DNA of 64,000 bases, taken from NCBI RefSeq assembly GCF_002240055.1, contig NZ_CP016753.1, positions 434,001 to 498,000 of the forward strand. Reading direction: 5' to 3'. Numbering within the stretch: position 1 is the first letter of the stretch; every line of letters begins with the position of its first letter. The notes under the pieces are model-generated. The model made no database searches. It saw only the letters and a program-made list of their open reading frames with translations, and was not told the DNA's origin. The translations under genes and the position numbers were made by a program. Shown here in pieces: positions 1 through 64,000 of the stretch. Source of the stretch: Leptotrichia sp. oral taxon 498 (GTDB lineage: Bacteria; Fusobacteriota; Fusobacteriia; Fusobacteriales; Leptotrichiaceae).

Positions 1-1719
1 GTGATTTATGGAAAAATCTCGCATAAAGCAAGTGCATTACCGCATGCTCAATTCCACCAATATATTGGTTTACAGGTGTCCAAGCATCTGCATCCGCTTT
101 TTCAAAAGGTTTATCCGCACTGTGAGAATCTAAATATCTCAAATAGTACCAAGATGAATCAACGAAAGTATCCATCGTATCAGTTTCTCTTCTACCTTTT
201 TTCCCATTCGGCAAAATCACATTCTTAAACTCTTCCGAAGTTTCAAGCGGATTCCCTTTCCCATTAAATTCAATATCAGTAGGAAGTTTCACAGGCAAGT
301 TTTCTTCTTCCTCCAAGTAAATATTCCCATCTTCATCATAAATCACAGGAATTGGAGTTCCCCAATATCTTTGTCTACTAATCAACCAGTCATGAAGTCT
401 ATAATTTACCGTTTTCTTACCAAGCCCAATTTTTTCCAATTTTTCAGTAATTTTCTCTTTTGCTTCATTACTATTTAATCCATTAAATTCTTCTGAGTTT
501 ACCAGTATTCCTGGAACTGTTAAAGCATTTTCCAATTTTTCAACAGAAACTTCTTCTAAATTTCCATTTTTATCAACAGGATTTACAACAATTTTCAAAT
601 CCAAGTTATATTTCTTAGCAAATTGAAAATCTCTTTCATCATGTGCAGGTACCGCCATAACAGCTCCTGTCCCATAATCCATCAACACATAATTTGCAAC
701 CCACAACTGCACTTTTTCACCATTTACAGGATTAATCACATAAAGTCCAGAAAATACTCCTTCTTTTTCCTTATCTTCTGCCGTACGAGCGATTTTATCC
801 TCATTTCTCATTGCTTCAACTTTTTCTCTAATACTAGGATTTTCCTTTAAAATAACTTCCTCAACTAACGGATGTTCTGGTGCAACAGTTGCATAAGTAA
901 CTCCATAAAGCGTATCAGGTCTTGTTGTAAACACAGAAATTACAACTTCTCCCTTGTCATTTAATTTCAAATGTGTATGTCCATTATTTTCAAAATTGTA
1001 ATCTAAAATAAAGTCAACTTCAGATCCAGTTGATTTTCCAATCCAGTTTTTTTGCATAGTCAATACTTGTTCAGGCCAATGTCCTCTAAGTTCTTCATGC
1101 CCTTGCAGCAATTCTTCAGCATAATCAGTTATTTTAAAATACCATTGCGACAATTCCTTTTGAATAACATCAGTTTTACTATGTCTCCAGCATTTCCCAT
1201 CTTCGACTTGTTCATTTGCCAAAACCGTATTACACTCAGGACACCAGTTTACAAAAGATTTTTTCTTGTAAACCAATCCTTTTTATACATTTCAATAAAA
1301 AATTTTTGATTCCATTTGTAATACTCTGGAGTGTAAGTACTAAGTTCTCTATCCCAATCATAAGAAAGACCCATAAGTTTCAACTGTCTTCTCATATTGT
1401 CAATGTTCGCTTTAGTCCATTTCCCAGGATGAGCCCCATGGTCAATCGCCGCATTTTCAGCAGGTAGCCCAAAACTATCCCATCCAAACGGATGCAACAC
1501 ATTAAACCCTTTCATTTTCTTATATCTAGCAATCGCATCTCCAATCGCATAATTTCTCAAATGCCCAACATGCAATTTCCCTGACGGATACGCAAACATC
1601 TCAAGCACATAATAATTCTCTTTCCCATCGGCTTTATTTTCAGATTTAAAAACATCTTTTTGGGCCCATTTGTCTTGCCATTTTTTCTCAATTTCATTAG
1701 GATTATATTCCTTAATCAT
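1..1719 (-). CDS. leuS: Leucyl-tRNA synthetase, 3'-partial, with one frameshift
   Basis: Class I aminoacyl-tRNA synthetase that charges tRNA-Leu in the cytoplasm. The start at 1719 follows a GGAGGAG ribosome site. The HIGH-type motif HVGH lies at residues 50-53, and the editing-domain motif TTRPDTLYG is encoded near 900-930. The gene runs off the left edge in the stretch [14 protein letters not shown], about two thirds through a normal protein of roughly 850 residues, so the KMSKS loop is outside the window. The frame breaks near 1278-1280: the residues after YKKD are out of frame and a stop follows at 1249. Restoring one G in the GG pair (AAAAAGG on the coding strand) gives [16 protein letters not shown], the expected sequence. 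Identity is certain; the break is probably a sequencing indel. Confidence 0.96.
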
Positions 1720-1789
1720 TATTTTTTCTCCTCCATTTTTCAGTATTTATAAATTTTTTATTTAATATCCTTAAAAAATAATTTGTCTA

Positions 1790-1818
1790 TTGACATTTCT
1801 GCAAAAATATTTTATAAT
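1790..1818 (+). promoter_or_regulatory. Perfect sigma70 consensus promoter of a putative antisense RNA
   Basis: TTGACA at 1790-1795, a 17-nt spacer and TATAAT at 1813-1818 match the bacterial housekeeping consensus exactly. Transcription would start near 1825 and run into the hairpin at 1844-1873, producing an RNA of only about 50 nt that converges on the small-peptide transcript of the opposite strand. No ORF follows it. Confidence 0.7.
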
Positions 1819-1824
1819 TAATTA

Positions 1825-1876
1825 CCAAATAAAAACATGTGTGAAAAATAAGAGCGTTACTGCTCTTATTTTTTTA
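1825..1876 (+). ncRNA. Putative antitoxin-like antisense RNA
   Basis: A short RNA is inferred between the consensus promoter at 1790-1818 and the terminator at 1844-1873. Its 3' half overlaps the end of the opposite-strand peptide transcript. Its 5' half carries AACATGTG (near 1834-1841), which recurs at 2105-2112. It could therefore pair with CACATGTT in codons 2-4 of the 37-codon peptide mRNA. Known type I systems of the par/Fst family use this geometry of convergent RNAs, shared terminator and distant direct repeats. Function is inferred from layout alone. Confidence 0.45.
1844..1873. terminator. Bidirectional intrinsic terminator shared by convergent small RNAs
   Basis: A 12-bp stem (1844-1855 with 1862-1873) encloses a 6-nt loop; its outer arms form T-rich tracts on both strands. 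It would end both the + strand antisense RNA and the - strand peptide mRNA. The stop codon of the 29-residue ORF (1866-1868) lies inside the stem. Confidence 0.75.
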
Positions 1877-1955
1877 TCCACTTTAAAAATCGATAACTAA
1901 ATTCTATTGTTTTTACAATACATAATATAATCGTTGCTACCCTAATCCATTCCAT
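1866..1955 (-). CDS. 29-residue hydrophobic peptide, type I toxin-like (second ORF)
   Basis: ATG at 1955 follows AAAGGAGAG at a spacing of about 9 nt; the ORF ends in TAA within the terminator stem. The peptide opens MEWIRV, has a short hydrophobic stretch (residues 7-14, ATIILCIV), then an aromatic/basic tail ending WIKK. Size, a possible membrane-inserting helix and a basic C-terminus resemble type I toxins such as Fst, Ldr or TxpA, but I recognise no specific family. It appears to be the second cistron of the transcript that starts near 2128. It is too short for standard ORF calling. Confidence 0.5.
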   Translation of the reverse strand: MEWIRVATIILCIVKTIEFSYRFLKWIKK

Positions 1956-2001
1956 ATTCAGCACTCTCCTTTGATTAAATAGAAGGGAGGGAGTCAGGGA
2001 A

Positions 2002-2115
2002 TTATTCCCCTTTAAACCTCCTAATCATTTTGATAATCCATTTTATTATCTTTATCAGATAATCTATAGTTGTAATGAATAAAATAATTATCTCCCAAAT
2101 TTTTAACATGTGCAT
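2002..2115 (-). CDS. 37-residue hydrophobic peptide, type I toxin-like (first ORF)
   Basis: ATG at 2115 follows GGCGGAGGGAG, a strong ribosome site almost at the predicted 5' end of the mRNA. The peptide is dominated by Ile/Leu (residues 9-28, IIILFITTIDYLIKIIKWII) and ends in a basic tail with KMIRRFKG. A second in-frame ATG lies two codons downstream. The predicted mRNA runs from about 2128 to about 1844, carries both peptides and has little untranslated sequence. A single amphipathic or membrane helix with a cationic tail is typical of type I toxins; activity is inferred. Confidence 0.55.
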   Translation of the reverse strand: MHMLKIWEIIILFITTIDYLIKIIKWIIKMIRRFKGE

Positions 2116-2134
2116 TTTCTCCCTCCGCCTCATA

Positions 2135-2163
2135 ATTGTACTATATTTTGGAATTTTTGACAA
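2135..2163 (-). promoter_or_regulatory. Promoter of the two-peptide transcript
   Basis: On the minus strand, TTGTCA (2158-2163), a 17-nt spacer and TACAAT (2135-2140) lie directly upstream of the 37-residue ORF. The predicted start near 2128 leaves a leader of only about 13 nt. Confidence 0.65.
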
Positions 2164-2205
2164 TTATTTATCTTAATAATATTTTTTCAATTTTAAAAAC
2201 TTCTG

Positions 2206-2898
2206 TTAATACCCAAAATCAGGATTCTCAATCACCCATTTCCCATTCTTTTTATTAGCTTCTAAAATTTCTTTTCTTCCTACATATTTTCCATTTTTTG
2301 TAATTCGTTCTAATTCTTGATCCATCATTTCTAATTGAATTTCGCCTATTGTTTTAAAATATTTTTTAATAGCTTTTTCATCATTTTGTGAAATTGATTT
2401 TTGATATTCTTCCATTGTTTTTCCCGTTTTTTTCTTAAAGGCTTCGTCCATTTTTTCAGCCATTTCTCCAGATCTTTCAATCATCTTATCCATGCTCATT
2501 TCATCTGTATTTACAGGAAATCCCAATTTAACTTTTACATATGCTTTCTCTCCATTGATATAGTCAATTTTTTCTATATCAATCTTGTAATATTTATACA
2601 TCGTATCCACCATTTTAGAAAAATAATCCTCTCCAAAAAAAGAACCCATCATTTCTTTCATCTGATTTGACCCATCTTTTTGACTTCCAGCAAAAACTCC
2701 ATTCATCATTTTATTCATCATTCCAAACATTTCCTCTTTTGAATAAATTCTACTCACTTCTTTTTCAATTTGAGAATTGTAATCTGAAAGAACACTTTGA
2801 TTGAGCTTTACTGCTGGTTCTACTTCCACTTGATATTTTTCTTTTGCAAAAATTCCTAAACTTAGTAATACAGATAATCCTAAAATTATTTTTTTCAT
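2206..2898 (-). CDS. Exported protein of unknown function, Met/Lys-rich
   Basis: A 230-residue protein with a classical Sec signal (MKKIILGLSVLLSLGIFAKE). ATG at 2898 was chosen over an upstream GTG at 2907 because AAAGGAAG is correctly spaced only for the ATG. The mature start KYQVEVEPAVKLNQS and the C-terminal NGKWVI pattern are shared with the protein at 31606-32211 (TYKVEVKPNVKIQQS, NGKWNI), and both contain KTGK in the middle, so they are paralogues. No catalytic motif is visible. Periplasmic or outer-membrane-associated location is likely; function unknown. Confidence 0.7.
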   Translation of the reverse strand: MKKIILGLSVLLSLGIFAKEKYQVEVEPAVKLNQSVLSDYNSQIEKEVSRIYSKEEMFGMMNKMMNGVFAGSQKDGSNQMKEMMGSFFGEDYFSKMVDTMYKYYKIDIEKIDYINGEKAYVKVKLGFPVNTDEMSMDKMIERSGEMAEKMDEAFKKKTGKTMEEYQKSISQNDEKAIKKYFKTIGEIQLEMMDQELERITKNGKYVGRKEILEANKKNGKWVIENPDFGY

Positions 2899-2944
2899 AA
2901 TTCTCACTTCTTCCTTTACTTTTATTTTTATTTTACTTTTTTAC

Positions 2945-3631
2945 TTACTCCAAAATTTCAAATTTATATCCAACTCCCCAAATGGTTTTAATATTCCAGT
3001 TTGGATGATTGTAGTTATCTATTTTGGAGCGAAGTCTTTTAATATGAGTGTCAACTGTTCTGCTATCACCGAAATAATCAAATCCCCACAGTAAATCTAG
3101 CAAATTTTCTCTTGTGAAAACTTTATTTTGATTTGTCGCAAGTGTCCAAAAGATTTCTATTTCTTTTTTTGTAAGTAAAATTTTTTCATTTTCAATTTTT
3201 ACAGCAAAATTATCCAAGTCAATTTCTAAATTGTCATATTTGAATAATTTTTTATCCTGATTTTCTTTTGGAGACAATCTTCTTAAAATTGCATGTATTC
3301 TAGCGATTATTTCTCCTGGTGAAAATGGCTTTACAATATAATCATCCGCTCCAATTTCCAGTCCCATTATTTTTTCATAATCTTCCCCACGAGCGGTAAT
3401 CATAATAATTGGCACATTTGAAAAACTTCTTATTTCACGACAGACTTCAAAACCATCTTTTTTAGGCATCATGACATCCAGCAAAACTATATCAAATTTA
3501 TTATTTCTAACTTCACTTAATGCACTTTCTCCATCAAAGACAGTTGATACAATAAAATTATTTTTTTTACAATACTGTGAAATTATCGAAACAATCTGTC
3601 TGTTGTCATCTGCAATTAACACATTATACAT
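2945..3631 (-). CDS. OmpR/PhoB-family response regulator (orphan)
   Basis: A 228-residue two-domain regulator. The receiver domain has acidic residues D8-D9, phospho-acceptor D52 (LLDVMMP), T79 and K101 (VKPF). The C-terminal winged helix ends RTVDTHIKRLRSKI then GVGYKFE. It would bind DNA after phosphorylation by a histidine kinase. No kinase lies on either side: the following gene, 2206-2898, encodes an exported protein and may be a target or co-transcribed. The start at 3631 has an AGAGG site. Confidence 0.92.
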   Translation of the reverse strand: MYNVLIADDNRQIVSIISQYCKKNNFIVSTVFDGESALSEVRNNKFDIVLLDVMMPKKDGFEVCREIRSFSNVPIIMITARGEDYEKIMGLEIGADDYIVKPFSPGEIIARIHAILRRLSPKENQDKKLFKYDNLEIDLDNFAVKIENEKILLTKKEIEIFWTLATNQNKVFTRENLLDLLWGFDYFGDSRTVDTHIKRLRSKIDNYNHPNWNIKTIWGVGYKFEILE

Positions 3632-3766
3632 TTTTTTACCTCTTTTAATTTCTCTTTTTCATATTTTATCATAAATTAAAAAAATTTCATACTTTAAAAA
3701 TATACAAAAGTTTGATAAAATATTTTTATACAAGAAATTTTTTGAAAGGAGAAGAAAAAAGAAAAA

Positions 3767-4456
3767 ATGAGAAGAGAACTAAAAAAAATTTTTTTTATAA
3801 GAAAAAAAGATTCTACACAAACATTTAGACTCGCTATGCTACTTTGCATTGTTGGGGGATTTTTAGATGCTTACACTTTTACCACAAGAGGAAAAGTTTT
3901 GGCAAATGCGCAAACTGGAAATTTAGTTTACCTTGCCTTAAATCTTGCTGAAAGAGATTATCAAAAAGTTTTTTCTTATTTTGTCCCAATTTTTGTTTTT
4001 GCACTTGGAATTTTATTTTCAGAATATTTAAAACATGTATTTACAAAATATGAAAATTTCCGCTGGCAACACACTGCCATTATTATTCAATTAATTGTAA
4101 TGTTTTTTATTTCATTCATTCCGCCAAATCACTTAAATATGTTAGTTAACGTAATAATTTCATTCATTGCGGCACTGCAATATCAAGGTTTTAAAAAAAT
4201 TCACGGAGTAAACGGTGCAACTACTATGTGTACAGGAAATCTTCGGTCAAGTATGGAATTTTTAAGTCAGTTTATAATGACTAGAGATAAAAAATCTTTT
4301 TATAATTTTTTAGTTTACATAGGATTAATTTCCTTTTTTGCAATTGGTGCAACTTTGTGTGCCGTTCTAGTTCATTTTTTTAAAAATTATGCATTGCTTT
4401 TCTGCTGTGTTTTGCAATTTATCGTATTTTTAGTGATGTTCAAACAAAAAATTTAG
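3767..4456 (+). CDS. YoaK/DUF1275-family membrane protein
   Basis: A 229-residue integral membrane protein with about six hydrophobic helices. The family hallmark near the N-terminus is GGFLDAYTFTTRGKVLANAQTG, followed later by NGATTMCTGNLRS. The family is widespread in bacteria and has no firmly assigned substrate. AAGGAG precedes the start. It is transcribed away from the response regulator at 2945-3631, so the 135-bp gap holds divergent promoters. Confidence 0.88.
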   Translation: MRRELKKIFFIRKKDSTQTFRLAMLLCIVGGFLDAYTFTTRGKVLANAQTGNLVYLALNLAERDYQKVFSYFVPIFVFALGILFSEYLKHVFTKYENFRWQHTAIIIQLIVMFFISFIPPNHLNMLVNVIISFIAALQYQGFKKIHGVNGATTMCTGNLRSSMEFLSQFIMTRDKKSFYNFLVYIGLISFFAIGATLCAVLVHFFKNYALLFCCVLQFIVFLVMFKQKI

Positions 4457-4539
4457 TTTTATAATCAAACAAATATCTTTTAATACTGATAAATAAAGAT
4501 TTTAAGAATTTTTACAATATATTCAAAAAATTTTTTTGC

Positions 4540-4568
4540 TTGTAAAAAAAACGAAAAAGTTATATAAT
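4540..4568 (+). promoter_or_regulatory. Promoter for 4628-6295
   Basis: TTGTAA (4540-4545), a 17-nt spacer and TATAAT (4563-4568) lie about 60 bp before the ATG at 4628 and probably drive both the unknown gene and the flavoprotein downstream. Confidence 0.6.
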
Positions 4569-4627
4569 TATCACAAATAACATCTGTTATATTATTAAAA
4601 AAAAATTAAAGATAAGGAGGTTTTTTT

Positions 4628-5092
4628 ATGTTTGAAAAATTTCGTTTTGAAAATCTTTCAAAAATAATTCAATTATACGTTTTGAATTTATTTGGACAAA
4701 TTATCAAAAAAGATAATTTGGAAATTTTTTCAAAAATAAATTTTTTTAATGTAGGAAATATTTCCTTGCTGTATGAAAAAAATAAAAAAATCTTAATTAA
4801 TAAAAGTAGTAATTTTTTAAAATTACTAGACGAACATATTTTAAATTCAGAAATAGATTTATCTTTTATCGAAAATGTCGATGTAAAAAAATTGATACAA
4901 AATTTTGAAAAGCTTTGTGCCAATGGATATAAAAATTTTATTGAAAAAGACATAAGAAAAAAAATAATTGAAAAATTTACAAATTGCTTAAAAAATTTAG
5001 TTGTAATTTATTTATTCTCAAATATAAAATTTAACTATATTTCCGAAAACGCAAGAGTAAAAATAAGCCGTGCTCCACCTTTTGTAAAATAA
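4628..5092 (+). CDS. Hypothetical protein, 154 residues
   Basis: Not recognised. A strong AAGGAGG site and a consensus-like promoter support translation. The protein is rich in Asn, Lys, Phe and Ile, lacks a signal peptide or clear membrane helix, and is predicted to be mostly helical and cytoplasmic. Its C-terminus (RVKISRAPPFVK) is basic. It ends 45 bp before the flavoprotein gene at 5138 and probably shares its mRNA, but I see no motif tying it to that enzyme. Confidence 0.55.
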   Translation: MFEKFRFENLSKIIQLYVLNLFGQIIKKDNLEIFSKINFFNVGNISLLYEKNKKILINKSSNFLKLLDEHILNSEIDLSFIENVDVKKLIQNFEKLCANGYKNFIEKDIRKKIIEKFTNCLKNLVVIYLFSNIKFNYISENARVKISRAPPFVK

Positions 5093-5137
5093 TTTTATAA
5101 AAAATTTTTACAAAAAAATATTGTGGAGGATAAAAAA

Positions 5138-6295
5138 ATGGAAAAAATCGAGAAAATTGAAGAAGTAGAAAAAAAAGAAGTAAGAGAAAAAAGAGAATTA
5201 AAAGGAATTAAAATAGGAAAATATGAAATCGAAAAGCCAATTGTTCAAGGTGGAATGGGAGTCGGAATAAGCTGGGACAGACTTGCTGGAAATGTAGCTA
5301 AAAACGGCTGTCTTGGAACAATAAGCGCAATTTGTACAGGATATTATCAAAATATGAGATTTGTAAAAAAACAGGTAGATGGAAGACCAGTTGGAACAAA
5401 AAATACTTACAACAGGGAAGCTCTTATTGAAATATTTAAAAATGCAAGAAAAATTTGTGGAGATAAACCTCTAGCTTGTAACATCTTACATGCAATCAAT
5501 GACTATGCAAGAGTTGTAGGCGACGCACTGGAAGCCGGAGCAAATATTATTGTAACGGGAGCAGGACTTCCGCTAGAGCTTCCAAAACTTGTAAAAGATT
5601 ATCCAGATGTAGAAATAGTGCCGATAGTCTCATCAGCAAGAGCGCTAAAAATAATCTGTAAAAAATGGAAAGCTGCTGGAAAAATGCCAGGAGCAGTAAT
5701 CGTAGAAGGTCCTAAAAGTGGAGGACACCAAGGAGCTAAATATTCCGAATTATTTGCGCCAGAACATCAATTAGAAGCAATTTTACCACCAATAAAAGAA
5801 GAAAGAGACAAATGGGGTGATTTTCCAATAATTGCAGCAGGTGGAATTTGGAACAACGAAGATATTCACAAGATGATGGAATTAGGAGCGGATGCCGTTC
5901 AAATGGGTACAAGATTTATAGGTACTTACGAGTGCGATGCAAGTGAAAATTTTAAACAAAATTTAATCAATGCAAATAAAGAAGACATAGTAATTGTAAG
6001 CTCTCCTGTTGGTTATCCTGGAAGAGCAGTAAAAACAAATTTGATAAAAACTTTGGAACCTAATACTAACAAGATAAAATGTATAAGTAATTGCGTCTTT
6101 CCTTGTGAACATGGAAAAGGTGCAAATAAAGTGGGATATTGTATTGCAAACAGCTTAGGAGATGCCTACTTAGGTAAGCTTCAAAGCGGACTGTTTTTCA
6201 CAGGAGCAAATGGATATAGATTAAAAGAGATAGTTCACGTCAAAGATTTAATTGAAGAATTGATGACAGGTATTCAAACTTCTAAAAATATTTAA
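5138..6295 (+). CDS. Nitronate monooxygenase / FabK-type NAD(P)H flavin oxidoreductase
   Basis: A 385-residue TIM-barrel FMN enzyme of the NPD/NMO family. Visible hallmarks are IVQGGMGVGISW near the N-terminus, the phosphate/His loop SGGHQGAKY, and FPIIAAGGIWNNEDI then GADAVQMGTRFIGT, where the family binds the FMN phosphate. The family includes nitronate monooxygenases and FabK enoyl-ACP reductases; the long C-terminal part with several Cys (SNCVFPCEHG) argues against simple FabK. ATG at 5138 is chosen because GTG at 5123 overlaps the GGAGG site that serves 5138. The N-terminus is charged and Glu/Lys-rich. Confidence 0.85.
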   Translation: MEKIEKIEEVEKKEVREKRELKGIKIGKYEIEKPIVQGGMGVGISWDRLAGNVAKNGCLGTISAICTGYYQNMRFVKKQVDGRPVGTKNTYNREALIEIFKNARKICGDKPLACNILHAINDYARVVGDALEAGANIIVTGAGLPLELPKLVKDYPDVEIVPIVSSARALKIICKKWKAAGKMPGAVIVEGPKSGGHQGAKYSELFAPEHQLEAILPPIKEERDKWGDFPIIAAGGIWNNEDIHKMMELGADAVQMGTRFIGTYECDASENFKQNLINANKEDIVIVSSPVGYPGRAVKTNLIKTLEPNTNKIKCISNCVFPCEHGKGANKVGYCIANSLGDAYLGKLQSGLFFTGANGYRLKEIVHVKDLIEELMTGIQTSKNI

Positions 6296-6315
6296 AAATG
6301 AAAAATAAAAAGTAG

Positions 6316-6350
6316 CCGGAGTATGAAAAATACTTCGGTTCATATTTTTT
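6316..6350 (+). terminator. Intrinsic terminator after the flavoprotein gene
   Basis: Stem CCGGAGTAT / ATACTTCGG with loop GAAAA, followed by a T-rich tail. Confidence 0.75.
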
Positions 6351-6352
6351 AT

Positions 6353-6589
6353 AAAAAAAATCCAGTCTACCGTTCTAATCTGATTTTTGGTTGCCTGTAA
6401 CTGTTACAGGTGGTAGTCATATTTACAAAAGTACAGGATCCGTGCTAAGTTTTTTTACCGCCGTGATTTTTCTGAAACAATTTTATAAAGAGATGACCCC
6501 ATTAAAAAATGAGTAAAGCCCAAAAACAATTTAATTAGTATCGAATAGACCAGAAATTTATTTTTAAATAATTTAGAAATTTCCTTTAC
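6353..6589 (-). ncRNA. Putative small transcript or small-peptide locus of unknown nature
   Basis: Minus-strand TTGACA (6619-6624), a 17-nt spacer and TATACT (6596-6601) form a near-perfect promoter inside and just past the 3' end of the Crp/Fnr gene. The predicted RNA contains a hydrophobic reading frame ending at 6455, then a perfect palindrome CCTGTAAC-A-GTTACAGG (near 6395-6411), and ends with a weak hairpin and eight T. No well-spaced start codon for the hydrophobic frame is visible (the 64-codon version begins with TTG at 6649, before the promoter). It could be an sRNA, a small membrane peptide or a relic. Confidence 0.35.
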
Positions 6590-6620
6590 TTGAATAGTAT
6601 AACTTTTATCACTAAAAATG

Positions 6621-7298
6621 TCAAATATTTTTTTTAGGAAATTTTTCAAAATTCACATAATAAGTATTTTTATCTATTTTTTTTAATATATTTTTTTTAC
6701 ATAAATTAGAAATTTCTCTTGAAAGAGCAGGCCGTGTCACATCAAATTTTTTCGCAAGTAGAGATATGCTCGGAAAAAATGTTATTTTATTATCTTTAGA
6801 ATTTTTTTTAATATAGCTTAAAACTTTTTCACCAATCGTTTTATTTACAAAATTAAACCAAATTCTTTTTGAGAGATATTGACTTTTATTTGAAATCTCA
6901 TCAATAAAATTTAAAAGTAACCTTTTATTTTTTTGAATCAGATTAAAAAATTTATTCCGGTCAATCACTAGCAAATTTGTTTCTTCCAATGTTATCAAAT
7001 CGACTGGAAAAGTGTTATCTTCCCCAAAAATAAATGCTGGTGCCAAAATTTCATTTATTTTTATATGACCAATTACAATGGAATCACCATTAAATTTTTG
7101 CATTTCAGCAACAAGAGTTCCTTTTATTAAAATATTCACATTTGTAATTACATCACCTCGAAAGAATATAATTTCATTTTTTTTATAAGTTCTTATTTGA
7201 TATTCGGTTTCTTTTAAAAATGAAGTGACAGATGAAATACTGTAACCATTAAATAGTGGAACTTTTACAAGCAATTGTGAAATGTCTTTAATATTCAT
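6621..7298 (-). CDS. Crp/Fnr-family transcriptional regulator
   Basis: A 225-residue protein with an N-terminal cyclic-nucleotide-binding-like beta barrel (about residues 15-120) and a C-terminal winged helix (about 150-215) with the recognition segment LLAKKFDVTRPALSREISNL. It lacks the Fnr Cys cluster at the N-terminus, so an iron-sulfur oxygen sensor is unlikely. The ligand cannot be read from sequence. It lies downstream of the liv operon, on the same strand but after the livF terminator, and could act locally. The start at 7298 has only a weak GGTGATG site. Confidence 0.85.
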   Translation of the reverse strand: MNIKDISQLLVKVPLFNGYSISSVTSFLKETEYQIRTYKKNEIIFFRGDVITNVNILIKGTLVAEMQKFNGDSIVIGHIKINEILAPAFIFGEDNTFPVDLITLEETNLLVIDRNKFFNLIQKNKRLLLNFIDEISNKSQYLSKRIWFNFVNKTIGEKVLSYIKKNSKDNKITFFPSISLLAKKFDVTRPALSREISNLCKKNILKKIDKNTYYVNFEKFPKKNI

Positions 7299-7380
7299 AT
7301 CATCACCAATTCTTTTTTGTTTTCTATCAAAATAATTTTACTATAATATTATTAATTTGTCAAACTATTTATCTGAAAAT

Positions 7381-7408
7381 AAAAAAATAGGAGGAAATTA
7401 GCCTCCTA
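7381..7408 (-). terminator. Terminator of the liv operon, overlapping the livF stop
   Basis: Minus-strand stem TAGGAGG / CCTCCTA with a 6-nt loop followed by a T run. The livF TAA stop at 7398-7400 lies in the hairpin. Confidence 0.85.
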
Positions 7409-8111
7409 AATATGCTCTTTTTATTTCTGAATTTGTCAAAAGTTCTTTTCCAGTCCCTTCCAAAATTATACTTCCAGTTTCTAAAACATAACCTCTATCG
7501 GCAATTGACAAAGCCATGTTTGCATTTTGCTCAACTAATAAAATAGTAACATTATCCTCTTTGTTTATTTTTTTTATTATTTCAAAAATTTCCTGAACTA
7601 ACAGCGGTGCAAGTCCCATTGATGGTTCATCTAGCAAAAGTAACGATGGATTTGACATAAGTGCTCTTGCCATTGCAAGCATCTGTTGCTCACCTCCACT
7701 CATTGTTCCTGCAAGTTGTCTTTTTCGCTCTGCTAGACGAGGAAACAAAGAAAACATATGTTCCATATCTTTTTTTATTTCAGCTTGATCATTTCTAATA
7801 AAAGCCCCCATTTCCAAATTTTCTAAAACTGTTAGCTCCGTAAAAATTCTTCTTCCTTCTGGAACGTGAGCCATACCTTTGCTTACAAGTTTATGAGCGA
7901 CAGTATTTGTCGTGTTTTCACCATTTAGTGAAATTTCTCCAGATTTTATTGGAATTAATCCTGAAATTGCATGTAATGTCGATGTTTTTCCAGCTCCATT
8001 TGCTCCAATCAAAGAAACAATTTCTCCTCTTTTTATATGAAATGAAATATTTTTTATGGCATGAATTACACCATAATAGACATTCAAATCATTGACTTCT
8101 AAAATATTCAC
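7398..8111 (-). CDS. livF: Branched-chain amino acid ABC transporter, ATPase LivF
   Basis: A 237-residue ATPase, one of the two that power Leu/Ile/Val uptake. Walker A GANGAGKT is at residues 36-43, followed by the signature MSGGEQQ, Walker B LLLLDEPSMGL, and the VEQN switch typical of LivF. The start is GTG at 8111 after AGAGGAGGAAGAATT; a longer frame to 8177 would overlap livG and lacks a ribosome site. It is the last gene of the operon, 16 bp after livG. Confidence 0.95.
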   Translation of the reverse strand: MNILEVNDLNVYYGVIHAIKNISFHIKRGEIVSLIGANGAGKTSTLHAISGLIPIKSGEISLNGENTTNTVAHKLVSKGMAHVPEGRRIFTELTVLENLEMGAFIRNDQAEIKKDMEHMFSLFPRLAERKRQLAGTMSGGEQQMLAMARALMSNPSLLLLDEPSMGLAPLLVQEIFEIIKKINKEDNVTILLVEQNANMALSIADRGYVLETGSIILEGTGKELLTNSEIKRAYLGG

Positions 8112-8127
8112 AATTCTTCCTCCTCTC

Positions 8128-8886
8128 TTATTCTCCCAAATATGCTGCAATAACTTCTTTGTTTGACTGTATTTCATTTGGAAGCCCAGACGCTATTATT
8201 TTTCCAAAATTTAGCACATAAAGTCTTTCACAAATTCCCATAACTAAATCCATATCGTGCTCAATAAGTAAAATTGCAATTTTAAATTTATCCCTGATAA
8301 AACTTATTGTTTTCATCAATTCCTTTGTTTCATTTGGATTCATTCCCGCAGCAGGTTCATCAAGTAAAAGCAATTTGGGATTTGTAGCTAGCGCTCTAGC
8401 TATTTCCAATTTTCTTTGCTGTCCATACGATAAATTTCCTGAAATTATATTAGCCATTTCTGCCATATCAAAAATATCCAATAAATCCAGCGCTTTATCT
8501 GTAACTTCTTTTTCTTCCCTCCAAAATCTTGGGAGTCTTAGTATAGCTTCAAAAGTATTATATTTCATACTGCTATTAAGTGCCATTTTTACATTGTCTA
8601 GCACTGTCAAATTTTTAAATAATCTAATATTTTGGAATGTTCTTGCTATTCCCAATGCAACTATTTGCGGAGTTGTTTTTTTATTAATACTTGTTCCATT
8701 TATGGAAATATCACCGTCAGTCGGTTTATAAACACCTGTAAGTAAGTTAAATATTGTTGTTTTTCCAGCTCCATTAGGTCCAATCAGCCCTATTAACTCG
8801 CCTTCTTTTATCTCGATATTAACATTGTCTACAGCTCTTAAACCACCAAAAGATATTCCTAAATCAGTCGTTTTAAGTAATGACAT
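8128..8886 (-). CDS. livG: Branched-chain amino acid ABC transporter, ATPase LivG
   Basis: A 252-residue ATPase partner of LivF. Walker A GPNGAGKT (residues 36-43), signature LSYGQQRKLEIA, Walker B LLLLDEPAAGMNP, and the switch histidine in IEHDMDLVMG are present. The AAPAAGMNP-type loop and the insert RLPRFWREE distinguish LivG from LivF. AAGGAG precedes the ATG, and the gene sits 16 bp after livM. Confidence 0.95.
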   Translation of the reverse strand: MSLLKTTDLGISFGGLRAVDNVNIEIKEGELIGLIGPNGAGKTTIFNLLTGVYKPTDGDISINGTSINKKTTPQIVALGIARTFQNIRLFKNLTVLDNVKMALNSSMKYNTFEAILRLPRFWREEKEVTDKALDLLDIFDMAEMANIISGNLSYGQQRKLEIARALATNPKLLLLDEPAAGMNPNETKELMKTISFIRDKFKIAILLIEHDMDLVMGICERLYVLNFGKIIASGLPNEIQSNKEVIAAYLGE

Positions 8887-8902
8887 ATCCTAATCTCCTT
8901 TT

Positions 8903-10021
8903 TTATTTTTTTGAGTTTCTAATTTCTTTAATCCGTTGTTTCGTTTCATGGAAAGTGAATTCTTTTGTTCCAAAAATTCCTTTTGGTCTGAAAATCATTA
9001 AAATAATAAGAATTATTGAATAAATTAAATATCTAAACTGTGAAAAATCTCTTAAAAATTCACTTAACATAGTTAAAATAACCGCTGCGATAACTGCTCC
9101 AGTTATACTTCCAAGTCCACCTAAAACAACCATAACCAAAATTTCTATTGAAAATAAAAATCCAAATTTATCTGGTGCTAAAATCCCAACATTGTGAGCA
9201 AATAATGAGCCTCCTACTCCCGCAAAAAATGCTGAAAAAGTAAATCCATAAAGTTTTACACGATTTAATTTAATACCAATATTCTCTGCCGCAATTTCAT
9301 CTTCTCGAATTGACATAACTTCCTTACCTTTTCTTGAAGTCATAGCCATAACAACTATAATAATTGAAATTACAACAATAAAATACACATTTGAAAATGT
9401 TATAACTCCTTGAGGAATTCCACTAAACCCTGTCGCTCCTCCAAGAAAATCCAAATTTTGAATGATATATTTTACAATTTCTCCAAACGCAAGTGTAATG
9501 ATTGCAAGGTAATCCCCTCTTAAACGAAGCGTACTAGCTCCAACTAAAAATCCAAATATTGCTGCAATAATTCCGCCAAATAGTGAAACTATAAGAAGAT
9601 GCAATGTTGCAGGCAAATGATAATTTACTAATATTTTTGAAATATACGCCGCTGAATATCCACCAATTGCAATAAATCCAGCTTGTCCTAAATTAAGCTG
9701 TCCCATAATTCCAACAGATATATTAAGACTTACAGAAAATAGCACAAAAATTAAAATAGTTATATAAATTCCACGAGTGTAGCTAAAAATATCATTTGGG
9801 TCAATTGTTAAATTTAAAACTACATAAAGTAAGATAATTGAAATAACTGTAACTACATAATTTTTCAATTTAAATTTATTAAAATAATTCAAATTACCCC
9901 ATTTTGGCTGTTCTTTGTCTTTTTTATTTTCTTTATTTTTTATATTTTCTTTGTTTTCAATTTCATTTTTTGTCAAAGTAATTTTTTTATTTTGAACTTC
10001 TTTTTTTTCTTTATTTTCCAT
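8903..10021 (-). CDS. livM: Branched-chain amino acid ABC transporter permease LivM
   Basis: A 372-residue inner-membrane permease with about nine or ten helices; family motifs include NLGQAGFIAIGGYSAAY, RGDYLAIITLAFGEI and GGLGSITGAVIAA. The first about 45 residues are an unusual hydrophilic extension of Lys, Asn and Glu before the first helix, longer than in typical LivM proteins, and probably cytoplasmic. The ribosome site AAAGGAGGAG is upstream of 10021. It lies 34 bp after livH. Confidence 0.94.
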   Translation of the reverse strand: MENKEKKEVQNKKITLTKNEIENKENIKNKENKKDKEQPKWGNLNYFNKFKLKNYVVTVISIILLYVVLNLTIDPNDIFSYTRGIYITILIFVLFSVSLNISVGIMGQLNLGQAGFIAIGGYSAAYISKILVNYHLPATLHLLIVSLFGGIIAAIFGFLVGASTLRLRGDYLAIITLAFGEIVKYIIQNLDFLGGATGFSGIPQGVITFSNVYFIVVISIIIVVMAMTSRKGKEVMSIREDEIAAENIGIKLNRVKLYGFTFSAFFAGVGGSLFAHNVGILAPDKFGFLFSIEILVMVVLGGLGSITGAVIAAVILTMLSEFLRDFSQFRYLIYSIILIILMIFRPKGIFGTKEFTFHETKQRIKEIRNSKK

Positions 10022-10055
10022 TTTTCTCTTTTCTCCTCCTTTCTCTTCTCTATAA

Positions 10056-10952
10056 TTAAACTTTTTCTTTCATATTTTTTCCAAACAATCCATTTGGTTT
10101 AAAAATAAGTATCAAAATTAAAATTCCAAAAACTATTGGATTTGCCCAAGTTGTAAGAAAAGAACCTTTTACATATGCTTCTAAAAGTCCCAATACATAT
10201 CCTCCAACCATAGCTCCAGGAATACTTCCAATTCCACCAAATACAGCCGCAATAAACGCTTTTAATCCAGGAAGCATCCCCATATATGGCTCAATTTGTG
10301 GATAAACAATCGCATAAAGTGCTCCACCAAGTGCACCTAATCCAGAACCAATTGCAAATGTAATAGCGATTGTTTTATTTACATTTATTCCCATAAGTTG
10401 TGCCGCTCCTGTATCTTGAGATACCGCTCTGGTTGCTTTTCCAAGTTTTGTCTTTTTAATAAATAAATTTAGCGCAACCATGCAAATTATAGTGACAACT
10501 ATTACAAAAATAGTAAGCATACTTATTTGAACGACTCCCAAATTTAATTTTTTATTATCTGACAAAAATCCAGGAATATATTTTTGGTCAATTACTTTTG
10601 GTGTAGCTCCAAAGATGATAAGTGCGACACTTTCAAGCAAAAAGCTCATTCCGATTGCTGTTATAAGCGCTGAAATTTTAGGTGCATTTCTAAGCGGTCT
10701 ATACGCAAAAAAATCAATTACAACACCTAAAATAGCACAAAAAACAATTGATAAAAGTATTGCAATTATAAGCGGCATACCATTTGATACAGCAATAAAA
10801 GTTAAATATGCTCCTATCATAAGTATGTCTCCATGCGCAAAGTTTATAAGTTTTACAATTCCATAAACCATTGTGTATCCCAGAGCAATCAGTGCGTAAA
10901 TACTTCCAGTCTGAAGACCGTTGATTGTCTGTTCAATTAAATTTTTTAACAT
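10056..10952 (-). CDS. livH: Branched-chain amino acid ABC transporter permease LivH
   Basis: A 298-residue membrane permease, partner of LivM. Hallmarks are NGLQTGSIYALIALGYTMVYGIVKLINFAHGDILMIGAY-type N-terminal sequence, AVSQDTGAAQLMGINVNKTI and AVFGGIGSIPGAMVGGY. ATG at 10952 fits the GGAGG site; a TTG extension to 10967 would place that site inside the coding region. A hairpin between livJ and livH probably lowers permease expression relative to the binding protein. Confidence 0.94.
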   Translation of the reverse strand: MLKNLIEQTINGLQTGSIYALIALGYTMVYGIVKLINFAHGDILMIGAYLTFIAVSNGMPLIIAILLSIVFCAILGVVIDFFAYRPLRNAPKISALITAIGMSFLLESVALIIFGATPKVIDQKYIPGFLSDNKKLNLGVVQISMLTIFVIVVTIICMVALNLFIKKTKLGKATRAVSQDTGAAQLMGINVNKTIAITFAIGSGLGALGGALYAIVYPQIEPYMGMLPGLKAFIAAVFGGIGSIPGAMVGGYVLGLLEAYVKGSFLTTWANPIVFGILILILIFKPNGLFGKNMKEKV

Positions 10953-11004
10953 TTTAACCTCCTTCAATTATGACTAATTCTATTACAATTTTTTTATTTA
11001 TAAA

Positions 11005-11053
11005 TTAAAAAAGTTCAAAATGGTATTAAGAAAATCCTAGTACCATTGAACTT
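11005..11053 (-). terminator. Intercistronic hairpin between livJ and livH
   Basis: Minus-strand arms 11041-11053 and 11011-11025 (AAGTTCAATGGTA with TACCATTTTGAACTT) form a long stem followed by T6. Such a partial terminator commonly sets the binding protein above its permeases. Confidence 0.7.
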
Positions 11054-11083
11054 AAAAAAAATTATATTTATAAATTTCCTAAA

Positions 11084-12199
11084 TTAAAATTTTTCTTTTA
11101 AAGTAAGTTTTCCATCTTTTACTTCAATAAATGTAACTTTTTTTTCTGGATTTCTATTTTCATCAAATTTCAACGAACCTGTCAATAAATTATCTCCACT
11201 AAAGTTTTTGATTGCGTCTCTGATTGCTTCTTTTGAAGATAAATCTTTTACAGATTTTAGTGAAGTTTCCAAAATAGTACCTGTGTCATATCCAAGTGCT
11301 GCAAACATAATTGGATCAAGTTTATACTCAGTTTTATATGAATTTATAAATTTTTTAGCTATTTCAGAACTGTCATCTGAAGCAAATTGACTGGCAAAAA
11401 TAGCTCCATTTGCGACTTTTCCAAAGTTAGTCTGGATTCCATCCCAACCGTCTCCTCCCATAAATTGAGAATTTATTCCAAGTTCTTTCGCTTGAGTTAA
11501 AATTAATCCTATTGTGTTGTAGTAATCTGGCACAAAAATCATATTTGAATTGTAACCTTTAACTTTTGTTAAAACTGCTCTAAAATCTTTGTCATCGGCA
11601 GTATATTTTTCTTCTTTAATTTGAATTCCTTCTTTTTGAGCTTGTGCTTTAAATGCGTCAGCTAATCCAACTGAATAGTCACTTGTAGAATTAGTCAAAA
11701 TAGTTACATTATTAAATCCTTTTGATTTTGCATATTTTGCAACAGCCTGCCCTTGATAAGGATCGGTATAAGTTGTTCTGAATACAAAATTTTTATCTTT
11801 TGTGATGTCAAAAGCTGTTCCAGTAGCAGTTATCATAGGGATTTTAGCTTGTTCAGCAAGTGGTGCAATAGCTAGAGAAGGTTTTGAGATAACTTCTCCT
11901 ACCAAAACATCAATTTTATCTTGAGAAACCATTTTTTTGAAGATATTTACAGCTTCTTGCGTATCTCCTTTACTGTCAGCTTCAACAATTTCTATTTTTT
12001 TCCCATTAATTCCACCAGCAGCATTAATTTCTTTAACTTTTAGTTTAAATCCGTTCACTGTCGCTACTCCATATTGAGCGACATTTCCTGTAAGCGGTGC
12101 AATAACTCCAACTTTAATAACATTTGAATCTACTTTTTTAGATCCGCAGCTCATTACAAACAATGCCATCATTGACATTAAAAATAATATTTTTTTCAT
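11084..12199 (-). CDS. livJ: Branched-chain amino acid ABC transporter substrate-binding lipoprotein
   Basis: A 371-residue periplasmic binding protein with a lipoprotein signal (lipobox FVMSC, Cys18), so it is membrane anchored. The family opening IKVGVIAPLTGNVAQYG is followed by GINGKKIEIVEADSKGD, and by PDYYNTIGLILTQAKELG in the second lobe. It should bind Leu/Ile/Val or a related amino acid and deliver it to LivHMGF. It is the first gene of the operon, with an unusually long leader (see the entries at 12313 and 12348). Confidence 0.95.
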   Translation of the reverse strand: MKKILFLMSMMALFVMSCGSKKVDSNVIKVGVIAPLTGNVAQYGVATVNGFKLKVKEINAAGGINGKKIEIVEADSKGDTQEAVNIFKKMVSQDKIDVLVGEVISKPSLAIAPLAEQAKIPMITATGTAFDITKDKNFVFRTTYTDPYQGQAVAKYAKSKGFNNVTILTNSTSDYSVGLADAFKAQAQKEGIQIKEEKYTADDKDFRAVLTKVKGYNSNMIFVPDYYNTIGLILTQAKELGINSQFMGGDGWDGIQTNFGKVANGAIFASQFASDDSSEIAKKFINSYKTEYKLDPIMFAALGYDTGTILETSLKSVKDLSSKEAIRDAIKNFSGDNLLTGSLKFDENRNPEKKVTFIEVKDGKLTLKEKF

Positions 12200-12312
12200 A
12201 ATCTCACCTCGTAATTTTTATTAAAAATTTTTTACTTTAAATAAATGCAATTAATTTTTTTATTTAAATTTTAACTACATTTACAAGAAATTTTCTATAT
12301 TTAAAATACTTT

Positions 12313-12321
12313 CCTCCTTTC
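12313..12321 (-). promoter_or_regulatory. Orphan Shine-Dalgarno (STAB-SD-like) element in the livJ leader
   Basis: GAAAGGAGG sits near the predicted 5' end of the livJ mRNA, about 110 nt before the true start codon, with no usable start codon behind it. The same motif stabilises mRNAs in Bacillus by stalling ribosomes near the 5' end. The role here is inferred. Confidence 0.35.
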
Positions 12322-12347
12322 TTTACAAATCATCTCCAGTTTCAACA

Positions 12348-12356
12348 ATTATATCA
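12348..12356 (-). promoter_or_regulatory. Extended -10 promoter of the liv operon
   Basis: TGATATAAT on the minus strand is an extended -10 element; the -35 region is poor. The predicted leader is about 140 nt. Nothing else is evident in the stretch 12200-12518 apart from the terminator at 12424-12468. Confidence 0.5.
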
Positions 12357-12423
12357 TATATTAACTAAAAAATAAATTATTATTTTAATAGTCAAAATAA
12401 AATCCGATTAATTTAAATTTTTC

Positions 12424-12468
12424 AAAAAAAAACTACCACAAATATTTGTGATAGTTTTTATTTTTTGT
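12424..12468. terminator. Bidirectional terminator between the outer-membrane protein gene and the liv operon
   Basis: Arms AACTACCACAAAT (12431-12443) and ATTTGTGATAGTT (12444-12456) form a 13-bp stem with A/T runs on each side. It ends the gene at 12519-13091. Confidence 0.8.
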
Positions 12469-12518
12469 ATATTTTTTAGAGTAAAAAAATTATTTGTTAT
12501 TAGCTATTTTTAGTTATT

Positions 12519-13091
12519 TTAGTTTCCCAAGTTAAAGTTATAACCTACACCTACAGATACTCTTTTATAATTTGCATCTGTTTTATCCCCAGTATTGTCA
12601 TTTTTATATTGACCTTGGTTTTCTTTATACATAACTTCTGCGTTGAAGTTGTTGTAGTTCACTCCTGCTCCAACTCCGTAATAAAGTCCATTTTTAGCTT
12701 TATAATCGTCAATATTCCCATTATTTGCTGAATATCCCAAATCTCCTTTTACATATGGTTTTACAGTAGTCGGAGTGGCAAAGGTATATTTTGCGGTTCC
12801 ATAAACTGGCACCGAATTATAATTTTCGTAATTTTCATTGGCTGAATTTCTAGCTTTCACTTTTTTATGCCATTGATAAGCAGTTCCAGCTCCCACTTCC
12901 AATCCTGGAGTTACTTCATATCTGTATTCTGCCCCTGCTTCTCCAGCTGTAGATTTTGCTTTTTCTGAGCTATTATCATAATGGTATTTTCCACCTAAAT
13001 CATATGCACCTTTTACTTCAACTTTTCCAGCGTTTGCTGCAAATGAAACTATTCCTAAAACTAAAAACAATCCCATAAATTTTCTTTTCAT
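12519..13091 (-). CDS. Outer-membrane beta-barrel protein (paralogue A)
   Basis: A 190-residue protein with a Sec signal (MKRKFMGLFLVLGIVSFAANA), then alternating polar/hydrophobic strands and Tyr/Gly-rich segments such as GAGAGVNYNNF, ending in GVGYNFNLGN, which fits a small eight-stranded barrel. It is clearly related to the divergent gene at 13429: both contain PYVK..LGY/F, then N.GKID/NID, then YYG.GAG..YNNF. ATG at 13091 fits AAGG better than GTG at 13100. A palindrome overlies its promoter. Confidence 0.75.
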   Translation of the reverse strand: MKRKFMGLFLVLGIVSFAANAGKVEVKGAYDLGGKYHYDNSSEKAKSTAGEAGAEYRYEVTPGLEVGAGTAYQWHKKVKARNSANENYENYNSVPVYGTAKYTFATPTTVKPYVKGDLGYSANNGNIDDYKAKNGLYYGVGAGVNYNNFNAEVMYKENQGQYKNDNTGDKTDANYKRVSVGVGYNFNLGN

Positions 13092-13204
13092 AGTAAACAC
13101 CTTTTCTTTCTTTTTGGCAAACTCTAAATTACAATATGTACTAGAGTTTTTCCCTATTTTAATTAAATTAGTTTAGGAAATTTCACTTTCCTGAACTTAA
13201 AGTC

Positions 13205-13232
13205 ATTATACACCAATTGACTTATAAGTCAA
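13205..13232 (-). promoter_or_regulatory. Promoter of outer-membrane protein gene A
   Basis: Minus-strand TTGACT (13227-13232), a 16-nt spacer and TATAAT (13205-13210). The -35 box lies within the 20-bp palindrome at 13215-13234. Confidence 0.6.
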
Positions 13233-13234
13233 TT
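13215..13234. promoter_or_regulatory. 20-bp perfect palindrome, candidate operator
   Basis: AATTGACTTATAAGTCAATT is a perfect inverted repeat covering the -35 box and spacer of the promoter of gene 12519-13091, so a dimeric regulator bound here would occlude polymerase. Each half contains TTGACT. The regulator is unknown. Confidence 0.45.
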
Positions 13235-13347
13235 TTTTTTTTAATATTTTTTCATTAGAAAGAAAGTTCAATTGACTAAAACTGTCTAAATTTCTAATAA
13301 AATAAAACAAATAAAAAATATTTAGAATTAATTAAATTAAAAAGAAT

Positions 13348-13376
13348 TTGACTTGATTTTTAGTTTAAATTATGCT
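13348..13376 (+). promoter_or_regulatory. Promoter of outer-membrane protein gene B
   Basis: TTGACT (13348-13353), a 17-nt spacer and TATGCT (13371-13376), about 50 bp before the ATG at 13429. Confidence 0.6.
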
Positions 13377-13428
13377 ATACTTATTTCTGAAAGTTAGTAA
13401 GATTATAATTAATTGGAGGAGAACGACA

Positions 13429-14088
13429 ATGAAAAAAATTTTAGTATTATTGACATTAGTTGGATCAATCGCAATGGCTCAAGGAAATGTTTATGAATTT
13501 AGAGCAGGTTGGGATTTATATAACAGAGCAAAAGATTCTAACAAAGAATATGAAATCAGAAAGGATGTATTACAAACTGGTCCAGAAGTTTCATTTGAAT
13601 ACAGAAGAGAATTGACAAATAACTTTGATTTAGGAGCTGGAATTGCTTACAAATATAACAATTTAACTGATAAAAAAGTTGAGGTTGATGAAAACAAAGT
13701 TGATGTTTCTATGAAAGGTTTACATTCAGTACCTATTTATGCAACTGCAAGATATAACTTCAGAAATGATTCAGATGTTACACCTTATGTAAAAGCTAAT
13801 TTAGGATTTGCAGTTAACTCTGGAAAAATTGATTTTCAAAGAATTAACACACCTGGAATAGATGAAACTGCTCAAATGAAATTTAAACATGGATTCTATT
13901 ACGGAGCAGGAGCAGGACTTGAATATAATAACTTCGTTGCTGACTTATCATACAATGTAAATACATTAAGAGCTAAATACAACTATAGCTACAACGATTT
14001 ATTAGGAACTAAAAAAGAATCATCAAGCAAAGAAACTTTAAATCATGGAATGTTGACATTAAGTGTTGGTTATGCTTTGAAAAACTAG
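13429..14088 (+). CDS. Outer-membrane beta-barrel protein (paralogue B)
   Basis: A 219-residue exported protein (signal MKKILVLLTLVGSIAMAQG). It has repeated amphipathic strands, the segment KHGFYYGAGAGLEYNNF, and a final LTLSVGYALKN whose C-terminal aromatic/hydrophobic pattern suits barrel assembly. It shares motifs throughout with the divergently transcribed 12519-13091, implying local duplication and inversion. ATG at 13429 follows GGAGGAGAACGACA; the frame extends upstream only through the promoter. Role (pore or structural barrel) cannot be read. Confidence 0.75.
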   Translation: MKKILVLLTLVGSIAMAQGNVYEFRAGWDLYNRAKDSNKEYEIRKDVLQTGPEVSFEYRRELTNNFDLGAGIAYKYNNLTDKKVEVDENKVDVSMKGLHSVPIYATARYNFRNDSDVTPYVKANLGFAVNSGKIDFQRINTPGIDETAQMKFKHGFYYGAGAGLEYNNFVADLSYNVNTLRAKYNYSYNDLLGTKKESSSKETLNHGMLTLSVGYALKN

Positions 14089-14111
14089 TAACTTTTAACA
14101 AATTTTTTATG

Positions 14112-14145
14112 AGCCTTTCTTAAAATTTAAGAAAGGCTTTTTTTG
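14112..14145 (+). terminator. Terminator of outer-membrane protein gene B
   Basis: Hairpin AGCCTTTCTTAAA / TTTAAGAAAGGCT followed by T7. Confidence 0.9.
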
Positions 14146-14166
14146 TTCTTTTAAAATCAATTTTTA

Positions 14167-14195
14167 TTGCTTTTCAAAATCTTTTTTGGTATAAT
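14167..14195 (+). promoter_or_regulatory. Promoter of the HAD phosphatase gene
   Basis: TTGCTT (14167-14172), a 17-nt spacer and TATAAT (14190-14195), 55 bp before the ATG at 14250. Confidence 0.6.
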
Positions 14196-14249
14196 TTTAT
14201 TAGTTAAGTTTTCTTTTTTAACAAAATTTATTTTTTTAAGGAGGTATTT

Positions 14250-15071
14250 ATGAACTTGAACTATAAATTAATTGCAACTGATATGGACGACACTTTATTA
14301 AATAAAGATCAAGAAATATCAATTGAAAACGAAGAATCTATTATAGATGTCCAAAAAAAAGGGGCAATATTTGTACTTGCAAGTGGAAGACCTAGCTTTG
14401 CCATGTTTGAATATGCAAAAAAGCTTCAGATGGACAGATTTGGAGGATATATCTTGGCTTTTAATGGCGGAGAATTGATTAATTTTAAAAATAATGAATT
14501 AGTTTTTCAGCAAGGACTTGACAAAAAGGACATAGAAATTATTTACAATATTTCAAAGAAATTAGATTTAACGATGTTACTTTATCAAGATGACACTGTT
14601 TTTGCAACAAGTGAAGCAACTGAAGCATTAGTTGAAGCCAAACTTTGCAAAATGAAATTCCAAAAATTTGAAGCTTTAAAAGAACTGGAAAAATTTGGTG
14701 TTACAAAAACTGCAAAATGTATGATTGTTGGGGATCCTGAACTTGTAAAAAATGCCGAAAAATATATGAAGGAACTTTACGGAAATGACTATTTTATAGC
14801 AATTTCAAAGCCTATTTTCTTGGAAATTGCAAACAAAAATGTGAACAAAGGAAAAACTTTGGCTAGACTTGGAAAAATTTTGCAAATTAAAACTGAAGAA
14901 ATGATAGCAGTTGGAGATAGTGGAAATGATAGACCACTTTTAGAAACTGTAGGAATGCCTGTTGCTGTGGCAAATGCACCCGAAGAAATAAAAAATTTAT
15001 CAAAATTTGTATCCACTTCAAACGATGAAAATGCTCTAAAAACTGTAATTGATAAATTTTTTGGATCTTAA
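14250..15071 (+). CDS. Cof-type HAD-superfamily phosphatase
   Basis: A 273-residue soluble hydrolase of the Cof/YbjI group. Motif I is ATDMDDTLL (nucleophile D11, acid D13), motif II is VLASGRP, the lysine lies in the cap/C-terminal junction NVNKGKTL, and motif IV is VGDSGNDRPLLE. The C2-type cap lies between about residues 85 and 195. Such enzymes dephosphorylate sugar phosphates, FMN or related metabolites; the specific substrate is not deducible. AAGGAGG precedes the ATG and a bidirectional terminator follows. Confidence 0.9.
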   Translation: MNLNYKLIATDMDDTLLNKDQEISIENEESIIDVQKKGAIFVLASGRPSFAMFEYAKKLQMDRFGGYILAFNGGELINFKNNELVFQQGLDKKDIEIIYNISKKLDLTMLLYQDDTVFATSEATEALVEAKLCKMKFQKFEALKELEKFGVTKTAKCMIVGDPELVKNAEKYMKELYGNDYFIAISKPIFLEIANKNVNKGKTLARLGKILQIKTEEMIAVGDSGNDRPLLETVGMPVAVANAPEEIKNLSKFVSTSNDENALKTVIDKFFGS

Positions 15072-15073
15072 TC

Positions 15074-15115
15074 AAAAAAACCTCTCAATTTATTAAAATT
15101 GCGAGGATTTTTTTT
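15074..15115. terminator. Bidirectional terminator between convergent HAD phosphatase and holB genes
   Basis: Arms CCTCTCAATTTA (15081-15092) and TAAAATTGCGAGG (15094-15106) with A and T runs outside. Confidence 0.85.
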
Positions 15116-16079
15116 AAATGTTATACAATATATTAAAAAAATTAAATAAAATACTTCTGATATTTACATTGTTTCTTACACTATTTTTTATTTCTATTAA
15201 TTTTTTTAAATTTTCGCTATTTAATATAACTTTTGCATTAATGATTATTTTTGCCAAAAAATTTATCAAAAATTCTCTATTTTTTTTAACTTCAATCTCA
15301 AGTTCATTCAACATAAAATATATATTTTCCATATTCCAAAATTTTACTTCTTTTACTAAAAACTCAATGCTTTTGTTATATTTTATCACCAAATCCAAAT
15401 AATTTCCATTTTCTGAATTATAAAATAAATAATTTTGCATTTCAGAAATATTTTTTAAAATATCTTCAACTGTTTTTATTTTAAAAGAAAAACTTTCAAG
15501 CGTTATATTTTTTTCCAAATAATTTTTTTTAAATAACTTTATATCATTTTCATTTCCGTCAAAAAAATCATAAGTTTTTTTATCGATTTCAAGTTCAAAG
15601 CTACTTAAACTTTCTAAGTGAAATTTTATCACACGCGATTTTATTGTTGGAATTATATTTAAGGTTCTTGATAACAGTATAAAATAAACATCCTTAGGTG
15701 GTTCTTCAATCGTTTTTAACAAAGCGTTTGCCGACTCTTTTCTTAAATTTTCCACACCAAAAATGATAAATATCTTTTTGGGCGAATTAAAAGACGATTC
15801 AATTGTTTCATAAATAATTTCTCGAACTTCGTCAATTTTTATATTTCCATTATTTTTATTAATAATTTCAACATCGGGATGGACTAAATTATCAATTTGT
15901 TTTTCAATTTGAAGTTTTGTAACTTCATTTTTTACATCTCGTGTCATCACCATTTTTGAAAAAATTAAGGCGTAGTGAAGCAAATCAACTCTTCTATCGC
16001 CATAAAAAAGATAACTTGCACTCACTTTACCAGTTTTTATCTCATTTTTAAAATTTTTTATAATCTCACTACTTTTCAT
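15114..16079 (-). CDS. holB: DNA polymerase III delta' subunit
   Basis: A 321-residue clamp-loader subunit. The AAA+ core shows HPDVEIIN, KIDEVREI and NALLKTIEEPPKDVYFILLS, then SRVIKF in place of SRC. A Walker A lysine loop is absent, as expected for delta' rather than tau/gamma. The C-terminal collar region is divergent and Lys/Asn-rich. ATG at 16079 is preferred over TTG at 16100, though the ribosome site is weak. No tmk neighbour is present. Confidence 0.85.
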   Translation of the reverse strand: MKSSEIIKNFKNEIKTGKVSASYLFYGDRRVDLLHYALIFSKMVMTRDVKNEVTKLQIEKQIDNLVHPDVEIINKNNGNIKIDEVREIIYETIESSFNSPKKIFIIFGVENLRKESANALLKTIEEPPKDVYFILLSRTLNIIPTIKSRVIKFHLESLSSFELEIDKKTYDFFDGNENDIKLFKKNYLEKNITLESFSFKIKTVEDILKNISEMQNYLFYNSENGNYLDLVIKYNKSIEFLVKEVKFWNMENIYFMLNELEIEVKKNREFLINFLAKIIINAKVILNSENLKKLIEIKNSVRNNVNIRSILFNFFNILYNI

Positions 16080-16224
16080 CTTACGTTTCTCTACTCTCAA
16101 TGGTTAACTTTTATAAGACATATTTAAAAATACAAAAATAAGCCAATAAAAATTTATTTTAATAAAAAATTCTTTTTAACTTTTTATTTACTGACTTTCT
16201 AAAAACTTATTTTTGTATATATTT

Positions 16225-17256
16225 TTAATTTTCCTTCATTTGAAGTGTTCTTAATAATTTTTTGTTGTCAAATGCGGCTCCTCCACCTAAAACTACTGAA
16301 TCTAGTGGATTAGGCGACAAGAATACTTTGATTCCAACTTCTTTTTCCATCATATCGATAAAGTTTTTAATTAATGAACCTCCACCTGTCATAATAATTC
16401 CGTTGTCTAAAATATCAGCTGCTAATTCTGGTGGACATTTTTCCAAAACTTCTTTTGTTGCTGCAACTATTTGGAAAAGCGATTCTTCGATAGCTTCGTA
16501 AATTTCATTTGCATTGATTTCAACTGTATTTGGAATTCCTGACTCCAAATCTCTACCTTTTATTTCTAAAATTTCAGGATTTTGAACTTCAAGTGCAGAA
16601 GCTAACTCTTTTTTGATTTTTTCAGCTGTTCTATCTCCGATTAACAAGTTATATTTTCTTTTTACATATTTAACTATATCGTCATCAAATTTATTTCCAG
16701 CAATCCTTATTGATTTACTTGCAATAATTTCATCTAACGATAAAATAGCAATATCGGTAGAACCCCCACCTATATCGATTACCATGCTTCCTTCAGGTTG
16801 TGAAATATCCACTCCTGATCCAATTATCGCCGCTCTTCCTTCTTCTATAATATAAGTTTTTTTAGCTCCTCTCACAGCGTCAAAAAGTGCTTTTCTTTCC
16901 ACACTCGTAACTTCAATTGGAACACAAATCATAACTTCTGGTTTAAAAAGTGAATTCCCATAAATTTTGTGAATAAAATATGTTATCATCTCTTTTGTAG
17001 AATCAATATCTGCGATAACTCCATCTTGAAGTGGTTTTATAGCTTGGATGCTGTCAGGTGTTTTCCCCAACATTTCTCTGGCTTCTTTTCCCACTGCAAT
17101 CAGTTTTCCTGTCTTTCTGTCTCTAGCTACCACCGATGGTTCATTTAATACAATTTTTTTTCTTTGTTTATCGTAAATTAAAATATTCGCTGTACCCAAA
17201 TCTATTGAAATACTTTTGTTTACTCTGAATATTTTTACAAAATCAAATGCTCCCAT
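16225..17256 (-). CDS. mreB: Rod-shape-determining protein MreB
   Basis: A 343-residue bacterial actin that forms membrane-associated filaments guiding lateral wall synthesis. The opening SISIDLGTANILIYDK is phosphate-1, MVIDIGGGSTDIAILS is phosphate-2, and GIIMTGGGSLIKN is the adenosine motif. TATAGGAGGAATA precedes the start. mreC and mreD are not adjacent, so the gene is separated from the usual mreBCD cluster. Rod or filament shape agrees with Leptotrichia-like morphology. Confidence 0.96.
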   Translation of the reverse strand: MGAFDFVKIFRVNKSISIDLGTANILIYDKQRKKIVLNEPSVVARDRKTGKLIAVGKEAREMLGKTPDSIQAIKPLQDGVIADIDSTKEMITYFIHKIYGNSLFKPEVMICVPIEVTSVERKALFDAVRGAKKTYIIEEGRAAIIGSGVDISQPEGSMVIDIGGGSTDIAILSLDEIIASKSIRIAGNKFDDDIVKYVKRKYNLLIGDRTAEKIKKELASALEVQNPEILEIKGRDLESGIPNTVEINANEIYEAIEESLFQIVAATKEVLEKCPPELAADILDNGIIMTGGGSLIKNFIDMMEKEVGIKVFLSPNPLDSVVLGGGAAFDNKKLLRTLQMKEN

Positions 17257-17415
17257 TATTCCTCCTATACTTATTTTCTTACTAAAATTATTCTTTAATA
17301 AAATTACTTTTATTTATCGCAATATAAAATTTATTTTAATAAATATTGCTACAATAATAATTTATATTTTAACTCCTTAATTATATCATATTTTTTTAGA
17401 AAAATTTATTATTTT

Positions 17416-18534
17416 TTAAAAATTTTCAAAAAAATTTTCGCTTTTTCCCAAAATTTTCTTTTCAGCCGACAAAATCAAAGTTTCGACTTCAATTTTTTTC
17501 CCATTTTTTCTGCAATGCTCTTCACACTTAATTTTTGCCTTTTGTGCCAGTAAATCAAAAACTTGTGTTTTTTCAATATATTTTATCGCTTCTTCAGTCG
17601 TGTTTGAGTCCATAATTTTTTTTAAATTTTCTATTTTTTCACCAACCAATAAAGTATTTGCAGTCAAAATTTCCATTCTGGCATCAGCAACTCTACTGTG
17701 AGTGTGAAAAATTCCACCTGCAACTTTTACAAACTTTCCAAGCTCTCCCACAAAATAAATTTTTTCCACATCATATTCACAAGCTCTGTCAAACATATAT
17801 CCGACAAAATTGCTAATCACAACACCTTGTTTTTCTCTTTCTGGATAATTTTTAGCTAAATATAACTTTCCACGATTTCCAAAAATAAAAACGGCTGTTC
17901 TCTCTTTTTCTCTATCATTTATTTCAAGCGACTGCTTTAATTCAATCGCAAGGGAACTTTTCCAAGATTCTTCCGACATCGGTCTTACAATCCCCGTCGT
18001 TCCCAAAATTGAAATTCCGCCAATTATTCCCAATTTTTCGTTTAAAGTTTTTTTAGCGAGTTCTTTCCCTTTTGGGACACTTATTTCAATATCAACGCCA
18101 ATTTTATCAGCTAAAAGCGTTTCTGCCACATTTTTTAGCATTTTCATCGGAGTTGGATTTATTGCTGATTTTCCAATTTTTACAGGCAAGCCTTCTTTTG
18201 TCACTTTTCCAACGCCTATTCCACCAAAGATATTTATTTTTTTATCATTTCTAAAACTTACTTTCGACACAATCTCCGCTCCGTGAGTTACATCTGGATC
18301 ATCCCCTCCATCTTTTAAAATTGTAACTTTCGTAAAATTTTTATAAATTTCAATTTTTTCAATCGGTATTGTCAAAGTTTCTCCAGCTGGAACTTTAAGT
18401 TTCACAAATTTCTCATCTTTTTTTATTTTTTTTAAAAGCACTAGAATTGCAACTTTTGTAGCAGCCGTCGCACAAGTTCCAGTCGTGTAGCCACATCTTA
18501 GTTTTTTCCCTTGAAAATAAACATAATTTTCCAT
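17416..18534 (-). CDS. cbiD: Cobalt-precorrin-5B (C1)-methyltransferase CbiD
   Basis: A 372-residue enzyme of the anaerobic (early cobalt insertion) cobalamin pathway that methylates C1 of cobalt-precorrin-5B with SAM. The defining N-terminal motif RCGYTTGTCATAATKVA is present, along with GGDDPDVTHGAEI and AINPTPMKML. The ATG lies 2 nt after the cbiC stop and has only a weak ribosome site, suggesting translational coupling. The order cbiC-cbiD is a partial cobalamin operon; the remaining genes are not in this window. Confidence 0.95.
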   Translation of the reverse strand: MENYVYFQGKKLRCGYTTGTCATAATKVAILVLLKKIKKDEKFVKLKVPAGETLTIPIEKIEIYKNFTKVTILKDGGDDPDVTHGAEIVSKVSFRNDKKINIFGGIGVGKVTKEGLPVKIGKSAINPTPMKMLKNVAETLLADKIGVDIEISVPKGKELAKKTLNEKLGIIGGISILGTTGIVRPMSEESWKSSLAIELKQSLEINDREKERTAVFIFGNRGKLYLAKNYPEREKQGVVISNFVGYMFDRACEYDVEKIYFVGELGKFVKVAGGIFHTHSRVADARMEILTANTLLVGEKIENLKKIMDSNTTEEAIKYIEKTQVFDLLAQKAKIKCEEHCRKNGKKIEVETLILSAEKKILGKSENFFENF

Positions 18535-18536
18535 TT

Positions 18537-19187
18537 TTAATTATTAAAGTATTTGTCCCTTTCGTACATCTGATATAAAATTCCGTGCATAACTCCAACC
18601 GCAACCGTGCTTCCACCTTTAGTCCCATTTGTCCGAATAAACGGCACTTCGTATTTTGAGAGCTCCTTTTTCGACTCTGGACATCCGACAAATCCAACTG
18701 GCACTCCAACAATCAATTTTGGCAAATTTCTCTTTTTCATTTTTTCAAGCAAGGTAAAAAGTGCAGTCGGCGCATTTCCAATGAGAAAAATTTTAGTTTT
18801 AGGATCTTTTAGCGCTCTTTCAATCCCAATCATTGATCGAGTTACCCCTTTTTCCTTTGCTTCTCTTGTGATGTCTTTATCAGCGACAAGGCAATAAGCT
18901 TCTAAACCGAATTTTGCAAGAGCATTTTTATTAAGTCCATTCACAATCATATTCGTATCACAGTAAATTTTACAGTTTCCTTCTTTTAGCACTTCTTCTG
19001 CTGATTCTATTGGATTATTCCCAAATTCGACAATATTTACATAATCAAAATCTCCTGTCGTATGAACGAGTCTTTTTACAATTAACTTTTCACTTTCACT
19101 AAATTTATCAAGTTTATCTCCTAAAGTTTCAGTTATTATCTCAAAACTTCTTGCTTCAATGGATTTTGGATCTTTTATATATGCCAT
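18537..19187 (-). CDS. cbiC: Cobalt-precorrin-8 methylmutase CbiC
   Basis: A 216-residue enzyme that shifts the C11 methyl group to C12 to give cobyrinic acid. The N-terminal SIEARSFEII and the catalytic-His segment RLVHTTGDFDY (H42) are visible, as are IGNAPTALF and VGVPVGFVGCPESK. GGGAG precedes the ATG. It lies 20 bp after the frameshifted mutS2 on the same strand, so it may be transcribed with it. Confidence 0.95.
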   Translation of the reverse strand: MAYIKDPKSIEARSFEIITETLGDKLDKFSESEKLIVKRLVHTTGDFDYVNIVEFGNNPIESAEEVLKEGNCKIYCDTNMIVNGLNKNALAKFGLEAYCLVADKDITREAKEKGVTRSMIGIERALKDPKTKIFLIGNAPTALFTLLEKMKKRNLPKLIVGVPVGFVGCPESKKELSKYEVPFIRTNGTKGGSTVAVGVMHGILYQMYERDKYFNN

Positions 19188-19207
19188 CTTTTTCTCCCAA
19201 TTTTTTA

Positions 19208-21549
19208 TTATTTCAAAGTTACAACCGTACAGCCAACTCCACCTTCATTTTGATTGGCATCTTTAAACTCACTCACATATTTTGAAGTTCTCAAATATTC
19301 TTGAATTTTCTTTCTCAAAACCATCGTTCCTTTTCCATGAATTATGTAAACTTCGTTGTAACCTGTGAGCATTGCACGGTCAAAATATGTCTCAATTTCA
19401 GAAATTGCTTCATCCGCATTCATTCCACGCACATCAAGTTCCCCACGAACTTGGGAAGTTCTTTTTAATGCAGCAAAATTTTTAAGTTTATTATTTTTTT
19501 TCTTTTGAATTTTTACAACATCATCCATCGACACAACCAATTTTAAAATTCCCGATTGCACTTGAACTCGACCATCTTTTGGCATCACTCTTAAAATTTT
19601 TCCATTTTGATTTAAAGTTTTTACCAAAACTTCTTCCCCTTCAGAAAAATCAACATTTTTAACTACAACTTTTTTTTCTTTAACTTTTTTTTCTTGTCAA
19701 TTATAAATGATTCACGGAGCATATTTAAACTTCGCTGAGTATTTTTTGCATCCTCTTTTTTACTTTCTTCATGGCTAATTTTTTCAATTAGACTTTTTGC
19801 TTTTGCCTGAATATTTTTCAAATAGTCATCCGCTTTGTCATAAGCTTTCTTTATAATTTCATTTTTTTCATTTTCTAAATTTACAATTTTTTCTTCATAA
19901 AGATTTTTTTGTGTCAGAAGTTCACTTTTGGAATTTTCAAGTTCCTGAGTCAGCAAGTGAAGTTCGTCATTTTTTTCTTTTATTGATTTAATCATCTCTT
20001 CGACTTTTTTATTATCTTCACTTATATATTTTTTCGCATTTTCAATGATTTCATCACTAATTCCATATTTTTTTGCAATTATAAGCGCATTACTCTTACC
20101 TGGAATCCCTTCTAAAAGCCTGTAAGTTGGCGATAAACTTTCCACATCAAATTCCATAGATGCACTTTTTATATTCTCAGAATTAAAAGCATATGCCTTC
20201 ACTTCACTGTAATGTGTCGTAATTATTGATGTTATATTTTTTTTATTTAAATAATCAATAATTGACATCGCAAAAGCCGCACCTTCCATAGGATCCGTTC
20301 CACTTCCAAGCTCATCCATCAAAACGAGTGATTTACTGCTCGAATTTTCAATAATTTCTTTAATTTTGCTGACATGCCCTGAAAATGACGATAAATTTTG
20401 CTCCAAACTTTGCTCATCCCCAATATCAGCCAGTACATTGTTAAAATATCCAATTTCCGTTTTTTCTCCCGCTGGAATTGGAATTCCCGACAGAGCCATC
20501 AAAGTTAAAAGTCCTGCCACTTTTAGCGTAACTGTTTTTCCACCAGTATTCGGCCCTGTTATAAGCATAATATTTTCACCATTTCCAACTGAAAAATTGA
20601 TCGGCACAACTTTTTCTTCATCAATTAGCGGATGTCTTGCGTCCACCAATTTCAAATATTCTTTATTTATAACTTTTGGCACAACGCATTTTTTATTCAC
20701 CGAATAAATTGTCTTGGCATTCAAAAAATCAAGTCTTTCCAATATTTCTTTTATTTCTAAAATTTCTTCTTTTTTAGTTTTTACAATCTCTGTCAATCGC
20801 AGCAAAATTTTTCTAATTTCTTCTCGTTCTTTCGCTTCATATTCCCTAAGTTTATTATTCAGCGAAACAATATTTATCGGTTCAATGTAAACCGTACTTC
20901 CAGTAGCTGACCTATCATGCTCAATACCTTTTATAAGCCCTTTGAAATCTGTTTTTACAGCGATTACATATCTATCATTTCTTTTCGTTATGATCCGTTC
21001 TTGCACAGCTCTTTGAGTCTCTTTATTTGACACCAAATCGTCAAATTTTTCTTTTATATTCGCATTAATATTTTGTTTTTGCCGTCTTACATCTTTTAAC
21101 CCAAAAGATGCGTCATCTTTTAATTCTCCATTATCATCAATCGCTTCAGAAATAAAGTTCTCAATATCTTTCACTTCCTGTGCATCTGCAAACAAATTCC
21201 AAATGGTCTTATATTTATCTCGCACATTTTTAGCTCTCCCTTTAGAAATCCTAAAAATTGCCAAATTTCTCTTAAGTACAGAAAAATCTTCACTGCTCAA
21301 GTAACTTCCAATAACATCAATTGACTTAAACATTCTCGACAAATCAGCTAAACCAGTAAGTTCCAATCCATCATCAAATTTATAAAAATCTATCATTTCA
21401 GACATTAAAACAAGTTCTTTATCCAAAACAGATTTTTCTTTTATAATATCAATATCCAAAAATTTTTCTTTTGTACTTTCCAGCAAAGCCAGTTCCATAA
21501 GCTCATTAATTATTTTATGAAATTCCAGCACATCATAATCTTTTTTCAT
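19208..21549 (-). CDS. mutS2: Endonuclease MutS2 (frameshifted near the Smr domain)
   Basis: MutS2 is a branched-DNA ATPase with a C-terminal Smr nuclease domain; in some bacteria it also rescues collided ribosomes. Walker A GPNTGGKT, Walker B LVLMDELGSGTDP and TTHYSEVKAY are in the first part (start ATG 21549). The frame stops at 19663 after a Lys-rich coil, and the Smr domain (LDVRGMNADEAI, HGKGTMVL) continues in another frame to 19208. Adding one A to the first A8 run (near 19688-19695) gives KKVKEKKVVVKNVDFSEGEEV and a 780-residue product, the family length. Probable sequencing indel; slippage at the A runs is an alternative. Confidence 0.92.
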
Positions 21550-21654
21550 TTCTATTCTATCCCCCAATCTTTTTCAAATAATTTAAATAATAGACAAATT
21601 ATACCATATTTTTAAAATATTCTCCAGTTCCATTATTTCAAAGATTTTTTTATT

Positions 21655-22215
21655 TTACACAATCACTCTTTTTTCACTGACAACCGCATCAACTCTCACA
21701 TCATGCTCTTCTGTTGGAATTTTTTCCACAATTTGAAAATCATAACAAACTGCAACACATAAAATTCCCTTTTTCATTTTCCTAACTTTCGTCAAAAAAT
21801 TATCATAAAACCCGCCACCAAAGCCAATTCGATTTTTTTTGCAATCAAAACCAATTCCAGGAACAACAATCAAATCTAATATTTTTTCATCACAATATTC
21901 TTCGGATGCCGACTCATAATATCCAAATTTATGCAAAACAAGCTCACTTCTATTATATTTATTAATTTTCATCTCTCTTTTAGGAAAAATTTTTGGAATA
22001 AAAAAAGTTTTTGTTGGATAAAGTTCAAGCAATTTTGTGATATTCACTTCATTTCCCATGTCCATAAAAATCATAATATTTTTAGCATTTTCAACATATT
22101 TTTTTAAATTTTTAATAATTAAATCCGTATTTTTTTCAACAGTTTTTTTATCCATTAGATTTCTTTTTTTTAATAAAATTTTTCTAATTTCTTTTTTTTC
22201 ATCAATTTTTTTCAT
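21655..22215 (-). CDS. 5-formyltetrahydrofolate cyclo-ligase
   Basis: A 186-residue cytoplasmic enzyme that converts 5-formyl-THF to 5,10-methenyl-THF with ATP. The N-terminal basic motif (RKILLKKRNLMDKK), the middle EVNITKLL, and the ATP-loop RIGFGGGFYDNFL are diagnostic. AAAGGAG precedes the ATG. Together with metF at 23085 it gives a small one-carbon group, although tRNA-Thr and thiD lie between. Confidence 0.93.
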   Translation of the reverse strand: MKKIDEKKEIRKILLKKRNLMDKKTVEKNTDLIIKNLKKYVENAKNIMIFMDMGNEVNITKLLELYPTKTFFIPKIFPKREMKINKYNRSELVLHKFGYYESASEEYCDEKILDLIVVPGIGFDCKKNRIGFGGGFYDNFLTKVRKMKKGILCVAVCYDFQIVEKIPTEEHDVRVDAVVSEKRVIV

Positions 22216-22253
22216 AAAAAATCTCCTTTATTCATAAAATTTATTTTAAACTC

Positions 22254-22282
22254 TTGACAAAATAAAAAAAATCTTATATAAT
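22254..22282 (+). promoter_or_regulatory. Consensus promoter of tRNA-Thr
   Basis: Perfect TTGACA (22254-22259), a 17-nt spacer and TATAAT (22277-22282), 11 bp before the mature tRNA. Confidence 0.85.
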
Positions 22283-22293
22283 AACTATGTTAT

Positions 22294-22369
<76 letters not shown>

Positions 22370-22386
22370 TAAACTTTTTTAATAAC

Positions 22387-22419
22387 CTATTTTGGAATTT
22401 TTCTAAAATAGTTTTTTTT
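22387..22419 (+). terminator. Terminator of tRNA-Thr
   Basis: Stem CTATTTTGGA / TCTAAAATAG followed by T8. Confidence 0.75.
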
Positions 22420-22424
22420 ATAAA

Positions 22425-22460
22425 ATTTTTTTAGAAAAGGGAGAAAAAATCTCCCTTTTT
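22425..22460. terminator. Hairpin after the thiD remnant
   Basis: AAAAGGGAG / CTCCCTTTT stem flanked by A and T runs, ending the thiD frame from the minus strand. Confidence 0.75.
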
Positions 22461-22464
22461 TAAT

Positions 22465-23058
22465 TTATTTTAGTGAAAATTTTTTATGATTTATTGGACC
22501 TGCAAAATTATTTAACGAAAATGAATCTTTAAGTGCATTTGAAATTAATTCTTTTGTTATTTTCACAGCTTCTGAAACTGTTGCACCTTTTGAAATTTCT
22601 GCGGTAATTGAAGAGGAGAAAGTACATCCAGCGCCGTGATTCCATTTTGTGTCAATTTTTTTACTTTCAAAAAATTTAAAATCTTTTCCATCGTATAACA
22701 AATTCACTGAATTTTCTCCAGTAAAAAAAGTTCGTCCTATTATAACAACATATTTTGCTCCCAATTCGTATATCTTTTTAGCAGCTTCTTTTGCTTCATC
22801 AATCATTTTTATCGCTTCCATTCCAGCAAGTTGTGCTGCTTCAAATAAATTTGGTGTCATAACTGTCGCATAAGGCAAAAGATATTTTTTCATAGCTTCA
22901 ACATTTTCAGGGAAAAGATTTTCTGGATTTCCTTCTCCTTCGCTATTCATTTTACAAACTATTACTGGATCAATAGCAATCGGTTTTTTGACATCTTTTA
23001 AAACAGGACCAACATATTCAATAATTTCCATTGTTGAAAGTATTCCTAATAAATACAA
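22465..23058 (-). pseudogene. thiD: Hydroxymethylpyrimidine/phosphomethylpyrimidine kinase, 5'-truncated
   Basis: A ribokinase-fold kinase of thiamine synthesis. The remaining about 197 residues show IAIDPVIVCKMN, VMTPNLFEAAQLAG and the anion-hole motif WNHGAGCTFSSSITAEI, so the C-terminal two thirds is intact. The first 70 or so residues, including the usual N-terminal AGSDSSGGAG nucleotide/substrate motif, are missing. An in-frame TGA lies just upstream of the TTG at 23058, only about 25 bp separate it from metF, and there is no ribosome site. A deletion has fused the gene to the metF 3' end. Probably inactive. Confidence 0.75.
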
Positions 23059-23084
23059 AAGTCAAGCGGCTTTAGTTCATATTC

Positions 23085-23960
23085 TTATCTCAGAAAAGCA
23101 ATATTTTTTATAATTTCTTTCGCATTTTCAGCCTTATTCATTGTATAAATGTGAACACCTTTTATTCCGTAAGCAAAAAGTTCGATAATCTGCTCACTTG
23201 CGTACATAATTCCAGCTTTTCTCATTGAATCTGGATTATCTCCATATTTTTCAATTAATTTTTCCAGTTTTTTCGGAACTGAACATTTTGAAAGTTCTAT
23301 TATTCTTTTTATCTGTTTTGCATTTGTAACTGGCATTATTCCAGCGACTAAAGGGACATTTATATCAAGTTTTTCCGCATTTTCCCTAAATTTTACAAAA
23401 AGGTCGTTGTCAAAAAACATCTGCGAAACTAAAAAATCTACTCCAGAATCGACTTTATTTTTTAAATGAAATAAATCTACCAAATCATTGTTTTGATAGT
23501 GAGTTTCCGGATAAAACGCCGCTCCAATTGAAAAACTGCTAAATTTTTCATTTTGTCTTAAATCAGAAATTAATTCTGATGCATATTTGTAGTCGCCTCT
23601 GTCATAAATTTCTTCAGTTTCTCCAACGGGTACATCTCCACGAAGTGCTAAAATATTATCTATATTATTTTCTTTTACTTCCTTCAAAAAATTATTTATT
23701 TCACTTTTTTTACTTCCAACACAAGTCAAATGCGTCATAACTTCTGTTTTTAAATTATTTTTTATGTGCGACGCCATCTCTATTGTCCCAGATTTTGTCT
23801 TTCCACCTGCACCATAAGTCACGCTTATAAAGTCGGGTTTATATTGAACCAGCTCCGCTGTCACATTTTTTAGTTTTTCTTCCGAAAAATTTTTGTTTGG
23901 TGGAAAAATTTCAAATGAAACTGTATGTTCTTTTTTTTCTAAAATATCTTTTATTTTCAT
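23085..23960 (-). CDS. metF: 5,10-methylenetetrahydrofolate reductase
   Basis: A 291-residue FAD-dependent TIM-barrel enzyme that makes 5-methyl-THF for methionine synthesis. TVSFEIFPP carries the catalytic Glu, and FISVTYGAGGKT, LTCVGSK, ALRGDVP and FLVSQMFFD are family signatures. GGAGGT precedes the ATG. No S-box or other riboswitch is visible in the 100-bp upstream gap. Confidence 0.95.
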   Translation of the reverse strand: MKIKDILEKKEHTVSFEIFPPNKNFSEEKLKNVTAELVQYKPDFISVTYGAGGKTKSGTIEMASHIKNNLKTEVMTHLTCVGSKKSEINNFLKEVKENNIDNILALRGDVPVGETEEIYDRGDYKYASELISDLRQNEKFSSFSIGAAFYPETHYQNNDLVDLFHLKNKVDSGVDFLVSQMFFDNDLFVKFRENAEKLDINVPLVAGIMPVTNAKQIKRIIELSKCSVPKKLEKLIEKYGDNPDSMRKAGIMYASEQIIELFAYGIKGVHIYTMNKAENAKEIIKNIAFLR

Positions 23961-24023
23961 AAATTTGCTACCTCCATTTTCACTTTTTTTATTATTTTAC
24001 TATAAAAATTAATTTTTGTATAT

Positions 24024-24068
24024 AAAAAAATCCATTTAATAACAATTTATCAAATGAATTTTTTTATT
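24024..24068 (-). terminator. Terminator of the htrA-like gene
   Basis: AAAAAATTCATTTGATAAA / TTTATTAAATGGATTTTTT-type inverted repeat (imperfect) ending in a T run on the minus strand. Confidence 0.65.
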
Positions 24069-24070
24069 TT

Positions 24071-25285
24071 TTATCTTCCAAATTGTTGTTCATATTGTTG
24101 CTGCTGCTGTTGTCTTTGTTGCAAAATTTGCTGCTGCTGCAATGTATTTGGTGTCTTTGCCAATGTAACTGCTACATTTATTTCTTTTCCATTTCTTGTC
24201 ACAGTTAAATTAGTTTTTTGACCAACTTTTTTAGCTGCAATTTCTCCTACGAAAGCTCCTGCTGAATTTATTTCTTTTCCATCAACTGCTGTAACTACAT
24301 CATTTTTAGCAAGTCCCGCTTGTGCTGCTGGACCATTTGCAACAGTTCCTGCAATATATATTCCATTTGACGATTTCAAATTCAACGCTTTTACTTTTTG
24401 CGCATCTAAATTATCCAAATAAATACCGATATATGGTTTTTCAAATTTTCCTGTGGCAATGATCGAATCTTTTACTCTCACAACTAAATTTGAAGGAATT
24501 GCAAATCCAAGTCCCACACTTCCACCGCTTTGTGAATAAATAGCTGTGTTAACTCCTATTACTCTTCCACTTATGTCAATTAACGGACCTCCACTATTTC
24601 CTTGATTAATTGCTGCATCCGTTTGAATGAAGTTTTCAATTTGCTCGATTCCAAGTGAACTTCTTCCAGCTGCACTTACAATTCCAGCAGTCATTGAGTC
24701 ATTAAGCCCCATTGGGTTTCCAAAAGCAATTGACCATTGTCCAATTTGAACCTCATCTGAATTAGCAAATTCCAAAGGTTTAAATGTTTCATTGGAATTT
24801 ATTTTTAAAACGGCTATGTCAACTTCTGGTGAAGTTCCCACAAGTTTGGTCTTATATTCTTTTCCGTCAGAAAATTTTACAAAAATTTCGTCCGCGCCAT
24901 CAATTACATGATTATTTGTCACAATGTAACCATCTTTAGAAACGACAAATCCTGAACCTAATGCTCCAGATTCCCTTGTTTCCTGTCCACCTGAATTTCC
25001 AAATAATAATGCTTCTAATGGATTATAAGTATTTACTTTCACAGTCTTTTTAGTTCTAATATTTACAATCGAATCTTTTGCGCTGTTGTGAATACTAACA
25101 AATGCATCTTGTGTCTGAACTGCATTTTTAGTATATTTTGGTAATTCTTGCAAAGAAATTGATTTTTCTTGCGTATTTTTTTGGTCGCTTTCTGATGCAC
25201 CACTTGTTTTACTTGATTTATCAGAACAGCTTAAAACAAATAGCAGCATTGAAACTAATATTAAATATTTTTTTTTGTTTTTCAT
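24071..25285 (-). CDS. HtrA/DegP-family serine protease, lipoprotein
   Basis: A 404-residue envelope quality-control protease. The lipoprotein signal ends LFVLSC (Cys20). The trypsin-like domain has the catalytic triad H126 (VTNNHVIDGAD), D156 (EVDIAVLKI) and S231 (NQGNSGGPLI). A single PDZ domain follows (about 275-380), so the layout is DegS-like rather than two-PDZ DegP. The C-terminus is a Gln-rich tail (runs of QQQ) without a known role. Membrane anchoring through the lipid is unusual against the soluble E. coli DegP. AAGGAA precedes the ATG. Confidence 0.93.
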   Translation of the reverse strand: MKNKKKYLILVSMLLFVLSCSDKSSKTSGASESDQKNTQEKSISLQELPKYTKNAVQTQDAFVSIHNSAKDSIVNIRTKKTVKVNTYNPLEALLFGNSGGQETRESGALGSGFVVSKDGYIVTNNHVIDGADEIFVKFSDGKEYKTKLVGTSPEVDIAVLKINSNETFKPLEFANSDEVQIGQWSIAFGNPMGLNDSMTAGIVSAAGRSSLGIEQIENFIQTDAAINQGNSGGPLIDISGRVIGVNTAIYSQSGGSVGLGFAIPSNLVVRVKDSIIATGKFEKPYIGIYLDNLDAQKVKALNLKSSNGIYIAGTVANGPAAQAGLAKNDVVTAVDGKEINSAGAFVGEIAAKKVGQKTNLTVTRNGKEINVAVTLAKTPNTLQQQQILQQRQQQQQQYEQQFGR

Positions 25286-25389
25286 TTTTATTCCTTCTTT
25301 CTTATTTTCTTAACTTTTTTACTTTCTTAATTTTTTTACTTACTTTCTTTCTTAATTTTTTTCTTTTTTATTTTTCTTTTTTTTCTGAA

Positions 25390-25445
25390 TCTTATGTAAA
25401 CTACTCCCACTTGTAGGAAGTCTACGGCTTCTTGCTATCTTTTGT
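25390..25445 (-). mobile_element. Remnant IS200/IS605-type right end
   Basis: On the minus strand, GATAGCAAGAAGCC, then a small hairpin GTAG-ACTTC-CTAC, then GGGAGTAGTTTAC resembles the conserved 3' end of tnpB-carrying elements, which is also the 3' end of their omegaRNA. No tnpA or tnpB sequence adjoins it. Assigned from memory of the family pattern. Confidence 0.45.
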
Positions 25446-25565
25446 TAAAAAATTTTTATTTTTTTTATTTGAAAAGGATTTTAGCAAATTTTAATTAGAT
25501 TGAACTTTGATAATTCTTGTTCTTAACTTTTTCATATTTTAAAATAATTATTTCGTTTTTTTCAA

Positions 25566-25598
25566 AAAAATAAAAAAAGCGGAAAAAATTTGTCCGCT
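25566..25598 (-). terminator. Terminator of the YebC-family gene
   Basis: AGCGGA / TCCGCT stem with T7 on the minus strand. Confidence 0.8.
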
Positions 25599-25618
25599 AT
25601 ATTTTATCAATTTTTAGA

Positions 25619-26338
25619 TTATAATTCTCCTGCATAGTTGTGGTGAACTTTTTGCACATCGTCATCATTTTCCAAAACTTCAATTAATTTTCTTAATTTT
25701 TGTAAATCATCATCGCTAAGGGTTTCCACTTCGATTGACGGCAAATACTGAATATCAGCTTCTAACAATGTGTATCCAGCTTCTCTAAGCGCATCTGCCA
25801 CTTCATCAAAAGAACTTGGGTCAGTTGTGATGTAAAAACTGTCATCCAAAGTTTCCATATCTTCCATTCCAGCGTTTAATGCAACTTCCATCAACGCTTC
25901 TTCGTCAATATCGTCAGTTTTTTCAATTATAATTTCACCTTTTCTTCCAAACATATACGAAACAGAGCCAGAAACTCCAAGTTTTCCCCCATTTCTGTCA
26001 AAAGCATGTTTTACAGACGAAGCAGTTCTATTTTTGTTGTCAGTTAATGTTTCCACAATAATTGCAACCCCTGCAGGTCCATATCCTTCATAATTTAATG
26101 TTTCAAATGATGTCGAACCATCTGTTCCCGCACCTTTTTTAATCGCTCTGTTGATGTTATCATTAGGCATATTAATTGCTTTTGCTTTTTCAATTGCGTG
26201 TTTTAGTGCGACATTAAATTCTGGATTTTCCCCACCTCTTGCTGCAACTGTTATAAGTCTTACAAGTTTTGTAAATGATGCAGCTCTTTTTTTATCTTGC
26301 GCTTCTTTACGACCAGCTATTGTACCGTGTCTTCCCAT
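25619..26338 (-). CDS. YebC/TACO1-family protein
   Basis: A 239-residue cytoplasmic protein. The family opening MGRHGTIAGRKEAQDKKRAA and the central NINRAIKKGAG and YEGYGPAGVAI motifs are present. Bacterial members were annotated as transcription regulators; some are now linked to translation, helping ribosomes on difficult sequences. GGAGG precedes the ATG. Confidence 0.93.
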   Translation of the reverse strand: MGRHGTIAGRKEAQDKKRAASFTKLVRLITVAARGGENPEFNVALKHAIEKAKAINMPNDNINRAIKKGAGTDGSTSFETLNYEGYGPAGVAIIVETLTDNKNRTASSVKHAFDRNGGKLGVSGSVSYMFGRKGEIIIEKTDDIDEEALMEVALNAGMEDMETLDDSFYITTDPSSFDEVADALREAGYTLLEADIQYLPSIEVETLSDDDLQKLRKLIEVLENDDDVQKVHHNYAGEL

Positions 26339-26408
26339 TATTTCCTCCTATTTTTCATCTAATCTAAAATTTTTAAATAATATTTTCTTTAACAAAACTA
26401 ATACATAT

Positions 26409-26437
26409 ATACTAACATAAGCACTTTTAAAAGTCAA
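26409..26437 (-). promoter_or_regulatory. Promoter of the YebC-family gene
   Basis: Minus-strand TTGACT (26432-26437), 17-nt spacer, TAGTAT (26409-26414). It lies just after the cobC stop, so the YebC gene need not depend on upstream transcription. Confidence 0.6.
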
Positions 26438-26462
26438 TAATTTATGTTTTTATAAAAATATT

Positions 26463-27062
26463 TTATCTATTTATATAATTAAAATAAACAAAATTATCTT
26501 TTGTCACCGTCATTTTTGTAATACTTCCATTGTCAACTTGAAAATTCCAGTAAAAATCCAAGTTTTTTGTAAGATAATAGCTGATTAGCGACTGAATTAC
26601 GCCGCCGTGGACAACTACTAAAATTTTTTTATTTTGATAATTTTTTATGATTTCTTCGGTTTTTTTTACAATTCTATTTTGCAATTCAAAAACACTTTCG
26701 CTACCTTCAACTTTAAAATATTTCCAATTATTTTCTATTTGTTCGATATAATAAGGATTTTCAGCTTCAATTTCTTCATAGGTCTTCCCTTCCAAAATTC
26801 CAAAATTAATTTCTCTCAATTCTTTTGTAAAATTTCTTTTAACTTTATTTGAAATTTCAAGTATTTCAAGACTTTGTCGACATCGTCTCAAGTCGCTGCA
26901 AAAAACAACATCTATTTTTTCTTCAAATTTTTGCAACTTCAATTTTGTCTTATTTAACTGCTCAATCCCAGTTTGATTAATATCTGGGTCAAGATGCCCA
27001 TAAAATAATCTGTTTTTATTATGGTCTGTTTCCCCATGCCTAATAAATAATAACTCTGTCAT
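26463..27062 (-). CDS. cobC: Histidine phosphatase, probable alpha-ribazole phosphatase CobC
   Basis: A 199-residue enzyme of the phosphoglycerate-mutase-like superfamily. The catalytic RHGETDHN (phospho-His) is near the N-terminus, CSDLRRCRQS and ELREINFGILEGKTYEEI follow, and VVHGGVIQSLI carries the second histidine. The family has many substrates; its position 16 bp after cobS makes dephosphorylation of alpha-ribazole phosphate the best guess. AAGGGG precedes the ATG. Confidence 0.8.
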   Translation of the reverse strand: MTELLFIRHGETDHNKNRLFYGHLDPDINQTGIEQLNKTKLKLQKFEEKIDVVFCSDLRRCRQSLEILEISNKVKRNFTKELREINFGILEGKTYEEIEAENPYYIEQIENNWKYFKVEGSESVFELQNRIVKKTEEIIKNYQNKKILVVVHGGVIQSLISYYLTKNLDFYWNFQVDNGSITKMTVTKDNFVYFNYINR

Positions 27063-27078
27063 AGTTTTTCCCCTTTTC

Positions 27079-27825
27079 TCACTTCAAAAAAATTGCTAAA
27101 AATAATGCAAAAATTGCCGTTAATTCAAGCGCTGCACCCATCGTGTCACCTGTCACACCGCCAATTTTCTTTTTTACAAACTGCATAAAAAAAATTATAA
27201 ATAAAAAAGCTCCTAAAAATAGCTCAAATCCTTTAAAACTAAATATTAGAAAGGATAAAGCCACCGCTAAAATTATCGAAAAGATTCCTTCAAAAGCAGA
27301 ATTTTGTGAAATTATAAAATTGCTCATCCCATTTTTTCTGGCATAATCTGAAAAAGCGGCATTTATTGGAGTGGCAAGTCTTGCTAAGACTGGATAAATT
27401 ATCAAATATTTTAAATTTATAGAAAAAATTTCTGAAATAAATAAAATTTTTGCAATAAAATATAAGACTAAAATTATCGCTCCATTTGTCCCAATTCTCG
27501 AATCTTTCATTATTTCAAGCATCTTTTCTTTTTCCCTGTAACTAAAAAGCCCGTCGAATGTGTCACAAAGCCCGTCAATATGAATTATTCCAACTGTCAT
27601 CAGCTCTATAACTATAACAATCAAAGCATTTATCAAATTATTTTTTGAAAATTTTACCAAAATTATGCTCGAATAATATAAAATAAGTCCAATTGCCAGT
27701 CCCACAAATGGGAAAAATTTTATCGACTTCCCAAGTTTTTTGGGATCATAATCGACTTTTATGGGAATTGGGATTCTTGTCATAAATTTTGTTAAAATGA
27801 TAAGCTGCTCAAAAATATTTTTCAT
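27079..27825 (-). CDS. cobS: Adenosylcobinamide-GDP ribazoletransferase CobS
   Basis: A 248-residue integral membrane enzyme that joins adenosylcobinamide-GDP to alpha-ribazole in the last stage of cobalamin assembly. MTRIPIPIKVDYDPKKL, HIDGLCDTFDGLFS, MKDSRIGTNGAI and the C-terminal GGVTGDTMGAALEL are typical; the Asp-rich motif binds Mg. About six helices. It follows ruvA by 25 bp and precedes cobC by 16 bp, suggesting one transcript. Confidence 0.94.
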   Translation of the reverse strand: MKNIFEQLIILTKFMTRIPIPIKVDYDPKKLGKSIKFFPFVGLAIGLILYYSSIILVKFSKNNLINALIVIVIELMTVGIIHIDGLCDTFDGLFSYREKEKMLEIMKDSRIGTNGAIILVLYFIAKILFISEIFSINLKYLIIYPVLARLATPINAAFSDYARKNGMSNFIISQNSAFEGIFSIILAVALSFLIFSFKGFELFLGAFLFIIFFMQFVKKKIGGVTGDTMGAALELTAIFALFLAIFLK

Positions 27826-27850
27826 TTTATATTCTCATTTCTATTTTTTA

Positions 27851-28480
27851 TTATTTTCTTTTTTTACTTTGAATTTTTTGCAGCACAATTTTTATTACTT
27901 CACTTATATCACCAATTTTACAAAGTTCTTCGTCTGTTATCCACTTTGAAACATCTTCATTCTGATAGCCAAGCGAATCAAGCGCTAATTTCAAATCTTC
28001 TTTTAAAATTAAAATTTCACTATTAAAATTAATTTGAGAATTTTTACTTTTTTCTTCAAAACTTTCTGAAATATTCAATTTTTTCACTTTATCCTTTAAG
28101 TCCAAAATAATTTTCTGCGCTTTTTTTAGTCCAAGTCCTGGCACTTTTGTAAATATTTTTATTTCATCAACTGACACAATTTCTATCACTTCTTTCACTT
28201 CAAAAGTCGACAATATCGCAATTGCAAGTTTTGGACCGACACCACTTATCGTGATTAATTCTTTAAATAATTCTCTCTCATTTTGTGTCTTAAATCCATA
28301 AAACGAAATATTATCTTCCTTCACATTTGTAAAAATATAAAGTTTTTCATCTTTCCCAATTTCGTTTAATTTTTCAAAAGTTTTAAGAGAAATATAAATT
28401 TTATAAGCCAGTCCGTTTATGTCAATTGCCACATAATCTACTTTTTTTATAGCTAGTTTTCCAAAAATGTATTCAAACAT
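27851..28480 (-). CDS. ruvA: Holliday junction DNA helicase subunit RuvA
   Basis: A 209-residue protein. Domain I is an OB fold (MFEYIFGKLAIKK), domain II carries the helix-hairpin-helix elements LITISGVGPKLAIAIL and FTKVPGLGLKKAQKIILDL, and domain III (about 155-205) is the mobile RuvB-binding part (KLALDSLGYQNEDVSKWI). It tetramerises on four-way junctions. ruvB and ruvC are not adjacent. AAGGG precedes the ATG; murI lies 15 bp upstream. Confidence 0.95.
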   Translation of the reverse strand: MFEYIFGKLAIKKVDYVAIDINGLAYKIYISLKTFEKLNEIGKDEKLYIFTNVKEDNISFYGFKTQNERELFKELITISGVGPKLAIAILSTFEVKEVIEIVSVDEIKIFTKVPGLGLKKAQKIILDLKDKVKKLNISESFEEKSKNSQINFNSEILILKEDLKLALDSLGYQNEDVSKWITDEELCKIGDISEVIKIVLQKIQSKKRK

Positions 28481-28495
28481 ATTTTTCCCTTCGTT

Positions 28496-29281
28496 TTAAA
28501 GTTTTACCAACTCAACTTTTTCAATATTTTCGTCCAAAAACATAATTCCAATTTCCTTAAATTTATCTTTTCCGTCGGTTACATAATATTTAACTTCTCT
28601 ATTTTTTGTCGCATCATTTTTTAATAAATTTTTCTCTTCCAAAATTTCTTTTAAATCAAGTGCAGTTTCTCTCGCAGGATCAACGATATTTAAATCAGTA
28701 TAAATTTTCCCAATTGCATTTTTTAATAGTGGATAATGAGTACACCCCAAAATAAGCGTGTCAATTTCTTTTTCAAAATCATCCAAATATGTCTTTATAA
28801 TCTGATCGACAAGTTTTCCGTCCAAAATTCCTTCTTCCACCGCAGGAACAAATAGTGGACAAGCTTTTGCAATAACTTTTACATTTTCACTTAATTTTTT
28901 TATTTCTTCTTCATATCTTTTAGAATTCACGGTTGCCTTCGTTCCAATAACTCCGATATTTCCAGATTTTGTCGTATTTATCGCTGTTTTCGCTCCAGCT
29001 TTTATAACCCCTATTATTGGTATCTTAAATGTTTTCTTTAATTCTTCCAGCGCCAATGCCGTAGCTGTGTTACAAGCAACTACGATAGCACTAACTTCTT
29101 TGTCCAGCAAAAATTCCACAATTTCTTTTGAATACCTAGTTATCAGCTCTTTTGTCTTTTCTCCATACGGAACTCTCGCCGTATCTCCAAAATAAAATAT
29201 TTTCTCATTTGGCAAAACTTTTCTAATTTCTTTTAAAACGGTAAGTCCGCCGATTCCAGAATCAAATACTCCAATTGACAT
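28496..29281 (-). CDS. murI: Glutamate racemase
   Basis: A 261-residue cofactor-independent racemase that supplies D-Glu for peptidoglycan. The acid FDSGIGGLTVL opens the protein; the two catalytic cysteines are in VVACNTATALAL and LGCTHYPLLKN. AGGAG precedes the ATG. It heads the murI-ruvA-cobS-cobC run of closely spaced genes. Confidence 0.96.
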   Translation of the reverse strand: MSIGVFDSGIGGLTVLKEIRKVLPNEKIFYFGDTARVPYGEKTKELITRYSKEIVEFLLDKEVSAIVVACNTATALALEELKKTFKIPIIGVIKAGAKTAINTTKSGNIGVIGTKATVNSKRYEEEIKKLSENVKVIAKACPLFVPAVEEGILDGKLVDQIIKTYLDDFEKEIDTLILGCTHYPLLKNAIGKIYTDLNIVDPARETALDLKEILEEKNLLKNDATKNREVKYYVTDGKDKFKEIGIMFLDENIEKVELVKL

Positions 29282-29307
29282 CTATTTTTCTCCTCATTTT
29301 ATTTTTT

Positions 29308-29342
29308 GTAAAATAGAAAATTGAGCTGTAAATACAGCTCAT
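29308..29342 (-). terminator. Terminator of the D-Ala-D-Ala carboxypeptidase gene
   Basis: GAGCTGTA / TACAGCTC hairpin followed by a T-rich tail on the minus strand. Confidence 0.75.
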
Positions 29343-29346
29343 AATC

Positions 29347-30531
29347 TTATTTCATTATTAATTCCCCGGTAAAAGTTTGAATACCGTCTGTTGCAGTGTA
29401 TGTTCCGACCACTTGTCCTCTACTTTGTCTTGAAATTCCTGGATTTAAAGTAACACTGTATTTTAAACGCGGCTTTTCTTTTGCTTCAATTTCCACATCC
29501 TTTGCCGGATACAAATTAAATTTGTCATTTCCAATTTTTACTATCGCAACTATATCATTTTTATTAACTACTTTTATTTTTCTAGTTCCATCACTATTTC
29601 TTCCAACTAACGAATTAAAAAATTGAGAAATTTTGTTTCCTTTATTTGGTGACGAATTATTATTATTATTATTATTATTATTTGTATTTTGTGCATAATT
29701 ATTGTTTCGACCGTATCCATTTGCATAATATTCGTTTATTTCTCGAGCTCCAATTGCATTTCTATCTTTGGCATGAGCAGAACCTAAAATTACGGTAATC
29801 ATTCTATTTCCGTCACGAATTGCTGTAAGTACAATATTTGACCCAGCTGCGTCGTGATAACCTGTCTTTAATCCATCAACTCCAATGACATTTCCCAAAA
29901 GAGTATTAGTTGAAGAAACTTTTGTATTTCCATTGTCAATATAATCCACTTTATTTCTTGAAAAATCTAAGTAATCGCTGTAATCTTTTACTACGATTTG
30001 TGCCAATTTATATAAATCTTTTGCGTTTCCCTGATCCATGCAAGAACCTGTATAACTTGGCGGCAATCCGTTTGGAGAACAATATCTTAGTGAATACAGA
30101 CCAAATTGCTGCGCTTTTTGATTCATCATATTTACAAAATTTGGAATACTTCCTCCAACAAATTCTCCTAGTGCATAAGCCGCATTATTTGATGATTTTA
30201 TAATTGTTGCTTTCAATAAATCTCTTACTGTATATTGTTTTCCTGCAACTAAAGTCACTCCATAAGGAACTTTTGCCGCTTTTGCCGAAACTGTAACTTT
30301 GGTGTCATAAGAAATTTGTCCACTTTTTATTTTATCCATTGTCAAAATTACAGTCATAATTTTTGTTACAGATGCCAGTGGTCTAACTGTACTGCTATTG
30401 TCCTCTTTAATTATATTCCCGTTTACATCTCCCACTAAAAGTGCTTTATAATCAAAATAGTCTTCTGAAAAAGCCATTGAAGATACTCCAAAAAATAACA
30501 TTGAAAACAATATTTTCTTATTCATTTTCAT
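29347..30531 (-). CDS. D-alanyl-D-alanine carboxypeptidase (PBP5-type)
   Basis: A 394-residue serine-type penicillin-binding protein, exported through a Sec signal (ILFSMLFFGVSSMAFS), that trims peptidoglycan stem peptides. The three active-site motifs are present: SVTK (S54, K57), SSN (in TIIKSSNNAAYAL) and KTG (in DGLKTGYHDAAG). After the catalytic domain comes a poly-Asn linker (nine consecutive N) encoded by a trinucleotide repeat, then a C-terminal beta domain. There is no obvious C-terminal amphipathic anchor helix. Confidence 0.93.
   Translation of the reverse strand: MKMNKKILFSMLFFGVSSMAFSEDYFDYKALLVGDVNGNIIKEDNSSTVRPLASVTKIMTVILTMDKIKSGQISYDTKVTVSAKAAKVPYGVTLVAGKQYTVRDLLKATIIKSSNNAAYALGEFVGGSIPNFVNMMNQKAQQFGLYSLRYCSPNGLPPSYTGSCMDQGNAKDLYKLAQIVVKDYSDYLDFSRNKVDYIDNGNTKVSSTNTLLGNVIGVDGLKTGYHDAAGSNIVLTAIRDGNRMITVILGSAHAKDRNAIGAREINEYYANGYGRNNNYAQNTNNNNNNNNNSSPNKGNKISQFFNSLVGRNSDGTRKIKVVNKNDIVAIVKIGNDKFNLYPAKDVEIEAKEKPRLKYSVTLNPGISRQSRGQVVGTYTATDGIQTFTGELIMK
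29656..29683. repeat. TTA/AAT trinucleotide microsatellite inside the carboxypeptidase gene
   Basis: About nine tandem TTA units (AAT/Asn codons on the coding strand) encode a poly-Asn linker. Changes in copy number would vary linker length without a frameshift. Confidence 0.8.
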
Positions 30532-30762
30532 TCTTTTGTTTTCCCCTTTTCAATTTTTACTTTAGTAAACCTATTTTATATTTTCTTATAAATTTTTTCA
30601 ATTTTTTATAACTTTTAAAATTTATTTTAGAAAAAATTTTTTATAAAAAAAAATAAAATTACTAAATAAGTTCATTACTAACACCCAATACTAACATATT
30701 AATATTAGTTTTTTATTTGATTAATCAAAATATATTTTTTATATTCAGTTTTTTTATTATAT

Positions 30763-31527
30763 TTATTTTATCCCATAAATTTTCTTCGCATTCTCCGTAG
30801 TCACTTTTATAACTTCTTCCACAGAAATTTCTTTAATTCTAGCAATTTCCTCTGCCACATATTTTGTGTAAATCGGCTCATTTCTTTTTCCTCTAAAAGG
30901 AACTGGCGTCAAATATGGACAATCTGTTTCTAGGACAATTTTTTCCAAAGGAAGTTCTCTCACAAGCTCTTTCGTCTTTTTATTATTCTTGAATGTCAAA
31001 GTCCCGCCAATTCCGATGTAATATCTATCCAAAAGAGGTTTTGCCGCCTCAAGCGATCCCGGATAACAATGCAAAATCCCGCCAACATTCGGATATTCCT
31101 TCAAAACATTAATCGTATCCTGCAACGCTTCCCTCGTATGAATCACAACAGGCTTTTTCACTCTTTCAGCAAGTTCCATCTGCTTTTTAAACACAGCAAT
31201 TTGCTCATCTTTCGGATCTTCCATCCAATGATAATCCAGTCCAATTTCCCCAATCGCAACAACCTTTTCCTCATTCAAAGCCAGTCGCTCCAATTCTTTT
31301 TCCACTTCATCATTATACTTCTTAATATCCACAGGATGAACTCCAATCACCGCATAAATAAACGGATATTTATTCGCAAGAGCCACACTCGTAAGCGAAG
31401 TTTCCAAATCACACCCAATAACAACAGCACCTTCCAGCTGCTCATCAATCCGTTCCAAAACTTCATCAAAATCTTCTGCAAATTGCTCGTCGTAAATGTG
31501 TGTATGTGTGTCTATTATTTTTGCCAT
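30763..31527 (-). CDS. TatD-family metal-dependent DNase/hydrolase
   Basis: A 254-residue TIM-barrel metalloenzyme. Metal ligands lie in IDTHTHIYD, IGEIGLDYHW, VIHTREALQD and LHCYPGS; ETDCPYLTPVPFRGKRNEP is the family signature. TatD proteins have 3'-5' exonuclease or hydrolase activity. ATG at 31527 is chosen because AAAGGAAGG fits it; the frame extends upstream to 31560 without a ribosome site. Confidence 0.94.
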   Translation of the reverse strand: MAKIIDTHTHIYDEQFAEDFDEVLERIDEQLEGAVVIGCDLETSLTSVALANKYPFIYAVIGVHPVDIKKYNDEVEKELERLALNEEKVVAIGEIGLDYHWMEDPKDEQIAVFKKQMELAERVKKPVVIHTREALQDTINVLKEYPNVGGILHCYPGSLEAAKPLLDRYYIGIGGTLTFKNNKKTKELVRELPLEKIVLETDCPYLTPVPFRGKRNEPIYTKYVAEEIARIKEISVEEVIKVTTENAKKIYGIK

Positions 31528-31605
31528 TTCAATCCTTCCTTTGTTACAAAAAATTTTCAATTTCTATATAAAAAAGTATCAGTCTTTTTAATTTTCTAAA
31601 ATTTT

Positions 31606-32211
31606 CTATTTTAAATTATTCATTATAATATTCCATTTTCCATTAATTTTTGTCGCTTCAACAGCCCCTTCTTTTTCCTCAAATTCTTTTATATTCTTAA
31701 TTTTATCTGAAACTGTTTTTGATATTATATCTATCAAGGTTGGCATCCATTTCTTTTGAAAATCTTCCCCTGAAATATTTGACAAATATTTTATTGATTT
31801 TCCAGTTTTTTGCTCAAATGTTTTATTTATTTTTTCTTGGTCTTCAGCTCCCAAAAGAGAGTTAAAATTTAATTTTGGTGCTTTTAAAACAAATTTTAAA
31901 TCTGCACTTGAACTAGAATTATAATTTATCTCCTTAATACGATATTCCATATTTCTCATATATTCTTTCAAAATTTCGCCAAAAAATCTTGCTCCTAATT
32001 CATCTTTTTGTTTTGCAATCTGATTGTCAACCTCTTTTATACCTTCAAGAGTATCTCGTTTTGTATTTTCCAAAAAAACTTTTTCAATTTCCAAATTGTT
32101 CTTTTCAATTTCTGACTGCTGAATTTTCACATTAGGCTTAACTTCAACCTTGTAAGTTGCTGAAAATTCAAGACTTGTTGTTAATAAAAATAAAATCAAT
32201 ATTTTTTTCAT
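31606..32211 (-). CDS. Exported protein of unknown function (paralogue of 2206-2898)
   Basis: A 201-residue protein with a Sec signal (MKKILILFLLTTSLEFSA). The mature N-terminus TYKVEVKPNVKIQQS, central KTGK and terminal NGKWNI match the protein at 2206-2898. The rest is Lys/Glu/Asn-rich and helical. It follows a similar-sized exported protein at 32242 by 30 bp. No catalytic motif; periplasmic location inferred. Confidence 0.65.
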   Translation of the reverse strand: MKKILILFLLTTSLEFSATYKVEVKPNVKIQQSEIEKNNLEIEKVFLENTKRDTLEGIKEVDNQIAKQKDELGARFFGEILKEYMRNMEYRIKEINYNSSSSADLKFVLKAPKLNFNSLLGAEDQEKINKTFEQKTGKSIKYLSNISGEDFQKKWMPTLIDIISKTVSDKIKNIKEFEEKEGAVEATKINGKWNIIMNNLK

Positions 32212-32241
32212 TTACTCATACCTCATCCTCATTTATTCAAA

Positions 32242-32931
32242 TTATTTTCCAAAATTTTCAAACATAGAATCAAAAATATCAAAACCATCACTTTCTAATG
32301 TTTCTTCATCTTTATATTCCCATCCTTTTTTCTTTCTTTCCAAAATCATCTTATTTTTATTAGTCATATACTCAAACTGATTATTATCCAATATCTTTAT
32401 CATTTCATTTTGATATTCAGACAAAATTATTGCATTTGCTTTCATTCTTTCTTCATTGGATAATTTTTGAATTTTTTCATTATCCAATTTATATCCCAAT
32501 TCTTTTGAAACTTTATCTTCCAGTTTTTTATTAAATTCTTCAGAGAACATAATTTCAAAAATATTTGGAGATTTTTCAGTATAAGTTATCTCAACTTTGT
32601 TTTTTGAAATAAAATTAATTTTTTCAATTTTATAAATTGTTTTTTCATAAACTTTATTATTCATCAAAACATCAGGTACATTCGCTTTAAAAATTTTCCA
32701 CCCAGTTTCAAAATTAGTATTTTCCGAATATTCAATTCCTTTATTTTGACTTTCTATCCTATCTAAAATTTCTTTATCAAAAATTTCAACAATTTTTTCA
32801 GTTTGATTTTTCATTTCTTCTTCCGATATTTTTAAACTCTTATCTTTTACAATTTTTAAATTTTCTTTTTTTAATTCAAATGAAAAATTTAATGAAAAAA
32901 CAACAAAAAACAAAATAATTACTTTTTTCAT
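32242..32931 (-). CDS. Exported protein of unknown function
   Basis: A 229-residue protein with a Sec signal (KKVIILFFVVFSLNFSFE). ATG at 32931 is well spaced from AAAGGAGAG; TTG at 32937 is too close. It is similar in size, charge and layout to 31606-32211 (KIEKINF... then KLEDKVSKELGYKL and a WEYK-type end) and probably a diverged relative. The two likely form an operon. Function unknown. Confidence 0.6.
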   Translation of the reverse strand: MKKVIILFFVVFSLNFSFELKKENLKIVKDKSLKISEEEMKNQTEKIVEIFDKEILDRIESQNKGIEYSENTNFETGWKIFKANVPDVLMNNKVYEKTIYKIEKINFISKNKVEITYTEKSPNIFEIMFSEEFNKKLEDKVSKELGYKLDNEKIQKLSNEERMKANAIILSEYQNEMIKILDNNQFEYMTNKNKMILERKKKGWEYKDEETLESDGFDIFDSMFENFGK

Positions 32932-33031
32932 ACACAATCTCTCCTTTTCACTTTTGAAATCAAACTTAAAAATTATAATTTTTCAATTTCTTAACAAGGC
33001 GATCTTTTTCTACTTCATTTAATTTAGAAAA

Positions 33032-34459
33032 TTAAATTTTAGTTTTATAACTTTCAATCAGTTTTTGATATTCATTAACAACCCACTCACCAAATCCCAA
33101 ATGAATTGCATCGCTTATCCCATAATCTTTTATCTCTGATTTTTGAAAATACAACTTTCCATTTGGACAATATTTTTCATGATATACTTGTACAGAGGTA
33201 GTCGTGTATGTTATAACTTCTCCATCTATAACTTTTCGTTCTAATGTATCAAAATCCAGTAGTGGTAATATATACCAATTATTTTCATAATCATAAATCC
33301 ATAAAATATCTTTTTCCGTTTTTAGTTTATATGGTGAATGGGTATTAAAAAATCTATCCTTATTACTTATAATTTCAACATCATAACCCAATCCTATCAT
33401 TTTCTTTAATAATTCTTCTGATATACTAAATCCAAGGTCATCATCATCCCAGTCTCTAGGAATATAAACTATATCAAAAATGTTATTTTCTATTTTTTTA
33501 AAAACAGGTGGAAATATATTTTTATGCTCTATTTTAGGCATTATCTTAAATTCTGGCAATTTTTTCCATTTTTCTTCATTAAGTTCTATATTTAGAATAA
33601 ATATTTTTTGCTTTCGGCTTTTCATAATCTCACATTTTTTCCAAGAATTTACTGTATCTCTAAAATATATTTCAGGATAACTTTCCAAAGGATGAATATT
33701 TGAATCATTTTTAGTAATATAAATATCCATTTCATCATCTAAAAATTGCATTTTATTATTTGTAATTGGATATTTATCAACTAATATTTCAATTTCATAA
33801 TTTTCAGCTATATCTAATAATTCCTTTTTCAATAAAGGAGATATATTTTTCAAAAATTCATTGTATTTGATTTTATCATACAAAGGGTCTATTTTTAATT
33901 TTTCCAAAAAAATATCACAATACAGTGCTTCTTCTGTATCCAAATTATAATCTTTAATGTATGAAGTTTTTATATTTTCATATATAATTAATTTCCATTT
34001 ATTTTCAACTTTCAATTTTTCCATTTTTAAATTTATATTTTCAAAATCCAATAATGAAACATAAAAATCTAATTTCCCAATTTCTATCCATCTACTCAAC
34101 AAATATTCTGCTCTTTCTTTTATACTATCAAAAGAAGAATAATTTCCTATTATTTTATCAATTACTCCATTTGGAAATAACTTTTCATGAAAAATTTTTA
34201 TAATATAATCATAACAATTTCCTGCTTTTTTTGAGCTAACTAAAAAATAATATCCTGTTAAATTTTCATAAACATATTCAAGTTCATTAATTCTTTTTAT
34301 TTCTGCACTTTTTCCATTTTTCTGCATTAATTCTAAAAAAATAACTGCTAAACTAATTTTTTCCAAACTATTTTTTTCTAAACTCACAAATTGCTTCAAT
34401 TTAATTAGAAAATCCAATTTATCTGGTAAAGTTTTTTCAAATGTATTTAGTTCTTCCAT
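33032..34459 (-). CDS. Hypothetical protein, 475 residues
   Basis: Not recognised. A long, soluble protein rich in Lys, Glu, Ile and Asn, with no signal peptide or membrane segment. The N-terminal half looks helical; the C-terminal part has an acidic patch (PRDWDDDDLGFSIS) and more aromatic content (WIYDYENNWYILPLL). GGGTGG sits before the ATG at 34459. It lies between exported-protein genes and luxS, and does not obviously belong to either. Confidence 0.6.
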   Translation of the reverse strand: MEELNTFEKTLPDKLDFLIKLKQFVSLEKNSLEKISLAVIFLELMQKNGKSAEIKRINELEYVYENLTGYYFLVSSKKAGNCYDYIIKIFHEKLFPNGVIDKIIGNYSSFDSIKERAEYLLSRWIEIGKLDFYVSLLDFENINLKMEKLKVENKWKLIIYENIKTSYIKDYNLDTEEALYCDIFLEKLKIDPLYDKIKYNEFLKNISPLLKKELLDIAENYEIEILVDKYPITNNKMQFLDDEMDIYITKNDSNIHPLESYPEIYFRDTVNSWKKCEIMKSRKQKIFILNIELNEEKWKKLPEFKIMPKIEHKNIFPPVFKKIENNIFDIVYIPRDWDDDDLGFSISEELLKKMIGLGYDVEIISNKDRFFNTHSPYKLKTEKDILWIYDYENNWYILPLLDFDTLERKVIDGEVITYTTTSVQVYHEKYCPNGKLYFQKSEIKDYGISDAIHLGFGEWVVNEYQKLIESYKTKI

Positions 34460-34510
34460 CCTTTTACCACCCTATTTTTAAATACTTCTTAAAGATGCTC
34501 ATAGTATTTT

Positions 34511-34990
34511 CTATTCAGGATAAACCAAATTCGCTTCCGTCAAATTCTCCAAAGTTTCTTCCAAAAATTTTTTCGATTCAAAATTAGCCATCGCCAAGTT
34601 TTGATCCAAATAGTTTCCACATTCAATTGCAGTCGCTCCTGGGATTTCGCCTTTAAATTCTGCCATGAATTTGTAAAGTTCTTTCATTAAGTCAATGATG
34701 TCTTTTGATTCTAATTTTCCTTTTAAAATTACATAAAATCCTGTTCTGCAACCCATTGGTCCAAAATATACAACTTCATTTTTCCAAGTTGGATGATTTC
34801 TTAAAAATGTTGCTCCTAAATGTTCCATTGTATGAAGTTCTGCGATGTTTATTACTGGTTCTCTGTTTGGCAGCTTCATTCTTACATCAAAAGTTGTGAT
34901 GTAATTTCCGTTGATTTCGTCAATTCTTGACACATAAATTCCTCTGTTTAATTTTTTATGATCTACTGTAAAACTTGCTATTCTTTCCAT
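34511..34990 (-). CDS. luxS: S-ribosylhomocysteine lyase
   Basis: A 159-residue metalloenzyme of the activated methyl cycle that yields homocysteine and the AI-2 precursor. Metal ligands H53 and H57 lie in ELHTMEHLGATFLRNH, and the third is the Cys in AIECGNY. Catalytic C81 is in GPMGCRTGFY. AAGGAG precedes the ATG. It is monocistronic; pfs and other cycle genes are not in the window. Confidence 0.97.
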   Translation of the reverse strand: MERIASFTVDHKKLNRGIYVSRIDEINGNYITTFDVRMKLPNREPVINIAELHTMEHLGATFLRNHPTWKNEVVYFGPMGCRTGFYVILKGKLESKDIIDLMKELYKFMAEFKGEIPGATAIECGNYLDQNLAMANFESKKFLEETLENLTEANLVYPE

Positions 34991-35145
34991 TTTTTTCTCC
35001 TTTTAATCTTTTTTCTTATCAAAATCATATCACAAAAATTTAGAAATTTGAAGTTATTTGTAAAATTAATTAAATTAAGTTTCATAATTTTTCACTTTAT
35101 AAAATCCTGAAAATATGATAAAATTACTAAAAAAGGAGGAATTTC

Positions 35146-36069
35146 ATGAAAACTGTTATTTTACTTGGAGCACTAATAGCTTCTTTGACATCTTTTGGAT
35201 TTTTTAAAAAATCGCCAAAAGCAAAAAATGAAAATGTAAAAAAAGTTGTTAAAAAGGCAGATAACTTAAATCAAAATAAAAACGTAACTAAAAATATTAA
35301 TATCAACGAAGATAAAAATATAAATTCTCAAAACTTGAGTGAAAGACCGAAATTATCAATTTCAAAAGAAGAACTTAATCGTGTGGCAAAAAGAATTTTT
35401 CAAAATGAAGCTGCTGGGAAAAAGAATGACTTGGTCGTTTGGAATAGCGGAGAAAATTTCCCATCGCTTGGGATAGGGCATTTTATTTGGTATAAAAAGA
35501 ATGAAAAAGGTAAATTTGAAGAAAGTTTTCCGCCACTTGTGGAATTTTACAAATCTAAAAATATTGAATTGCCAAAAATTATTAAAGATAATAAATTTGC
35601 ACCTTGGAAAAGCCGAGAAGAGTTTTTGAAATTAAAACAAAATAATAATCCAGAAATTACCGAACTGATTAATTTTCTTTACAACACCCAGGATACACAA
35701 ATTGAGTTTATTTTTAACCGTTTGGAAGATTCACTGGAAAAAATGTTAAAAGTTGCAAAAAATAAAGAAAATGTCAAAAAACAATTTTACCGTGTTGCAA
35801 ACTCGCCAAATGGCTTATATCCATTAATTGACTATGTAAATTTCAAAGGTGAAGGAATTTTGCCATCAGAAACTTACAATGGACAAGGATGGGGACTTCT
35901 GCAAGTTTTGGAAAATATGAAAGGTTCTCAAACTGGAAGAGCTGCACTTGAAGAATTTAGTCAGTCGGCAAAATCTGTGCTTGAAAGAAGAGTAAAAAAT
36001 TCTGGTGCAAAGAATGAGCAAAAATGGCTTAGAGGCTGGTTAAATCGTTGCGAAACCTACAACAATTAA
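35146..36069 (+). CDS. Exported lysozyme-like protein
   Basis: A 307-residue protein with a Sec signal (MKTVILLGALIASLTSFGFF) and a Lys/Asn-rich linker to about residue 70. The rest carries NEAAGKKNDLVVWNSGENFPSLGIGHFIWY, in which a Glu before a Gly-rich SLGIGHF turn resembles lysozyme-fold muramidases. GQGWGLLQVLENM follows, and the C-terminus WLRGWLNRCETY is conserved-looking. I know this pattern from uncharacterised bacterial proteins but not by name. Peptidoglycan cleavage is inferred. AAGGAGG precedes the ATG. Confidence 0.6.
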   Translation: MKTVILLGALIASLTSFGFFKKSPKAKNENVKKVVKKADNLNQNKNVTKNININEDKNINSQNLSERPKLSISKEELNRVAKRIFQNEAAGKKNDLVVWNSGENFPSLGIGHFIWYKKNEKGKFEESFPPLVEFYKSKNIELPKIIKDNKFAPWKSREEFLKLKQNNNPEITELINFLYNTQDTQIEFIFNRLEDSLEKMLKVAKNKENVKKQFYRVANSPNGLYPLIDYVNFKGEGILPSETYNGQGWGLLQVLENMKGSQTGRAALEEFSQSAKSVLERRVKNSGAKNEQKWLRGWLNRCETYNN

Positions 36070-36157
36070 TTTTATTTTTTATTTTTAAGATTTATAATTT
36101 TAGAATTAGAAAATTTGATTTTTTTGAGAAAAACCTAAAAATAGAAGGAGTCAAAAA

Positions 36158-36613
36158 ATGAAAAAAGTATTATTTGTCTGTCTTGGAAATATATGCCGTT
36201 CTCCAATGGCTGAGGCTGTCTTTAAAAAAATGGTTGCAGATGAGAATTTGCAAGATAAAATTATAATCGACTCTGCGGCTACAAGTTCTTGGGAACACGG
36301 AAATCCTGTTCATCACGGTACTCGTGAAAGACTGAAAAAAGAGGGAATTTCAACTGCTGGAATGTACTCTCGAACTCTTGAAGATTCAGATTTGGATTCT
36401 GATTATATCATTGGAATGGATGAAAATAATATAAAAGATATTAATTCATTTATAAACGGAAGAAAAGCAGGAGAAGTTAAAAGACTTTTAGAATATGCCG
36501 GAGAGGCCCGTGATATTGCTGACCCTTGGTTTACAGGGGATTTTGAGAAGACATTTGCTGATGTTTCAAAAGGCTGTCAGTCTCTGTTAAAAAAATTGAA
36601 AGAAGAAATTTAA
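36158..36613 (+). CDS. Low-molecular-weight protein tyrosine phosphatase
   Basis: A 151-residue cytoplasmic phosphatase. The P-loop is VCLGNICRSPMAEA (C8, R14), and the acid is the Asp in DIADPWFTGDF. The family dephosphorylates tyrosine in proteins (or arsenate in related enzymes). GAAGGAG precedes the ATG. It is preceded on the same strand by the lysozyme-like gene, but the 88-bp gap gives no sign of coupling. Confidence 0.93.
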   Translation: MKKVLFVCLGNICRSPMAEAVFKKMVADENLQDKIIIDSAATSSWEHGNPVHHGTRERLKKEGISTAGMYSRTLEDSDLDSDYIIGMDENNIKDINSFINGRKAGEVKRLLEYAGEARDIADPWFTGDFEKTFADVSKGCQSLLKKLKEEI

Positions 36614-36621
36614 AAAATTAG

Positions 36622-36703
36622 AAAATAAGGAATGTTTGAACTTCATCTCAAATCTTGTCTTTGTTCAAGATTTTTGATTAAATTCATTTAAATTCCTTAT
36701 TTT
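36622..36703. terminator. Bidirectional terminator between convergent genes
   Basis: Outer arms AAAATAAGGAAT (36622-36633) and ATTCCTTATTTT (36692-36703) enclose an inner hairpin AATCTTG / CAAGATT, so a long double-stem structure forms in either orientation. Confidence 0.75.
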
Positions 36704-36722
36704 AATTTATTATTTTTTTATT

Positions 36723-38624
36723 TTATTTTTGTGTCATGTATTTATAAAATTCATAAGTATCGGTAAAATCCCATTTACCAGTCAGCTTATAAGAATAATC
36801 GTGTGCATAAACTTGATTTTTTGTACCAAAAAATTCATTTTCTGGCATTTTTTCCAAATTCCAAACTCCTGTTATATGATTGTAATGTTGATTTAAAAAT
36901 TTATTATATTTATCATAATTTTTAAAATTCTTAGTTTCTATTTTATCACTCTGAGTAAAGTAGAAAAGTTTTGGAATATCAATCACTTTTGTTTTATTTA
37001 CTTCAATATCTTCCCTGTCTTCATTCACAAGCGTATATTTAGCACTCGGACATGCTTCAATTTTCCCACCAGCAAGTACAACCTTATTCGCATTTCCACA
37101 AAGTTCAAGAGTCGCCCCTTCATAAACAACTATTGTACTGTCAGGTATGTTTCCAGTAAGTTTCAGCGTTCCTTCCAAAACTTGAGTTTCTCCGCCATAA
37201 AGCAAATCCCCAGTTATAGTCAATTTATGTTTCCCGGCTTTTCTAAGTCCTGGTACATATTTACTAGTTTCCTTATAAAAATTTTCTTCACTTGGCAAAT
37301 AATTTTGTATCGTCAATCTTTTTGTTTTACTGTTATCATTTTTATCGAAAGACACTATATAACTTGATGTCCCACTTGGTTTGTCACTTAATCCGCTGTC
37401 TATATCGTTACTCCATACCCAGTCAGTTTCCGGCTCAGCCCAAAAATAAATATCGTTACTTTTTTTATTGAAAATTTTATCATACATCCCAGTATAAAAT
37501 TTATTTTCTTCAATCAATCCCGCATTCAAATTTGTCGGACCATTAAGTGCTTTTCTTATATCCACAATTCCCCAGCCCATCTGATTGTCAAGTCTATCTC
37601 TTTCACGATAAGCTGTTGTCAAAAGAATTTCTTTTACCTGATGATAAGTCAGTCCTTTAAATTTATTCAAAATCAGTGCTGCATATCCAGCAGTTCTAGG
37701 CGTTGCAAAACTTGTTCCAAATTTATTTGAGCCATCTACTCTACTATATATATTTCCAAGTGCTACTATCGTATTTCCACGTGCATACAACGCATCTGCT
37801 CCAACTTCATTATTCATTTGCGACATCGTACATTTACTTGAAAAATCTGATATTCTTTTACCTCTATAACTTTCATTTAGCAAAATAGGATTTGTTACAT
37901 CTTTTTTCCCTGGAACAAAGCAATTTGTAGCATCAACCATTATACGCTGACTTCTAAATAATTTTTCAACTTCATCACTATACAAAGGAAATTTTGCGGT
38001 TGCATCATTAAGTATTACATCGGCATTAGAACCATTTTTCCTTTTTTCAGCATTCGGAAGAGCTATTATTAATAAATTTCTATCATCTGTATTTGTTGTC
38101 GCAAGTCTTGGCATATAATTATTTAAAAGCGTTTCATTTATTACATTTCCAAAATACCATGCATTATCTGTCAACATATACGGAGAATAATATGACGTAC
38201 TTGTACTGTATGAAAATATTCCTTCCATCATATTCCATTCATTTTCAGCACCATAATTTATCACTTGACTCGCATCAAGTCCTGCTGTTTCAAGAAAAGT
38301 TTTTGTGACAAGTGTCGTATGGTCTTCACCTGCTTGATCTTTTAACGGATGTTTCCCTATTTTTTTCCAATTTTTAGGAAGATATGTTCGTGGTAACTCA
38401 CCCCCAACTTCTTTTTCCCAATTGTCATAACCTGTTGTATTATCCGTTATAGCATAGTAAATTTGACCTTTTTTATACTCACTTTTTTGATATTTTACAA
38501 TATTTTCTTTCACATCGTAATCAGATACTTTTGTTTTTTTATTAGTATAATTCAACTTTGCACAAAAAATATTCGCATTTAAAACTATGCTAAAAAGCAT
38601 TATTAAAAATTTTATTTTTTTCAC
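36723..38624 (-). CDS. S8 (subtilisin-like) serine protease, divergent, no autotransporter barrel
   Basis: A 633-residue exported protein (signal KKIKFLIMLFSIVLNANIFC). The Ser motif GTSFATPRTAGYAAL (S307 in the frame from 38630) is intact. The Asp motif (ITDNTTG, D63) and His motif (EDHTTLV, H104) are degenerate compared with DTG and HGTHVAG. After the catalytic domain comes a Gly/beta-rich stretch (LEGTLKLTG, VYEGATLEL) like the beta-helix of fusobacterial autotransporter passengers. No C-terminal barrel follows, so it may be secreted, periplasmic, or a truncated autotransporter. GTG at 38624 suits AAGGAG; ATG at 38630 abuts it. Confidence 0.75.
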   Translation of the reverse strand: MKKIKFLIMLFSIVLNANIFCAKLNYTNKKTKVSDYDVKENIVKYQKSEYKKGQIYYAITDNTTGYDNWEKEVGGELPRTYLPKNWKKIGKHPLKDQAGEDHTTLVTKTFLETAGLDASQVINYGAENEWNMMEGIFSYSTSTSYYSPYMLTDNAWYFGNVINETLLNNYMPRLATTNTDDRNLLIIALPNAEKRKNGSNADVILNDATAKFPLYSDEVEKLFRSQRIMVDATNCFVPGKKDVTNPILLNESYRGKRISDFSSKCTMSQMNNEVGADALYARGNTIVALGNIYSRVDGSNKFGTSFATPRTAGYAALILNKFKGLTYHQVKEILLTTAYRERDRLDNQMGWGIVDIRKALNGPTNLNAGLIEENKFYTGMYDKIFNKKSNDIYFWAEPETDWVWSNDIDSGLSDKPSGTSSYIVSFDKNDNSKTKRLTIQNYLPSEENFYKETSKYVPGLRKAGKHKLTITGDLLYGGETQVLEGTLKLTGNIPDSTIVVYEGATLELCGNANKVVLAGGKIEACPSAKYTLVNEDREDIEVNKTKVIDIPKLFYFTQSDKIETKNFKNYDKYNKFLNQHYNHITGVWNLEKMPENEFFGTKNQVYAHDYSYKLTGKWDFTDTYEFYKYMTQK

Positions 38625-38786
38625 ACTCATCTCCTTATTTTTAATTTATTTTCAAAAATATTTTATCAAAATAAAAAATAAAAAGAGAAAATTATTTAAA
38701 AAATTTTCTCTTTTAATATTGTTTTTCTTTAAATATTTAAATAATTTTTATATACAAACAAATATATTATTTTTTTTATCCCCAAA

Positions 38787-40151
38787 TTAATTTTTCAAAG
38801 CTTGAATTGGAGGCGCAACTTTTCCACCACGATTTATTAAAACTGAACAGTCCAAATTATTTATGTCAATTATGTCAGCTTCTCCCAGAAGTCCTCCAAA
38901 TACGACTCTGTCTCCAGCCTTTTTATTTGGAACTGGAATTAATCTCACTGCCGTAGTTTTACTGTTTACCATTCCAATTGCCATTTCATCAGCTATTATA
39001 CCAGAAATAACAGCTTCTGTCGTATCTCCAGGAATTGCTATCATATCAAGTCCAACTGAACAAACACAAGTCATAGCTTCTAATTTTTCAAGATTTAAGT
39101 GTCCTTTACTTGTGGCTTCTATCATTCCCTGATCTTCACTTACCGGAATGAATGCTCCTGTCAATCCTCCAACACGAGTCGCAGCCATAGCTCCACCTTT
39201 TTTAACGGCATCATTTAAAATTGCAAGTGCTAAAGTTGTCCCATAAGCTCCAACAGCTTCTAAGCCAAATTCTTCTAACACATTTCCCACGCTATCTCCA
39301 ACTGCTGGAGTTGGTGCAAGTGATAAATCTATTATTCCAAATTCAACGCCAAGTCTATTTGCAACTTCTTTCCCAACCAATTCTCCCATTCTTGTGATTT
39401 TAAAACTAACTTTTTTTATAGCCTCTGTAATTTCGTCGATTTTAGCAGTTTTTGAAATGTTTGCAAGTGCGTGTCTTACAACTCCAGGTCCACTTATTCC
39501 CACATTTAGCACGATATCAGGATTTTCTACACCGTGAAATGCTCCAGCCATAAAAGGGTTGTCAGGCACAGCATTTGTAAATACAACAAATTTTGCCGCT
39601 GCCAGTCCATCAGCTTCCTTTGACAAATTAGCCAGTTCTTTTACAGTTTTTCCCATCATCTTTACAGCATCCAAATTGATTCCTGACTTTGTCGAACCGA
39701 CATTTACTGAAGAGCAAACACGGTCAGTTTGAGAAAGTGCAGCTGGAATACTTTCAATCAATCTCAAATCCCCTTTTGTAAACCCTTTATCAACAAGTGC
39801 CGAAAATCCACCGATAAAATCAATTCCGATTTCTTTTGCAGCTTTATCTAACGCTTTTGCAAAAATAGTGTAATCAGTCGCATCTGTAGCATTTCCAATT
39901 ATTGCAATCGGTGTAACAGAAACTCTTTTGTTTACGATTGGGACATTGTATTTACTAGCCACTTCGTCTGCGATTTTTACCAAATCTTTTCCATTTTTTA
40001 CAATTTTGTTGTAAATATTTTCAGCTGTTTTTTCAGCCGATGTTTCGATACAGTCTAACAGGCTGATTCCCATTGTAACTGTTCTCACATCAAGATTTTG
40101 CATCTCTATCATATCTATTGTTTCCAGTATTTCGTCTGGTAATAAATTCAT
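38787..40151 (-). CDS. UPF0210/PFL (DUF711) family protein
   Basis: A 454-residue soluble protein of a conserved family with a possible glycyl-radical-like (PFL) fold. Family sequence includes [50 protein letters not shown] and [22 protein letters not shown]. No reaction is established. It is coupled to the upstream ACT-domain gene (27 bp apart), as in many Firmicutes and Fusobacteria. GGAGG precedes the ATG. Confidence 0.93.
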
Positions 40152-40178
40152 ATTTTCCTCCTAATTTTCTTTCTAAAA

Positions 40179-40454
40179 TTATATTCTGTGCATTGTTTTA
40201 AAAATTTCTTCATGCTGCAAAAATACTTTTACTCCGATTTTTCCTTCAAAAACTTTAAATTCTTCCTGCAATTTTTTAATATCTACATTCTTTTCAACTT
40301 CCACTAACATTATCATGGCAAAAATATTATCTTCAAAAACTTTTTGAGTTATATCAATAATATTTAATTTTAATTCGCTCAATTTTGTTGACACATTTGC
40401 AACAATTCCTGTTTTATCAGCTCCAATAACAGTTATAACGATTCTCTCTTTCAT
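40179..40454 (-). CDS. ACT-domain protein (UPF0237)
   Basis: A 91-residue stand-alone ACT domain (VITVIGADKTGIVANVSTKLSEL, then MIMLVEV). ACT domains usually bind amino acids and regulate partners; this one is almost always next to a UPF0210 gene and may regulate it. GGAGG precedes the ATG. Confidence 0.92.
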   Translation of the reverse strand: MKERIVITVIGADKTGIVANVSTKLSELKLNIIDITQKVFEDNIFAMIMLVEVEKNVDIKKLQEEFKVFEGKIGVKVFLQHEEIFKTMHRI

Positions 40455-40597
40455 TTTTTCCCTCCAAAATATATTTTTTTGTTTTTTATGGGTTAATTAT
40501 ATAATAATTTTCAATGTTTAGCAAGAAAATTAAAAATTTAAAACGAAATAAAATATTTAAAGTAAATTTTAATTTCAATATTTTTTATTTATTTTGA

Positions 40598-40625
40598 TTA
40601 GTATAGTTTTTTATTTTTTTACATA
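40598..40625 (+). repeat. Left terminal inverted repeat, 28 bp
   Basis: Identical to the reverse complement of 41028-41055. Further outside, 40523-40558 matches (about 34 of 36) the reverse complement of a stretch just inside the right repeat (40983-41018), so the flanks are rearranged. Confidence 0.85.
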
Positions 40626-40653
40626 AGGGGAAAGGACCACCATTTCCCCTTAT
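40623..40653 (+). repeat. Perfect hairpin inside the element
   Basis: ATAAGGGGAAA (40623-40633) pairs with TTTCCCCTTAT (40643-40653) around the loop GGACCACCA: an 11-bp perfect stem. Confidence 0.8.
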
Positions 40654-41027
40654 AATCCCCACGCTCGTCTAAGCATTTTTTTGAAGCAAAGCCGAAACTC
40701 GCACTAAAAGTGCTCAAACAGTCGTCTTTACTCCAAAAAAATCACGACATCTTTTGTATAATAGTAAAATTTAAACCGTCGGAGCATTTTTATGTGCTGA
40801 CAAAACTGTCTGAGCGTAAGCGAGTTTTTTGGCAGTGCATAAAAATATCGAAGACTAGCCGGGGTGCAGGGATGCGGCGATGAGCACTTCTGCTTAAAAA
40901 AGGAATAGAAAAAAATTGTTATTTTAGTAACTTTGCGGATTAAATAAGAAACTTAAAAATAGAAGTTTTTACTTTCCTTTAAATATTTTATTTCATTTTA
41001 AATTTCTAATTTTCTTACTAAAGATTT

Positions 41028-41055
41028 TATGTAAAAAAATAAAAAACTATACTAA
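41028..41055 (-). repeat. Right terminal inverted repeat, 28 bp
   Basis: Exact inverted copy of 40598-40625. Confidence 0.85.
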
Positions 41056-41144
41056 ATAAAATAACATCTTGTAAACAAAAATAAATTAAAAAATATTGAA
41101 ATCAAAATTTAGTCTTAAAATTTTTATATTATTAGAGATTTTAT

Positions 41145-41179
41145 CAAAAAAAAAGACCTATGAAAAACTTCATAAGTCT
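41145..41179 (-). terminator. Terminator of trxB
   Basis: Minus-strand stem AGACTTATGAA / TTCATAGGTCT followed by T9. Confidence 0.85.
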
Positions 41180-41190
41180 AAAAAATTTTA

Positions 41191-42174
41191 TTAATATTTT
41201 GTGATTAAATAATCAAATGCGCTAAGTGCTGCTTTTGCACCCTCTCCCATTGCAACAATTATTTGTTTTTGTTTTATGCTTGTAACATCTCCTGCAGCAA
41301 AGATTCCTTCCACCGAAGTTTCATTATTTAATGGATTTATTACAATTTCCCCCACTTTATTCAATTCAACTAAATCTTTTACAATTTCACTGCTTGGAGA
41401 AAGTCCTACTTCAATAAATATTCCGTCCAATTTTAAAGTTTTTTCTTCGTTTGTAGCTCGATTTTTATATTTTAAATTTTCCACAAATTCTGTTCCTAAA
41501 ACTTCCGTAGTTGCTGAATTTAAAATTACATTCACATTTTCACGCTGGGCCAATTTTTCCTGTAAAACTTTGTCGGCTTTCAATTCTGGCATAAATTCAA
41601 TTAATGTAACATTTTTTGCAATCCCCGACATATCAAGTGCAGCTTCCACGCCTGAGTTTCCACCACCAATTACAGCGACATCAAGTCCTTTGTAAAAAGG
41701 TCCGTCACAAGTTGAGCAGTAATGCACTCCTTTTCCAACATATTCAGCTTCTCCAGGAATATTAAGACTTCTAGGTTTTGCACCAGTTGCTAAAATTATA
41801 GCTTTTGTCTTATATTTTTTTCCATCGTCAGTGACAAAAATTTTATCTTTTCCATCAAGCGAAATTTCTTTTACAACATGCCCTTCTTTAAACGCAATTG
41901 CATACTCCTTTAAATGATTGTGCAAAGTTTCGGCAAATTTGCTTCCAGTTGTAGAAATTGTTCCTATTATATTTTCAATTTCGTTTGTATCCAAAACTTG
42001 TCCACCCACTTTTACTCCGACCATCGCAACAGCTAAACCTTTACGAGCCGCATAAATCGCACTAGAGACCGCTGCTGGTCCCGCTCCAATAACAGCCACG
42101 TCATAAAGTTTATTTTCATCAATTTTTTGTAGTTTTCCTTCATCCAAAACACCTAAATTTAAACTAAAATCCAT
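41191..42174 (-). CDS. trxB: Thioredoxin reductase-like NAD(P)H flavoprotein
   Basis: A 327-residue FAD enzyme. FAD-binding GAGPAAVSSAIYAAR (about 30-45), redox pair CSTC in HYCSTCDGPFYKG (about 155), NAD(P)-binding GGGNSGVEAALDMSG and C-terminal GIFAAGDVTSI are all present. It should reduce thioredoxin or a peroxiredoxin partner; tpx lies at 61430. An N-terminal extension of about 20 residues precedes the first Rossmann strand. ATG at 42174 suits the GGAGG; TTG at 42186 overlaps it. Confidence 0.9.
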   Translation of the reverse strand: MDFSLNLGVLDEGKLQKIDENKLYDVAVIGAGPAAVSSAIYAARKGLAVAMVGVKVGGQVLDTNEIENIIGTISTTGSKFAETLHNHLKEYAIAFKEGHVVKEISLDGKDKIFVTDDGKKYKTKAIILATGAKPRSLNIPGEAEYVGKGVHYCSTCDGPFYKGLDVAVIGGGNSGVEAALDMSGIAKNVTLIEFMPELKADKVLQEKLAQRENVNVILNSATTEVLGTEFVENLKYKNRATNEEKTLKLDGIFIEVGLSPSSEIVKDLVELNKVGEIVINPLNNETSVEGIFAAGDVTSIKQKQIIVAMGEGAKAALSAFDYLITKY

Positions 42175-42278
42175 TTTTACCTCCAAATTTTATATATAAA
42201 ATTATTATAATTTTGTAATTATTATAATTAATTTTATAATATTTTTTCAAAAAAGTCAAATTTTTTTAATTATAATTT

Positions 42279-43136
42279 TTAAATTTCTGACAAAACTATT
42301 GAAAACAAAACTATTCCAGCTCCAATAATTACCTTCAAGCTTAGGACTTCGCCCAATAAAAAAAATGCAAACATTGGTGCAAACAGTGATTCTGTCGACA
42401 TCAAAAGTGAAGCTCGTGTCGACGTTGTAAATTTTTGACAGACTGTTTGTAAAAGTGTCGGAACTATCGTGGAAAATATTGTCAAATAACCGACTGAAAT
42501 CAGTGCCATTCCTTTTAAATCTGAAATTTCTCCAGGATTTGAAAAAATAAAAAAATTTACTACAAATAAAATTCCAGCAAATATCATTTGTAAAAAAATT
42601 AATTTTAACGGCTCAACTTTTCTTGAAAAAAATCCAGTTGTTGCTATTTGAAACGCAAAAAATATCGCACTTATTATTGTCAAGATATCTCCAAAATTAA
42701 TGTCAGACAAATTTAAATTTTTATCAAAACTTATGACTCCAATTCCAATTATACAAATAATCGAACAAATAAAAGTCATTATTTTAGGCTTTTTTTTATG
42801 TAAAATCCAAAAGATATATGGCACGACGATCACATTTATCGAAGTAAAAAATGCGTTTTTACTAGCCGTCGTAATCATTGCGCCATAAGTTTGAAAAGCG
42901 TAGCCCAAAAATTGAAAAGTGCCGACAACAAGTCCAGCAACAATGTCTTTTTTCCTAAATTTTTTCATCTTTTTAAAAAAAACGAAATAAAACAAAATTC
43001 CACCGACTAAAAATCTCAGCGCTGACAGATAAAATGGATTAATTCCCGTATTTAACCCAATTTTTACAAATACAAAACCCAGTCCCCACAATATTCCGAC
43101 TATTAACAGCCCGAAATCCGCTACATACTGTTTCAC
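42279..43136 (-). CDS. EamA/DMT-superfamily transporter
   Basis: A 285-residue inner-membrane protein of ten helices built from two EamA repeats (GILWGLGFVFVKIG and SAIFFAFQIATTGFFS). It is a drug/metabolite exporter-like carrier of unknown substrate. GTG at 43136 follows AAGGAG; an ATG at 43232 inside the recG 3' end would need a long hydrophilic start. It lies 85 bp after recG. Confidence 0.88.
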   Translation of the reverse strand: MKQYVADFGLLIVGILWGLGFVFVKIGLNTGINPFYLSALRFLVGGILFYFVFFKKMKKFRKKDIVAGLVVGTFQFLGYAFQTYGAMITTASKNAFFTSINVIVVPYIFWILHKKKPKIMTFICSIICIIGIGVISFDKNLNLSDINFGDILTIISAIFFAFQIATTGFFSRKVEPLKLIFLQMIFAGILFVVNFFIFSNPGEISDLKGMALISVGYLTIFSTIVPTLLQTVCQKFTTSTRASLLMSTESLFAPMFAFFLLGEVLSLKVIIGAGIVLFSIVLSEI

Positions 43137-43221
43137 AAAATTCTCCTTATTTTTTATTTTTTTTACAAGGGATAAAGACCCTTTTCTATTATAAAAAACA
43201 CTATTTTTTATAATTTTACTC

Positions 43222-45285
43222 TTATTCTGCACGGAAAAACTTTTTATAAATATCCATTTTCAAAAACTCATTCTCAATTTGCCCATTATTTTTTTCCAAA
43301 TACCAAATGACAAAATCATGAACTTTTTTAATTTCTTTAACATTTCTTACAATGTCGGTAAAAACCATATCTGATACACCACTTTGCTTTATTCCCAAAA
43401 TTTCTCCCGAATTTCTCAGTTTTAAATCCTCTTCAGCTATTTTAAACCCATCTGTCGTCTTTTCCATAACTTCCAGTCTTTTTACCGAAACTTCATTATT
43501 CGTTTTGGATTCCAAAAAGCAATAGGATTTGTGGCTTCCCCGACCGACACGACCTCTCAACTGATGAAGCGATGAAAGTCCAAATCTTTGTGCATCCCTG
43601 ATTACTATAACTGTCGCATTTGGCACATTCACTCCAACTTCGATAACGGTTGTCGACACCAAAATGTCAATTTCATGATTTTTAAACTCTTCCATAACTT
43701 CCTGTTTTTCCTTATATTTTTGCCGCCCGTGAATAATATCTATTCTTCTATTAGGAAAAATATCTTTATATTCTTCAAAAGTTTCCTGAGCCGATTTTAC
43801 ATTCAAAGTTTCACTTTCTTCAATTAATGGCGAAACAATATAAACTTGTCTTCCTTTTTCTATCATTCTGTCGATAAAATCATACATTTTCTGTTTTTCA
43901 ATTTCATCTTTTATCCATTTAGTCTTAATTGGAGAACGACCGCTCGGCAATTCATCAATTATTGAAACATCCAAATCTCCATAAATTGTAAGCGCTAAAG
44001 AACGGGGAATTGGAGTTGCGCTCATAACTATAAGATTTGCCAGATTTCCTTTGTCTCTTAGTAATTTTCTCTGTCTTACCCCAAATTTGTGCTGTTCGTC
44101 GATAACAATTAGTCCAAGATTTTTAAAAACCACATCTTCTTCAATTAAAGAATGTGTTCCAATGACAATATCCACAAGCCCTTCTTTTATCTCATTAAGT
44201 AATTTTTCTCTTTTTTTCCCTTTAACACTTGCCGTCAAAAGCTCAACTCTTATGTCAAGTTTTGAAAATTCATCTATAATTCCCAAATAATGCTGAATTG
44301 AAAGAATTTCCGTCGGTGCCATTATCGCACCTTGATAGCCATTTTCAATCATGTAGAGAAGAATTACAAAAGAAACTATCGTTTTCCCTGAACCGACATC
44401 ACCTTGAATAAGTCTATTTACAATTTTCCCAGCTTTTAGTTCTTTATAAATTTCCGTTATCACTGTTTTTTGTGCTTTTGTAAGTTCATACGGCAAACTT
44501 TTTATAAATTTTGAGACAAGGTTCTTTTTATCCTCCAGTTTATAAACATTTTTATTATTTTTCTCACTTTGAAATCTGCTTTGCAAAATTCCCATTTCCA
44601 GAAGTAAAATTTCCTCAAACATAAATCTTTTTTGCGCTTCTTCCTTTTTTGCTTCACTTTCTGGAAAATGAATATTTAGCATCGCTTCTTTTCTACCAAT
44701 AATTTTCTCTTTTTTTAAAAACTCATTCGGCATATTTTCATAAAGCAAATATCCATAGCTATTTAGTGCAGCTTCAATAATTTTTCTTATGGAAATTTGT
44801 CTTAAAGATTCTGTTGATGGATAAATTGGCAAAATTTGATTTTCTTTTTTAGTTTCAAAATATTTTTCATCAATTTTTTTATACTCAGGATTTATAATTT
44901 GTAATTTCATCCCTTTTTTAACTTTTCCGTAAACCATAATTTCATTTCCAACTTTTACATTATTTTTCACATAGCGGTTATTAAACCAGAGAAGTTCCAT
45001 CATTCCAGTCTCGTCACTTAAAACTGCCGACACCATAACCATTCCTCTTTTTGAAAATCTACTTACAACATTTACAACCGTCCCTTTTAAAATGACAAAT
45101 TCCTCATCCAAAACTTCGTTTATCTTTTTATAATTATCTCTATTTTCATAAGCTCTCGGAAAATGATAAAATAAATCATAAAGTGAAAAAATTCCTAATT
45201 TTTTTAATTTTGGAAGATTTATTTTTGTAACTCCTTTAATTTTTATTTCATTGATATTTTTGTAAAGCAAAGAATATGCACTCAC
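43222..45285 (-). CDS. recG: ATP-dependent DNA helicase RecG
   Basis: A 687-residue superfamily 2 helicase that remodels stalled forks and Holliday junctions. The wedge/OB domain (YHFPRAYENRD) is followed by Walker A GDVGSGKT, the DEQH box (VIDEQHKFGVRQR), MSATPIPRSLAL and QLRGRVGRGSHKSYC (motif VI). The start is set at GTG 45285 after GGGGGTGAG; the frame could extend to 45330 into the ecfA 3' end, as the two genes overlap or abut closely. Confidence 0.95.
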   Translation of the reverse strand: MSAYSLLYKNINEIKIKGVTKINLPKLKKLGIFSLYDLFYHFPRAYENRDNYKKINEVLDEEFVILKGTVVNVVSRFSKRGMVMVSAVLSDETGMMELLWFNNRYVKNNVKVGNEIMVYGKVKKGMKLQIINPEYKKIDEKYFETKKENQILPIYPSTESLRQISIRKIIEAALNSYGYLLYENMPNEFLKKEKIIGRKEAMLNIHFPESEAKKEEAQKRFMFEEILLLEMGILQSRFQSEKNNKNVYKLEDKKNLVSKFIKSLPYELTKAQKTVITEIYKELKAGKIVNRLIQGDVGSGKTIVSFVILLYMIENGYQGAIMAPTEILSIQHYLGIIDEFSKLDIRVELLTASVKGKKREKLLNEIKEGLVDIVIGTHSLIEEDVVFKNLGLIVIDEQHKFGVRQRKLLRDKGNLANLIVMSATPIPRSLALTIYGDLDVSIIDELPSGRSPIKTKWIKDEIEKQKMYDFIDRMIEKGRQVYIVSPLIEESETLNVKSAQETFEEYKDIFPNRRIDIIHGRQKYKEKQEVMEEFKNHEIDILVSTTVIEVGVNVPNATVIVIRDAQRFGLSSLHQLRGRVGRGSHKSYCFLESKTNNEVSVKRLEVMEKTTDGFKIAEEDLKLRNSGEILGIKQSGVSDMVFTDIVRNVKEIKKVHDFVIWYLEKNNGQIENEFLKMDIYKKFFRAE

Positions 45286-45304
45286 ATTCTCACCCCCAGT
45301 AAAA

Positions 45305-46102
45305 CTAATAACTTTCCACAAATTCTTCAATTGACAGGATATTTTTATTTAGATTAATTTCTCGTGCCAAGTCGCTTATATTTGGCTGTTTTAACATAGC
45401 TTTTTTTAGAATTTCCAAATCCCAAAAAATATCTCTTTTATCGCCATCTGCAATTATTTTTCCATTTGTCATAACAACTATTCTGTCAAAATTATTCACA
45501 ACAAATTCCATATCGTGAGTTATCGTAATTACAGTTTTCCCTTCTTTATTCAATCCTTCAATTAAATTGTGCAAAACTTGCATACCAAAATAATCCTGTC
45601 CAGCAGTTGGCTCATCCATAATTACGACATCACAATCCATAGCAATGATGGACGCAATAGTTACAAATTTTCTCATCGAATAGGGAAGATTGTAAGGATT
45701 TTCCTTTTTAAACTCACTAAGTTTAGTAAGTTTCATCGCTTTTTCCACAAGGCTATCAAGTTTTTCCTTAGAATATTTTAACTTTTTTGCTCCAAAGGCA
45801 ATTTCGTCAAAAACATTGTTGTGAAAAATTTGATCCATCGGATTTTGAAACACATATCCGACCTTTTTGCTCATCTTAGCCACAGAAAAATCTTTAGTAT
45901 TCCAACCGTCAACAATCACTTCTCCTTTTTCCGCCTTTAAAAGTCCATTTAACATCTTCACAAAAGTCGTCTTTCCAGCTCCATTTTGTCCAATAATTGC
46001 AAGTTTTTCTCCTTTTTCAACTTTAAGGGAAATATCATTAAGCACATTTTCAGTTCCGCTCGGATATTTAAAACTCAAATTTTTAACAGTAATAAAACTC
46101 AT
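45305..46102 (-). CDS. ECF transporter ATPase with degenerate signature (EcfA-type)
   Basis: A 265-residue ABC ATPase. Walker A GQNGAGKT, Q-loop VFQNPMDQIF and Walker B DVVIMDEPTAGQD are intact, and THDMEF is the switch. The ABC signature LSGGQ is replaced by LPYSMRK, so the composite site it completes on its partner is probably weak, as in asymmetric ATPase pairs. It likely pairs with the canonical ATPase at 48155-48991. ATG at 46102 fits AAGGAG. Confidence 0.85.
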   Translation of the reverse strand: MSFITVKNLSFKYPSGTENVLNDISLKVEKGEKLAIIGQNGAGKTTFVKMLNGLLKAEKGEVIVDGWNTKDFSVAKMSKKVGYVFQNPMDQIFHNNVFDEIAFGAKKLKYSKEKLDSLVEKAMKLTKLSEFKKENPYNLPYSMRKFVTIASIIAMDCDVVIMDEPTAGQDYFGMQVLHNLIEGLNKEGKTVITITHDMEFVVNNFDRIVVMTNGKIIADGDKRDIFWDLEILKKAMLKQPNISDLAREINLNKNILSIEEFVESY

Positions 46103-46153
46103 AATTGCCTCTCCTTCAAAAATTTTATTAAACAATTATCTTTAATAATTATT

Positions 46154-46681
46154 CTATTGTTCCAGCTCTTCTTTTTTCTTCTTCATATATTCTGTAACTG
46201 CTCTAAAACTAAAAAAAGTCCCAAATATTATAAAAGTTACTGATATTATTAATAAATTTCTGTAAAAAAATTGTTGATTAAAAATTTCATTTAACGAATA
46301 AAAAAACTCTGCTGTAAATTTTGTTTTCTTAGCTGAACTTATAAAATATGCCAGTTCAGTCGCATTTCCAAGATAAATTGTTATAATTGCTGGAATATAT
46401 GCGAGAAAAAGGGCTGACAGTAATTCTTTATTTGAAGGCTCTTTCTTTTCTTTTGGTGCAAATCTGCTTCTACTATTATCTTTTTCTTTTTCAAAATTTT
46501 TTTTATCATATCTGTTTAATCCATATGTCCAGCCACTACATATCCCCAAAAAAATCAGCGCTTCAAAAAAAGGTATGTATTTATTAACAAATATTTTAAA
46601 AAGACAGTATAGGCAATAAACAATTGTCATTACAAAAAATAACAAAATAATTCCTAATAAGCCTGACAAGCATCTTTTCAT
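46154..46681 (-). CDS. Hypothetical membrane protein, 175 residues
   Basis: Not recognised. About four hydrophobic helices (10-30, 40-55, 90-105, 145-165 roughly) with a charged loop (KKNFEKEKDNSRSRFAPKEKKEP). ATG at 46681 was chosen over TTG one codon upstream. AAGGGAA is the likely ribosome site. It sits between the two ECF ATPase genes with the gene at 46721 and may be related to that operon only by transcription. Confidence 0.55.
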   Translation of the reverse strand: MKRCLSGLLGIILLFFVMTIVYCLYCLFKIFVNKYIPFFEALIFLGICSGWTYGLNRYDKKNFEKEKDNSRSRFAPKEKKEPSNKELLSALFLAYIPAIITIYLGNATELAYFISSAKKTKFTAEFFYSLNEIFNQQFFYRNLLIISVTFIIFGTFFSFRAVTEYMKKKKEELEQ

Positions 46682-46720
46682 CAAAATTTCCCTTTCTCAC
46701 TTTCTAAATTTTCTTATTTT

Positions 46721-47533
46721 CTAATAGAATTTAGGATATTTTTTATCAAAATTTTCTATTAATTTTTTTAATAAAATTTCCTGACAAATTACTGTATTTT
46801 TAGCTTTAATTTCAAGAATCGTATTCTTTTTCAAATTACTTACTGTAATTGTGCCAATTTCAAATTCAATATTATAATTTTCCCAATCATAAATCTCATT
46901 ATCAAATGTTACAGACTTATTCGATACTTGTATTTTAGGAGAACTTTCAAAAATCTGAGTCAATTCCTGCAATCCTTCTTCACTTGAAAATAAAAATTTA
47001 TTTTTCACAAAACCTTGATTTTGAAATGGAAAAATCTCAACTCCACCATTTTCAATATTTTCTACTGCTTTTGAAAAATTTTTTTCTAAAAAACATTTTT
47101 GAAATACTGAAAATAAGTCATAATCATACCCGCTTCCGTCTATCTTTTTCCAATTACCACCATCAGGTTTATACAAAATTTTAGAAAACTTCTTCATTTG
47201 AAATAATCTATTATCCTTAAAGAAAAAATATTTTAAATTTTCATAATACACTTTCTCTTTTTTGAAAATAAAATAATCATCATAAAATTCTATATTAGGA
47301 AATTTATTTTTGTAATAAAAAATAAACAATCCATTTAATAAGACAAATAGTATAAATAAAACTATTAAAGTTGAAACAGAAGACACGCTAAAGCCTTTTT
47401 CTATTTCTTTTGTCACTGAGAAAAGCAACATTATATCCAAAAATATCAAAATTCCTAAAATTTGTATTCTTGGTTTGGAATAAAATATAGTCCAGTCTAT
47501 TTTTATAATTTTTTTCAGTTTCCCTTCTTTCAT
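46721..47533 (-). CDS. Hypothetical membrane protein, PH-like or unknown fold
   Basis: Not recognised. Two adjacent N-terminal helices (IQILGILIFLDIMLLF and LIVLFILFVLLNGLFIFYY) anchor a hydrophilic, aromatic-rich domain (YYENLKYFFFKDN, GGNWKKIDGSG). Its ATG overlaps the macrodomain gene's stop by 4 nt, showing translational coupling. This order recalls bacterial membrane proteins with PH-like cytoplasmic domains, but the resemblance is only structural in feel. Confidence 0.55.
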   Translation of the reverse strand: MKEGKLKKIIKIDWTIFYSKPRIQILGILIFLDIMLLFSVTKEIEKGFSVSSVSTLIVLFILFVLLNGLFIFYYKNKFPNIEFYDDYFIFKKEKVYYENLKYFFFKDNRLFQMKKFSKILYKPDGGNWKKIDGSGYDYDLFSVFQKCFLEKNFSKAVENIENGGVEIFPFQNQGFVKNKFLFSSEEGLQELTQIFESSPKIQVSNKSVTFDNEIYDWENYNIEFEIGTITVSNLKKNTILEIKAKNTVICQEILLKKLIENFDKKYPKFY

Positions 47534-48093
47534 AAAATCCCTTTCTCTTCCAGTAATTTTTGATAAATCTTAAAATTTTCATTTTCAAAACATACAAAAT
47601 TTACTTTTTCTATAAAATCGCTTTTCTCCAAATATTCTATCACAGCATTAATAGCTGTTTTTGCAGCTAAATCTTTTGGAAATCTGTACACTCCTGTCGA
47701 GATATTTGGAAAGGAAATATTTTTTAATTTATTTTTTTCAGCCAATTCTAAACTTGAAATATAGGCTTTTTTTAACAACTTTTCTGCAAATAATTTTGCT
47801 TCATTATTTTTTCCTGACTGCCAGACAGGTCCAACTGTGTGAATTACATTTTTGAAAGGCATATTTCCTGCTCTTGTAATAACAGCTTTACCAACATCGC
47901 ATTTTCCTTGAGTATTTCGTATTTTTTGACAATCTTTGGCTATTTCCTTCCCGCCTTTTCTATGAATCGCACCATCGACACCGCTTCCTCCAAGTAAAGA
48001 AGAATTTGCAGCATTTACAATTACATCAGCTGGATATTCGGTAATATCGCCTTTTACAAGCACAATTCTATTTTTCAAATCTTTTGATTTCAT
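47530..48093 (-). CDS. Macrodomain protein (ADP-ribose hydrolase, YmdB-like)
   Basis: A 187-residue protein of the MacroD/YmdB group, which removes ADP-ribose or acts on O-acetyl-ADP-ribose. The diagnostic NAANSSLLGGSGVDGAIH is followed by GKAVITRAGNMPFKNVIHTVGP and NISTGVYRFP. AAAGGAAA precedes the ATG. It lies inside an ECF transporter operon, an unusual place for it. A role with an ADP-ribosylating toxin is possible, but none is visible. Confidence 0.9.
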   Translation of the reverse strand: MKSKDLKNRIVLVKGDITEYPADVIVNAANSSLLGGSGVDGAIHRKGGKEIAKDCQKIRNTQGKCDVGKAVITRAGNMPFKNVIHTVGPVWQSGKNNEAKLFAEKLLKKAYISSLELAEKNKLKNISFPNISTGVYRFPKDLAAKTAINAVIEYLEKSDFIEKVNFVCFENENFKIYQKLLEEKGIL

Positions 48094-48154
48094 AATTTTT
48101 CCTTTTTAACAAATATTTTTAAGATTTGCTTAACAATTTTTATTTTTTGTTACT

Positions 48155-48991
48155 TTATTTTTTCAATAATTCCACTGTCTTTCCCTTGGTTATCGGAATT
48201 TCTTCAAACTTAGCTTTTCCCACTTTTATAAGTTCGTAAGCAAGTTTTGAATATTGTGGCATTCCTATTCCCTTTTCTTCAAGAAGTCTATTATTTAAAA
48301 TTTCTTTTTTATCCCCGCTTAAAATTATTTTTCCTTCATCCAAAACTACAATTTTTTCAGCATATTCTGCAATTAATTCCAATTTATGCTCCACTAAAAT
48401 TATCGTTTTTCCTTTTTTAGCCATAATATTTATTATTTTGAAAATATCTTGCGTTCCTTTTGGATCAAGCTGTGAAGTTGGTTCATCAATTACTAATATT
48501 TCAGGGTCCATCACGATTATTGAAGCTAATGCAACACGCTGTTTTTGACCTCCAGACATCTCTTGCGGATTTTTATCCTTCAAATGCTCTATTTCAAGTA
48601 ATTTCAATGTTTCATTTACTCTTTTTATTATTTTTTCCTTTTCAACTGCAAGATTTTCTAAACCATAAGCAATTTCTTCAAAAACTGTATCTTTTACTCC
48701 GCTAATTTGTGTAAATGGATTTTGAAACACAAAACCAACTTTTGTCACAAGTTCTTTTGGATTAAAATCTTTCAAATTTTTCCCATCAATTACAATTTTT
48801 CCAGTCACTTCTCCCTTGTAAAAATCTGGCACAAATCTTCTAAGAGCGTTACAAAATGTCGTTTTTCCGCTTCCATTTTTTCCAACAATCGCCCAAAACT
48901 CGCCTGTTTCGATTTTTAAATTCAAATTTTCTAAAACATTCTTATCTTCCAACGGATATTTATAACTAAAATTTTTTATTTCAATACCCAT
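48155..48991 (-). CDS. ECF transporter ATPase EcfA
   Basis: A 278-residue ABC ATPase. Walker A GKNGSGKT, Q-loop FVFQNPFTQI, signature MSGGQKQR, Walker B ILVIDEPTSQLD and switch VEHKLEL are canonical for cobalt/vitamin ECF systems. ATG at 48991 follows GGAGG and overlaps the ecfT stop by 16 bp. It would heterodimerise with the signature-degenerate ATPase at 45305. Confidence 0.92.
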   Translation of the reverse strand: MGIEIKNFSYKYPLEDKNVLENLNLKIETGEFWAIVGKNGSGKTTFCNALRRFVPDFYKGEVTGKIVIDGKNLKDFNPKELVTKVGFVFQNPFTQISGVKDTVFEEIAYGLENLAVEKEKIIKRVNETLKLLEIEHLKDKNPQEMSGGQKQRVALASIIVMDPEILVIDEPTSQLDPKGTQDIFKIINIMAKKGKTIILVEHKLELIAEYAEKIVVLDEGKIILSGDKKEILNNRLLEEKGIGMPQYSKLAYELIKVGKAKFEEIPITKGKTVELLKK

Positions 48992-49725
48992 AAAATCCTC
49001 CAAGCAATGCATAAAATTAAAAAAATCACAAGTATCATTTTTATAATTTTGTCATTTTTTGTCTCTTTTAATTCGTCCAATATCGTTCTTTTTTCTCCTA
49101 TTGAAAAACCTCTCGCTTCCAGCGTAATCGCTCTTTCTTCTGTATTTACAATCGAACCTAGCACAAGCGGAATAAATACAGGTAAAAGCGCTTTAAATCT
49201 AACAAAAACATTTCCTTCAGTTTCCACACCTCTTGAACGCTGTGAATCTAAGATTACACTTGCCTGTTTTCCCATTTCTGGTATCATTTGTAAAGTCAAG
49301 AGTAAAATGAATGCCATTTTAGGATTAATTCCTTTTTTTTCTAATGCAGTTATAAAATCTTTTGCTGGTGTTATTAAAATAAGCAATGTAATCGGTGTTA
49401 TAATAGCCCATAATTTTGATGTTACAGCAATTGCTTTCAATAGACCTTTTTTATAAATTACAAAAATCCATATTTTTGCAAATACTTCATCTGACACAAA
49501 TAATAAACTTTGAGCTAAAAATATTACTAAAGTCAATAAAAATAAGCTTAAAAAGGCTCTTTTAACATAAATTCCCAATTTTCCATATAAAAAGGCAAAT
49601 ATTCCACAAATTACAAAAAGTAAATATCCATAAATATTGTAAGGAATGATAAATCCTGATATTACTAGTGTCAAAACTAAATAAAACTTTGTCAGCGGAT
49701 ATAAATTTTTAAAAAAATTATTCAT
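48976..49725 (-). CDS. ecfT: ECF transporter transmembrane coupling protein EcfT
   Basis: A 249-residue coupling protein with about five helices. The two short coupling motifs of EcfT are recognisable in SQRSRGVETEG and TLEARGFSIG, which contact the ATPases. It connects the substrate-binding S component to the ATPase pair. GGAGA precedes the ATG and its 3' end overlaps ecfA. Confidence 0.92.
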   Translation of the reverse strand: MNNFFKNLYPLTKFYLVLTLVISGFIIPYNIYGYLLFVICGIFAFLYGKLGIYVKRAFLSLFLLTLVIFLAQSLLFVSDEVFAKIWIFVIYKKGLLKAIAVTSKLWAIITPITLLILITPAKDFITALEKKGINPKMAFILLLTLQMIPEMGKQASVILDSQRSRGVETEGNVFVRFKALLPVFIPLVLGSIVNTEERAITLEARGFSIGEKRTILDELKETKNDKIIKMILVIFLILCIAWRILWVLK

Positions 49726-49790
49726 ATTTTCTCCATTTTTCCCATTAAATTTTTTAAAAATATAAAATTCTCTATTTCAAAATACAATTT

Positions 49791-50375
49791 TTATTTTATA
49801 TAATTTTCTCCATATTTGAATTTTATTAAATATCTATCTGACATACTTTTTACAATTAAAACAGCAATAATTATTGTCAATGACTTGTCCATAATTTCTG
49901 ACACAAAAGTCGCCGCTATTACAGAAAAAACTTCCCCAAATCCTAACTTTATTAATGATGATGCAACAAATCCAGTTCCATCTGGTGTAATTCCTTTGTA
50001 AACCAAAATTGTAATTACCGTATTTGCAATAACAGTTGTTATAGTTAGTGCCAATATCAACAATATAATTTTTACAACTATATTTTTTATTTTTAATTTT
50101 GTAAGATTTCCAATAACAACAGCAATAAGTATTCCAACTGGTAAAAATGCTAAATTTACTGGATTAAATCCACCTGTTGCGATACTCGTAATTACTGCGG
50201 TTACCGATCCTACCCATGGTCCTGCAATAAGACTGATAAATACTGTCCCAATAGCATCTAAAAATAATGGTAATTTTAGAGAACTTGCAATTAATGAACC
50301 TGTAAAATTAATAGCTACCGCCACAGGTATTAACAAACTTGACATTAAAGAAAAATCATTTTTTAAACTTTTCAT
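49791..50375 (-). CDS. ECF transporter substrate-binding (S) component
   Basis: A 194-residue membrane protein of about six helices. It shares the S-component core LPLFLDAIGTVFISLIAGPWVGSVTAVI and a GGFNPVNLAFLPVGI loop. The substrate is unknown: no riboswitch precedes it to hint at a vitamin. AAGGAGG precedes the ATG. Together with ecfT and the ATPases it makes a complete ECF module. Confidence 0.85.
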   Translation of the reverse strand: MKSLKNDFSLMSSLLIPVAVAINFTGSLIASSLKLPLFLDAIGTVFISLIAGPWVGSVTAVITSIATGGFNPVNLAFLPVGILIAVVIGNLTKLKIKNIVVKIILLILALTITTVIANTVITILVYKGITPDGTGFVASSLIKLGFGEVFSVIAATFVSEIMDKSLTIIIAVLIVKSMSDRYLIKFKYGENYIK

Positions 50376-50407
50376 TTCTTTGCCTCCTTAAAAATTTATT
50401 TATATAT

Positions 50408-50436
50408 ATTCTAAAACATATTTGCCGATATTTCAA
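50408..50436 (-). promoter_or_regulatory. Promoter of the ECF operon
   Basis: Minus-strand TTGAAA (50431-50436), 17-nt spacer, TAGAAT (50408-50413). The leader is about 30 nt, too short for a riboswitch. Confidence 0.6.
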
Positions 50437-50617
50437 CCTTTTTTACAATATTTATTTAAAAAATACGAAATTAAGCGAATAAATTATGAGAATTTGAATT
50501 TTTTATAAATATTTTATGAATTATAATAATAACTTTTGAAAATTTTTATGAGTTATGCCAGAACACTCCCGACGCAAGGAATGAGATGAATGACATATTT
50601 TTTGGCAACGAAAAAAT

Positions 50618-50646
50618 TTGAAATAGTTAAATACATATGGTATAAT
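50618..50646 (+). promoter_or_regulatory. Promoter of the omegaRNA-like unit
   Basis: TTGAAA (50618-50623), a 17-nt spacer and TATAAT (50641-50646), near the housekeeping consensus. Confidence 0.6.
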
Positions 50647-50652
50647 AAAACT

Positions 50653-50805
50653 GGTTTTGAATCGAGCCAACAGGACGCTAATGTTCTTGGTGGAGAGCTT
50701 GTCCATTAAAGTCTTAAGGAAATTAGCTAGAGTTTGAATACTAGATATTCAAAAGAAACTAAATAGTACTTAAGAACCTCACAACTTCAGTCGTGAGAGG
50801 TTCAG
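50653..50805 (+). ncRNA. Orphan omegaRNA-like transcript from an IS200/IS605 right end
   Basis: After its own promoter comes a segment ending with the hairpin CCTCACAACT-TC-AGTCGTGAGAGG (50777-50800) and TTCAG. This is the type of palindromic right end that in tnpB elements doubles as the 3' scaffold of omegaRNA. No tnpA or tnpB gene is present. Sequence directly 3' (AAAAAGAAAGGGTATT) would be the guide, and lies at the 5' end of the kinase-like gene. Either a decayed element or a retained RNA; function inferred. Confidence 0.45.
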
Positions 50806-50822
50806 AAAAAGAAAGGGTATTT

Positions 50823-51526
50823 ATGATGGAAAATAACGATGTAGAAATTTTTACTAAAGAAGAAAAAACTCACGAATTTTTAAAAAAAAAAATATTTATA
50901 AAAAGTTTTATAATTATAAAGGAATTAAAGCGCTTCGGATTTTTTTAAAACTCTCCAAAGAAAAAGGGGAAAATAGTTATAATTTATATGAAGATTTGAA
51001 AAAAGATTTCCCAACTTGGAATTTTATGAAAGTTTTGAGTTACGAAAAGATAAAAAATAGTCCATTTTCGGTAAAAACTTTAGTTTGCTCGGAAAATGTA
51101 GATAAAACTTTTTCAGGAAACTTTGTCGAATATTCAAAATATTTGATAAATGAAAACGACAAGCAAAAATTTTTTGAAGCAATTGACTTATGGTATAAAT
51201 TTGAATACACATTTTTACAAAAAAATTATTTTCATACAGATTTTAATCTAAACAATTTTATGATTGACCCAAAGACTAAAAACATTGTTTTTATTGACTT
51301 TGACGACATAAAAAAAGAGCCGCACTTTAAGAAAAAACTACTTTTGACACAGTCAATCCGAAGTTTTGATGCAACTTTAAAAGACATTCTTCTGAGTATG
51401 GATAATATGAAAATTTCTGATAAAAAAGAAATTTTAGACAAGTTTAAGAGCGTTGTCAGTCATTACGACATAAAAATGAGACCAAAAGATATTGAGCACG
51501 AAAAAAGAGTTTTAAACGAAAAATAA
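50823..51526 (+). CDS. LPS core kinase-like (RfaP/RfaY type) protein, frameshifted
   Basis: The C-terminal part contains the kinase-like motif HTDFNLNNFMIDPKT and FIDFDDIKKEP, as in LPS core heptose/Kdo kinases and related small eukaryotic-like kinases. Translation from ATG 50823 reads MMENNDVEIF then stops at about 50950; the matching frame resumes from IYKKFYNYKGIKALRIFLKLS. Adding one A to the run of 11 A at 50882-50892 unites them into a 234-residue protein. Product probably adds phosphate to an LPS sugar; kdsC at 60305 supports LPS synthesis. The indel may be a sequencing error. Confidence 0.7.
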
Positions 51527-51537
51527 ATTTTTTTGAT

Positions 51538-51592
51538 AAAAAAAACTGCACAAAAATCTTAAAAATAAGATAAAAGTGCAGTTTTTTTATTT
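51538..51592. terminator. Bidirectional terminator between kinase and SPFH genes
   Basis: AACTGCAC / GTGCAGTT stem closed over an AT-rich loop, with A/T runs at both ends. Confidence 0.8.
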
Positions 51593-51624
51593 TTTATTTT
51601 AATCAAAAAATTTATTAGAAAATT

Positions 51625-52605
51625 TTAGAACAATTTTGTTCCACATTCAGGACAAAATTTTGCACCATTCGTTTTTGTGCCACAATTTGGACAAAATTTT
51701 GGAACAGTTCCGTTTGAAGTATTTTCTTGTTGTGCATTATTATTTGAATTTTGATTATTTACACCGTTATTATTCATTTGATTGACTATTTGCTGTCCCA
51801 TCATCATTCCCATTTGCATCTGAGCCATATCTCCTGCGACACCGCTTCCACTTCCATTTGCCATCGAATCAGCCATAGCCATTTGGGTATATCTATTCAC
51901 ATCGCCAACCATACTTTGAGCCGCAGCTTTTTCCTGCATCTTTTTAATTTCTTCTGGATAATTAAAACTTGAAACCGCAAAACCTGTCATCGCAAGTCCG
52001 ATTTTTCTCATTTCCAAATCTAAGTCCGTCTGAATTCCAGAACCTATTTCAGAAGCGTTTGCCTGAAGATTGAACATATCCTTTCCTTCTCTTACAATCC
52101 ACTTCATCAAAAGCTGGTCTAACATCGACAAAACTCTCTCTTTCACATCTTCAATCCCAAATTGCTGTTTTATTCCTGCAATTTTCTCAATCAAAACTTG
52201 ATTGTCATCAACTTTGCAAGACATTGTCCCAAAAGCTCTTATTGGCATTCCGCCCGGAAGACCTGCTGCTGGAATGCTTATCGCATTTTTAGTTCCCCAT
52301 TTTATCGTAACTTCTTTTGTATTGACAAATATCACTTCTGCCCTAAGTCCTGAATTAAACCCAAATTTAAACCCTTTTAAAGTGGACAAAAACGGTATTA
52401 TTTCCGATTGAATATCGTATTCACCGTCATTTTCAAAAATTCCTTCAATTTTTCCGTTATGCAGAAAAATCGCATCTTGCCCTGGTTTTAATATAAGTTT
52501 TGAGCCTTTTTTAATTTCGTTGTTTGACCATTTCCAAAAAAGTGTATCTTCGTTATATTCGTACCACTCTATCACATTTGCCAGTTGTTTTCCAAATAGT
52601 CCCAT
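51625..52605 (-). CDS. SPFH-domain protein, YdjI-like, with C-terminal zinc ribbon
   Basis: A 326-residue protein. The N-terminal part (MGLFGKQLANVIEW then FKFGFNSGLRAEVIF and MPIRAFGTMSCKV) is the SPFH/virion-core-like domain of B. subtilis YdjI. A Met/Ala/Gln-rich linker leads to a double zinc-ribbon tail (CPNCGTKTN and CPECGTKL). It is the last gene of a module with PspA and a YdjG-like protein. In B. subtilis the equivalent proteins recruit PspA to stressed membranes. GGAAA precedes the ATG. Confidence 0.9.
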   Translation of the reverse strand: MGLFGKQLANVIEWYEYNEDTLFWKWSNNEIKKGSKLILKPGQDAIFLHNGKIEGIFENDGEYDIQSEIIPFLSTLKGFKFGFNSGLRAEVIFVNTKEVTIKWGTKNAISIPAAGLPGGMPIRAFGTMSCKVDDNQVLIEKIAGIKQQFGIEDVKERVLSMLDQLLMKWIVREGKDMFNLQANASEIGSGIQTDLDLEMRKIGLAMTGFAVSSFNYPEEIKKMQEKAAAQSMVGDVNRYTQMAMADSMANGSGSGVAGDMAQMQMGMMMGQQIVNQMNNNGVNNQNSNNNAQQENTSNGTVPKFCPNCGTKTNGAKFCPECGTKLF

Positions 52606-52723
52606 TTTTGTTTCCTTTCTAAAAAATTCAATTAATTTTTATAAAATTTTTTATTAAAAATAAAATTTCTTCTTACAAATCAAATAAATAATATTAAAGA
52701 ATTAATAATACTATTATTCAAAA

Positions 52724-53419
52724 TTATAATCCCAATTCTTTTTTCATTTTTTCCAATTCTTCGTCAATTGCTGAAGATCCTTTATTTTCATCCGAATTTT
52801 CATCGTTATATTTTTTCATCAAATCTTCAACTTCATCTTTTTTAGGTGTATTCAATTCCGCTTTAGCATTTGCCTCATCAAGCATTTTATTCGCTTTTTC
52901 TTCCATTCTTTCAAATGCCGATTTATTTCCGTTAAGCCCTGACGCTGAAGTCATTGAATTTACTTTTTCTGTTGTCTTTGCAATTTTTAATTTTGTTTTT
53001 ATTTCTGTTCTTTTTTCTGATAACTTTTGAATATCATCCGCCAATTTATCGTGCATTTCCCTCATTTTTGCAGAATTCGCCACCGCTATTTCGCAATCTT
53101 TTTCAAGCGTCTGGAGTTTCGTAGTCAAAGTTTCCTTTTTTTGCAAAAATAATCTTGCATCGCTTTCATTCCCAGCTTTTAGCGCCTTTTTAGCATAAGT
53201 TTCCATTTTTGAAATTTCTTCTTTGCACTCTTCAACTTTTCTTTTAGCTGAACTTTCAACTGCCATAACTGCCGCTGTTTCAGCCTTTACACTCGATAAA
53301 TCTCGCTCCATATTTCTCAAATATTGGTCAATCATTTTTTCTGGATCTTCCATTTTATCCAGCATCGAATTTACATTTGCTGCCATTATATCTTTAAATC
53401 TTGTTAAAATATTTGCCAT
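52724..53419 (-). CDS. pspA: PspA/IM30-family phage shock protein A homologue
   Basis: A 231-residue coiled-coil ESCRT-III-like protein that binds and stabilises damaged inner membrane. The family opening ILTRFKDIMAANVNSMLDKMEDPEKMIDQYLRNME is present, followed by long heptad coil (about 30-180), and an acidic C-terminus with IDEELEKMKKEL. ATG at 53419 follows GGAGGG. Confidence 0.92.
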   Translation of the reverse strand: MANILTRFKDIMAANVNSMLDKMEDPEKMIDQYLRNMERDLSSVKAETAAVMAVESSAKRKVEECKEEISKMETYAKKALKAGNESDARLFLQKKETLTTKLQTLEKDCEIAVANSAKMREMHDKLADDIQKLSEKRTEIKTKLKIAKTTEKVNSMTSASGLNGNKSAFERMEEKANKMLDEANAKAELNTPKKDEVEDLMKKYNDENSDENKGSSAIDEELEKMKKELGL

Positions 53420-53451
53420 TTTGATTCCCTCCATTTTTTATTTTTTATTTT

Positions 53452-54504
53452 CTAATTTTTCAAAAGATTGTAGATTATTATTGCGATAATAATTCCCGCC
53501 AAAATAGCTAATGCTATTTTTATGACTGATTTTGGATATTCACCAGTTATTGCTCCATTTTCGCCATTAATTACAACTTGATATACTTTTTTATCGTATA
53601 AATACGATGTTGAATACACAGGCAACATCAAAAGTCTGTAATATTCGTTGTACCAGCTCACATTCATTCTTATGCCCCTGACATGATCATAATTTCTCAA
53701 AACATCACTGCTTACCAAACTCTCCAAAGTATTTCTCATCACATTTTTTGCCTGTTCATATCCATCTCGCATCGGAACTTTAAAAACTTCAGAACTAAAT
53801 CCTGCCAAATATCCTGAATTAAATTTTATTGTGCTTTCCACGCTAAATTCAGGTAATTTATTTAATAACTTTCTCTGTAGACTTCTAGTTCCTGGCACAA
53901 CAACATCAATAAACTCATTTTGTATATTTCCACTGACTGGATACCAATCTGTTATTGTCCTTGTGTAAGTTTTTCCATCTTCTTCATACTCTTCCGTCCT
54001 GTCAATTCCACCTTCTGCAAAATAATCACAGTCTGCATCATTGTCAAAAGACCAGTAAGGTAGATAAATTCCCATAATTTTCCCAGTTTGATAAAGATTT
54101 TTTAATGCATTTGGTGCAAACCATCTCTTTTTTATCCAATTTGAAAAAATCATTTTAACTTCTTTTTGCTCTATCAAAAAAGGCCGTAATCCGTCTGGCT
54201 CCAAAATTGACATTATCTTTTCACTGACAACAATATTAGAACCGCAGTAAGGACAATTTGCCGAAGATTTTTCCGAACTTAATTCTATCGTCGCACCACA
54301 AGATTCACATTGTATAACCGTTGTCTTTTCTTCAGGAATTTTTTTCAAATTATATTCATATTGGCTTAAAACATGTCTTACTAATGATATTTTCTTTGGC
54401 AATTCTATTTCATTTCCACAATTTTCACATTTTAAATTTTGTGATTTTGGGTCATATTTCATCATCCCACCACAATTTTTACAAGTGAAATTTTCATTTT
54501 TCAT
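53452..54504 (-). CDS. YdjG-like zinc-ribbon membrane protein
   Basis: A 350-residue protein with two zinc ribbons (CKNCGGMMKYDPK.. CENCG and CESCGATIEL.. CPYCGSNI), a middle beta domain, and one C-terminal membrane helix (ALAILAGIIIAIIIYNLL). It matches YdjG, the anchor of the PspA-YdjGHI complex. A YdjH-like protein is not seen. It precedes pspA by 32 bp; the order is ydjG-pspA-ydjI. Confidence 0.85.
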   Translation of the reverse strand: MKNENFTCKNCGGMMKYDPKSQNLKCENCGNEIELPKKISLVRHVLSQYEYNLKKIPEEKTTVIQCESCGATIELSSEKSSANCPYCGSNIVVSEKIMSILEPDGLRPFLIEQKEVKMIFSNWIKKRWFAPNALKNLYQTGKIMGIYLPYWSFDNDADCDYFAEGGIDRTEEYEEDGKTYTRTITDWYPVSGNIQNEFIDVVVPGTRSLQRKLLNKLPEFSVESTIKFNSGYLAGFSSEVFKVPMRDGYEQAKNVMRNTLESLVSSDVLRNYDHVRGIRMNVSWYNEYYRLLMLPVYSTSYLYDKKVYQVVINGENGAITGEYPKSVIKIALAILAGIIIAIIIYNLLKN

Positions 54505-54610
54505 AATTTCTCCATTCCTTTTTCTAAAAATTCCTAAAATATCAAAAAATATAAAATTTTATAAACTTCTCATTTTAATTATACCACGAATCTTTTAAGA
54601 ATACATATTT

Positions 54611-55042
54611 TTATCTTTTGTTTTTTAATATTTCCTGACAAATTGCTCTATTTCCATTTTTCGTTAAAATAATTTTTTCTTTTGAAATTTCAATAGAAAT
54701 TACCCCATTAGAAAAATATTCTCCAAATGCATTATCTTTTTTATCTAGCTGAAAACTTTGATTTTTTGTAACATCTGTAATTCTTGTCACTTTAGGTGTC
54801 AAATAATCTAACTCATACATTTTTTTGTCACATTTAAAAGTTCTTGTATAAATAAGTTTTCTTTTTTCTTTGATTACTTGATTTTTTCTAGCTATATTTT
54901 TCTCTTTGTCAACAGTTTTTTTGGTTTCTTGTTTTATTTCTTCAATTTTTTTATTTGCATTAACATTTTTTACTCCTAAAATTCCTTCAAATAAAATTGC
55001 CAGTCCTAAAAATAGAATTATTTTTCTCTTTTGAATTTTCAT
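54611..55042 (-). CDS. Exported MliC-like protein (single degenerate domain)
   Basis: A 143-residue exported protein (signal KIILFLGLAILFEGILG). The C-terminal about 75 residues match the repeated domain of 55226-55840: FKCDKKMYELDY, then D-A-FGEYFSNG, ending in a Cys (AICQEIL). The layout (first Cys, SASG-like region, last Cys) is that of MliC/PliC c-type lysozyme inhibitors, but SASG is changed to NAFG, so inhibition is uncertain. AGGAG precedes the ATG. Confidence 0.55.
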   Translation of the reverse strand: MKIQKRKIILFLGLAILFEGILGVKNVNANKKIEEIKQETKKTVDKEKNIARKNQVIKEKRKLIYTRTFKCDKKMYELDYLTPKVTRITDVTKNQSFQLDKKDNAFGEYFSNGVISIEISKEKIILTKNGNRAICQEILKNKR

Positions 55043-55139
55043 ATATAATCTCCTACTTTCTTTTTATCTAAGTATATTTTAATATATTTTCTAAAAAAAG
55101 TACAGAAACTAATTTTTTTTATAAACTGACAAGTAGAAA

Positions 55140-55195
55140 TAAACTAAAAAACTGTTTCAAAAAAGTTTTAAACAATTCCAAAACAGTTTTATAAA
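55140..55195 (-). terminator. Terminator-like inverted repeat
   Basis: AAAACTGTTTTGGAAT... / ...AAACAGTTTT stem followed by a T run. A near copy lies at 55990-56042. Confidence 0.65.
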
Positions 55196-55225
55196 AATAA
55201 AATTACAAAAAAATTTTTAATTTAA

Positions 55226-55840
55226 TTAATTTTGCCCAAAAGAATAATCTACTCCTGATATTGTAAATATTCCTTCTTTTCCTTTTACGTGAAGACTTAC
55301 TCCATCTGCATCTTCAAAATACATTCCGCTTGCGCTTTTTGCCCTTTTTAAATTGTGAACATCTCCATTAAAATCAGTTACTTTTGCCGTATCATTTCCA
55401 TATTCAACTTTAATATTTCTATTTTTTAAAGTTTCATCATTCAATTTATAAGTTACAACTTGTTTTTCAGATGTTGATTTTTTACCAGCGACTTCGCAGC
55501 TTTTATCGACTCCTCCAACCGTAAATATTCCTTCATCTCCTTTTACGTGAAGGCTCACTCCTTTTCCGTCTTCAAAATATTCTCCACTTGCACTAACTGC
55601 TCTTTTCAAATTATAAACTTTTTTTCCAACCTTTACTTTTGCTGTATCATTGTCAAAAAAATCAACTTTTAAAGTATTGTCTCCACAAGTATAGTCATTC
55701 GATTCAACTAATTTAGCAGCTTTAGTTGTTTTTGCAATATTTTTTACAGTTTTAGTATTTTTTACAGCTGCGTAATTTACTGAAAAACTTCCTAAAATCA
55801 TTGCTAATGCAGCTACTGTAATCATTTTTTTTGTTTTCAT
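55226..55840 (-). CDS. Exported protein with two tandem MliC-like domains
   Basis: A 204-residue exported protein (signal MITVAALAMILGSFSVNYAA). Two repeats, about residues 50-115 and 130-203, each show the block Y.L..NLKRA-SASG-YFEDG.GVSLHVKG.EGIFT.GGVD; YTC and SCEV give the Cys pair of the first. This fits MliC/PliC family inhibitors of c-type lysozyme, whose SxxG loop enters the active site. The second repeat lacks the Cys pair. Likely periplasmic or surface-exposed; lysozyme resistance is inferred from the fold. Confidence 0.65.
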   Translation of the reverse strand: MKTKKMITVAALAMILGSFSVNYAAVKNTKTVKNIAKTTKAAKLVESNDYTCGDNTLKVDFFDNDTAKVKVGKKVYNLKRAVSASGEYFEDGKGVSLHVKGDEGIFTVGGVDKSCEVAGKKSTSEKQVVTYKLNDETLKNRNIKVEYGNDTAKVTDFNGDVHNLKRAKSASGMYFEDADGVSLHVKGKEGIFTISGVDYSFGQN

Positions 55841-55989
55841 TTTAATCCCTTCTTTCTAAAACTTAATTCATTTTATTTAATTTTTAAGTCTAAATAAATA
55901 TACATCATATTCCTTTGAATACTAAATATATTTTCTTATTTTTATATTAGTTTTATTTCAAATTTAAAAAAATTATTTTTTTAAAATTT

Positions 55990-56042
55990 TTTCAAAAAAA
56001 ACTGCTTCGAGAAAACTTTAAACTTTCCCAAAACAGTTTTAT
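55990..56042 (-). terminator. Terminator-like inverted repeat, copy of 55140-55195
   Basis: AAAACTGTTTTGGGAAAG... / ...AAGCAGTTTTT pairing with a T-run on the minus strand; terminates gapN. Confidence 0.6.
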
Positions 56043-56055
56043 ATGTTTTTTTTAA

Positions 56056-57474
56056 TTAATAATCAAAAACAATTGATTTTATTTTTGTCATACTTTCAAT
56101 GCTGTATTTAATCCCTTGCACTCCAACTCCAGAACCTTTAATTCCTAAAAATGGGAAATTGTCTGGTCCTCTTTGAGTTTTGTTATTTATATGAACTGTC
56201 CCAACTTCAAGTCTTGAAGCTATGTCAAATGCTTTCTGATAATCTTTTGTGAATACTGAAGATTGCAATCCATATTCAGATTCGTTACATATTTTAACAG
56301 CCTCATCTAAGTCTTTTACTCTTATTATCGGTAAAACTGGACCAAATGGTTCTTCCCAAGCGATTTGCATATCAAGTGTCACATTATCAAAAACAACTGG
56401 CCACAACAAGTTTTCTTCCATTTTTACTGGATTTAACGGAATTGCACCTTTAGCCAAAGCATCTTCCATAAGCCCTTCGATAAAATCTGCAGCTTTTAAA
56501 TCAATTAAAGGAGTTATGTCCGCATTGTCAAATGGATTTCCAACTGTAAGTTTACTTACATTTTCTTTGATTAATCTAGCTAACTCGTCCGCTACTTCTT
56601 CGACAACAAGCACCCTTTTAATAGCGGTACATCTCTGTCCAGAATAGCTAAACGCTCCACTTACAATATCCTTTGCAGCTTTTTCTAAATTGGCATCTTC
56701 AGCAACAATAGCTCCATCTTTTCCACCTAATTCAAGTAAAATAGGTTTCATTCCAGCTAATTCCCCAATTCTTTTACCTGTTTTAGTACTTCCAGTAAAA
56801 TTGATGAAATCTACAGCTTTGTGCTCAATTAAATAATCTCCAATTTCAGAACCTTTACCTGTCACTGTATTTAATACTCCTGCAGGAATTCCAGCTTCTT
56901 TAAACGCTTTCGCTAGCATAAGTCCACTTATTGCTCCTTGTGTTGGTGGTTTAAACAATACAACATTTCCACCGATTAATGCTGGCGCTATTTTTGAAGC
57001 TGATAAATTTACTGGATAATTAAACGGCGCGATTGCAAGTACAAGTCCTACAGGTTCTCTTCTTACCATCGCAACTTTTCTGTTGCTAGCCGCTTCAAAA
57101 CTTCCACCTTCCACTATTTCTCCGACTGTTCTAAGTCCTTCTTCAGCTGAATATCTAATCAAATCAGCTGTTCTCACAACTTCTCCAACTGCTGACTTAT
57201 ACCCTTTTGCAACTTCTTTTGTTAAAATTTCGCCAATTATTTCTTTATCTCTTTCCAAAATGTCCGCCGCTTTGTACAAATATCTTGCTCTTTCCACAGC
57301 TGACAAATTTCTCCAACTTTCTAGCGCTTTTTTTCCAGTTTCCATTGCAATATCCACTTCCTCTTTGGACATTGATGGGATTGTCCCGATTTCCTCATTA
57401 TTTATTGGGGAATAAACAGTAATTTCTTTTGCTGAATGCACCCATTCCCCATTTACTAAATTTTGATATTTCAT
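56056..57474 (-). CDS. gapN: NADP-dependent non-phosphorylating glyceraldehyde-3-phosphate dehydrogenase
   Basis: A 472-residue aldehyde dehydrogenase that makes 3-phosphoglycerate and NADPH from G3P, bypassing one ATP step. Rossmann TGSTKTGKRIG, catalytic Glu LELGGKDG and catalytic Cys YSGQRCTAIKR (about residue 280) are present; the C-terminal FGPVLPIIRVKDLDEA and QRGPDNFPFLGIKGSG are gapN-typical. AAGGAGG precedes the ATG. An NADPH source fits fermentative anaerobic growth. Confidence 0.93.
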   Translation of the reverse strand: MKYQNLVNGEWVHSAKEITVYSPINNEEIGTIPSMSKEEVDIAMETGKKALESWRNLSAVERARYLYKAADILERDKEIIGEILTKEVAKGYKSAVGEVVRTADLIRYSAEEGLRTVGEIVEGGSFEAASNRKVAMVRREPVGLVLAIAPFNYPVNLSASKIAPALIGGNVVLFKPPTQGAISGLMLAKAFKEAGIPAGVLNTVTGKGSEIGDYLIEHKAVDFINFTGSTKTGKRIGELAGMKPILLELGGKDGAIVAEDANLEKAAKDIVSGAFSYSGQRCTAIKRVLVVEEVADELARLIKENVSKLTVGNPFDNADITPLIDLKAADFIEGLMEDALAKGAIPLNPVKMEENLLWPVVFDNVTLDMQIAWEEPFGPVLPIIRVKDLDEAVKICNESEYGLQSSVFTKDYQKAFDIASRLEVGTVHINNKTQRGPDNFPFLGIKGSGVGVQGIKYSIESMTKIKSIVFDY

Positions 57475-57765
57475 AAAAACCTCCTTATTTGTTTTTTATG
57501 TATTTTGTAAGCTCTCAAAATCTAATTGAAGTTATATAATTTTTTATTTTCATACAAATTTTTACATTTTATTTACCAAAAAAATCATTTTTTGCTTCAA
57601 AAATTTTTCACTTTGAAAATTTTTAATTTTTTCACTTATTCGCTTGTGAAATCTAAACTTACTAAAAATTTTCAATAAAATTTAGATAACATCATTATAG
57701 CACATTTATTTTTAAATTAACATAGTTTTTTAGAAAATATTTTGAATGTAAAATATTTTTTTATT

Positions 57766-60270
57766 TTAACTAAGTCTAGGAAAAACAAAAAATCCATAAA
57801 CAGGTCCTGCATGTGCACCAATTACCGCGCCAATTTCTCTATTTAAAATAAGTGTGCTCATTTTAGGATTACCTTCAACTTCTGAATAGACTTTCATTAC
57901 ACTATCTAATTCAGTTTGAGTTCCACCCCAGCCACTCATAACTATTATGCTTTGTCTTTTACTTTCTCTTTCTATATATTTTTCAATATATTTTTGTGCA
58001 TTTCTTTCACCCAGCACTTTTTTCTCAACGGCAATTTCTCCTTGACTAATTGTCAAAATTGGTTTCATATTAAGCGCTCCAGCTATTGTAGAACTTGCTT
58101 TTCCAATTCTTCCGCCTCTTTCTAAATATTTTAATTCAGGAATTACCATAAGCAGCTTTCCTTTATTTTTGAAATTATTTATCCAATTTACGATTGTTAT
58201 AAAACTTTCGCCTCTTATAGCTTTTCCCGCAGCTCCTAGCACTAAGAACCCTTCTAGTAATGAAACTCCCATACTGTCTATTAATTCGATGTCATTTTCC
58301 CTATTTGTAAGACTTCTTCCAACTTTTGCCGCCTGTATTGTTCCGCTTAATTTTGAAGAAGCGTGAATTGAGATTATTTTTTTGTATCCTTTTTCAAAAA
58401 GTCTATTGTAAGCATTTAAAAACTCTTGTGGCGATGGCTGAGAAGTTTTTATATTCGCATTTTTCCCAAGCATCTCGTGCCAAAATTCTGATGTTGTCAC
58501 TTCAACTCCATCTTTTAAAAGTTCTCCATTAATATCAATTTTTAGTGGAACAATTTTTATTGGCAATTCTTCTATATCTTCTTTTGTCAAATCTGAAATT
58601 GAATCGGTCAAAATCGCTATTTCAGGCATTTTTGGATCTTTATTTTCCAAATAGATGTAATAAAAATAATTATTTTGATTTCCTTCAATAGTCACTATTT
58701 TCATATTTTTTAATTTAGTCTCAATACTTTTTTTAGAAACCTCATCTCTTTGGTTTCCAGTTACAACTGTCGCTGTAATCGTATTTTCAGTTACCAATTC
58801 ATCAAGCATTTGATTTACAAGTTCATCCAAAGTTTTTTTAGAATATTTTATTTTCCCGTTTACAAGCCCAATAAAATCATCTTTTTCAATTGTCAAGCTC
58901 TCAATTTTCGTATCTCTTATAGCTTTTGTGATTTCAATCGAATAGTTTCTTTTAACGGCCTTTCTTATTTCTTCAACTCCGTCTTCTTTATTTTTCAAGT
59001 AATAATACCCTTCCAGCATTGTTTTTGTTTCTTGCACGATAACTGTTTTTTTGGATTTCTCAGCCGCTAATTTTGCCGTTGTAATGACATTTTTATTATT
59101 TGGCAAAATATAAATATTTCGTTTTTTAACTTTTTCAACTGCATTTAATATTTCCTGAACGCTCGGATTTTTACTTTGTCCACCAAGTATTACAACATCA
59201 GCTCCCAGCTTCAAAAACTCTTCTTTTAAATTTTCCGTGTCTGCCAAAATTACAAAAGCATTTTTTGTTTTATCAACTTTTGAATTTTCAAATATTTTGG
59301 CTTCATCTTTTTCGCTAAAAATTTGTAAATTATCATGCTGCAATCTCATATTTTCAACTTTCATTTTTTCAAGTGGACCATATTCCAACGCTATTTCAAA
59401 AGCTTTTCCTGGATGATTTGTGTGAATGTGTGTTTTAAACTTTTTGGAAGTTTGAGCAAATACCGCTGAATCTCCCAATTCTAACACTCTTCTTTTGTAT
59501 TCTTCCGTATCAAAATTTCCATTTAAAATTATAAATTCTGTACAATATTGAAAACGTATGCTTTCAGGGTCGTGGTCAATATTTGCTATCGTTTTATCAA
59601 ATTCAGTTTCTTTAACTTGCGACTTTTGCAGCTCAACCAGCAGATTTAATTCAGTCGTAACTTTGTAAAATCCTTCAAATAAAAAGAAAAGTCCTTTTCC
59701 ACCAGCGTCCACCACTCCCGCTTCCTTCAATTTTGGCAATAGCTCTGGAGTTTCTTCCACAGTTTTTTTCCCAGTTTCAACTATTTCTTTCAAAAATTCA
59801 ACTAAATCTTCCATTTTTTCCGAACATTCCACAGCTTTTTCAGATATTTTTCTTATAACCGTAAGAATTGTTCCTTCTATAGGCTCTCCAACTGCACTAT
59901 AAGCTGTTTTTTTTGCATTTACCAGCGCACTTGCGACATCTTTTGGAAGTAATTTTTTCTTTTCTCCTATTCCACGAAGAAATCCTGTTATCACTTGTGA
60001 CAAAATTGTTCCAGAATTTCCTCTAGCCCCCATAAGCACCGCTTCTTCAACCGTGTCAATAAATTCTTTCATAGTTATCTTTTCACTTGTCTTTTGCTCT
60101 AAATCGGTTATCATAGAATTTAGAGTCATCGCCATATTACTTCCTGTATCTCCGTCTGGAACTGGGTAAACATTTAACTCATTTAACAGCTCTTCGTGTT
60201 TTATTACCCATTTTCCTCCGCCAATAAATAGCATTTTCAGTCTTTTGGCGTCTAAATATTTAATTGCCAT
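57766..60270 (-). CDS. FakA-DegV fusion: fatty acid kinase with fused fatty-acid-binding domain
   Basis: An 834-residue fusion. The N-terminal DhaL (DAK2) domain has NVYPVPDGDTGSNM (D39, D41) for Mg-ATP. A middle domain (about 210-530) matches the FakA C-terminal region. From about residue 550 a DegV (FakB) domain begins, PEIAILTDSISDLTKEDIEELPIKIVPLKI, with the TSQPSP lipid/phosphate motif. In Firmicutes, FakA and FakB are separate; here they are joined, so acyl-phosphate production would be coupled intramolecularly. AGGAGG precedes the ATG. kdsC lies 34 bp upstream on the same strand. Confidence 0.9.
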   Translation of the reverse strand: MAIKYLDAKRLKMLFIGGGKWVIKHEELLNELNVYPVPDGDTGSNMAMTLNSMITDLEQKTSEKITMKEFIDTVEEAVLMGARGNSGTILSQVITGFLRGIGEKKKLLPKDVASALVNAKKTAYSAVGEPIEGTILTVIRKISEKAVECSEKMEDLVEFLKEIVETGKKTVEETPELLPKLKEAGVVDAGGKGLFFLFEGFYKVTTELNLLVELQKSQVKETEFDKTIANIDHDPESIRFQYCTEFIILNGNFDTEEYKRRVLELGDSAVFAQTSKKFKTHIHTNHPGKAFEIALEYGPLEKMKVENMRLQHDNLQIFSEKDEAKIFENSKVDKTKNAFVILADTENLKEEFLKLGADVVILGGQSKNPSVQEILNAVEKVKKRNIYILPNNKNVITTAKLAAEKSKKTVIVQETKTMLEGYYYLKNKEDGVEEIRKAVKRNYSIEITKAIRDTKIESLTIEKDDFIGLVNGKIKYSKKTLDELVNQMLDELVTENTITATVVTGNQRDEVSKKSIETKLKNMKIVTIEGNQNNYFYYIYLENKDPKMPEIAILTDSISDLTKEDIEELPIKIVPLKIDINGELLKDGVEVTTSEFWHEMLGKNANIKTSQPSPQEFLNAYNRLFEKGYKKIISIHASSKLSGTIQAAKVGRSLTNRENDIELIDSMGVSLLEGFLVLGAAGKAIRGESFITIVNWINNFKNKGKLLMVIPELKYLERGGRIGKASSTIAGALNMKPILTISQGEIAVEKKVLGERNAQKYIEKYIERESKRQSIIVMSGWGGTQTELDSVMKVYSEVEGNPKMSTLILNREIGAVIGAHAGPVYGFFVFPRLS

Positions 60271-60304
60271 CTTTCCCTCCTAAAATAATTTTTTTATTTT
60301 TGTT

Positions 60305-60802
60305 TTAAATTAAGCATACTTCTAAAAATTTTTCATATAAATTTTCTTTTTTCAAAATGACTTCAACGAATTCTCTCACAGCTCCATTGCCACCTTTTTT
60401 TGCAGAAACAAAATCAACTATTTCTAAAACTTCATTTACAGCATCTGCCGGTGCCCCAGAAAAACCAACTTTTTTTATTATGTTTATATCATTCAAATCA
60501 TCGCCCATATATGCAATTTCTTCACTTTTTAACCCAGTTTTGTCCATTACTTTTTTTAGTACATCTTCCTTTTTATCAACTTCAAGAAATAAATGTTTCA
60601 TTTTTAGCTTTTTCGCACGATATTCCAGAAGTTTTCCGTTTCCACCAGTAACTATACCAAAATCAATTCCTATTTTCCTGGCGTTAACAATGATATAACC
60701 GTCTTTTACATTAAATTTTTTTGTCACATTTCCATCATTTCCGTGATAAACTCCGCCATCTGTAAGCGTTCCATCAACATCTAACAAAACTAATTTTATC
60801 AT
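60305..60802 (-). CDS. kdsC: 3-deoxy-D-manno-octulosonate 8-phosphate phosphatase
   Basis: A 165-residue C0-type HAD phosphatase that makes Kdo for LPS core. Motif I LLDVDGTLTDG (D8, D10), motif II VTGG, and motif IV MGDDLNDINII are present; the cap is absent, as in KdsC tetramers. It indicates a diderm cell with Kdo. GGGG precedes the ATG. Confidence 0.94.
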   Translation of the reverse strand: MIKLVLLDVDGTLTDGGVYHGNDGNVTKKFNVKDGYIIVNARKIGIDFGIVTGGNGKLLEYRAKKLKMKHLFLEVDKKEDVLKKVMDKTGLKSEEIAYMGDDLNDINIIKKVGFSGAPADAVNEVLEIVDFVSAKKGGNGAVREFVEVILKKENLYEKFLEVCLI

Positions 60803-60847
60803 ATTTTTTTACCCCATTATTTTTTGATAATATTATTAACATTAATT

Positions 60848-60877
60848 ATTATACCACAATAACATTGATTTATACAA
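60848..60877 (-). promoter_or_regulatory. Promoter of kdsC
   Basis: Minus-strand TTGTAT (60872-60877), 18-nt spacer, TATAAT (60848-60853). Confidence 0.5.
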
Positions 60878-60926
60878 TAATTTTTCAATATTCTGACAAA
60901 CTAACATAATGAAAAAATATTTTTTG

Positions 60927-60955
60927 TTGAAAATATTAAAAAAACTGTATATAAT
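60927..60955 (+). promoter_or_regulatory. Promoter of the ArsR-family gene
   Basis: TTGAAA (60927-60932), 17-nt spacer, TATAAT (60950-60955), 31 bp before the ATG at 60987. Confidence 0.65.
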
Positions 60956-60986
60956 AATAATTATGAAAACTTGGCAAGGAGCGAAT

Positions 60987-61358
60987 ATGAAAAAAACAAA
61001 AGAAGAACTTCCTATTTGTGAATCAAAAGCTATTCACAATGAAACTATACAAAAAGTAAAAAAAAGTTTTCCAAAAGAAGAAATAATAACTGATACTGCA
61101 GACTTTTTCAAAGTTTTGGGCGATGCTACAAGAATGAAAATATTGAGTGCACTATTTCGAGAAGAAATGTGCGTCTGTGACATCGCAAACTTACTCGCTA
61201 TGACACAATCAGCGATTTCACATCAACTGAGAGTCCTAAAACAGACAAGACTTGTAAAATATAGAAAAGAAGGAAAAGTTGTCTATTATTCGCTGGAAGA
61301 CGAACATGTAAAACATATTGTTGAAGAAGCGATTTCACATATTTCAGAAAAAAAATAA
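60987..61358 (+). CDS. ArsR/SmtB-family metal-sensing repressor
   Basis: A 123-residue winged-helix regulator. The CadC-type alpha-3 site EMCVCDIA (C62, C64) plus an N-terminal C11 suggest soft-metal (Cd/Pb/Zn) sensing; D105, H107, H110 and H118 in DEHVKHIVEEAISHIS form an alpha-5 type site. The recognition helix is TQSAISHQLRVLKQ. ATG at 60987 follows AAGGAG; longer frames start within the promoter. No metal pump is adjacent, so the target is elsewhere or itself. Confidence 0.9.
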   Translation: MKKTKEELPICESKAIHNETIQKVKKSFPKEEIITDTADFFKVLGDATRMKILSALFREEMCVCDIANLLAMTQSAISHQLRVLKQTRLVKYRKEGKVVYYSLEDEHVKHIVEEAISHISEKK

Positions 61359-61360
61359 TC

Positions 61361-61389
61361 TTGAAATCATTTTAAATATGTGCTAATAT
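61361..61389 (+). promoter_or_regulatory. Promoter of tpx
   Basis: TTGAAA (61361-61366), 17-nt spacer, TAATAT (61384-61389). Confidence 0.5.
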
Positions 61390-61429
61390 TAATTAATGAA
61401 AATAAGAAAGGAAAGAAGGGAACAGAAAA

Positions 61430-61945
61430 ATGAAAGAATATAAAAATAAAGTTACATTTTTTAAAAATCCAGTTACATTGGTTGGAAATGAAGTAAAAGT
61501 AGGAGATAGTGCAGTTGACTTTACTGTTTTAGCTCCAGATTTAAAAGAAGTAAAATTGAGCGACTACCGTGGAAAAGTTGTTGTAATCGCAGTATTTCCA
61601 TCAGTTGACACAGGAGTTTGTGCATTACAGCTGACAAGATTTAATAAAGAAGCTGCTAGTTTTAGTGACGATGTGCAACTGCTTTCAATCTCGGTTGACT
61701 TGCCTTTCGCACTTGGAAGATATTGTGCTGACAAAGGTATTAAAAATGCTCTAACTACTTCAGACCACAGGGAATTAGACTTTGGTCATAAATATGGATT
61801 CGCAATAAAAGAATTACGATTACTTGCAAGAGGTACTGTTATCATCGACAAAAACGGTATCATAAAATATGTTGAATATGTTCCTGAAATCAGCGAACAT
61901 CCAAACTATGAAAAAGCACTTGAAGTAATAAAAGAATTAGTTTAA
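61430..61945 (+). CDS. tpx: Thiol peroxidase Tpx
   Basis: A 171-residue atypical 2-Cys peroxiredoxin. The peroxidatic C64 sits in FPSVDTGVCALQ and resolving C99 in RYCADKG. FDFGHKYGFAI-type region and the C-terminal VEYVPEISEHPNYEKAL follow the family. It reduces peroxides with electrons from thioredoxin, and trxB at 41191 could supply them. GGAAAG precedes the ATG. Confidence 0.95.
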   Translation: MKEYKNKVTFFKNPVTLVGNEVKVGDSAVDFTVLAPDLKEVKLSDYRGKVVVIAVFPSVDTGVCALQLTRFNKEAASFSDDVQLLSISVDLPFALGRYCADKGIKNALTTSDHRELDFGHKYGFAIKELRLLARGTVIIDKNGIIKYVEYVPEISEHPNYEKALEVIKELV

Positions 61946-61958
61946 AAAATTAAAAAAA

Positions 61959-62016
61959 ATACCTTCTTTTTGTAATAATAAATTGAACAGTTATTACAAT
62001 AGAAGGTATTTTTTTA
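61959..62016 (+). terminator. Terminator of tpx
   Basis: AATACCTTCT / AGAAGGTATT stem (61959-61968 and 62001-62010) followed by T7. Confidence 0.8.
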
Positions 62017-62043
62017 TAATATTAAAAATTTTTACACATCCAA

Positions 62044-62072
62044 TAAAAAAATGTCTCCCTTTTGGGAAACAT
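62044..62072 (-). terminator. Terminator of the FadA-like operon
   Basis: ATGTTTCCC / GGGAGACAT stem with T7 on the minus strand. Confidence 0.8.
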
Positions 62073-62079
62073 TTTAAAA

Positions 62080-62475
62080 TTATCTTAATGATTTTAATAA
62101 TTCAAAATTATCAATAATTTTTTGTTGATTTTCTATTTCTTTAGCTATTTGATTACTCAAAGCTTTATATTCTGAAGCTTTTGTTTTGAATTCTTTTCCA
62201 AAAATACTTGTTTGTGCTGATGATTCAATTGTAGAAATTCTTTCATCAATTGTTGCTTGTATTTTTGAATATTCGTCTATTTTTTGTTGAGCTGCTGCTG
62301 CTTTTGCTTCTTCTTGAGCAAATTTTTGGTCTTCCATTTTTTGCAAATCAGTTAATTGTTTTTCTAAGTTATTTAAACTGTTTTCAATTGAACTTGTACC
62401 TTTTTTATCAGTAGCACCAAATGACATACTACTTATTGCCAATACTCCCAATAAAATTGCTAATTTTTTTTTCAT
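62080..62475 (-). CDS. FadA-like coiled-coil adhesin (second gene)
   Basis: A 131-residue exported protein (signal MKKKLAILLGVLAISSMSFGA). The mature chain is a long helix rich in Ala, Glu, Lys and Gln ending DNFELLKSLR, matching the FadA end (DFEKIQALR). FadA is the Fusobacterium adhesin that binds cadherins and forms filaments of antiparallel helical hairpins. ATG lies 2 nt after the upstream stop, and its AAAGGAGAA site is within the end of that gene, so the pair is translationally coupled. Confidence 0.75.
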   Translation of the reverse strand: MKKKLAILLGVLAISSMSFGATDKKGTSSIENSLNNLEKQLTDLQKMEDQKFAQEEAKAAAAQQKIDEYSKIQATIDERISTIESSAQTSIFGKEFKTKASEYKALSNQIAKEIENQQKIIDNFELLKSLR

Positions 62476-62477
62476 TC

Positions 62478-62912
62478 TTATTCTTCTCCTTTCAATTGTT
62501 CTAACGCTTGATAATTTTCAACTACATTTGACAATTTTTTAATTTCAGAATCTAAAGCTTTAACAACATTTTTATATTCTTTTACGATTCCAGCATATTT
62601 TGCTTTGAATACTTTAGAATTTTCTGCACTTTCAATTTTTGAGATTTTTTCTTCGATTTGAGATTTTAATGCTTGTTTTTCTTCAAGTTGTTTAGCTGCG
62701 TTTTCTGCATTAGCTTTAATTTTTCCAAATTCTTGGTTTTCCATATCTACTAATCTCGCATATTCAGCTTCTAATTGATTAAATCTACCAACTAATGTCT
62801 GTGCTTGTGCTTTTGTTGCTACTTTTTTCCCAGGTTTTGTTTTTGCAGTTTGTGTATTAGCAGAAAATGACATCATACTTAAAACTACAAACAAAATTCC
62901 AACTTTTTTCAT
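62478..62912 (-). CDS. FadA-like coiled-coil adhesin (first gene)
   Basis: A 144-residue exported protein (signal MKKVGILFVVLSMMSFSA) with a charged linker TKPGKKVATKAQ and the FadA-like start of the helix LVGRFNQLEAEYARLVDMENQEF. It is all-helical and ends ENYQALEQLKGEE. It is a tandem paralogue of 62080-62475 and precedes it. A near-perfect promoter lies upstream. Adhesive function is inferred from family. Confidence 0.75.
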   Translation of the reverse strand: MKKVGILFVVLSMMSFSANTQTAKTKPGKKVATKAQAQTLVGRFNQLEAEYARLVDMENQEFGKIKANAENAAKQLEEKQALKSQIEEKISKIESAENSKVFKAKYAGIVKEYKNVVKALDSEIKKLSNVVENYQALEQLKGEE

Positions 62913-62948
62913 TTTTGCCTCCTAAAAAATTTATCTTTATTTTCTATT

Positions 62949-62977
62949 ATTATATATTATTTCTCAATTAATGTCAA
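62949..62977 (-). promoter_or_regulatory. Perfect consensus promoter of the FadA-like operon
   Basis: Minus-strand TTGACA (62972-62977), 17-nt spacer and TATAAT (62949-62954), consistent with strong constitutive expression. Confidence 0.8.
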
Positions 62978-63164
62978 TTTTTATTTAAAAAAAATAATTT
63001 AACTAAGTTTTGAACTCCTCTTTCTCTTTTTTTCAAAGAAAAATTTTTGAAAATACTTACTTTTTTTAAGTCAATATTTTGTCAAAACCTTCGAGTAGTC
63101 CCAAACTTAGTTTGTAAGAAATTATATTAATTAACTTTTTTCATTTTTTCAATTTTTATAACAA

Positions 63165-64000
<836 letters not shown>

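Follow-up and report, generated by a model that had tools for sequence, protein, structure and literature searches.

The question raised by this locus is whether a message for two very small hydrophobic peptides, opposed by a short antisense RNA, is a type I toxin-antitoxin module, and if so, whether it belongs to the par/Fst family and what the second peptide is for. The window, by which we mean the whole 64-kb stretch of Leptotrichia DNA that was analysed, holds this convergent gene pair at 1790-2163, with a two-peptide mRNA on the minus strand and an RNA of ~50 nt on the plus strand. Our best explanation, to which we assign a probability of about 0.77, is a new family of type I toxin-antitoxin module, which would combine par/Fst-like RNA control with a bicistronic message for two homologous small membrane peptides. 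The features needed for the argument are given below in the order of the mRNA.

2135-2163, minus strand: mRNA promoter TTGTCA-N17-TACAAT (TTGTCA 2163-2158, 17 nt, TACAAT 2140-2135)
2119-2126, minus strand: ribosome site 1 (SD1), GGAGGGAG, at the extreme 5' end of the mRNA
2002-2115, minus strand: peptide 1, 37 aa, ATG at 2115, stop ending at 2002; a cationic amphipathic helix ending RRFKGE
2095-2112, minus strand: site in the peptide-1 start region targeted by the antisense RNA, CACAUGUUAAAAAUUUGG with core CACAUGUU, from the repeat and duplex prediction
1996-2011, minus strand: predicted hairpin with the peptide-1 stop codon in its loop
1986-1993, minus strand: intergenic C-rich element CUCCCUCC, complementary to ribosome site 1, predicted helix -17.1 kcal/mol
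1964-1969, minus strand: ribosome site 2 (SD2), GGAGAG
1866-1955, minus strand: peptide 2, 29 aa, ATG at 1955, stop ending at 1866; membrane-helix-like with a basic tail
1844-1873, both strands: shared bidirectional terminator, an inverted repeat with a 12-bp stem and a 6-nt loop
1824-1876, plus strand: predicted antisense (antitoxin) RNA, ~50 nt, from promoter and terminator
1825-1841, plus strand: copy of the peptide-1 start region at the 5' end of the antisense RNA, CCAAAUAAAAACAUGUG, from the repeat and duplex prediction
1790-1818, plus strand: antisense promoter TTGACA-N17-TATAAT, 12/12 consensus match

Both promoters, the 37- and 29-residue reading frames and the bidirectional terminator had been described in the initial annotation, and all of them are present. 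The mRNA is predicted to start at ~2128-2130. The terminator arms (1844-1855 and 1862-1873) are complementary at 12 of 12 positions; the second arm contains the stop codon of peptide 2, so that the terminator overlaps the last peptide-2 codons, and it is predicted to end both convergent RNAs. Three perfect TTGACA-N17-TATAAT sites were observed in the 64-kb window against 0.05 expected; the other two lie at 22254-22282 (+), directly upstream of a tRNA at 22294, and at 62949-62977 (-). Rfam gave no relevant antitoxin RNA match in window 1750-2200 at E<=10, and elsewhere in the window it recognised a 6S RNA at 6355-6559 (-) with 50.7 bits.

The search of relatives for conserved peptide pairs, which the initial annotation had suggested, found such pairs in Leptotrichia and in other Fusobacteriales. 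Near-identical copies of the locus (96-99%) are present in G003, G006 and G022, and divergent intact copies in other Fusobacteriales, namely G039 (which also carries a truncated peptide-1 relic), G055, G035, G077 and, twice, G046. The module was found as well in phage phiHugo (OR492275.1) and on IMG/VR contigs, of which the ones that were read further have terminase genes or other genes for phage structure, as called from translations. Different families and phages keep the two peptides in tandem, and in every genome having an intact peptide 1, peptide 2 lies directly downstream. The relatives share the order peptide 1, peptide 2, terminator, copy of the peptide-1 start and antisense promoter, and the layout of the ten versions compared below begins with promoter, SD1, peptide 1, stop-codon hairpin, C-rich element, SD2 and peptide 2. 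The control elements have their counterparts too: promoter-like sites for the two-peptide mRNA stand at the equivalent position in most relatives, GGGAGG-type sites in place of ribosome site 1 in all of them, stem-loops in the position of the shared terminator, and TTGAC-type sites at the place equivalent to the antisense promoter.

Outside this range, 72,556 plasmid records gave no match with the window peptide 1 and a relative's peptide 2 as queries, and two scans of genome contigs, from which records close to the window's own genome may be excluded, gave no confirmed relative. A match in a Vibrio phage (E = 3) was judged to be chance. These results do not prove that the module is absent outside Fusobacteriota.

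The copies offered some further observations. In phiHugo (L144, 3842-3934) the deposited annotation places an out-of-frame ORF of 30 residues (MKNAFLGDNHND...) over peptide 1, and the conserved peptide 1 (MHSWEIII...) begins 7 nt after the annotated ORF start in a different frame, an example of how such modules get missed. In this locus and in L030, L131-L134, L139 and L028, an ORF that overlaps peptide 1 out of frame begins at an upstream ATG with a better distance from the ribosome site, and this ATG may act as a decoy start. The gene directly downstream of phage loci L131-L134, L141 and L144 often encodes a small protein resembling phage Arc/ribbon-helix-helix repressors and starts beside the antisense promoter.

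The repeat which the initial annotation had held to be complementary to codons 2-4 of peptide 1 was confirmed and found to be part of a longer match. The 8-nt direct repeat AACATGTG lies at 1834-1841 and 2105-2112, and its second copy reads in the mRNA as CACAUGUU, i.e., codons 2-4. The complementarity in the window exceeds these 8 nt (CCAAAU...ACAUGUG) and gives a predicted duplex of -17.2 kcal/mol. Taken by itself, the repeat of the window is improbable to a modest degree only, its alignment score being reached in 1.1% of shuffles. The peptide-1 start region was compared with the segment between terminator and antisense promoter in ten versions of the locus, drawn from Leptotrichia, other Fusobacteriales and prophages, G055 and V131 being close relatives. 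Each of the ten repeats 12-18 nt from around the start of its own peptide 1 at the 5' end of the antisense RNA. The mean alignment score was 14.5 for cognate and 9.0 for non-cognate pairs, and none of 100,000 partner permutations among the ten matched the cognate score. The predicted duplexes averaged -22.5 kcal/mol for cognate pairs (range -17 to -25) versus -8.9 kcal/mol for non-cognate ones, of which the strongest were confined to the closely related G055/V131/V139 group. Most versions have a copied sequence of their own, such as TGATTTTACATTACTGG in L140, TATGTTCRATTTAATAGG in the second G046 copy and ACAATGTTTTTTTGG in the first, and the copied sequences share one end point, directly after a GG. 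The antisense and start sequences of the two G046 modules do not match each other; the same has been reported of par_pAD1 and par_EF0409 (PMC7472228). As far as can be judged from sequences, the antisense-to-start matching is beyond chance and limited to cognate partners. A target-site duplication as origin of the repeat was rejected on two grounds: the first copy falls within the start of peptide 1, preceded by a conserved promoter and ribosome site, and the register of the repeat is identical in every locus.

The fold predicted for the message has a second common trait. A hairpin with the peptide-1 stop codon in or beside its loop is predicted at the equivalent place in 10 of 10 versions, with differing stems, and it is followed in every version by a C-rich element complementary to ribosome site 1. 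Partition-function folding paired SD1 with this element at P 0.93-1.00 in nine of the ten, while the shuffled-intergenic controls for nine versions gave SD1 pairing of 0.15-0.66. For the window the predicted masking is weak (P 0.36 vs 0.11 shuffled). In half of the versions SD2 is predicted to be masked as well, by the second half of the element (5/10, P 0.61-0.91). In Fst RNA I a 5' stem-loop masks the Fst ribosome site (PMC7472228), and we read the C-rich element as a probable counterpart of it, built differently.

The two peptides, MHMLKIWEIIILFITTIDYLIKIIKWIIKMIRRFKGE (peptide 1) and MEWIRVATIILCIVKTIEFSYRFLKWIKK (peptide 2), have related profiles (HHalign 94.9%, a kind of score that short hydrophobic helices can inflate) and appear to be homologous to each other. 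What they have in common is a hydrophobic helix, in most cases carrying a central acidic residue, and after it K/R, K-W and a tail of basic residues. Of the two, only peptide 1 is clearly amphipathic (muH 0.36-0.59, against 0.15-0.33 for peptide 2); from this difference it follows that the two are probably not interchangeable.

The initial annotation had made its case depend on the frames being conserved and under purifying selection in relatives. We found dN well below dS in 10 of 11 peptide comparisons, for example for peptide 2 between the window and G002 (dN 0.16 vs dS 0.81) and for peptide 1 between G035 and G077 (dN 0.21 vs dS 0.84); in two of the ten, dS was near saturation. The ratio dN/dS was 0.04-0.24 for peptide 2 in the pairs where dS was computable and 0.09-0.35 for peptide 1 in most pairs. 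The exception is peptide 1 of the Fusobacterium versions V139 and G055, with dN 0.15 above dS 0.06; the low synonymous rate would fit a constraint from an overlapping ORF of the kind noted above. The sequences thus point to purifying selection on both peptides in most comparisons. The region does have many short frames, and short frames in AT-rich DNA with accidental promoters might have produced such a picture; this chance origin is refuted by the conservation of both frames across families, the cognate-only antisense match and the purifying selection, and we regard its probability as practically negligible.

No Pfam, NCBIfam or PADLOC profile fits either peptide, matches being found below cut-off only, and weak matches to Vpu, PSM-alpha, holin and others were judged compositional. 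Two of them bear on other functions for the pair. The peptides could be a secreted antimicrobial pair, similar to the leaderless two-peptide bacteriocins, under antisense control and not an addiction module. The cationic amphipathic nature of peptide 1 would suit this, as would the weak match of one relative to a PSM-alpha peptide profile (below cut-off, E 0.002), but beside the phage and prophage copies examined, where some neighbours were profiled, there is no evident transporter or immunity gene, and an antisense RNA with a locus-specific start match fits type I control. We consider an antimicrobial pair very unlikely. The location on phages and prophages and a PHROGs scan in which peptide 2 weakly matched a holin family (E = 0.71) could instead indicate phage lysis peptides, a holin with its antiholin, of which the chromosomal copies would be relics. 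Against this, the phiHugo copy has a promoter and a terminator of its own and is flanked by tail genes and the tape-measure gene, the copies in G035 and G046 (its first) lie slightly upstream of terminase genes, and conserved chromosomal copies exist outside evident phages; lysis peptides are very unlikely indeed. The type I reading is the one retained here.

Within the type I reading, the division of roles between the peptides is informed by the decay of the module in Leptotrichia, where it is located between a promoter and leuS. In G004, which lacks the module, the same promoter stands 104 nt upstream of leuS. G008, G009 and G010 have two broken frames and neither terminator nor antisense region. 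In G002 (L025) peptide 1, the terminator and the antisense gene are absent, while peptide 2 remains intact, preceded by the old promoter and a good ribosome site. G021 (L114) has a solo relative of peptide 2 with 46 residues and a different tail, and no intact solo peptide 1 was found among the genomes searched. Since peptide 2 is kept without antisense RNA in G002, it may not be toxic alone, and this small sample suggests that peptide 1 is the toxin and peptide 2 harmless by itself. The leuS gene of the window deserves a separate remark. It is open for 156 residues at 1249-1719 (-), then the frame shifts and the remainder continues below 1249 in another frame; Leptotrichia relatives have an intact leuS frame of ~900 residues, and there is one strong match only in this genome. 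The break is possibly a homopolymer sequencing error, or a real break in an essential gene.

The initial annotation had left the choice between two toxins and a toxin with a partner. The two-peptide message stood, and the solo peptide 2 of G002 favours the latter, with peptide 1 as the probable toxin and peptide 2 as its partner. In its strict form, peptide 1 would be the sole toxin and peptide 2 a non-toxic helper, modulator or immunity-like peptide on the same mRNA. The copying of only the peptide-1 start by the antisense RNA, the solo peptides 2 in G002 and G021, the lack of an intact solo peptide 1 and the difference in amphipathicity all agree with this form; the genomes concerned are few, the G002 peptide 2 may be poorly translated or a recent relic, and the homology of the peptides is as easily read as two toxins. 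We put this strict form at a little short of an even chance. Two equivalent toxins on one message, each toxic alone, would accord with both peptides being small, hydrophobic, cationic, conserved and related, and with the predicted masking of SD2 by the C-rich element in five of ten versions. Yet peptide 2 persists without antitoxin in G002, and SD2 is out of reach of the antisense RNA, so two equivalent toxins seem unlikely to us.

With peptide 1 as probable toxin and peptide 2 as partner, the module would work as follows. A single promoter would give an mRNA with its first ribosome site at the 5' end, where the intergenic C-rich element could mask it; in several relatives the second ribosome site is predicted to be masked too. 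The strong opposing promoter would constitutively supply the antisense RNA of ~50 nt, which could contact the mRNA at the loop of the shared terminator, and whose 5' end would pair with the peptide-1 start and block translation. When the antisense supply drops, because the element is lost or transcription is stopped, the presumably longer-lived mRNA would be freed and translated. Peptide 1 as a cationic amphipathic helix, probably together with the membrane-helix-like peptide 2, would then act on the inner membrane and stop growth. One may go further and suppose that the two peptides are an obligate pair as effector, in which an amphipathic toxin acts together with a membrane-helix partner that is homologous to it and encoded on the same message, with one C-rich element masking both ribosome sites and one short antisense RNA governing the pair. 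This is a doubtful step; if true, Fusobacteriota would have their first type I family, and their phages would carry it as a cargo unit.

With this family, type I systems would reach a phylum of medically interesting oral and gut bacteria, the Fusobacteriota, together with its phages. The locus has what a type I system in general consists of, a small hydrophobic peptide gene and a complementary antisense RNA, the existence of which we infer. A literature search of incomplete coverage found no type I system for Fusobacterium, Leptotrichia or Fusobacteriota. According to a 2025 paper, such systems were known only from Proteobacteria, Firmicutes and Tenericutes before its own case, msoT1/msoA1 of Microcystis, which it describes as the first outside these phyla (PMC12390103). 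That module resembles ours in lying outside the three classical phyla and differs in belonging to Cyanobacteria and having a single toxin. Fusobacteriota are apparently a new phylum for type I systems. The conserved two-peptide message poses the question of toxin plus toxin versus toxin plus partner, and the loci form a natural set of locus-specific antisense sequences that could tell how modules may stay mutually independent, G046 carrying two that differ.

Other two-peptide type I cases were found in yonT/yoyJ/SR6 and sprG1, both differently built. The yonT/SR6 (yoyJ) system of the Bacillus subtilis prophage SP-beta is likewise a prophage type I system in which one antisense RNA faces two toxins on one message (PMC5848175). 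There the overlap of the antisense RNA is with the 3' end of yonT and the 5' end of yoyJ, a gene that is broken in other species. Here the antisense RNA overlaps the second gene at its end and matches the first at its start; the two peptides are both conserved, and they are mutually related. In sprG1/SprF1 of Staphylococcus aureus two toxic peptides also come from one type I mRNA (PMC10579593; PMC4147584), but they arise from two in-frame starts of one frame, unlike the two genes here, each of which has its own ribosome site. A side observation leads to Listeria: one relative of our locus, L126, has at 1334-1477 (-) a below-threshold Rfam match to the Listeria sRNA rli48 (32.5 bits against a gathering score of 100, E 0.019 over 26.7 kb). 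In our own reading, a small hydrophobic peptide with a basic tail, VKDVLEEIKTVLEIVTLAVALITLRKRDKNKDK, could be encoded on the opposite strand of the rli48 consensus. Since rli98 and rli48 are reported to be mutually antisense (PMC4179725), the pair may be an unrecognised type I module.

The closest likeness is to par/Fst of pAD1, and here the initial annotation was borne out in the RNA geometry, with its conservation and cognate-only matching, and not in the peptide sequences. The sequence anatomy has predicted convergent RNAs with a shared bidirectional terminator, and direct repeats for pairing at the toxin start that match only in cognate combination. The common points with par/Fst (PMC7472228) are the convergent promoters, the shared bidirectional terminator and an antisense RNA of ~40-50 nt, here a predicted one; distant direct repeats through which the antisense RNA is complementary to the toxin start; locus-specific repeats that keep loci independent; and occurrence on mobile elements as well as chromosomes. 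In par/Fst the toxin ribosome site is masked by the folding of its own RNA; here such masking is predicted strongly for the nine other versions, through an intergenic element, and weakly for the window. The Fst family is defined by a P/D/S/TXXXG motif in the membrane helix and a tryptophan before the charged tail (PMC7472228). By inspection, both window peptides have a W before the basic tail and neither has XXXG. PF13955 (Fst/Ldr) matched neither peptide at E<=10 and gave nothing over the cut-off in 98 Fusobacteriota genomes, and membership of the Fst family by sequence was rejected, the peptides lacking a match to its profile. The module further differs from par/Fst in having two peptides in place of one, with two conserved reading frames in all intact loci; in its predicted mask, a C-rich element past the first gene and not a 5' stem-loop; in its terminator, which overlaps the second reading frame, while the Fst overlap stops short of the coding sequence (PMC4147584); and in its hosts, Fusobacteriota and not Firmicutes. 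By analogy, then, the locus would work like Fst/par, but by sequence it is not a member of Fst/par.
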